Shown here in pieces: positions 1-27,146 of a stretch of 27,146 nt of DNA. Under the pieces are notes generated by a model. It ran no database searches. It saw only the letters and a list, made by a program, of their open reading frames with translations, and was not told the origin of the DNA. Position 1 is the first letter of the stretch. Each line of letters starts with the position of its first letter. Made by a program: the position numbers and the translations under genes. This DNA is from a virus: positions 1-27,146 of IMG/VR virus record IMGVR_UViG_3300049827_000043. The stretch is one strand, 5' to 3'.

Positions 1-1532
1 TGAACAGATTGTGGAACACGAAGATCGGGTTGAAGAAAACATACGACACATTAGTAGCAAGCAGGCTCTTAGAGCCAACGAGAGAGAGCGGACACAGCTT
101 GGAAAGCTACGGAAAGCAGAGCGGTACTCAAAAGATTGACTACGCTGCTGTATGGTCTTGGATGATGGACAGACGAGAGGAGTATCCCGGTGAATGTTTT
201 GATAGACCTATTGAACAGCTTCTTGAACATTACTGCATACGCGATGTTGACGTTTTAGAAAAAACGTATGAGTTTCTGACAGAATCGCTGGAGAAGAAGG
301 GATTCTCTCCTGATTCCCTGGAGCTAGAGCATCAAGTGGCAGCAATCATTGCTCAACAAGAGCGTAACGGATTCAAACTGGACACAATCCATGCAACCTG
401 TTTACTTACTGACCTCAAGACAAAACTGGCTGGAATATATGAACAAATGCAAGAGAGATGGCCTCCAATCACCTCAGAGCGGTTCTCAGAAAAGACAGGA
501 AAGCGACTCAAGGACGAGATCATTACCTTCAATCCTGGGTCACGAAAGCAGATCGGAGAAAAGCTCCAAGAGCTAGGATGGAAGCCAAAGAAGTTCACTG
601 AGACAGGACAGCCCATCGTTGATGAAGTTGTGTTGATGGATGTGAACATTCCAGAGGCTAAGATCATTGCACAATACTTGTTGCTACAGAAGCGCATTGC
701 TCAGGTAGAATCGTGGTTAGAGGCTATGGGAACAGACGGACGAGTACACGGCAAGGTCATCACCAACGGGGCGGTGACAGGGCGTATGACTCACTCTAAG
801 CCTAACATGGCTCAGATCCCTAACGCTGGTAGCTTGTATGGCCCTGAATGTAGACAATGTTGGACGGTGGAAGATGGTAATGTATTGGTTGGTTGTGATG
901 CTAGCGGTCTTGAGCTACGTATGCTTGCTCACTTTATGAAGGATGACGATTATGTTAGAACTGTCACTGAGGGATCATCTAAAGATGGAACAGATGTTCA
1001 CACAGTTAACCAACGAGCAGCGGGACTTGCTACACGAGACCTTGCTAAAACTTTTATCTATGCGTTCCTATATGGAGCAGGAGATTCAAAGATTGGTTCT
1101 ATCGTTGGAGGCAGTGCAAGAGATGGAGCTGCTCTCAAAGACAAGTTCCTCAAGCAAACCCCAGCCCTTGGACGACTCCTATCGGCAGTCTCTAAGCATT
1201 CTGCGAAAGGGTCTGTACCTGGGCTAGATGGTAGGAAGATCTGGGTGAGGTCTGAACACGCAGCCCTTAACAGTCTCCTACAAGGAGCAGGGGCTATTGT
1301 GATGAAGAAGGCACTGGTGATCTTTAATGATAAAATCAAGCTCAACAAGTGGCCTGTAAAGCTCGTAGCCAATGTGCATGATGAGTGGCAATTTGAGGTT
1401 CCTGCTGCGCTGGCTGAGGTGACTGGAGAAGCTGCAAAGCAGTCCATCATCGAGGCTGGTGTTTTTTACAAACTACGTTGTCCACTGGACGGAGAGTACA
1501 AATATGGAGCCAACTGGCGAGAAACCCACTGA
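1..1532 (+). CDS. T7-like family A DNA polymerase, 5' end outside window
   Basis: Replicative DNA polymerase with 3'-5' proofreading domain, the engine of phage genome replication. The reading frame (codons from base 3) is open to the left edge, so about 509 C-terminal residues are visible; T7 gp5 has 704. The visible part starts in the exonuclease domain and keeps an Exo III-like YCIRDVD segment. The polymerase domain has all three core motifs: motif A (DASGLELRMLAHF, Asp codon at 897), motif B (RDLAKTFIYAFLYGAG) and motif C (VHDEW). The ending CPLDGEYKYGANW matches the C-terminus of T7 gp5 closely. The Exo I and II residues and the true start are upstream. The next gene starts inside the last 29 bases. 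The family call is secure; it is alignment from memory with T7 gp5, not a database search. Confidence 0.96.
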   Translation, partial: NRLWNTKIGLKKTYDTLVASRLLEPTRESGHSLESYGKQSGTQKIDYAAVWSWMMDRREEYPGECFDRPIEQLLEHYCIRDVDVLEKTYEFLTESLEKKGFSPDSLELEHQVAAIIAQQERNGFKLDTIHATCLLTDLKTKLAGIYEQMQERWPPITSERFSEKTGKRLKDEIITFNPGSRKQIGEKLQELGWKPKKFTETGQPIVDEVVLMDVNIPEAKIIAQYLLLQKRIAQVESWLEAMGTDGRVHGKVITNGAVTGRMTHSKPNMAQIPNAGSLYGPECRQCWTVEDGNVLVGCDASGLELRMLAHFMKDDDYVRTVTEGSSKDGTDVHTVNQRAAGLATRDLAKTFIYAFLYGAGDSKIGSIVGGSARDGAALKDKFLKQTPALGRLLSAVSKHSAKGSVPGLDGRKIWVRSEHAALNSLLQGAGAIVMKKALVIFNDKIKLNKWPVKLVANVHDEWQFEVPAALAEVTGEAAKQSIIEAGVFYKLRCPLDGEYKYGANWRETH

Positions 1533-1689
1533 CTTTGATGCTAGAATCATTGTTGACATCATTGATGACAGCTTCAAGGTAACACATACTGCAAACTTGG
1601 ATATAGAGAAAGTCTATCTCATCTTTGCAGCCGCACTGGATTATATGGATGCTCTTGGTGGATTTGAACCACCAGAGTTCCTGAATTGA
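1504..1689 (+). CDS. Small hypothetical protein (61 aa) between polymerase and SSB
   Basis: I do not recognise a family. The frame stays open upstream to 1459, but I chose ATG 1504 because GGAG lies about nine bases before it and because a longer form would overlap the polymerase more. The gene overlaps the polymerase 3' end by 29 bases. The product is acidic, with a possible alternating strand/helix pattern (ARIIVDIIDDSF, then LDIEKVYLIFAAALDYMDAL). No transmembrane segment or metal site is visible. Its 3' end carries a 9-bp hairpin (1652-1677), and its stop codon sits inside a candidate -35 element for the next gene. Position in the replication operon is the only hint of function. Confidence 0.6.
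   Translation: MEPTGEKPTDFDARIIVDIIDDSFKVTHTANLDIEKVYLIFAAALDYMDALGGFEPPEFLN
1652..1677 (+). other. Imperfect 9-bp RNA hairpin upstream of SSB
   Basis: The left arm at 1652-1661 (CTCTTGGTGG) pairs with the right arm at 1669-1677 (CCACCAGAG) with one bulged T and a 7-base loop. It lies inside the 61-aa gene, 60 bases before the SSB start. No T-run follows, so it is not an intrinsic terminator. It could be an RNA processing or stability element, or chance. Confidence 0.3.
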
Positions 1690-1716
1690 CAGCTTGGAAA
1701 GACAAGCAACTTTATT
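1686..1716 (+). promoter_or_regulatory. Candidate sigma70-type promoter for SSB
   Basis: A perfect -35 hexamer TTGACA lies at 1686-1691 and contains the stop codon of the 61-aa gene. The best -10-like hexamer is TTTATT at 1711-1716, four of six consensus bases but at a long 19-base spacing. It lies directly upstream of the SSB gene, whose product would be needed in quantity. The weak -10 keeps this tentative. Confidence 0.3.
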
Positions 1717-1737
1717 AACTTTCAAAGGAATTGAAAA

Positions 1738-2172
1738 ATGAGTGATCTGAAACCCGTTAAAATCTCTGGTGAGCTGTTCTGGTCTAAATGGATGGCTGAA
1801 TTCAATAAAGCTTTTAACAGTGACAATGATCGTTACGAGTGTACCATCGGTAATATCTCTGACGCTGACGTAGCCAAGCTCACGGGCCTGGGCATTCGAG
1901 TCAAGTACAAGGACTCACAGGGTAACTACATTGTGGTGAAGAGCAAGTTCTTGTTCAATCCCACTGATGCTGATGGTAATTCTGTTGCCGTTGATGCCTT
2001 GGGTAACGGCTCCAAGTGCGAGGCACTGGTGACTGCGTACAAGCACAAGATGAGTGCTAAGTTTGGCCTCTCACCGAGCATCGTAGGTAAGCCTGGGCAG
2101 ACCTCCCTGAAGGTTACTGAGGTGAAGACCTACGTGCCTGATGCCAAGCAAGAAGATGACGACCTCATCTGA
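1738..2172 (+). CDS. Single-stranded DNA-binding protein (T7 gp2.5 role)
   Basis: Probable phage single-stranded-DNA-binding protein that coats replication intermediates and contacts the polymerase. Of 144 residues, the N-terminal ~125 look like a beta-rich OB-type domain with scattered aromatic and Lys residues. The protein ends in an acidic tail (KQEDDDLI), the hallmark tail by which SSBs recruit partner proteins. It is shorter than T7 gp2.5 (232 aa), so homology is functional analogy; some phage families of this size are listed as DUF2815-like. An AAAGGAA ribosome site lies about eight bases before ATG 1738. It sits in the replication operon between polymerase and exonuclease. The exonuclease start lies inside its last 32 bases. 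Confidence 0.75.
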   Translation: MSDLKPVKISGELFWSKWMAEFNKAFNSDNDRYECTIGNISDADVAKLTGLGIRVKYKDSQGNYIVVKSKFLFNPTDADGNSVAVDALGNGSKCEALVTAYKHKMSAKFGLSPSIVGKPGQTSLKVTEVKTYVPDAKQEDDDLI

Positions 2173-2953
2173 GCTTCCTAAGCTGGCTCTCATTGACGCA
2201 GACGTTATCGTTTACAGGGTAGCGTTTGCGTCTGAAGAGGAAACAGAGGAGATCTGTTTTGCAAGAGCTAAAGACCTCATCTTTGAAATAGTTTTTACGG
2301 AACTAAACTGCGATGACTATAAAGCCTATATCACCGGCAAAGGGAATTTTCGACAAATGGTGGCGACCACAGCACCATACAAAGGAAACCGAAAAGACTT
2401 CCAAAAGCCCAAGCACTACGATGGACTCAGAGCCTACCTTCAGCGACTCGGAGCAGAACTTGTTGAAGGACAAGAAGCCGATGACGCCATCGCCATCGAA
2501 GCCACGAAAGAGCAGGACAAATGCTGGATAGTATCGATTGATAAAGACTTCGATCAAGTCAAGGGATGGCACTATAACTTCGTCAAGAAGGAAAAGTACT
2601 ATGTCACGGAAGAGGAAGGAATCCGTAGTTTCTACACTCAGATTCTGACCGGGGATCGAACAGACAATATCATCGGTATCAAAGGCATTGGCCCTGTCAA
2701 GGCTGAGAAGATCTTACAAGACTGTAAAACAGAAAGGGAACATTATGATGCCTGTGTTAAAGCGTATGATGGGAATATTGAGCGAGTTACCGAGAACGGT
2801 GTACTGCTATGGTTAAGACGCCACCCAAACCAACTGTGGCTTCCTCCTTTACCCTCGCAGGATTCGACTGGACAGTCAGGTACGTTGAGGGAATTACCGA
2901 GTACGGACTCTGCAACCCCAGCACCCAAGAAATCATCCTCCGATCAGGAATGA
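2141..2953 (+). CDS. FEN-type 5'-3' exonuclease
   Basis: Metal-dependent 5'-3' exonuclease/flap endonuclease of the T7 gp6 and T5 D15 class. It likely removes RNA primers and degrades DNA to nucleotides. Numbering from ATG 2141, the acidic active-site groups are D19/D21 (LIDAD), E112/D114/D115 (EADDAIA), D134/D136 (IDKDFD) and D172/D175 (GDRTDN). The last group runs into a helix-3-turn-helix DNA-binding motif (GIKGIGPVKAEKIL, about 178-192). The LLWLRRHPNQLWLPP segment resembles the usual end of the phage family; about 35 more low-complexity Ser/Pro/Thr residues follow. ATG 2156 is an alternative start; neither has a strong ribosome site. The last 145 bases are also read in another frame by the next gene. 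Confidence 0.9.
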   Translation: MPSKKMTTSSELPKLALIDADVIVYRVAFASEEETEEICFARAKDLIFEIVFTELNCDDYKAYITGKGNFRQMVATTAPYKGNRKDFQKPKHYDGLRAYLQRLGAELVEGQEADDAIAIEATKEQDKCWIVSIDKDFDQVKGWHYNFVKKEKYYVTEEEGIRSFYTQILTGDRTDNIIGIKGIGPVKAEKILQDCKTEREHYDACVKAYDGNIERVTENGVLLWLRRHPNQLWLPPLPSQDSTGQSGTLRELPSTDSATPAPKKSSSDQE

Positions 2954-3093
2954 ATGACCAGATGACTCAGCAGACCTTCTGTCACGAGTTGATTCATGCA
3001 ATCCTGTTCACGATGGGTAAGACTAATCACGATGAAGAATACACAGATGCTTTTGGGGCATTGCTGCATCAATACGAGAGGACTAAAGCTTGA
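2809..3093 (+). CDS. HELIH metallopeptidase-like protein
   Basis: Small (94 aa) putative zinc protein with a HExxH motif, H59-E-L-I-H63, preceded by a beta-hairpin region (TEYGLCNPSTQEIILRSG), the layout of small SprT/zincin-like phage proteins. Such proteins may process a protein substrate, for instance protein-DNA crosslinks, but the substrate here is unknown. The third zinc ligand is not obvious; D75/E76/E77 or D80 downstream are candidates. ATG 2809 is chosen because the conserved-looking strand region begins soon after; a start at 2950 would remove it. The first 145 bases overlap the exonuclease C-terminus in another frame. Only a weak ribosome site is seen, so translation may be coupled. 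The next gene starts on the base before its stop (TTGA). Confidence 0.72.
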   Translation: MVKTPPKPTVASSFTLAGFDWTVRYVEGITEYGLCNPSTQEIILRSGMNDQMTQQTFCHELIHAILFTMGKTNHDEEYTDAFGALLHQYERTKA

Positions 3094-3446
3094 AAACCAG
3101 TAGCGCAAAGGCAAAGGGACGGAACCTACAGAAGTGGGCAGCAGCAAGGCTCCTAGAACACGCTCCAGAGCTTGAAGGTGACGATATTAAGTCCACCTCA
3201 ATGGGTGCAGGGGGTGAGGACGTAATGCTGTCTCCTGCGGCTCGTAAGCTCTATCCCTGGCAGATTGAATGTAAGAGTTATGCTCGTATCGCCGTGTATG
3301 ACTTCTACAACCAAGCCTGCTCACATGGTACACATGAGCCTGTTGTCTTTATCAAACAGAACCAGTGCAAGCCTCTTGTGATCGTTGATGCTGAATACTT
3401 TGTAAGGAGTTTTAGAGATGCAAGTAAACCTGATTCGAGAAAATGA
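3090..3446 (+). CDS. PD-(D/E)XK endonuclease / Holliday-junction resolvase-like protein
   Basis: Likely nuclease of 118 aa. The core reads as a PD-(D/E)XK fold: an N-terminal basic helix (KGRNLQKWAAARLL), an acidic residue at D44 (GGEDVMLSP) and the E60-C-K62 pair (WQIECKSY), followed by a strand with HEPVVFIKQN. In T7 the equivalent slot holds endonuclease I (gp3), which cuts branched DNA before packaging and helps degrade host DNA, so a resolvase role is inferred. The start is TTG at 3090, overlapping the previous stop (TTGA), with GAGAGG upstream; the next in-frame ATG would delete the N-terminal helix. A general nuclease role cannot be excluded. Confidence 0.72.
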   Translation: MKTSSAKAKGRNLQKWAAARLLEHAPELEGDDIKSTSMGAGGEDVMLSPAARKLYPWQIECKSYARIAVYDFYNQACSHGTHEPVVFIKQNQCKPLVIVDAEYFVRSFRDASKPDSRK

Positions 3447-3687
3447 GGATGGTTCAGCAGACTTTTCTTTTGATTTAACAAGCGAAGAAAGACAAAGTTT
3501 GTTGTTGTACGGGATTATGCAGGCTTTAAAGGCCGCAGTTGAAGAAGGAATAAAATATGACCCAGGTAAAATTGATGTGGGTGACACCACACGCGGAGGA
3601 GAAGATAGCGTACATGGCTCGGGTGAGCAATCCGGCGAACCAGAACAACCCTCAGACGGCTTCAAAACTTCTCAAGTACTTGGTTAA
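3418..3687 (+). CDS. Hypothetical acidic protein (89 aa), C-terminus overlaps ThyX
   Basis: No recognised family. The N-terminal half (MQVNLIRENEDGSADFSFDL, then EERQSLLLYGIMQALKAAVEEG) looks like a strand pair and a helix. The C-terminal 43 residues are low-complexity and Gly/Asp/Glu/Ser-rich. That second half is also the start of thyX in another frame (131 shared bases), which may explain its odd composition. Start ATG 3418 has a strong AAGGAG eight to twelve bases upstream and lies 29 bases inside the resolvase-like gene. Function is unknown; similar small proteins are common beside phage nucleotide-metabolism genes. Confidence 0.65.
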   Translation: MQVNLIRENEDGSADFSFDLTSEERQSLLLYGIMQALKAAVEEGIKYDPGKIDVGDTTRGGEDSVHGSGEQSGEPEQPSDGFKTSQVLG

Positions 3688-4207
3688 GAACAAGCACTGG
3701 AGTCCGTTCGAGATGGTCAACGTCTGCATGGAGATTGAAACCACCAGGGACATTGCCCGTCAGATCCTGCGTCATCGTAGCTTCAGTTTCCAAGAGTTCA
3801 GCCAACGCTATGCAGTGGCAGAAGCTTTTGAGAAGCGTGAGTGCCGTAAGCAGGACGTTGTTAATCGCCAGAATAGCCTAGCGGTGGACGTTTATGGCAA
3901 TGATGAAGATCGGTACTTGGCTACTTGGTGGGACGAGGTGCAGCAACGCCTCACCAAAGAAGCTGAGTTCCTGTACGAGTCTGCTATCAGCAAAGGCATC
4001 GCTAAGGAGGTCGCTCGATCACTTCTTCCCGAAGGTCTTACAGCCTCTCGACTGTACATGAATGGAACCCTGCGTAGCTGGATTCATTACATTGACATTC
4101 GTTGCGATAAGGCAACACAGAAGGAGCATCGTGAGGTAGCGGAACAATGTCGAGATATAATCTTTGAACATTTTCCCAGTATTAAAGAGGTCTTGAATGC
4201 GAGTTAA
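3557..4207 (+). CDS. thyX: FAD-dependent thymidylate synthase ThyX
   Basis: Converts dUMP to dTMP using methylenetetrahydrofolate, NAD(P)H and FAD, so it makes thymidylate without a separate dihydrofolate reductase. The 216-aa length fits the family. The ThyX signature RHR-x7-S is present as R72-H-R74 to S82 (RHRSFSFQEFSQR), within the dUMP/FAD-binding region. The C-terminal LLPEGLTASRLYMNGTLRSW and the IDIRCDKATQKEHREVAE segment match the rest of the fold. ATG 3557 has AAGGAA about eight bases upstream and starts inside the previous gene. The neighbouring class II RNR suggests a combined pathway raising dNTP supply. Roseophage SIO1 also carries a ThyX. Confidence 0.96.
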   Translation: MTQVKLMWVTPHAEEKIAYMARVSNPANQNNPQTASKLLKYLVKNKHWSPFEMVNVCMEIETTRDIARQILRHRSFSFQEFSQRYAVAEAFEKRECRKQDVVNRQNSLAVDVYGNDEDRYLATWWDEVQQRLTKEAEFLYESAISKGIAKEVARSLLPEGLTASRLYMNGTLRSWIHYIDIRCDKATQKEHREVAEQCRDIIFEHFPSIKEVLNAS

Positions 4208-4379
4208 GTTCATTGAATCAGACTTTAATACGTATATCGAGATGAGTGGAACCATCATTGGTTACTTCACCAAGCGATATAATGGTAATTGGTTCTGTAT
4301 GTTCTTCAAAGAGTATCCAATCACTCTAAACGAACTTGCAGACATTTACGAGAAGATGGAGGAGATTAATGCAACTTGA
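4197..4379 (+). CDS. Small hypothetical protein (60 aa)
   Basis: No family recognised. The sequence reads as a short beta-hairpin (MRVKFIESDFNTYIEMSG, IIGYFTKRYNGNWFCMFF) followed by a helix (LNELADIYEKMEEI). It starts 11 bases before the end of thyX with AAAGAGG upstream, consistent with coupled translation. No transmembrane or metal motif. A role in nucleotide metabolism is guessed only from position. Confidence 0.6.
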   Translation: MRVKFIESDFNTYIEMSGTIIGYFTKRYNGNWFCMFFKEYPITLNELADIYEKMEEINAT

Positions 4380-4413
4380 AGACTATTTTCATCAGATTCA
4401 ACAGGAGAAACCT

Positions 4414-4740
4414 ATGATTAATAAAGATACCGTTGTTAGTTTTAGCATTGACCAAGATAATTCTGACCTAGAAGACTTTGCAGATACGTTTGTGCAAATG
4501 CGTCATGCGTACTCTGGTCCTACTTGGATACAAATTCTTGAGGACGTAATCAAGGTTTTGGAAGCTCAGTATGGCTACCCTATCAGCGAGCAGGTCTTCT
4601 ATGCGGTTAAGAACCCCATGTTTGACCATAATCATTCAGCCGCCCCTGGACGAGAACTACATCAGGCTGATTTCCTCAGACTGCTGATTGAGAATCCTGA
4701 ACTCAACAACGGCGGTGAGCATCAACCGATTAGCCGGTAA
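4414..4740 (+). CDS. Hypothetical acidic protein (108 aa) before the metallophosphoesterase
   Basis: Family not recognised, although the DLEDFADTFVQMRHAYSGPTW and ELNNGGEH segments have the regular look of a conserved phage protein. I place the start at ATG 4414 with AGGAG seven bases upstream. ATG 4369, preceded by GGAGGAG and overlapping the previous gene, would add 15 residues and is a fair alternative. The product is predicted soluble and mainly helical. Its stop TAA shares a base with the ATG of the metallophosphoesterase (TAATG), so the two are probably translated together. Confidence 0.65.
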   Translation: MINKDTVVSFSIDQDNSDLEDFADTFVQMRHAYSGPTWIQILEDVIKVLEAQYGYPISEQVFYAVKNPMFDHNHSAAPGRELHQADFLRLLIENPELNNGGEHQPISR

Positions 4741-5543
4741 TGAGAATACTTGTTATACCAGATTGTCAAGTCAAGCAAGGTGTTCCTCTGGAGCATCTTT
4801 CTTGGGCTGGTCAGGCTATTGCGGATTACCGGCCTGACGTTGTTGTTAACATCGGGGACTTTGCTGATATGCCTAGTCTGTCTTCCCACGATATTAAAGG
4901 CTCCAAGTACTTTGAAGGTCTTAGGTACAAGTCTGATGTCGACATTACGAAGCAAGCTATGAAGATGCTCTTGAAGCCTCTCAAAGATCTCCAAGCTCGG
5001 CAGAAGAAGAACAAAGAGAAGGTCTACAAGCCTCGGATGGTTCTGACTCTGGGCAACCATGAGAATCGTATTGATAGAGCTGTTAACAACAATCCCACCC
5101 TTGAAGGGTTGATCTCAACAAAGGACTTAGGCTATGAATCTGACTGGGAAGTACATGGGTTCTTACATCCTGTTTTCATTAATGGTGTTGGTTTTAACCA
5201 TTACTGGCCTGTCGGTGCTATGGGCCGACCTGCATCGTCTCCTGCTGCTATTATCAGTAAGCTACATATGTCGTGTGTTGCTGGACACCAACAAGGAAAG
5301 CAAGTCGCCTATGGTAAACGAGCTGATGGGAGACCTATCACAGCTATTGTGGTTGGTAGTTATTATCTGCACGATGAGAGTTATATGGATCAGCTTAGTA
5401 ACCGTCATTGGCGAGGTCTTCTCGTAATGAACGAGGTCGAAGACGGACACTTTGATGAAATGTTCCTAAGCATTGAATACTTGGAGAAGAAATATGGACG
5501 AATGGACACCACTGCCGGGGACAATCCATTACACAACCCGTGA
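4740..5543 (+). CDS. Calcineurin-like metallophosphoesterase
   Basis: Binuclear metal phosphoesterase of the calcineurin-like superfamily, 267 aa. The ordered motifs are PDCQ (D8, with Gln10 in the usual His place), GDFAD (D40, D43), GNHE (105-108) and a late AGHQQG (His183). Substrate is unknown; phage members act on nucleic acid ends, cyclic nucleotides or nucleotide phosphates, and its position among dNTP and replication genes favours a nucleic-acid or nucleotide substrate. The start shares one base with the previous stop, which fixes it. The C-terminal 50 bases overlap the DUF3310 gene. Replacement of His by Gln in motif I is seen in some phosphoesterases and need not mean inactivity. Confidence 0.85.
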   Translation: MRILVIPDCQVKQGVPLEHLSWAGQAIADYRPDVVVNIGDFADMPSLSSHDIKGSKYFEGLRYKSDVDITKQAMKMLLKPLKDLQARQKKNKEKVYKPRMVLTLGNHENRIDRAVNNNPTLEGLISTKDLGYESDWEVHGFLHPVFINGVGFNHYWPVGAMGRPASSPAAIISKLHMSCVAGHQQGKQVAYGKRADGRPITAIVVGSYYLHDESYMDQLSNRHWRGLLVMNEVEDGHFDEMFLSIEYLEKKYGRMDTTAGDNPLHNP

Positions 5544-5808
5544 TGGAATTGAGGACTACATGAGGTCACTGAACCTTCCTGAGAAAGCGCCCCAAAAAGG
5601 TGCTAATTCTAAGCAAATCTCTGGTAGTCACTATAGTGACAAAGAAATCCAGCCTTGGGACTATATTCATGCAAATAACCTTTGCTATTTTACCGGAAAC
5701 TGCGTAAAATACGTGTCCCGTTGGAAAGACAAGGGCGGTATAGATGACCTCAAGAAAGCCATCCACTATCTTGAGAAGCTGATTGAACTAGAACAAGGAA
5801 AAAAATGA
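5494..5808 (+). CDS. DUF3310 family protein
   Basis: Small phage protein (104 aa) with the DUF3310 signature: a GSHYSDKEIQPWDYI entry followed by the helix FTGNCVKYVSRWKDKGGIDD and a final helix LKKAIHYLEKLIELE. Members are often labelled nucleotide kinase (T7 gp1.7-like), but that function should not be assumed; the domain recalls all-alpha nucleotide-handling folds. The start ATG 5494 is supported by GGAG about eight bases upstream; a TTG at 5473 would add only seven residues. It overlaps the metallophosphoesterase by 50 bases, and its TGA overlaps the RNR ATG (ATGA). Placement directly before RNR suggests a nucleotide-metabolism role. Confidence 0.85.
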   Translation: MDEWTPLPGTIHYTTRDGIEDYMRSLNLPEKAPQKGANSKQISGSHYSDKEIQPWDYIHANNLCYFTGNCVKYVSRWKDKGGIDDLKKAIHYLEKLIELEQGKK

Positions 5809-7703
5809 CCCCGTATCAAACATATATTGCAAAAAGCCGTTACAGCCGGTTCCTGGACGATAAAGGACGCCGTGAGCACTGGGAGGAGACAGTTGCTCGG
5901 TACTTTAACTTCATGGAAAAGCACCTCAAGGACAAGCACCAATATACGCTCAGTCCTGCCCTCCGTTATGAGCTTGAACAGGCCGTAACTAACCTGGAAG
6001 TTATGCCCTCGATGCGGTCAATTATGACTGCTGGCGAGGCTCTGGAGCGTCAGAACATCGCTGGCTATAACTGCTCGTACCTGCCCATTGATGATCCCAA
6101 AGCCTTTGACGAGGCTATGTACATCCTCTTGTGTGGCACAGGCGTGGGCTTTAGCGTGGAGCAGAAATATGTTAACAAACTACCAGAGATTCCTGAAAAG
6201 CTGTACGACAGCAATACTACTATTGTTGTTAAAGACTCCAAGGAAGGATGGGCAAAGGCTCTCCGTCAAATCATTGCTCTCCTCTACGCCGGTGAGATCC
6301 CGAAGTGGGATGTTTCCGCAGTTCGTCCTGCCGGTACACGCCTTAAGACCTTCGGTGGACGGGCAAGCGGACCAGAGCCTCTGGTGGAGTTGTTTAAATA
6401 TGTTATCGCCAAGTTCAAAGGAGCTGTGGGGCGTAAGCTACACACCATCGAGTGTCATGATATTCTCTGTAAGATCGGGGAAGTTGTCGTCGTGGGCGGA
6501 GTGCGCCGTAGTGCTATGATCTCCCTGTCTGACCTGGGTGATGACCGGATGGCTCACGCTAAGGCAGGCAACTGGTGGGATGGTAATGGTCAACGAGCCT
6601 TGGCTAACAACAGTGCTGTATACGAGGTAAAGCCTGACGTTGGTCAGTTCATGCGTGAATGGTCTAACATCTATGAATCTCACTCCGGTGAGCGAGGAAT
6701 CTTCAATCGATATGCTTCAGAACTTCAAGCAGAAAAGAATGGACGCCGTAGCTTGGATAAAGAATGGGGTACAAACCCTTGCAGCGAGATTATTCTTAGA
6801 CCTTATCAATTTTGCAATCTTTCTTCCGTTATTGTTCGTAACGGGGATGATATGGATCGACTTCGTAATAAGGTACGCTTGGCAACGATTCTGGGGACTT
6901 TTCAATCGACCATGACCCACTTCCCGTACCTGCGGAAGATCTGGCAGACCAACACCGAAGAAGAGCGTCTCCTGGGCGTGTCTATGACCGGTATTCTTGA
7001 TAATCCGTTGCTGAACAGTGCCTATGACTTGGACCTGCCTAAGCGCCTTGAGGAGTTGAAGAATGTTGCTATTGATACAAACGCTCGGATGGCTAACGAT
7101 CTTGGCATCCCTGTATCTGCCGCTATTACTTGCGTTAAACCAGAAGGCACTGTGTCTCAGCTTACGGGAACTGCTAGTGGTATCCATCCCCAGCATAGTC
7201 AGTACTATATTCGCCGTGTGCGTTCTGACAACAAAGACCCTCTGACCAACTTCCTGAAGTCTCAAGGGTTCCCGTCTGAGCCGTGTGTGATGAAGCCTGA
7301 TTCAACCACTGTGTTTAGTTTCCCTCAGAAGGTGGGTGAAGGGGCGGTGCTACGAGAGGATCTAAGCGCCGTAGAGCACCTGGACCTCTGGCTGGTATTC
7401 CAGCGCCACTGGTGTGAGCATAAGCCTTCTGTGACCATCTCTGTGAACGAGAATGAGTGGCCTAAGGTCGGTGCTTGGACCTGGGATCACTTCGATGAGG
7501 TCACTGGCGTGTCTTACCTGCCCTACGATGGTGGTACGTATCGTCAGGCTCCCTACGAGGAAATCACCGCTGGTGAGTATCTCCAGATGGCCTTAGAAGT
7601 GCCTAAGTTCATCGACTGGGAATCCTTCATCGAGGGTACTGACAACGTGGAAGGTGCTCAGATGCTATCCTGCACCGCAGGGGCGTGTGAAATTGCCTTC
7701 TAA
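5805..7703 (+). CDS. Class II (B12-dependent) ribonucleoside-triphosphate reductase
   Basis: Reduces ribonucleotides to deoxyribonucleotides using adenosylcobalamin to form a thiyl radical; monomeric type like the Lactobacillus leichmannii enzyme (RTPR, NrdJ class). All expected cysteines are visible: C90 (GYNCSY) and C337 (FCNLSS) as the redox pair, C326 as radical site with E328 in TNPCSEI, and C623/C628 in the C-terminal CTAGAC. The 11-residue gap between C326 and C337 equals that between C408 and C419 in RTPR. At 632 aa it is about 100 residues shorter than RTPR. No NrdB or activase gene is adjacent, as fits an oxygen-independent class II enzyme. The start overlaps the previous stop (ATGA), with AAGGA upstream. 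Activity would need host cobalamin. Confidence 0.95.
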   Translation: MTPYQTYIAKSRYSRFLDDKGRREHWEETVARYFNFMEKHLKDKHQYTLSPALRYELEQAVTNLEVMPSMRSIMTAGEALERQNIAGYNCSYLPIDDPKAFDEAMYILLCGTGVGFSVEQKYVNKLPEIPEKLYDSNTTIVVKDSKEGWAKALRQIIALLYAGEIPKWDVSAVRPAGTRLKTFGGRASGPEPLVELFKYVIAKFKGAVGRKLHTIECHDILCKIGEVVVVGGVRRSAMISLSDLGDDRMAHAKAGNWWDGNGQRALANNSAVYEVKPDVGQFMREWSNIYESHSGERGIFNRYASELQAEKNGRRSLDKEWGTNPCSEIILRPYQFCNLSSVIVRNGDDMDRLRNKVRLATILGTFQSTMTHFPYLRKIWQTNTEEERLLGVSMTGILDNPLLNSAYDLDLPKRLEELKNVAIDTNARMANDLGIPVSAAITCVKPEGTVSQLTGTASGIHPQHSQYYIRRVRSDNKDPLTNFLKSQGFPSEPCVMKPDSTTVFSFPQKVGEGAVLREDLSAVEHLDLWLVFQRHWCEHKPSVTISVNENEWPKVGAWTWDHFDEVTGVSYLPYDGGTYRQAPYEEITAGEYLQMALEVPKFIDWESFIEGTDNVEGAQMLSCTAGACEIAF

Positions 7704-7716
7704 GGCTGTTGTAATC

Positions 7717-7779
7717 ATGAGGATCGTGGAGATGATAACTTGTCTCCACATCATCGCTAACACTTGGAGGCACTGGTAA
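7717..7779 (+). CDS. Possible 20-aa leader peptide
   Basis: A very short ORF (MRIVEMITCLHIIANTWRHW) between RNR and the 49-aa gene. Its TAA shares a base with the ATG of that gene (TAATG), the arrangement used for translational coupling throughout this genome. A 7-bp perfect stem (GTGGAGA / TCTCCAC) lies within it. AAGG occurs about 11 bases upstream, a weak ribosome site. It may simply be chance. Confidence 0.25.
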   Translation: MRIVEMITCLHIIANTWRHW

Positions 7780-7928
7780 TGAGTTGCAGTATCGACTTTA
7801 TCCATGGACTCGTATTTGGTATCGCTCATGCGGACACCCTGTACGTAGAGGTTGACGAAGAGGAGATTCACGAAGCCACAGGCATTGTAATAATGTTTGG
7901 ATTCGTTCAAATAACCTTCTTCTGGTAA
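7779..7928 (+). CDS. Small hypothetical protein (49 aa), last gene of the left arm
   Basis: A short ORF beginning MSCSIDFIHGLVFG and ending GFVQITFFW, with an acidic middle (VEVDEEEIHE). A strong GGAGG lies eight bases before ATG 7779 and the frame runs up to the arm-end terminator, so it is probably expressed. The hydrophobic ends suggest beta strands or membrane contact rather than a full transmembrane helix. No family recognised. Its end is only a few bases before the terminator stem. Confidence 0.6.
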   Translation: MSCSIDFIHGLVFGIAHADTLYVEVDEEEIHEATGIVIMFGFVQITFFW

Positions 7929-7958
7929 CTAAAAAGGCCCCTCACGGGGCCTCTTTTA
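7929..7958. terminator. Bidirectional intrinsic terminator between convergent arms
   Basis: GGCCCC at 7936-7941 pairs with GGGGCC at 7946-7951 around a TCAC loop, extended by A7935-T7952. Five A bases precede and CTTTT follows, so RNA from either strand has a G/C stem followed by a U-rich tract. It lies exactly between the 49-aa gene and the endolysin stop codon, which is inside the T-tract (TTA at 7956-7958). Confidence 0.9.
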
Positions 7959-8435
7959 TGCACCTAAGAAAAGTGCTCTTTCATCGTTCCTTCGCTTGAC
8001 AAGTCCAGGTAGTACCCTACCGCCTGCCTTGGTCCAGTCTAGGAAGCCTTCAGCGGCTCCTTCAAAGTCACCACGGTTGTATTTCATCCGTATGGTGGAC
8101 TTCTGAAGGTTGCCTAGCCCTACGTTGAAGCTAAAGCTGGTAAGAGCGTCAAGGTGGCCTTGATTAGCAGCAGCGTTAGGACAGAGACGTAGAACACCTC
8201 TGACAAAAGACTCAAGATCTTTCTGAAGAATCGCATTAACTTCCTCCATCGTAAGCTTCCTATCCCAGCCTTCAGGAATAGCAAGTTGTTTACGTTGTTC
8301 TAAAGGTACTTTGATATGATTCGGATCAATGACATGACCAACACCAACAGTCCAGAGCAGAGCAGGGCAACGATATGGAAGCTGTCTAACCCCTTCATGG
8401 TGTTTAATCATCTCAATGGCTTTGTCGCTTATCAT
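7956..8435 (-). CDS. Endolysin, T4/P1-type lysozyme (GH24)
   Basis: Muramidase that cleaves peptidoglycan at the end of infection. The catalytic pattern E-x8-D/C-x5-T is present as E14-x8-C23-x5-T29 (HHEGVRQLPYRCPALLWT), followed by VGVGH. A Cys in the middle position is known from P1-type lysozymes. The 159-aa length is normal for the family, and the C-terminal SFSFNVGLGNLQKST and GLVKRRNDERALF segments fit GH24. There is no N-terminal signal or anchor sequence, so it should be cytoplasmic and need a holin for release. It is the last gene of the minus-strand arm; its ATG overlaps the TGA of the holin gene (ATGA). Confidence 0.95.
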   Translation of the reverse strand: MISDKAIEMIKHHEGVRQLPYRCPALLWTVGVGHVIDPNHIKVPLEQRKQLAIPEGWDRKLTMEEVNAILQKDLESFVRGVLRLCPNAAANQGHLDALTSFSFNVGLGNLQKSTIRMKYNRGDFEGAAEGFLDWTKAGGRVLPGLVKRRNDERALFLGA

Positions 8436-8947
8436 TTTCCAAAGGCCCGACCACCAAAGTGGAAAGCAATAATGGAAGCAAACAGCGCCTGAGTCTCATT
8501 ATCCCACAACTGATCTGCCAAAGTGGTGAAGTCTATGTCCTGCCTAAAGCCGTGCCAGAACAGCAGACAATCAATCATAACCAGCAAGCCAAAGAAGCCG
8601 TAGGTAATCAAGGGACGCACCAGAGCACGTAGGTTCTTAACCCACTGAGACGTACCTTCATTCAGGCTCATATCGTGGGCATAGATGGCCTGCATTTCAG
8701 CCTGTTGAGCACCGATGATGGCTTGGGTAGTCTCAGCACTGCTGGAGGTTTTAATCTCGTCTAAACGGATTTCCTCGACCTTGGCCTGTGCAGCATAGCC
8801 CTTCTCAAGCATAGCAAGCTCACGCTCAGTCTGCATAGCAGCCAAGGCAAGCTCATGTTTCTTGTCTGACCTGTCTTGGAAGAAGTCCAAGAGCTTAGGT
8901 AGGCCACCCATGAGGAAGCTGATGAGGGTAGACAATAAAGTTAACAT
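8432..8947 (-). CDS. Holin-like membrane protein (3-TM holin family)
   Basis: Likely holin that permeabilises the inner membrane for endolysin release. The 171-residue protein has an N-terminal hydrophobic segment (about 3-19), a long charged coiled-coil region (25-95), a strong transmembrane helix (about 108-131, LVRPLITYGFFGLLVMIDCLLFW) and a final hydrophobic segment (151-165). This matches the layout of the three-TM holin family (PF11351-like, first described in gene-transfer-agent release). Its stop overlaps the endolysin start, and adjacency to endolysin supports the call. I infer function from topology and context rather than a motif. Confidence 0.78.
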   Translation of the reverse strand: MLTLLSTLISFLMGGLPKLLDFFQDRSDKKHELALAAMQTERELAMLEKGYAAQAKVEEIRLDEIKTSSSAETTQAIIGAQQAEMQAIYAHDMSLNEGTSQWVKNLRALVRPLITYGFFGLLVMIDCLLFWHGFRQDIDFTTLADQLWDNETQALFASIIAFHFGGRAFGK

Positions 8948-8949
8948 AG

Positions 8950-9612
8950 TTAGTCCTTTCTACAGAAACTGGGGAGCATTGAAGTTGCTTGGAAGACCTT
9001 CCAGCAATCAGCATAATCAGGATCATTGACCCATAGATATTCAAACTGTCTACGATCAAACTTATCTAGCAGCTTACGCTCCTGTGCATCTAGATAAAGA
9101 CCATACATAAGAGTTGAGAATACAAAGAACCAAAGAAAAACAGCTATGGATATAGCTGCTTTGATCTTTATCTTCTCTAGTTTCTTGGATTGTCTAGCCT
9201 CTTTTATTCTTCTCTCTTTTAACTCTTTAGCCATCCTATCTTCAAGTTCAACTGTAAGCCTGTGCCTCTCAGCGTTGAACTCTTTCCAGACTCCAGGCAT
9301 ATCCAGCTCATAGATAAGCATCTCCCTGAGTTCAGTCTCCATCTTCTGTAACTCATGCCTACGCATAATGTTCTCAAAAGCCTGCGCTTGGATGCTCTTG
9401 GCAGGGTCTGGAGGAGCTAACTTAGACTCAATCTCGGCCTTCTGGAGCTTCTCAGTACCCTCCATGAACTTACCGACATGACCGGAGACTTCTGAGGCTA
9501 TGTCAGAGACTTCTTTGCCAGCTTGTTTAGCCTCTTTATAGAGGGCTGTAAGTGCCCTTACACCTTTGATAGCTCCTTGAGCCAGCGCAAAAGCACTTAC
9601 AGGGTCGATCAT
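8950..9612 (-). CDS. Membrane-anchored coiled-coil protein (220 aa), unknown function
   Basis: N-terminal MIDPVSAFALAQGAIKGVRAL resembles small podovirus virion or internal proteins that start with a hydrophobic helix. A charged coiled coil (about 75-150) is followed by one transmembrane helix (about 152-174) and a 46-residue tail with two Cys (203, 217). ATG 9612 overlaps the upstream stop (ATGA), which sets the start; the frame could extend 14 residues further. Lying between the ejection-type proteins and the holin, it could be a virion-associated ejection factor or part of the lysis cassette. I cannot assign it firmly. Confidence 0.6.
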   Translation of the reverse strand: MIDPVSAFALAQGAIKGVRALTALYKEAKQAGKEVSDIASEVSGHVGKFMEGTEKLQKAEIESKLAPPDPAKSIQAQAFENIMRRHELQKMETELREMLIYELDMPGVWKEFNAERHRLTVELEDRMAKELKERRIKEARQSKKLEKIKIKAAISIAVFLWFFVFSTLMYGLYLDAQERKLLDKFDRRQFEYLWVNDPDYADCWKVFQATSMLPSFCRKD

Positions 9613-11108
9613 TGTCCCGGAGGGTTCATAGCGCCTGTTAGCAAGCCTCTCCAAGCTTGGTTTTCGGCAGGCATTGCCGTAGTTCCGGTAAGAAGACCAC
9701 TAATCGCTTGATTAGCCTGACGAGTACGCAGAGCCTTCTGAAGAGCGTCAGCGCCTAAACCACCAGCACCCAAGGTAACTGCCAGAGCAGGGCTTTGAGT
9801 GGCAGTCAGGGCAACAGCACCACGTCCAAGCTCGCTACGGAAGGGGTTGAATCCGCTGATAAAAGACAGTAGGGAATCCATAGAACCGCCTTTAGAGACA
9901 CTACGGATTGCATTCTGCTCTGCATCAGTAAACAAACGCATCTTGTCTTTATTTGCAGCAAGATTAATAAACCCTTTACGGATCAGTTCAGCTTCAGAAG
10001 CCTTGGGGTTATCAGCTTTAACAGCAGCAACATCAAGAATATCTTCCAGCACGTTAGCTCGGCTAAGATTACGCCAATCCTTACGTGCATCCATAACATT
10101 CTTAACGGCTTCGTCTAGATTACCTTTACCAGCAATAATATCCTTACCGTTGAGATTAGAAATATAATCATCAAGCTTAGACACCATTACTCCACCGAGT
10201 CGGCGCACATTGGGATCAGTAGATCCTTTGACATCGTTGGCTAGGCTTCGCATCTGTTCCAACTTAGTGAAAGGGACACGCTTTTGGCCGATAATATCTT
10301 CAAACTTATCCAAAACAACCTTAATCTTAGCTTGTCCGGGATCTTGAGGAAGATAATTAGCTTTTTCCAAGCTGTTACGAATATCATCAACCATGCTCAA
10401 AGCACTCTGAGGCTTGACAGATACCCCTGCATCTTCCATAGCCGTATAAGAGCGTTGAGCACGTTGTTTGACCTGTTCCATGGTGATTACAGGAGCTTTT
10501 TCAGCCGTTAGAGAACCAGCAAGCCTTCCAGCTCCCCCAGCAGCCACAGCACCTACGCCAATGCCTGCAATCGTGGCAGCGATGTCACTTCCGGTGATCT
10601 CTTTGGCAGCTTCAGCAGCAGGCTGAGCCACTGCACCAGCCGCAGCAGAGGCAGGAAGAGCACGAGCCAAGTCAGCGCCTAGAACAGTCTTAGGAGCCGC
10701 AGCAGCAGGAATAGCAGCCCCCATCAGCCCAGCTACCCCTCCTTGAGCAACTTTCTCAGCGGTTGTCTCAGGCGTAGGAAGACCCATTTGAGTCAGTCCT
10801 CGTTGTTGGATTTGAGTCATGGTAGGAACCCTGCTCTCAGAACCCAACGCCTGAGCACCCAGGTTATAAGCACCAGCAAGGAAGTCAGCTACAGCATTTA
10901 CAGGAGCTGAAACAGTTTCAATAGCTGTACGAGCAGTCAACCCGGCTTGACGCTTTAACTGGTCCGCTGTAGAAGGGGCTTTAGCCTCCACCGAAGACTG
11001 GGCATAATTTTGTTTAGCATATTCTAATACCTGAGCTTCTGTAGCCCCTTCAGGGGCAGTAATCTCATAAGTATTACCATCTGGAGCAGTAATTTGAAAC
11101 TTAGGCAT
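9609..11108 (-). CDS. Internal virion / DNA ejection-type protein (499 aa)
   Basis: The protein begins with a small domain (MPKFQITAPDGNTYEITAPE, then GATEAQVLEYAKQNY) found at the N-terminus of many phage virion proteins. It continues with Ala/Gly-rich hydrophobic stretches (about 120-200), a helical middle, and another Ala/Gly-rich end. Long helical, Ala-rich proteins encoded after the short-tail nozzle are usually ejection proteins that form a trans-envelope channel (T7 gp14/15/16, P22 gp7/16/20). That is role by context; no enzymatic motif such as a lytic transglycosylase is visible. Start ATG 11108 shares a base with the stop of the preceding gene (TAATG). Confidence 0.7.
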   Translation of the reverse strand: MPKFQITAPDGNTYEITAPEGATEAQVLEYAKQNYAQSSVEAKAPSTADQLKRQAGLTARTAIETVSAPVNAVADFLAGAYNLGAQALGSESRVPTMTQIQQRGLTQMGLPTPETTAEKVAQGGVAGLMGAAIPAAAAPKTVLGADLARALPASAAAGAVAQPAAEAAKEITGSDIAATIAGIGVGAVAAGGAGRLAGSLTAEKAPVITMEQVKQRAQRSYTAMEDAGVSVKPQSALSMVDDIRNSLEKANYLPQDPGQAKIKVVLDKFEDIIGQKRVPFTKLEQMRSLANDVKGSTDPNVRRLGGVMVSKLDDYISNLNGKDIIAGKGNLDEAVKNVMDARKDWRNLSRANVLEDILDVAAVKADNPKASEAELIRKGFINLAANKDKMRLFTDAEQNAIRSVSKGGSMDSLLSFISGFNPFRSELGRGAVALTATQSPALAVTLGAGGLGADALQKALRTRQANQAISGLLTGTTAMPAENQAWRGLLTGAMNPPGQ

Positions 11109-12328
11109 TATTGAACCTTTTTAATAGACCATCCACCAGTTCCTGTCGTTGCCGTAGAAGGAGTCAATGCACCGACTCCAGGCTCAGTACGCTTTTCTGC
11201 TGGCAGCTTACCTGTGGCTGCATCACGCCACCGAGCATAATGGGTTTTAATCTGCTCCAGATTATTACGGATACGCTCAGATGATTGATTCAAGTCCAAA
11301 GAAGACACAGAAGATTGCAAAGCATCCAATTCTTTAACAGCCACCTGACCGAGTGCTCCGCCTGTTGGAGAAGCGTCACGCATTTGTTGAAGACGATCAA
11401 AACCAAGGTTAGCTTTGATGGTTTCAATAGTGGAACGAAGGTTAGCTCCTGGAGTACCTGGAATAAGCGAGGTTACAGAACCCAGTCCAGTGGTAAACCC
11501 TGACACCAAGGGAAGAGCTTCGTCAACCTTACCAATGATACGATCAGCAGCCCCCACAGCACTCTCCGCTGCTGCAACCTTCTTATCCGCACGATCAGCA
11601 GCCTTTTCTTTCAAATCATCAATCTTTTGTTGAATCAATGTGCGCTGAATATCAGAATTAGACTGACGCAAAGAAGCCTGAAGTCGAAGCATTTCTTCTT
11701 TAAATGAACGATCACGTTCTTTTTCATCAGCACGTTGCTGTGCTTTCTCTCTTTCAAGCTGAGCCTTGGCCTCAATTTCAGCTTTCTTCATGGCGCTACG
11801 CTCAAGTCCGGCGGCAATGGTTTTAGGATCGCCATATACACGCATAACTTTTAGAATATCTTCTTCAGTAGCGCCTTCAGGCAAAGCAGCCAATTCAGCC
11901 TGAAGTTTATCCTCTCGTTTGTATGTCTGTTCTTCCCTAGAAGCTTTCATAGCTGTCAAAGCAGCTTGAGCATCTTGCTGTTTACGAGCTGCAATGGCTT
12001 GACCCAACTGAGCAGCTTCACCAGCAAAACCAGCCTGCTGCAATCGTTTAGAATACTCTTCCAAACCGGCAGTAGTGGTAACATCAATGCCTTGAGCCAT
12101 TTGACGCAGTGCTGCTGCTTTCTTGATGGTAGGATCTTGAATATCCACACCAGCGGCCTGAGCCAGCCCTTGACCAAGACCAGCACCGGCTTTATAGCCC
12201 ATAAAGGCCAACTGCTGAGAAGGAGCAAGTTGAGCAAACTGAGAGGCTCGTGCCTCAGTCAGTTGCCGTTGTTGTTCTTCAGGGGTAAGAGCACCGCCAA
12301 AGAGTCCAGAAATATCTGCTGTAGCCAT
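11108..12328 (-). CDS. Ejection-type virion protein with coiled coil (406 aa)
   Basis: The start is taken at ATG 12328 (MATADISGLFGG) with GGAG eight bases upstream; an in-frame ATG at 12343 lies inside the preceding gene. After a Gln/Ala-rich N-terminus comes a long charged coiled coil (about 135-265). A C-terminal domain contains LGFDRLQQMRDASPTGGALG and VKELDALQSSVSSLDLNQSS, a pattern I associate with phage internal/DNA-transfer proteins. Likely packaged in the virion and released with the DNA. No catalytic residues seen. It is the middle of three consecutive ejection-type genes linked by one-base stop/start overlaps or short gaps. Confidence 0.7.
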   Translation of the reverse strand: MATADISGLFGGALTPEEQQRQLTEARASQFAQLAPSQQLAFMGYKAGAGLGQGLAQAAGVDIQDPTIKKAAALRQMAQGIDVTTTAGLEEYSKRLQQAGFAGEAAQLGQAIAARKQQDAQAALTAMKASREEQTYKREDKLQAELAALPEGATEEDILKVMRVYGDPKTIAAGLERSAMKKAEIEAKAQLEREKAQQRADEKERDRSFKEEMLRLQASLRQSNSDIQRTLIQQKIDDLKEKAADRADKKVAAAESAVGAADRIIGKVDEALPLVSGFTTGLGSVTSLIPGTPGANLRSTIETIKANLGFDRLQQMRDASPTGGALGQVAVKELDALQSSVSSLDLNQSSERIRNNLEQIKTHYARWRDAATGKLPAEKRTEPGVGALTPSTATTGTGGWSIKKVQ

Positions 12329-12330
12329 TA

Positions 12331-13458
12331 TTAAACTCCCCACTCAATGTTACTTGCATCAGCATAATTGAAGTTAGGCTGTTGGTACTGAGCAAACATA
12401 TCAGCAAAAGACTGCTGCTGTTGTGCTGCCTGAGCAGGCGTCATAACTGTCTGACCACCACCAGTATATGTTCCACCCAACAACGATCCAATCAATTTAG
12501 AAACAGGATCAGACAAACCAGCAACGCCACCAGCCAAGGCTTGTTGTTTCATCGTAGCGCCTGATTGCATACGGTTATTAGCTGCCGTAGCTGCAGTCTG
12601 CAGAGCATTAGCCACCTGAGCACCTGCAGAGGACTGTTTAGCCCCCAAAGCAGAGGATACATCCAACGGATTCTGACCTAGAGCTTCTGCTCCAGCAGCA
12701 CCAGCCATGTACTGAGTGTACGGAGCCAGTGCAGCAACCTGATACTGCGGCACTTGGCTGAGAAGATTAGCACCAGTATTGAACAACCCAGCACCAAAGG
12801 AAGTCTGGGCCTGTCCTTGTTGCATGGCGTTAGCAGCCAACTGAGCATCTTGTTGAGCCAGTGCATTGTAGTAAGCCTGCATCTGGGGATTAGCGTTACC
12901 CATAGCCACGCTACCGCCCATACCAGAAGTACCTCCAACACCCAGACCAAGGCGACCCTGCTGGAACTGTTGGTTCGTCAGTTGAGCCAATTGCTGTTCA
13001 CGCCCAGGCTGAAGCAAATTCTGTTGCTGTTGCATAACTCGTTGAGCAGCCGCTTGGGGAGACTCAGCAAGGTATCCTTGACCCAGATTAAACAAGCTTT
13101 GAGCAGCTTGACCCACAGGAGCGATCTGACCAGCAGCTTGGGTTGCTTGCTCAAGGTTCGTGCCTGCCTGACCGAGCAGACGTTCACGCATTGCAGCAAT
13201 GTCAGGGGCAACCTGATAACCTGCACCAGTGAGTCTACCTTGATTATCATAGGTGAAGCCGCTAGTGCCAAAGCGAGAGGTTACACCAACAGGACGGAAC
13301 TGTGCAGCTTGAGCAGCCTGCTGACCAGTAGCCAGAAGCTGATTAGCTAGATCTTGTTGTTGATTAGCCCCATAGTTAGCAGCCAAGTAAGTGCCGAGGG
13401 CATTAACGCCTCCGCTAAGTAGACCGGAGTAATCCGTGGTTGTGGGTGCGGTAGCCAT
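12331..13458 (-). CDS. Ala/Gln-rich ejection-type virion protein (375 aa)
   Basis: Composition is dominated by Ala, Gln and Gly, with long helical runs and little charge, typical of small membrane-inserting ejection proteins of podoviruses (T7 gp14-like role). Repeated QQ and AAQ clusters occur about 110-240, and the segment LSDPVSKLIGSLLGGTYTGG lies near the C-terminus. Its ATG overlaps the stop of the 76-aa gene (TAATG). It is the first of three adjacent genes probably encoding the internal or ejected proteins. No specific family motif is recognised, so the role is inferred from order and composition. Confidence 0.65.
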   Translation of the reverse strand: MATAPTTTDYSGLLSGGVNALGTYLAANYGANQQQDLANQLLATGQQAAQAAQFRPVGVTSRFGTSGFTYDNQGRLTGAGYQVAPDIAAMRERLLGQAGTNLEQATQAAGQIAPVGQAAQSLFNLGQGYLAESPQAAAQRVMQQQQNLLQPGREQQLAQLTNQQFQQGRLGLGVGGTSGMGGSVAMGNANPQMQAYYNALAQQDAQLAANAMQQGQAQTSFGAGLFNTGANLLSQVPQYQVAALAPYTQYMAGAAGAEALGQNPLDVSSALGAKQSSAGAQVANALQTAATAANNRMQSGATMKQQALAGGVAGLSDPVSKLIGSLLGGTYTGGGQTVMTPAQAAQQQQSFADMFAQYQQPNFNYADASNIEWGV

Positions 13459-13688
13459 TAGTAAGTTCCTCCGTCTACGGTGGCAGTAAATGTTCCTGAA
13501 ACAGTTAGGTTAACTGCCGTAGCAGTGCCCGTCAATGCAATGTTATTAGCATCAGCTTTTGAGGCAATCGCAGAAGCAATATTATCAAACTCTGTGTCAA
13601 TCTCAGTTCCTTTGACCAACTTAGCAGGATTTCCCGTACTTAGGGAATCCTTTGCTGCAAAGTTAGTGCTCTTTGTATAGTTACTCAT
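13458..13688 (-). CDS. Small fibre-like structural protein (76 aa)
   Basis: MSNYTKSTNFAAKDSLSTGN then a VKGTEIDTEFDNIASAIASK stretch is a familiar N-terminal module of phage tail-fibre and tail proteins; here it is a complete small gene. The C-terminus is short beta repeats (GTATAVNLTVSGTFTATVDGGTY). The last five residues, DGGTY, are identical to the end of the 320-aa fibre (19111-20073). It lies between nozzle and ejection genes; its start shares one base with the nozzle stop (TAATG). A small tail appendage or fibre docking subunit is likely. Confidence 0.65.
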   Translation of the reverse strand: MSNYTKSTNFAAKDSLSTGNPAKLVKGTEIDTEFDNIASAIASKADANNIALTGTATAVNLTVSGTFTATVDGGTY

Positions 13689-15226
13689 TACCGAGTCCTT
13701 CCTGCTTTACAGAATATATCTAATTTTTGAATTGACAATTCAGAGCCATTGATAAATGTTTCAACGCCAAGTTGAATAACATTACCAGCTCCACCAACTT
13801 GAACCTTTTGATTGTCAAACACAGCACCAATACTGTATTCACCTATCCCATATTCAGCAATTCCATATTCAGATAAGGATACTGAACGAAGGGTCATTAC
13901 CTGGGAGTTATAACTATTGCTATAATCAAACCCATATTTTAGCACAACCGTAGCAGCACTTCCACCCACCACAGAGAAACTGACTTTCTTCAAAACTTTC
14001 ACAGCAGAGGGAGAGCCAAGGTCGAAGTAATTGGTATAATAGGCCATAGGAAACTGTGAGCCGTTATCCTGATAACCTGTATAACTGCCAACATATCCAG
14101 CAAAGCCCATTAGAAGCTCTTTAGAGCGGATAGAACACAAGGCAGAAGGTGTCAATGCCCATGTAGTCATCCTGGATGCCCCAGACTGTAGTGCTCCACG
14201 CATATCGAAGCAGTAAGTAATACCAGAAACAGGCAATACCAACAGATAGAAGGCTTGACTGTCTGAATATACAGCTTTAATGTCAGCCAAAGTCTCAGCA
14301 GCCACTGCCCGTACCAGATCATCACGCACATTGGCGCTCATGTCCCGCAAAGGAGCAGAACGGTCTTGAACCACCCGTTTAACTGATCGAACCCCTGAAT
14401 CGCTCAAGAAGATAATATCATCTCCTGTGGCTTTAATAGAATCACGAGCACAGCAACCAATACCAGTAATAGCATCAGCAAGAGAAAGATTAGTTGGATC
14501 GTTTGCATTCTGATATATCAGGATCTGTCTACGACCAAAAACATACAAATAATTGTTATGGGAAGCCAGTCCTTGAATCTCATCTGCACCAATAGGCCAC
14601 ACCTGAGCCACGTTTAGTGTCCCAGAAGAGCCAGTATTAAGCACATGACCTGACAGAAGGTCAGAAAACTGAATGGTGTTCTTATCCGTAGCCGTGGCAG
14701 CACTCCAGATGCGTCCATAGGCGCTTATAACGCAGTTTGAAGACTGCACTGTACCTAGGTATCCAGTCTTCTCAGAAACACGCCTAAAAGTCGTTGTAGA
14801 CACTGTAGGATCGAATACCAATGGATCATGCCCTGACTGATATAGGTATAAGACACCGTTGAGAGCAGCCATCTGCCAGTTATCGGCTGTAATTGTGGGA
14901 GCAGTACCGCCACCACCATAGGTAAGGGTAGTTAGGGTGCTACCATTTAATCGAAAGATCTTGTTATTCCCGGCAGCAATGATGTAGGAGGTTCCGTCAT
15001 TAGAAATCAATTCACAGACAGATTTAACCTTAGCAGATCCTAAATCAGCATTAGTAGTATGCTTAGGAACCCATCCTTTACGTGCTCCAATACGACCAAA
15101 CTTGTCAATAACGCAGTTATTAGCCGTTGTAGCATAGCCAGCCTCAAGAGACACTGAGGAATCTTGAGTATTTACCCCCATAAAGCCGGGGGCAGCAATA
15201 CTGGAGGTTAGGATATTCTCTGCCAT
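13688..15226 (-). CDS. Tail nozzle / stabilisation protein (T7 gp12 or P22 gp10 role)
   Basis: Large beta-rich protein (512 aa) with repeated blade-like units (NNCVIDKFGRIGARKGW, SYIIAAGNNKIFRLNG, NGVLYLYQSGHDPLVFD, NYLYVFGRRQILIYQN, DIIFLSDSGVRSV). This fits the beta-propeller tail nozzle proteins of podoviruses, which close the tail after packaging. The N-terminal NTQDSSVSLEAGYATTANNC segment is typical of the P22 gp10-like stabilisation family. An odd short tandem repeat, EYGIAEYGIGEYSIG, lies at about 453-467. Adaptor gene upstream and ejection genes downstream support the tail role. Start and stop overlap both neighbours by one base. Confidence 0.82.
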   Translation of the reverse strand: MAENILTSSIAAPGFMGVNTQDSSVSLEAGYATTANNCVIDKFGRIGARKGWVPKHTTNADLGSAKVKSVCELISNDGTSYIIAAGNNKIFRLNGSTLTTLTYGGGGTAPTITADNWQMAALNGVLYLYQSGHDPLVFDPTVSTTTFRRVSEKTGYLGTVQSSNCVISAYGRIWSAATATDKNTIQFSDLLSGHVLNTGSSGTLNVAQVWPIGADEIQGLASHNNYLYVFGRRQILIYQNANDPTNLSLADAITGIGCCARDSIKATGDDIIFLSDSGVRSVKRVVQDRSAPLRDMSANVRDDLVRAVAAETLADIKAVYSDSQAFYLLVLPVSGITYCFDMRGALQSGASRMTTWALTPSALCSIRSKELLMGFAGYVGSYTGYQDNGSQFPMAYYTNYFDLGSPSAVKVLKKVSFSVVGGSAATVVLKYGFDYSNSYNSQVMTLRSVSLSEYGIAEYGIGEYSIGAVFDNQKVQVGGAGNVIQLGVETFINGSELSIQKLDIFCKAGRTR

Positions 15227-15876
15227 TACGGATTCACCCAGACTGTTTCTTCAAGGTAGCGGTTACGTTCAATAGCCACAGCATCAGCCAAAGCAAGGCG
15301 ATACAGTTGATAAGCCTCAGACGACAGGATGCCAGAGTCTTCGCCACGTTCAGCGATAGCCTTGGCATAGGCCAGTAAGCACACTAAATGAGGAGAAACC
15401 AACACACGATCAGTGTCTGAAACAAGATCGGCTTGAGGAATAATCAAGTTAAAGCGAATGGTGTATGTTCCATCAGGGATAGGAAATAGATCAACCTGGG
15501 TGTCGCCACTAGAGTCAACACCGTTGAAGTTGAAATAATTAGGGATACCCTTAACTCCATTGGTCAATAGAAACTGACGATCCATCCAAGTCGTAGCTGC
15601 ATAACGCATCTCGAAATCTTTGCTATCATTAAGAACGTCAATCACACGAAACCGTGTACCTGAAGTGGACAAAACATAGTTAAATAGTCCATCCGTTGTC
15701 TCGGCGGTCAATGTATTGGACAAAGAGTTCCAGTCATAAGCATCTTCGACTTCTCGCTTGGCGTCATTAACATAGATACCAATAAGTTTAGAATATGCTT
15801 TATCTTGTACGGACGATACCTCCGACTCACGGAGTCTAATCAATACATTGTTAACTAATTCAAGGTACGTGGACAT
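15226..15876 (-). CDS. Head-tail adaptor protein (T7 gp11 / P22 gp4 role)
   Basis: A 216-aa protein with an N-terminal helical bundle (TYLELVNNVLIRLRE, DKAYSKLIGIYVNDAKREVE), a beta middle (LFPIPDGTYTIRFNLIIPQ) and C-terminal helices (LVCLLAYAKAIAERGED). This layout fits tail tubular A/adaptor proteins that dock on the portal ring and hold the nozzle. It is directly upstream of the nozzle gene, the usual podovirus order. The stop TAA overlaps the nozzle ATG. Confidence is good from pattern and synteny, not from an invariant motif. Confidence 0.8.
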   Translation of the reverse strand: MSTYLELVNNVLIRLRESEVSSVQDKAYSKLIGIYVNDAKREVEDAYDWNSLSNTLTAETTDGLFNYVLSTSGTRFRVIDVLNDSKDFEMRYAATTWMDRQFLLTNGVKGIPNYFNFNGVDSSGDTQVDLFPIPDGTYTIRFNLIIPQADLVSDTDRVLVSPHLVCLLAYAKAIAERGEDSGILSSEAYQLYRLALADAVAIERNRYLEETVWVNP

Positions 15877-16212
15877 TTAAATTCCTTGTTTCTTAATCTG
15901 CTCAAAAGTGCAGATAAGGCTAATTGTACTGCCAGCTTCACTGGTGGCTTTAACAGTATCGCCCTCTTCCAACACAAAATAAGCACTACCGTCAATCTGT
16001 TTAAAATCCTTAGTGCTAATAGTATATGTGTTTAACAGATAAATATCTGTACTAGCGCTAGAATCATGCCAAACAATGGTAATATGCTTAGAAGATGTAG
16101 ACCCGTTGGTAATATGTGAAAGATTCCATTTGGCATAATAACCAATAGGAACCGTATACACAGTTGTTTCAACCCCTGCTGTAAGGTTCAACCCAACGCT
16201 TATTTCTCTCAT
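15877..16212 (-). CDS. Small beta-rich virion protein (111 aa)
   Basis: Alternating hydrophobic strands throughout (TTVYTVPIGYYAKWNL, KHITIVWHD, AYFVLEEGDTVKATS, STISLICTFEQI) suggest a jelly-roll or Ig-like fold. The EEGDTVKATSEAGST segment resembles small phage structural proteins seen next to adaptors or decoration proteins. Precise role unknown: head decoration or tail accessory. ATG 16212 overlaps the TGA of the 56-aa gene (ATGA), fixing the start. The stop directly abuts the adaptor start. Confidence 0.6.
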   Translation of the reverse strand: MREISVGLNLTAGVETTVYTVPIGYYAKWNLSHITNGSTSSKHITIVWHDSSASTDIYLLNTYTISTKDFKQIDGSAYFVLEEGDTVKATSEAGSTISLICTFEQIKKQGI

Positions 16213-16379
16213 TTTTTCTTCTTACCTTTAGTCATGCCGGCCTCGCTCATGGCAATAGCAACAGCCTGCTTACGGGATTTAACCACAGGACCACCCTTGC
16301 CGCTATGCAGAGTACCTTCTTTGTACTCACCCATAACCTTACCGATCTTCTTTTGACCTTTGGACATCTTAGTAGCCAT
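16209..16379 (-). CDS. Small Lys-rich protein (56 aa), DUF6496-type
   Basis: Reading down from ATG 16379 gives a 56-residue basic protein: MATKMSKGQKKIGKVMGEYK, then EGTLHSGKGGPVVKSRKQAV, then AIAMSEAGMTKGKKKK. It has about 14 Lys. The segment pairing VMGEYKEGTLHSG with VKSRKQAVAIAMSEAG is the pattern of the DUF6496 family, common in phages and some bacteria. Function unknown; a DNA- or capsid-associated role is plausible from the charge. The stop overlaps the start of the 111-aa gene (ATGA). A short gap separates it from the Cys-rich gene. Confidence 0.8.
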   Translation of the reverse strand: MATKMSKGQKKIGKVMGEYKEGTLHSGKGGPVVKSRKQAVAIAMSEAGMTKGKKKK

Positions 16380-16381
16380 GA

Positions 16382-16792
16382 TTACTCCTTAGTGATTGGA
16401 CCGCCTGATTTCCACGCATCACAGGTGCGGGAACCAGCACAGAGAAAATGAAACAATTCACAGAATCCGAGGTTAGCTGCTTCCATGAATTGATCTTCAT
16501 AAGCAAGCCCTTTCTCGTTCTCCATGTTACCTTCCATACCTGACTTGATACATTCCAGCATTGCAGGGGTCTGAATAAAGGCAGAACAATTACCACAACG
16601 CATATTCTTAACGTCTTTAGACGGAGCGTTATACATCTTGGCTTTCTTCATCCAGAACACTTCGTTAGGAAGCGAAGGATCAGGGGGACCATAACCAAAC
16701 TTCTTAAATGCGTTATTTCGGTTCTTTAGGTTAACTTGAATGTCCTGGGTAGCCACGGGACAGACCTTACCGTTCAACAAACCTTCTTTCAT
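16382..16792 (-). CDS. Cys-rich HiPIP-like protein in the tail gene cluster (136 aa)
   Basis: The protein has seven Cys: C11, C66, C69, C81, C111, C118 and C124. The C66-x2-C69 pair (MRCGNCSAF), C81 and the LGFCELFHFLC stretch resemble the CxxC...C...G-(W/Y/F)-C-x2-(F/Y/W) layout of high-potential iron-sulfur proteins, though spacing between the third and fourth Cys (29) is longer than usual. The C-terminal Cys-containing tail (SRTCDAWKSGGPI) is outside that motif. Zinc binding is the alternative. No signal sequence is visible. The start overlaps the TGA of the membrane protein gene (ATGA). Its purpose within a virion operon is unknown. Confidence 0.65.
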   Translation of the reverse strand: MKEGLLNGKVCPVATQDIQVNLKNRNNAFKKFGYGPPDPSLPNEVFWMKKAKMYNAPSKDVKNMRCGNCSAFIQTPAMLECIKSGMEGNMENEKGLAYEDQFMEAANLGFCELFHFLCAGSRTCDAWKSGGPITKE

Positions 16793-17013
16793 GGAAGCAC
16801 CTTGTGTGTAATTGCTGCGTAAATAGCCCCAAAGAAGGCTCCAACGATCAGGATAGGTTTAACAGCCTTAGCCAGCCACTCAAGCACCGTAAAAGCCCCA
16901 GAAGCAGCTCTGAAGGCACTTATCATGTCCTTGGTGTTGTTGTCGATCTTATCAACCTTCTGTTCAACTTGAACGAGTCGCTCGTAGATCTCTTTGTGGC
17001 TGATTTCATCCAT
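16789..17013 (-). CDS. Small membrane protein with N-terminal coiled coil (74 aa)
   Basis: An N-terminal charged coiled coil (ISHKEIYERLVQVEQKVDKI) is followed by one strong transmembrane segment (about 50-69, AVKPILIVGAFFGAIYAAIT) and a short tail (HKVLP). Such proteins in phages are often labelled holin or antiholin, but this gene lies in the tail-fibre region, about 8 kb from the endolysin. It may be a second holin-like protein or a virion/membrane accessory. Its stop overlaps the start of the Cys-rich gene. Confidence 0.6.
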   Translation of the reverse strand: MDEISHKEIYERLVQVEQKVDKIDNNTKDMISAFRAASGAFTVLEWLAKAVKPILIVGAFFGAIYAAITHKVLP

Positions 17014-17015
17014 GA

Positions 17016-17372
17016 TTATAGCGGTTTAATAACAGATTGTAAATCATTTAGGGAAACACCGGCAGGAACCATAGAAGGGTCCAGAATCTCAGCAGTATCT
17101 GCATCCCTCAGTGCATGGACACAATAAGCCACGGTATTATCTTCAAGGGCTTTTAAGAAATGACGTTTACCTGCGACAATAAGAATCATGTGAGGGGCGC
17201 TGAACGTGCTCTTATTGCCTTCAACATCCACTTCAACACTGCCTTTAGCAAGTAGTGTCACATGGTCAAAATTATGCTCATGTCCTTCGTTTTGATCTCC
17301 AGCCTTTACAAACTGCATTTGACGCAGCCAGAGATTACTAACACAAGCCATATTTGTCACAGGAGCATCCAT
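17016..17372 (-). CDS. Cupin-fold protein (118 aa)
   Basis: A single cupin domain. Motif 1 is G30-H31-E-H33-x3-H37 (GHEHNFDHVTLLAKGSVEV) and motif 2 is around PHMILIVAGKRHF (His71), giving a plausible metal site. Cupins bind metals and small molecules, often sugars; in phages single-domain members are found near tail-fibre genes. Whether it is an enzyme, a virion component or a fibre-tip accessory cannot be told. It lies two bases after the 96-aa gene and just before the small membrane protein. Confidence 0.75.
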   Translation of the reverse strand: MDAPVTNMACVSNLWLRQMQFVKAGDQNEGHEHNFDHVTLLAKGSVEVDVEGNKSTFSAPHMILIVAGKRHFLKALEDNTVAYCVHALRDADTAEILDPSMVPAGVSLNDLQSVIKPL

Positions 17373-17374
17373 TA

Positions 17375-17665
17375 TTATTGTCCCAGCTGCGTGACAGGAA
17401 TCACACCTGCATTTTTAAATGATTCAAGATGCTTAATCTCAGCTTCAATATCAGCAGCAGACAACACGGGTGTGCCGTCAGGAGCATACCATTTTTCTGA
17501 GCCATCTTCTTGCGTTTCCACAAGCGTATACGGGCTACCATTGCAGTAATGATTAACATAAACTGTAGCAGCCTGCGTAGCAAGTGCATTTAACAATTCT
17601 TCTGGGGTATTAGCGTATGAATACTGACCAGTTGTTGGATTAATATATGCGTATTTCAATGTCAT
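17375..17665 (-). CDS. Hypothetical protein (96 aa) downstream of the adhesin
   Basis: No family is firmly recognised. The N-terminus (MTLKYAYINPTTGQYSYANT) and middle (VYVNHYCNGSPYTLVETQED) suggest beta structure; a helix follows (DIEAEIKHLESFKNAG). Location directly after the polyglycine adhesin suggests a fibre-tip chaperone or accessory role, as with other phage adhesin/assembly pairs, but this is only context. AAGGAT lies about seven bases before ATG 17665. Confidence 0.55.
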   Translation of the reverse strand: MTLKYAYINPTTGQYSYANTPEELLNALATQAATVYVNHYCNGSPYTLVETQEDGSEKWYAPDGTPVLSAADIEAEIKHLESFKNAGVIPVTQLGQ

Positions 17666-17674
17666 GTTTTATCC

Positions 17675-18556
17675 TTATGATACTGCCCCATAGGTTGTAC
17701 CTGAACCGCTTGTTGTAGCTGAAAACCCATTAAGAGCAATAGCTTTTCCAGCCGCCCCTGCTCCAAAGCCTGAGCCGTTAGTGCCTCCAGAAGCGCCCCA
17801 ACCACCTCCACCTGCTCCGTGATAACCGCCACTGGAGGGGCCAGTACCAGTACCACCAACGTTATTTGAACTGCCCCCAGCGCCTGAGTTTCCAACTGCA
17901 TTGGAGGAAGCACCGCCACCGCCGCCTGAACCGCCTCCATTACCGCCGTTATATCCTGTTACAGCAGTTCCTCCAGTTCCCGGAAGGATTCTTCCACCTC
18001 CTCCACCAGCGCCTGAAAATACACTGCCTTTTCCTAAAGCATATGTCCCCTTACCGCCGTTTCCACCAGCAGCCCCTACTGCCCCTGCAGTTCCAGCATT
18101 AGCGCCTCCAAAATCATTGCCTCCAAGACCACCGCCAGCGCCTCCACCAGCGCCTGCATAGAATCCTGCAGCGCCTCCACCACCGCCACCAGCAATATAT
18201 GCCCCGCTGTTATTTGTAATAATTGCGTTAATGCCTAGAGATATTGCAGAGCTTCCTGCTGCGCCTCCAGTGCTGTTAGCGTTACCGCCATTGCCGCCTC
18301 TACCAAGAATATAACCATTATTAATAACAGTTACGCCTCCGGGCCATGAACCATCAATGGTCATGCCAGCAGTACCTGCGGTAGTCGAATAAATATAAAC
18401 GCCTGAACCAATGGTAATTGATACTGCTGAAGAACCATTCCATCCATTAGCAAGTGCCCAAGTCCTCAGATTCAGATTAGTCTGATTAGAGGAGATGGTT
18501 AACGATACTCCTGTACCGTTAGGTCGGGTAAATAGAATATTCTTTGCGGCAAACAT
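17675..18556 (-). CDS. Gly-rich adhesin / receptor-binding protein with polyglycine region
   Basis: The N-terminal ~80 residues are beta-rich (FTRPNGTGVSLTISSNQTN). From about residue 84 the protein is dominated by Gly blocks interrupted by Ala, Asn and Ser (GYILGRGGNGGNANSTGG, AYIAGGGGGGAAGFYAG, GGGGGRILPGTGGTAV), to about residue 280. NNGYILGRGGNGG is a pattern I know from phage side-fibre and adhesin tips. Poly-Gly-II helical sandwiches form such tips in T-even-type gp38 adhesins. It therefore probably decides host receptor binding. The variable loops between Gly blocks are the likely specificity determinants. Start shares a base with the upstream stop (TAATG). Confidence 0.75.
   Translation of the reverse strand: MFAAKNILFTRPNGTGVSLTISSNQTNLNLRTWALANGWNGSSAVSITIGSGVYIYSTTAGTAGMTIDGSWPGGVTVINNGYILGRGGNGGNANSTGGAAGSSAISLGINAIITNNSGAYIAGGGGGGAAGFYAGAGGGAGGGLGGNDFGGANAGTAGAVGAAGGNGGKGTYALGKGSVFSGAGGGGGRILPGTGGTAVTGYNGGNGGGSGGGGGASSNAVGNSGAGGSSNNVGGTGTGPSSGGYHGAGGGGWGASGGTNGSGFGAGAAGKAIALNGFSATTSGSGTTYGAVS
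17717..18307 (-). repeat. Polyglycine-coding region of the adhesin
   Basis: About 197 codons in which Gly blocks of two to six residues alternate with short Asn/Ser/Ala-rich spacers. The base sequence is rich in GGN triplets on the minus strand, so slippage or recombination could vary the number of blocks. Confidence 0.7.
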
Positions 18557-19101
18557 TACGGTGTATATCCTTGAGTATAAGCACCATACCAGTTGGTTCC
18601 GTCAGCCACAAATGTAAGAATGTCCATCTTACCTGCCGTTGCTGTAATGGTCGGAGCACCAGCCGTGGGCCATTTAACAGAAGTAAAAGTAGCCGTACCG
18701 TTGCCAGTAGTAGCTGCTTGCTTGAGAAGGAGAACAAACGATTTACCAGCAGTTGCAGTAGGCATAGTAAACGTACAGGCCGTGGAAGCAGTCAAAGTGG
18801 CTGTAAGAACCGTACCAGAAGCAATCGACAAGGTAGAAGCCGTGGTAACAGTACCAACAGCAACAACAGTCTCAGTATACCCTGAAACGGTCGTTCCTGC
18901 AACAGTTCCACCAGTAATACTTACAGCACTTGAGTCCTGATTACCCAAAGTGCCGACCAAAGTAACGACAGAACCACCACTGTTTTTAGTATACAGTTTT
19001 TTATCAGTTACGTTAACAGCCAACTCACCTTGAGTAAGTTGACCAGCGGTCGGAGCTGCAGAAGCAGTGCTTGAGTTTTTAGTTACGATAGTAGAAGGCA
19101 T
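18556..19101 (-). CDS. Tail fibre protein with Mtd-like N-terminal module (181 aa)
   Basis: The N-terminal AGQLTQGELAVNVTDKKLYT segment followed by KNSGGSVVTL is the module shared by many phage fibre proteins (major tropism determinant N-terminal type). The rest is Thr/Ala/Ser-rich beta repeats (VAGTTVSGYTETVVAVGTV, TASTLSIASGTVLTATLTA) and ends in a compact domain (FTSVKWPTAGAPTITATA, then DILTFVADGTNWYG). Such a domain often closes a trimeric fibre and may bind a receptor. It is the middle of three fibre genes. AAGGAAT lies about seven bases before its ATG. Assignment as fibre is good; the exact position on the virion is unknown. Confidence 0.72.
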   Translation of the reverse strand: MPSTIVTKNSSTASAAPTAGQLTQGELAVNVTDKKLYTKNSGGSVVTLVGTLGNQDSSAVSITGGTVAGTTVSGYTETVVAVGTVTTASTLSIASGTVLTATLTASTACTFTMPTATAGKSFVLLLKQAATTGNGTATFTSVKWPTAGAPTITATAGKMDILTFVADGTNWYGAYTQGYTP

Positions 19102-19110
19102 AGTTATTCC

Positions 19111-20073
19111 TTAATAGGTTCCCCCGTCAATTGTACCAGTTATTTTAGATCCTGCCAAGGTGGTTATCCACGTTGGATCAGAATATGATGAAGATGTATA
19201 CACACCGTTAGTTACCGTTCCTGCATTTCCAGTTGTATTTTGGTTCAAGGTAGGAATATCTGAGGCAACAATAGCCCTAAATGTAGGAGCACCGGCGCTT
19301 CCATTGGGGGCTGCTAAGAAATAGTTTGCTGTTTTGGATGCAAACGGATTCTGAGTATCTCCGTAACCAGAAGATAAACTGATTGCAGGGTTATTTCCAC
19401 CAGACGATGCCACAGGAGAAGTCCCTGTAACCGATGCAACATAAGCCGTAGAGCTTGTCGTAGCTGCTGTACCTAGACCAAGGTTTGTACGAGCCGTGGC
19501 TGCGTTAGTCAGATCTGAAAGATTATTAGCCTTTAACAGTGAAGTACCAACCACAGCAGCAGCAGAAGCAGCACTGGCGGCAGCATTTGTCTCGCTAGTG
19601 GCAGCATTAGATGCACTCGTAGCAGCCGCAGAAGCACTGCTAGAGGCCGCTGAAGCACTACTGGAGGCACTAGAAGCACTGCTAGAAGCGTTGGAAGCAC
19701 TTGTAGAGGCATTTGAAGCACTTGTAGAGGCCGCAGAAGCACTAGACGAAGCGTTAGACTCGCTGGTAGAAGCCGCTGAAGCACTGCTAGACGCACCAGA
19801 GGCGCTTGTTGCTGCGTTTATAGCATTTGTACTTGCCGTTGCTGCAGAAGTTGCGGCAGCGTCTACAGACATACCGATGTTAGCCACAGAAGAAGCGGCA
19901 CTCGTTGCAGAACTAGCAGAAGCAGCAGCAGAGGTAGCTGCGTTAGCAGCACTTAAAGCAGCCGCAGAAGCAGCAGCTTCAGCCTCTGCAGTCTTTTCAA
20001 TCACCAAGGCTGCTTGATTGGATGCTTCATTAGTAGTATCCCCTGAACCGCCAGGGCCACGGTAAATTGCCAT
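19111..20073 (-). CDS. Tail fibre protein with Ala/Ser heptad-like repeats (320 aa)
   Basis: N-terminus MAIYRGPGGSGDTTNEASNQ is a frequent fibre attachment start. Residues about 33-180 are a near-continuous Ala/Ser repeat (SASNAS, SASAAS units of seven residues), as in lambda Stf-type shafts. After it comes LLKANNLSDLTNAATARTNL, a classic phage-fibre repeat, then a beta region ending LAGSKITGTIDGGTY. The shaft probably forms a trimeric coiled coil. The C-terminus is short, so a separate protein (the adhesin or the Mtd-like fibre) may complete the tip. The final DGGTY is shared with the 76-aa protein. Its ATG directly abuts the previous stop. Confidence 0.85.
   Translation of the reverse strand: MAIYRGPGGSGDTTNEASNQAALVIEKTAEAEAAASAAALSAANAATSAAASASSATSAASSVANIGMSVDAAATSAATASTNAINAATSASGASSSASAASTSESNASSSASAASTSASNASTSASNASSSASSASSSASAASSSASAAATSASNAATSETNAAASAASAAAVVGTSLLKANNLSDLTNAATARTNLGLGTAATTSSTAYVASVTGTSPVASSGGNNPAISLSSGYGDTQNPFASKTANYFLAAPNGSAGAPTFRAIVASDIPTLNQNTTGNAGTVTNGVYTSSSYSDPTWITTLAGSKITGTIDGGTY
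19534..19977 (-). repeat. 21-base-period repeat in the fibre shaft
   Basis: Successive units on the plus strand such as GAAGCACTGCTAGAGGCCGC and close variants recur at 21-base spacing, coding for seven-residue Ser/Ala units on the minus strand. The units differ mostly at silent or Ala/Ser positions. Confidence 0.75.
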
Positions 20074-21402
20074 TTAAACTCCGAACAATTTGTTAGAGAT
20101 GTTGGTATCGGGAACAAACTTAGTTGCATACCAAGACTGCAGCGGTGTAGTTACGTCAGTCGGGGCAGTCGGGAACATTCGATTGTAGTTTTGCTGAATT
20201 TGTTGATAATATTCTGGACTGTAGTTCGCCATCCCACTAGACGTGCCTGCCTGTGAGGGAGGAGTATAAGTTGAAGGCTTATTCATCAAAGCATTAGCAC
20301 CAGCAACACCTGCCAACGCAGCCGCAGTTCCACCTAAAAGACCAGTAGAACTTAATAGGTTCTTAGCTGTATTAGCAGTACTAACAATGTTTTTAAGTTT
20401 ACTAAGATCTGAAGGAGTAATATTAGGCCCAGCCTGCAAAATCTGATTAATTTCTGCAGTGGTTGCAGGAGGCAGATCTTTTAGCGTAGTAGGATCAATT
20501 CCAATATCTCTATAAAACTGCTCTTGCGCTTGAAGTTCAGTCATTCCCAGGTCGCCGCCTTCCAAGTTAGGCATTGAAACAGAAGGAACATTAGGAGTTG
20601 TAACAGCGTCAACTGATGGAAGTTCAGTGGGGGTGATCGAGCTAGGAGGGGTGACAGGATTAATAGAAATACCGTCAGGAATAACAGGCTCAAGTCCCGT
20701 AGCTCCCAGGGAGTTAATCCATGAAGAATCATAACCGAGGTTAGCTAGTTCTGCTGCCGAAATCTCACCAAAGCCAGCCTCTGGCAGCACAGCTCCTAGA
20801 GCCTCTCCACCTCCAGCAGCAGCAGCGGAGCCTAAAGCGCCACTAAGTGCGTTTGCACCTAAAGCTGCCATCCATACAGGTGCAGTCTCTGCGGCAATGG
20901 AAGAGAGACCTGAGAAAAGATTACCAAAAAAGCCGCCACCAAACATACCGCTGTCACGAGGACCGGTTTGATAAATGTTCGGATTATAGGAAGTTATCTT
21001 TCCACCGGCCCCTTCGCCAACCAACATTTCATTAAAGATAGCCCCTTCGTAACGGGAACCAAGTCTATAAGATCCCGTGGGAACATCCTGCGTGATTGGG
21101 GTTGTATCCCCATATTCCCCTATTTGTGTTCCTACTTGAACTGATTTTGTAACAGGAGTAATACGCCAATTAGGGTCTGGGGGATAGATTGTATCACCTA
21201 TCTTTAATACTGGAGTAGGCGTAGAAGGAATCAACTCTGTAGAAATATCTTGGTTTAAATATTTCCCGGGAGTATCGGAATATGTTAAACCGCCACTAGG
21301 AGCGGTTATGGGATAAGCAGTAATAATTTCAGCTTGTCCTGATTTAATGCTATTCTGAATAACATCATAACCAGGAAAAGTGCCGGTTTTATAAGTTGCC
21401 AT
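20074..21402 (-). CDS. Structural protein of unknown function (442 aa), between capsid and fibres
   Basis: The N-terminal half is beta-rich with Pro-rich linkers (KIGDTIYPPDPNWRITPVTK, then SVQVGTQIGEYGDTTPI). A hydrophobic Ala/Gly segment at about 175-205 (VWMAALGANALSGALGSAAA) and another near 355-372 (LLGGTAAALAGVAGANAL) could insert in membranes. A long Pro/Ser/Thr-rich spacer covers about 240-285. The C-terminal YSPEYYQQIQQNYNRMFP resembles short motifs at the ends of podovirus internal proteins. No known family is recognised; it may be a tail or ejected protein rather than a head component. It follows a terminator and a 52-aa gene after the capsid gene. Confidence 0.55.
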   Translation of the reverse strand: MATYKTGTFPGYDVIQNSIKSGQAEIITAYPITAPSGGLTYSDTPGKYLNQDISTELIPSTPTPVLKIGDTIYPPDPNWRITPVTKSVQVGTQIGEYGDTTPITQDVPTGSYRLGSRYEGAIFNEMLVGEGAGGKITSYNPNIYQTGPRDSGMFGGGFFGNLFSGLSSIAAETAPVWMAALGANALSGALGSAAAAGGGEALGAVLPEAGFGEISAAELANLGYDSSWINSLGATGLEPVIPDGISINPVTPPSSITPTELPSVDAVTTPNVPSVSMPNLEGGDLGMTELQAQEQFYRDIGIDPTTLKDLPPATTAEINQILQAGPNITPSDLSKLKNIVSTANTAKNLLSSTGLLGGTAAALAGVAGANALMNKPSTYTPPSQAGTSSGMANYSPEYYQQIQQNYNRMFPTAPTDVTTPLQSWYATKFVPDTNISNKLFGV

Positions 21403-21404
21403 TA

Positions 21405-21563
21405 TTACTCTTCTTTAGATTTGGGTTTCTTCTTAGGCTCTTCCTTAACTTCTACAACCTCTTCCCACTCAGGGTTGTCACGGAAACTCTTGATGTCCCC
21501 GTCTTGCGTCACTACAGCGTAGCGATTAGGATCATCGTTACCAACCATTTTAAATGTAGCCAT
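21405..21563 (-). CDS. Small hypothetical protein (52 aa) after the capsid terminator
   Basis: From ATG 21563: MATFKMVGNDDPNRYAVVTQ, DGDIKSFRDNPEWEEVVEV and a Lys/Glu-rich end. A clear AAAGGAT ribosome site lies about seven bases upstream. The compact beta-hairpin front and charged tail resemble small conserved phage proteins, but I cannot name a family. It ends two bases before the 442-aa gene. Confidence 0.7.
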   Translation of the reverse strand: MATFKMVGNDDPNRYAVVTQDGDIKSFRDNPEWEEVVEVKEEPKKKPKSKEE

Positions 21564-21595
21564 TTGGTATCCTTTCTGAAAAGCCCCGTAGGACT

Positions 21596-21630
21596 CTTTA
21601 AAAAGGACTCCATCCTTTTGAGATGGAGCC
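21596..21630 (-). terminator. Intrinsic terminator after the major capsid gene
   Basis: In minus-strand RNA, GGCUCCAUC (21630-21622) pairs with GAUGGAGUCC (21614-21605) with one bulged base and a 7-base loop, followed by five U bases (21604-21600). It lies 35 bases beyond the capsid stop and would reduce transcription of downstream genes relative to capsid. Confidence 0.8.
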
Positions 21631-21664
21631 TTCAGGGGTGCAAGCTCTTAACGAGTTATAGTTA

Positions 21665-22585
21665 TTAAGCCAGAACGATGATCGGAACGCACGAGGTGTC
21701 ACGCAGTTCAGCCACGCCATACAGCGTGTCAGCGGTGAACAGAGTACCCAGGAATTCCTGCTTGTACTGCGTCTGCGAACGGATACCCAGCTGCTCAACC
21801 AGAACAGAGTAGTCACGCTGGAACAGCAGGGCCACTTTGTCAGGCGTAGAAGCAGCGGTGGAGTCACAGTTCGTAGAAACGAACACTTTCACACCGTAGA
21901 TGTCGCCGAACTCACCGTTCATCAGGGTAGAACCCGTGCCTTTGAAGGCTTGTTCGGTGAAGCGGTTGATACCCAGCATCGAGTTACGAGCAACCGGGGG
22001 AACAACCAGAGCACGACCGTCCATCGGCACATCGTTATCGTCCAGACGTTGGATAGCCTTACGGATACCGGCGTCAGCGATAGCGGCAGCGTTAGACGTA
22101 CCGTAGGTGTAAGCAGCGCCGGTAGAACCGATAAAGCCGCCAGTGTACTGCTGGTTAGCAGCGTTGCCGCCGTTAGCACCACGGGCCAACTGGATCAGGC
22201 TGGAGTCAACTTGCTTCGCCAGAGCGTAGCCAGCATCTTCCGTGTAGAAACCACGCAGGCTCGACAGAGCTTGAGCTTCCACGATGTCCTCGATCAAACG
22301 AGAATATTCGTAGTGGTTGTTGATCGCCACTTGGATTTCGCTGTTGCTCTCGGCAATCAGCGTCACGGTGTTAGCAGCAGCCTTGGCAGAAGCAGAGCCA
22401 CGGGTGGGGCTGGGAATATGAACAACGTCACCTTTCTTGCCCTTGAAACTCATTTTCTTAACCAAGTTAGCCATAACGAGGTTTTTCTTATACGCAGCAA
22501 CAATCTCATCACTCCATACTTCGGGGATAAAGTTAGCTGCGCTGGTGGTGGTGACCGCATTGGTCCCTGCAAAAGTAGTTGCCAT
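21665..22585 (-). CDS. Major capsid protein
   Basis: Probable HK97-fold capsid subunit, 306 aa. The N-terminus (FIPEVWSDEIVAAYKKNLVM then VKKMSFKGKKGDVVHIP) is the characteristic N-arm/E-loop start of podovirus capsid proteins. Later segments fit the P and A domains (NNHYEYSRLIEDIVEAQAL, DVPMDGRALVVPPVARNSML, NRFTEQAFKGTGS, KVALLFQRDYSVLVEQLGIR). The gene has noticeably more regular, high-expression-like codon use, and it is framed by a scaffold gene upstream and a terminator downstream. UAGGAG lies about nine bases before the ATG. No decoration domain insertion is visible. Confidence 0.93.
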   Translation of the reverse strand: MATTFAGTNAVTTTSAANFIPEVWSDEIVAAYKKNLVMANLVKKMSFKGKKGDVVHIPSPTRGSASAKAAANTVTLIAESNSEIQVAINNHYEYSRLIEDIVEAQALSSLRGFYTEDAGYALAKQVDSSLIQLARGANGGNAANQQYTGGFIGSTGAAYTYGTSNAAAIADAGIRKAIQRLDDNDVPMDGRALVVPPVARNSMLGINRFTEQAFKGTGSTLMNGEFGDIYGVKVFVSTNCDSTAASTPDKVALLFQRDYSVLVEQLGIRSQTQYKQEFLGTLFTADTLYGVAELRDTSCVPIIVLA

Positions 22586-22608
22586 TTTATAAAACTCCTA
22601 AAATTTGA

Positions 22609-23370
22609 TTATCGAACACGCCCTTCGGCGTATGCTTTCATGATTTCTGGCTGAAGCTGTTCATAACGATCAGGATCAGTCATTTTTAGCCGGATTAGGT
22701 CAGCACGGCGATAGACTTTAGCTGAAGATTCTCCAGTACCTCCCACATCAACAGAAGCGGCCTTAAGATTCTGTTTAAGAACCTGTTTACCTGCATCAGT
22801 CGTTTGCTTGGCTTTTACACCACGGATCTGTTTGAACGTACTCAACAATTCATCGGCAGCTTGGAAATCATAAGAACTATCTGCCATAGCAAACATATTC
22901 AAACGAATCGGAGAGGCTTTAACCCACTCCTGAAACTCACCATCTCCTACCACCTCTGCAAAATCAGGATGCTTTTGTTGAAGCATTTGCTGAGTCTGCA
23001 TCTTCTTGAACTGCTGGGCAGCTTCACGAGCAGCGATAATATCTGGATGAGCCTCAACTGCTTTTTGAACCGCTGTTTTCGGATCTTCAAAAAAGTCAAT
23101 CTCTGTTTCTTGTTTAGCAACTGGTTGCTCTTTATTGAGGTTCTGCTGAATCAGTTGGTCTGCGAGCTTACGCATTTCACCTACTTCTTGTGCCTGCCTC
23201 CCAATCAGCTTTTCAGCCTCTTGGTGCATCTTCACAATGTCCTCCAAACTCTTGCCTGAGTATTTCTCAGGAATCTGGGGAACTGCAGGCTCAGAAGTTA
23301 TTACTTCTTGCTTTTGCTCTTCAGCCTCGATCTCACTCGGCTTCTCAATTTCTTCGTCAATCAATGCCAT
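22609..23370 (-). CDS. Capsid scaffolding protein
   Basis: Internal scaffold for procapsid assembly, 253 aa. It is highly charged and helical, beginning with an acidic region (EEIEKPSEIEAEEQKQE), then a KYSGKSLEDIVKMHQEAEKL segment typical of phage scaffold proteins, long coiled-coil stretches, and a basic C-terminus (EIMKAYAEGRVR), the part that usually binds the capsid subunit. The LEDIVKMHQEAEKLIGRQ motif is also seen in scaffold proteins of other podoviruses. It directly precedes the capsid gene (24-base gap). AGGAGAGG before ATG 23370 is a strong ribosome site. Confidence 0.88.
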   Translation of the reverse strand: MALIDEEIEKPSEIEAEEQKQEVITSEPAVPQIPEKYSGKSLEDIVKMHQEAEKLIGRQAQEVGEMRKLADQLIQQNLNKEQPVAKQETEIDFFEDPKTAVQKAVEAHPDIIAAREAAQQFKKMQTQQMLQQKHPDFAEVVGDGEFQEWVKASPIRLNMFAMADSSYDFQAADELLSTFKQIRGVKAKQTTDAGKQVLKQNLKAASVDVGGTGESSAKVYRRADLIRLKMTDPDRYEQLQPEIMKAYAEGRVR

Positions 23371-23424
23371 ACTTACCTCTCCTGCCGTAAACGGTTCTAG
23401 GAATATTTATAGAATGGAACGGAC

Positions 23425-23670
23425 TTATGCTAAGTCTTCTGTTCCGTTTTGTTTGCGCTCCACGGCTAATTTCTCAGCCCTCTTACGCTCCCATGCGTCA
23501 TAAGCTGTCGGGAACTGACCTGTAATCCCCTCTAACTTAAACATGGGTCTTGAGATTATGCGTTTAGCATCTTGTGAGCAGATTGGGCAAGCCCTTGCTC
23601 GGATACTATCGTCCACATAAGCCTCGGTTACGTGATAGTCCTCACAGCAGAACTCAAACATTCTCTTCAT
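23425..23670 (-). CDS. FmdB-like zinc-ribbon protein (81 aa)
   Basis: Small protein with a zinc ribbon of the FmdB type: C8/C9 with H13 at the front (EFCCEDYHV) and C28-x2-C31 (ACPICSQDAKRIIS), followed by a basic/charged helix (DAWERKRAEKLAVERKQNG). ATG 23670 is chosen for GAGGAG seven bases upstream; the frame extends nine residues further. It starts inside the last 17 bases of the 80-aa gene. Such proteins are common between portal and scaffold genes, but their role is not known. Confidence 0.75.
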   Translation of the reverse strand: MKRMFEFCCEDYHVTEAYVDDSIRARACPICSQDAKRIISRPMFKLEGITGQFPTAYDAWERKRAEKLAVERKQNGTEDLA

Positions 23671-23896
23671 GTTGAAGCTCCTCGTAAGCCTTTTCACATA
23701 TCTCCTTGCGCTGGAGAACCAGATTAAGAATATCTAACTGTCCTTTACGGAAATAAAGATCTTGTGTGTCCGTGACAGTAGATAAATCGTTTAAGCTAGC
23801 CTTCAATGCTTGGAAATCTTCCATCAACAATGACCACCCTGAAGTAGCCATCATCGAAAATGTTTCTTCGTAGTAAACTTGTAGTTCTTTGTCCAT
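23654..23896 (-). CDS. Small helical hypothetical protein (80 aa), portal-scaffold region
   Basis: MDKELQVYYEETFSMMATSG then a DLYFRKGQLDILNLVLQRKE stretch is a pattern I have seen in small genes between portal and scaffold of podoviruses, without known function. The protein is all-helical and acidic. It is the first gene after the sigma70-like promoter at 23927-23955. Only a weak ribosome site precedes it. It could be a scaffold or capsid accessory. Confidence 0.72.
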   Translation of the reverse strand: MDKELQVYYEETFSMMATSGWSLLMEDFQALKASLNDLSTVTDTQDLYFRKGQLDILNLVLQRKEICEKAYEELQHEENV

Positions 23897-23926
23897 TTGG
23901 AGAACTTAGTAGTTAATAATAACGTT

Positions 23927-23955
23927 AATTTAGCACAAAAAGATTACTTTGTCAA
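23927..23955 (-). promoter_or_regulatory. Sigma70-type promoter for the scaffold/capsid operon
   Basis: On the minus strand, TTGACA (23955-23950, perfect -35) is separated by exactly 17 bases from TAAATT (23932-23927, four of six -10 bases), in a 55-base AT-rich gap. The TGA of the -35 is also the portal stop codon. Expected transcription start is about 23920, 25 bases before the 80-aa gene. It would add transcription of scaffold and capsid on top of read-through. Confidence 0.7.
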
Positions 23956-25952
23956 GCCTTTTTTGCTCTATTCATCATTTGTAGGGTCGCAATACGCTCA
24001 TTTGAGGCAATATCAGCTGCTTTTAGGTTAACTTGCTTCTCTTTTAGCATTACATCAGCTAGTTTTAGACGCTTTTCAAAGTCAGCACCGTTATCCAGGT
24101 TCGTGGCAGCAGCCTGAATGATGTCAACCCGATGCTTTTCAGGGATCATCTGGGCCTCAATCATGGTTTTCTGGGCTTCTGCCTGCTCTTTAGAGGCTTT
24201 TGCAGTCAATTCCTGCACCTGGGCCTGCGTCAGAGCCTGCTGGAGCTGCTGTTGCTGCATTGCAGCCTCTTGAGCCTGCGGATTGGGCTGGCTCATTTGC
24301 TCCAACGCCTGCATGAGTTCAGCACGATTGGACAGAGAGCTGTTAGCCAGAATACCCTTCAGGATAATCGGAAGCACCGGGGTATCAGGGCCAAGGGTTT
24401 GAAGCAAACCAATGAACTGTTGCTGCTCATATTCCCGTGCAATAATGCCCAAGTTACCTGTGGGAATAAATTCCATATCCACAGAAGGATAACGCTCAGG
24501 GGAAAACTGCATATAACGGAACGCAGCCTTGTTAATGAACGGAATCAGAAAGTCTTCCTGGAAGTTGCTCAGGGTACGCTTGTACTTCTTGATAATTCCA
24601 GCCATGACCATGCTCATGCCACTAGCGCCAGCGTCACGAGGCACATTAGTGGGCATACCAGATGCGTCTACAGTACCCGTAGCCTGCAGCAACATACGCT
24701 CAAAGTTTTGAGCCGCAGCAGCGTTGGTTCCGTCCGTGCGCCCGAAGTTGAACGGCATCAGGATCTCTGACGGTGCTCCGTTGGTCAGGATAGCCTTACC
24801 CGGGCGAACCTCGAACTTAGCGCCACGAGGAAGTCGGGTAGCGTCCATAGCCACCATAGGTGCTGTAGTCAGGGCCATAGAATCCAGCATGGAACGATAC
24901 TGGCTATCGATGGCCTTCTGCATATTATAAGCCTTCTCAGCCGTACCACGACCCCAGAAGCGGCCCGGAACCGTATCGTCTTGATACGCCACCACGGGAC
25001 GATCTTTCATCATGTACGGGGAAGCTTCAGCTTTCAGAAGGATACCGTCATTGGCGATAACCACAATGGCTTCCACCAAGTTAGCATAGTCCTCAGCCTC
25101 GGAACCTTCAGGGAACAGCTCCTCGTATTCACCTTCTTCGCTTTCCTCAAGGTATTCACGGGGAACCAAACCATAATAAGTCAGGAGTTTGACCTTATTA
25201 TCTTGGAATTGAGTCTCTTCTTGGGTAGGTTCCAGATCCTCGGAACCATAGTCTGACGTAATGTCAACCTTCTTATAGGTTCCATTCTCCATGTTTTGAA
25301 CCACTTTGTGGATGGAGACATACTTCTCAATCGCCACCCCGAGCGCATCCTCGATGCTGTCAGCGTTAGGATCAATCAGGAAGTTCTTAGGATTCACCGG
25401 CTTCAGAGGAACACTGATACGACTGTATTCTTCTACGCCGATAGCAGCAGTACCTGCTACGCCAGGGATAGGCTTAGTAGCGGGGCGATAGGCGTTGGTT
25501 TCTTTAACCAGAATCTCACCGATACCAGTACCATAAATCTCAGCCATGAGTTCGATAGCATCGATGGCTTTAATAATCTTGTCTCGCTTAAAATCTTCAT
25601 TAAGCTTTGACTTGATTTCTTCAACATCAAGAGGATTACCGTTCACGTCCATGATGTCATCTTTGATGTCAAAGAACTCCCCTTGACCAAAGATAGCTTC
25701 CATTACCTCAGCGTGTCTGGTTTCGATGGCCTGCTGCGTGGCAGGAGACACAATACGGCTACGCTCAGAGTCTTTTGTCTTATCTTCCCCACTCCATTGA
25801 CCACGGAAGATGCGCTCGTATTCTTCCCAGCTAGGCAGGAAGTTTACATCACGATAATCACGCCAACGGTTTGTATGTTCCACCACAAATGCGACCAGAT
25901 CACGTTCGCTTTCCGTGGGTTCCTCGTAACCTTCGTATTCAGTTTCTTCCAT
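23952..25952 (-). CDS. Portal protein
   Basis: Head-tail connector through which DNA is packaged and ejected; dodecameric ring in the capsid vertex. The 666-residue protein has an acidic N-terminus, a WRDYRDVNFLPSWEEYERIF segment, the conserved-looking WSGEDKTKDSERSRIVSPAT and AEVMEAIFGQGEFFDIKDD stretches, and VPGRFWGRGTAEKAYNMQKA in the middle (wing/stem region). The C-terminal ~130 residues are Gln/Ala-rich coiled coil (from about 535), which fits a portal barrel inside the head. The length is close to P22/SIO1-type portals (about 650-725) rather than T7 (536). Terminase upstream and scaffold downstream fit the usual order. Confidence 0.92.
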   Translation of the reverse strand: MEETEYEGYEEPTESERDLVAFVVEHTNRWRDYRDVNFLPSWEEYERIFRGQWSGEDKTKDSERSRIVSPATQQAIETRHAEVMEAIFGQGEFFDIKDDIMDVNGNPLDVEEIKSKLNEDFKRDKIIKAIDAIELMAEIYGTGIGEILVKETNAYRPATKPIPGVAGTAAIGVEEYSRISVPLKPVNPKNFLIDPNADSIEDALGVAIEKYVSIHKVVQNMENGTYKKVDITSDYGSEDLEPTQEETQFQDNKVKLLTYYGLVPREYLEESEEGEYEELFPEGSEAEDYANLVEAIVVIANDGILLKAEASPYMMKDRPVVAYQDDTVPGRFWGRGTAEKAYNMQKAIDSQYRSMLDSMALTTAPMVAMDATRLPRGAKFEVRPGKAILTNGAPSEILMPFNFGRTDGTNAAAAQNFERMLLQATGTVDASGMPTNVPRDAGASGMSMVMAGIIKKYKRTLSNFQEDFLIPFINKAAFRYMQFSPERYPSVDMEFIPTGNLGIIAREYEQQQFIGLLQTLGPDTPVLPIILKGILANSSLSNRAELMQALEQMSQPNPQAQEAAMQQQQLQQALTQAQVQELTAKASKEQAEAQKTMIEAQMIPEKHRVDIIQAAATNLDNGADFEKRLKLADVMLKEKQVNLKAADIASNERIATLQMMNRAKKA

Positions 25953-25961
25953 TGTGTTTCC

Positions 25962-26222
25962 TTACCATTTAACTTTGTCGGCCCAGTACGCAGCAGACAT
26001 CTTCCCTTTGGCGATATTCTGTGCGTGACGGGATTTAAAAGCCTTGTTACGGGCTGATCCTTCAGGAGAACCTTGGACGCCTTGCTGACCAAAACGAATC
26101 AATTTAACTTCATCGCCATCCTTAGCCACAACCACATGGCTCTTGGTGGGGTGATTAGGCGTCCTTTTGGGCTTGTTATAACCACTAACACCAGCACGAG
26201 TAAGTCTTGAATCAGTAGCCAT
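25962..26222 (-). CDS. Small basic conserved phage protein (86 aa)
   Basis: Start taken at ATG 26222 (MATDSRLTRAGVSGYNKPKR). The product contains TPNHPTKSHVVVAKDGDEVK, then IRFGQQGVQGSPEGSARNKA and ends KGKMSAAYWADKVKW. This highly patterned small protein occurs in many phages beside terminase and portal genes. Function is not established; net positive charge suggests binding DNA or a virion protein. The start overlaps the stop of the 54-aa gene by 11 bases. It ends nine bases before the portal start. Confidence 0.78.
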   Translation of the reverse strand: MATDSRLTRAGVSGYNKPKRTPNHPTKSHVVVAKDGDEVKLIRFGQQGVQGSPEGSARNKAFKSRHAQNIAKGKMSAAYWADKVKW

Positions 26223-26376
26223 TCTTTTTCTTCCCCTTCTTGGCTGTCTTGGCAGAGTCCTTGAAGTCCTGAGCCGTAGGAGCACCTTTGCTTCCTGGTT
26301 TCCTCATCTTCTCACCAGAACCACCCTCGATGCGCTTACGCTTGGCATTAATGTTTGCGTACAGTCCTTGTTTCAT
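26212..26376 (-). CDS. Small basic protein (54 aa), GLYANI-type
   Basis: From ATG 26376 the product reads MKQGLYANINAKRKRIEGGS, then GEKMRKPGSKGAPTAQDFKD and a Lys-rich tail. The GLYANI-(N/H)-AKRKRI-xxGS-GEKMRKPGS pattern is a well-conserved tiny phage protein found next to terminase or portal genes, with unknown function. About 16 Lys/Arg in 54 residues. It begins two bases after the terminase stop. Confidence 0.8.
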   Translation of the reverse strand: MKQGLYANINAKRKRIEGGSGEKMRKPGSKGAPTAQDFKDSAKTAKKGKKKNGY

Positions 26377-26378
26377 AA

Positions 26379-27146
26379 TCAGTATCCTGCTATTGGGTCA
26401 AGAATTTCAAACTCATCTTCCTCATAATCAGCGTTGTAGTTAGCAACCGCAAGCTGATCCACATAACTCAAAGCATCCACTAGGTCATCATGCACACCAG
26501 AGGTAGGGAACATGACGAGTTGATCCCTAAATTCAGTCCAATCCTCATTCTCATTGAATGTAATTCGACCATGCTCCAAGCGTCCTTGTAGTGACCAGAT
26601 AACTCGATCCACTTTCTTTTTGTTTCCATGAGTAAGATCGTGTATGTGAGCATAAATGTTATTTTTCCTCATTAAGTCGTTTAGATAAGGCAGCACAGCA
26701 TTCTTCAATGCTCCTCGCTCAATACCGATAGCACTTGGCTGGAAATCTCTGATAGCCTTCAGGATATTGACAGCAGTCTGCCTAATGTCCCATCGACCAT
26801 GCTCAATGCTATGAACCCACCAATCACCGTTATCCAGAAGCTTAACAATAGCAATAGCAGTTTCATCTAATCGTTTCTTGGATGCTCCAGCATTCTTAGC
26901 TACGTCCTCAAACCCAGCCAAGTCCACCGCAACATAGTAAGCCCCAAAGTCAGGCTCTTTCACTTCCTTAAACCACTCTTCCTTGAATACGTCAGCTCCT
27001 GCGGTATCGAAGGAACTCAGATATTCCTGCTTGAAGGCAAAAGAGCTGAGAGTCTTCTGAGCAGCATCAATTTCCTTCGGATCAATGGTTTCATTGTCCT
27101 TGGTGGTAAAGTGCCAACTCTTCCACTCATCATCCTCTTCCTGACC
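26379..27146 (-). CDS. Terminase large subunit, C-terminal part (5' end outside window)
   Basis: Genome packaging motor/nuclease. The frame is open to the window edge and gives the last 255 residues, from a WKSWHFTTKDNETIDPKEID region through QEYLSSFDTAGADVF and EEWFKEV. This is the linker typical of terminase before its nuclease domain. The RNase H-like nuclease carries D75 (YYVAVDLAG), E143 (IGIERGALK) and D220/D221/D224 (HDDLVDALSY), the expected metal-binding acidic residues. The GTG at 26963 is an internal codon, not a start. The ATPase domain with Walker motifs lies upstream, outside the window. Two bases separate its stop from the 54-aa gene. Confidence 0.93.
   Translation of the reverse strand, partial: GQEEDDEWKSWHFTTKDNETIDPKEIDAAQKTLSSFAFKQEYLSSFDTAGADVFKEEWFKEVKEPDFGAYYVAVDLAGFEDVAKNAGASKKRLDETAIAIVKLLDNGDWWVHSIEHGRWDIRQTAVNILKAIRDFQPSAIGIERGALKNAVLPYLNDLMRKNNIYAHIHDLTHGNKKKVDRVIWSLQGRLEHGRITFNENEDWTEFRDQLVMFPTSGVHDDLVDALSYVDQLAVANYNADYEEDEFEILDPIAGY

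Follow-up and report, generated by a model that had tools for sequence, protein, structure and literature searches.

A phage protein family with a predicted fold most like that of high-potential iron-sulfur proteins

The minus strand of the 27,146-base virus record, here called the window, encodes, at 16382-16792, a 136-aa protein with an ATG start and seven cysteines, for which structure prediction suggests a domain with the fold of high-potential iron-sulfur proteins (HiPIPs). Among solved structures, the predicted fold of two subfamilies of this protein is most like HiPIP. We tentatively propose, with a little less than even confidence, that the protein is a cytoplasmic HiPIP-fold module, probably carrying a [4Fe-4S] cluster, that would act as an accessory by docking on phage assembly proteins. 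If true, this is unusual for phages, in that an optional late gene would encode a fold typical of periplasmic electron carriers but lacking their export signal.

The open reading frame and its relatives

The 136-aa ORF overlaps the upstream 74-aa ORF (16789-17013, minus strand) through an ATGA stop/start, and the AAGGAG that precedes the next gene sits within its final codons. Comparison of the window gene with the six relatives that have a usable dS gave dN/dS values of 0.026-0.077 (dS was saturated in three further relatives tried). The ORF is real and is under strong purifying selection. A chance ORF is ruled out by these values together with counts of the family signature, C-x-N-C-x2-[FYW]...G-x-C-x2-F...C-x-[ASG]-[WY], which occurs in 226 of 241 family ORFs and is absent from all 15,407 other ORFs encoded at these loci and from all 4,820 shuffles. 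The window protein matched no Pfam, PHROG or NCBIfam model, so that routine annotation readily overlooks the family. The Pfam HIPIP model (PF01355) gave no match in the window at E 1 and reached a best single score of 14.1 bits, against a cut-off of 22, over 13 members of the family; single and profile sequence searches of the PDB returned nothing credible, and a plasmid search gave no match.

More than 270 related loci were gathered. IMG/VR scans with three queries returned 203, at least 590 and at least 489 relatives, the best 80 of each being kept, and a fourth query returned five. The main set of 241 sequences combines the window protein with IMG/VR relatives, nine genome loci and six phage records (L087, which is the window itself, was dropped before counting), and a single HMM finds all 241. 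A marine subfamily, the third beside subfamilies A and B, was reached through gp68 of Roseobacter phage CRP-13; the family HMM matches 32 of its 33 loci, and the one that it did not confirm (L288) was dropped from the marine set. Because CRP-13 is a cultured phage that carries this homologue, metal content, virion presence and deletion phenotype are directly testable. The records of carrier phages come from lake, spring and seawater sources. A first scan of genome contigs found zero relatives and a second found nine loci, all titled as metagenome-assembled genomes and possibly phage contigs; searching the seven genomes behind these loci with PF01355 gave one true HiPIP, located elsewhere in the genome. 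Some homologues (L237-L241 and L001) have an N-terminal extension of 100-230 residues, and one of these (L241) had no Pfam or PHROG match.

The window genes scanned include those for a family A DNA polymerase, ribonucleotide reductase, portal, major capsid, tail and lysozyme proteins, from which we infer that the window likely derives from a podovirus-like tailed phage. The replication arm of the phage encodes a ThyX thymidylate synthase (3557-4207) and the ribonucleotide reductase (5805-7703).

Conserved cysteines, predicted fold and candidate ligands

The cysteines of the window protein lie at positions 11, 66, 69, 81, 111, 118 and 124. The original prediction had pointed to seven cysteines with a C-x2-C pair, a third cysteine and a G-F-C-x2-F motif, and all of these are present, as C66-G-N-C69, C81 and G109-F-C111-E-L-F114. 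It had also taken C66, C69, C81 and C111 as the ligands of a metal cluster, a proposal against which relatives lacking these residues would count. Cys66 (16595-16597; this and the following codons are on the minus strand), Cys69 (16586-16588) and Cys111 (16460-16462) are kept in 241/241 sequences, whereas Cys81 (16550-16552) is found in only 155/241 and is missing in 86. Cys118 (16439-16441) is present in 241/241, and Cys124 (16421-16423) in 240/241, the single sequence without it being cut off by a contig end. Because C66, C69, C111, C118 and C124 are invariant and C81 is not, five cysteines, rather than the four originally named, define the family, and the ligand set that includes C81 does not stand. 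C11 is present in 154/241. In the marine subfamily, C-x2-C-x21-C-x6-C-x5-C is found in 31 of 32 loci, the remaining one being cut, and none of the 31 complete motifs has a counterpart of C81. N68, W47, G109 and F116 are also kept in 241/241 main-set sequences, and aromatic residues persist near the proposed ligands (F72, as F or Y, in 241/241; F114 in 226/241; W127 in 240/241). A divergent member (L368) keeps the five cysteines, with G109 and W127 changed.

AlphaFold2 models were made for the window protein, with 71 of 77 representatives in the alignment (L001-L006 left out), and for a subfamily B member (L165, 38 sequences). The best window model had a pLDDT of 80.7 and the other four 61.5-75.5, and the five subfamily B models had 91.5-93.6. 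When these were compared with the PDB by Foldseek, HiPIPs took ranks 1-7 and 9 of 19 for the window model (best E 0.19) and ranks 1-13 of 54 for the subfamily B model (best E 0.027). VIA-align gave 13 rows for the window model, all of them HiPIPs and none a glycyl radical enzyme chain (best Z 5.4, 74 residues, 2.9 A), and 18 rows for the subfamily B model, 14 of them HiPIPs (Z 4.0-5.4) and the other four short glycyl radical enzyme chains (Z 2.2-2.9). The individual scores are weak, with none at E 0.001 and no Z at 8, such that these Z values may reflect a common arrangement alone, and the rows of each list are not independent because HiPIPs resemble one another. Nonetheless, the original prediction and GenBank labels had named HiPIP beforehand, so that the search tested a single fold specified in advance, and HiPIP came first twice. 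The HiPIP-like assignment, for which comparison of predicted structures had been the suggested check, is supported in part: both subfamily models match HiPIPs before other solved folds, with weak E and Z values and a PF01355 score below the cut-off.

Four of the conserved cysteines occur in the HiPIP order (C-x2-C, C, C), and we paired them with HiPIP ligands using hhalign and an alignment of fifteen HiPIP sequences. The full set, subfamily B and subfamily A scored 23.2, 23.8 and 22.1, above all 30 column shuffles in each of the three tests (best shuffle 22.2, 18.4 and 18.2), with weak probabilities of 12-20 per cent, and of 0.05-4.7 per cent in global runs. Six alignments were made in all: for the full set, both the local and the global alignment place C66, C69, C111 and C124 (or their equivalents) on the four HiPIP cysteines, as do the local one for subfamily A and the global one for subfamily B; the local one for subfamily B pairs the last cysteine differently, and the global one for subfamily A was not valid. 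In HiPIP numbering, the proposed ligands C66, C69, C111, within G-[YFW]-C-x2-F, and C124, within C-x-A-W, would correspond to C43, C46, C63 and C77; C118 has no HiPIP counterpart in the alignment. The aligned ends of both structural models place C124 on HiPIP C77 (131 with 84; 118 with 85) if the last stretch is ungapped, and C77 appears in the title of PDB entry 1js2 as a site of a cluster ligand. Judged from conservation and from these alignments, the likeliest ligands are C66, C69, C111 and C124, a pairing that would also account for the absence of C81 from some relatives. Counting against it, the strict family signature fits 6/15 HiPIPs, and the looser spacing pattern of the original prediction fits 15/15 HiPIPs and 149/241 family ORFs.

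The same fold could instead hold a structural zinc ion, making the protein a zinc-stabilised accessory domain with no Fe-S cluster. Four or five cysteines with a C-x2-C pair suit zinc too, and the two metals are indistinguishable from sequence or from a metal-free model. HiPIPs proper are exported and the phage protein is seemingly not, in that the Tat motif RRxF[LM], a single strict pattern, is found in 0/241 family ORFs over their first 160 residues (several of the HiPIP sequences collected carry other RR motifs). Five of the non-HiPIP Foldseek matches of the window model (E 3.6-8.6) are beta' chains of RNA polymerase, in which zinc-binding domains occur, and 2ida is another, but these lie far below the HiPIPs. 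No recognised zinc ribbon chain is among the top fold matches (50 of 54 rows for the subfamily B model), although absence from lists of this kind does not count against zinc. Aromatic residues line HiPIP cluster cavities near the ligands, and the phage family keeps F72, F114, F116 and W127 near its proposed ligands. All VIA-align rows at Z >=2 come from families with [4Fe-4S] members (in part after PMC12358834). We regard zinc as unlikely, while still the most serious competitor to an Fe-S cluster.

Gene neighbourhood, fusions and optional presence

The 74-aa ORF upstream of the gene encodes a small membrane protein with one hydrophobic stretch and a weak likeness to holins (phrog_689 holin, E 0.0037); it forms the left border of a site that is occupied or empty in different phages, of which the right border is a Lys-rich DUF6496 peptide (16209-16379, minus strand; PF20106, E 1.3e-10). 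A tail protein (phrog_10775, E 1.6e-10) is also encoded downstream. A cupin and a small membrane protein had been described as neighbours, and both are found upstream; the match of the former (17016-17372) to Pfam Cupin_2, at E 0.004, is below the cut-off of that model, hence our term "cupin-like". The best PHROG matches of the cupin-like ORF are tail fibre families, and a cupin-like cluster, named by eye, follows subfamily B copies in 15/84 loci. Placement inside a tail gene cluster, as originally described, is true of the window but not of all relatives, some of which lie near terminase, portal-like or nin-type genes. The labelled phage records have the gene near capsid protease, DNA transfer protein, terminase or nin-type genes, and one further locus (L369) has it flanked by a basic-peptide gene on one side and, on the other, by a 672-aa gene that is probably portal, by length and order.

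Within subfamily A, the upstream neighbour is a short gene of two membrane-protein clusters in 101/151 loci, the median gap to the upstream gene over all 151 loci is -1, and small Lys-rich peptides, a loose cluster that includes DUF6496-like ones, occupy the +1 position in 107/152. The commonest neighbours of subfamily B copies are genes other than the membrane-protein gene. Marine copies have basic peptides just upstream in 22/30 loci and, two places upstream, a cluster resembling the labelled endolysin of CRP-13 in 15/28. All three subfamilies thus share small Lys-rich peptides (DUF6496, DUF6321 and alike) as recurrent neighbours of the gene; of the literature searched, one paper mentions any of four such DUF names.

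The domain is fused to Peptidase_S78 (prohead protease) in two scanned sequences (L176 and L216); these are among six protease-fusion candidates, the other four of which (L164, L173, L174 and L193) look similar on visual inspection. A further sequence (L153) has it fused to DUF5872 and DUF6321. A BFVD search gave nine matches below E 0.001, with deposited labels that include portal, prohead protease, XkdF and Dps. We count the Peptidase_S78 and DUF5872/DUF6321 fusions, and the portal, prohead protease and XkdF labels, as a link to assembly that favours docking; some homologues sit away from structural genes, in regions of terminase or nin-type genes, which argues against it.

The neighbouring 512-aa gene served as bait for collecting eighty loci. 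The HiPIP-fold gene is within the stretch fetched in 6/80 of these loci, or 6/61 of those with >1.5 kb upstream of the bait gene. Both flanking genes were matched in 43/80 loci (the other 37 are uncounted), with the gene present in six and the site empty in 32; the gap between the flanking genes is exactly 409 nt in the six carriers, -1 to 38 nt in the 32 empty sites and 288-324 nt in five loci. Three of these five (L330, L354 and L361), being the ones read, have a different 90-aa ORF between the membrane-protein gene and DUF6496, upstream of a 216-aa gene. A locus with a bait protein 89 per cent identical (L289) keeps the order cupin-like, membrane-protein, DUF6496, 111-aa and 216-aa with the gene absent. 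Among 19 whole records, which may be fragments, two contain the gene, both at another place. The gene is accessory. It looks optional, rather than a core part of the particle, because near relatives of the phage do without it, and the idea of a virion protein loses ground with relatives that keep the same gene order and lack the gene. A core virion structural protein is rejected on the same grounds, with 6/61 of the loci that extend >1.5 kb upstream of the 512-aa gene carrying it in the stretch fetched.

These patterns bear on several other readings. Under the "Ferrojan horse" idea, already in print, that phage tails carry iron, the protein would be an iron-bearing component of the virion that serves at the host surface. 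This would suit a gene that sits among tail genes in the window, but we consider it the least probable of the readings given here, with the gene absent from relatives that have the same flanking genes and the scanned fusions pointing to head assembly rather than to tail fibres. Only slightly less improbable is an accessory role in the timing of lysis, together with the small membrane protein of the preceding gene: a short membrane-protein gene is immediately upstream in the 101 main-subfamily loci described above, and the median gap over all 151 is -1, but 32 relatives keep the membrane-protein gene with no HiPIP-fold gene, subfamily B copies mostly adjoin other genes, and the holin label is based on an E of 0.0037. 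HiPIPs are electron carriers, and an optional gene with another ORF at the same site in some relatives resembles cargo, which would be consistent with an auxiliary metabolic protein, a soluble electron carrier altering host redox flow late in infection. However, no RRxF[LM] export motif was found in the 241 family ORFs, no redox enzyme was recognised among the annotated neighbour proteins (a minority of neighbours), and the scanned fusions are with a head protease and DUF5872/DUF6321, not with enzymes of redox metabolism; we consider this role doubtful, less so than the two preceding ones.

Our tentatively preferred reading remains the accessory docking module. A small, non-secreted, HiPIP-like protein would be expressed as part of the late operon in an uncultured phage resembling podoviruses, with a [4Fe-4S] cluster probably held by C66, C69, C111 and C124 and with C118 as an extra invariant cysteine nearby in sequence. 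The cluster would most likely be a fold-stabilising core, possibly oxygen- or redox-sensitive, and the module would dock on phage head, neck or other late proteins, presumably to the benefit of the phage. We also put forward, as an improbable extension, that tailed phages have acquired the [4Fe-4S] HiPIP-fold domain as a mobile assembly module with no Tat signal, which would act on portal and prohead protease by docking or by fusion, and that through its cluster the oxygen level or the redox state of the dying host could influence packaging or the maturation of procapsids.

Comparison with known iron-sulfur proteins

HiPIPs are the best fold match of both phage-protein models. Six of the 15 HiPIPs share with the family C-x-N-C plus an aromatic residue, G-x-C-x2-F and C-x-[AS]-[WY], and the step from C111 to C124 in the window protein is 13, versus 14 for C63 to C77 in the C. 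vinosum HiPIP. Unlike HiPIPs, the phage family falls below the PF01355 cut-off, has no Tat motif that we found, a longer C69-C111 linker and the extra invariant C118, and is encoded in a phage late operon, with fusions. GenBank applies the label "high potential iron-sulfur protein" to seven homologous records, 24-50 per cent identical to the window protein (two of the seven give identical figures), from Manatee Spring phages and Actinomycetia phage DSL-LC01; the HiPIP identity of these proteins comes solely from the record labels. Among the literature matches listed, which are part of those to broad queries such that an unlisted one is possible, we found no paper on HiPIP in phages or on the labelled phage proteins. 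The CRP-13 paper mentions neither iron-sulfur nor gp68 (PMC8528129). PMC5332604 reports Fe-S assembly genes in marine viruses, which is a separate subject.

The small subunits of glycyl radical enzymes (BSS, MASS and HPAD, the last being 2y8n) are the only non-HiPIP chains at VIA-align Z >=2, and their Z against the subfamily B model is low, at 2.2-2.9. PMC12358834 describes HiPIP-like folds with [4Fe-4S] clusters for MASS gamma and beta, BSS beta and HPAD gamma, and gives the HPAD small subunit and BSS gamma an important part in expressing their large subunit in soluble form. Such subunits dock as [4Fe-4S] accessory modules on a larger partner protein (PMC12358834). By analogy, the phage protein may act like them rather than like the periplasmic electron-carrier HiPIPs; no glycyl radical enzyme was found among the window proteins scanned with Pfam, which cover part of the window ORFs.

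The C-terminal domain of lambda gpL is a [4Fe-4S] domain in a structural protein of a tailed phage, with a role for the cluster that is still to be characterised, as described in PMC10721106. Its ligands are Cys173, 182, 205 and 212, without a C-x2-C (PMC10721106), whereas C-x2-C is found in 241/241 members of the phage family. gpL is a tail-tip protein with a cluster kept across homologues (PMC10721106), whereas the window gene is optional. If our proposal is true, the family described here adds to the known Fe-S proteins of phage particles, such as gpL.
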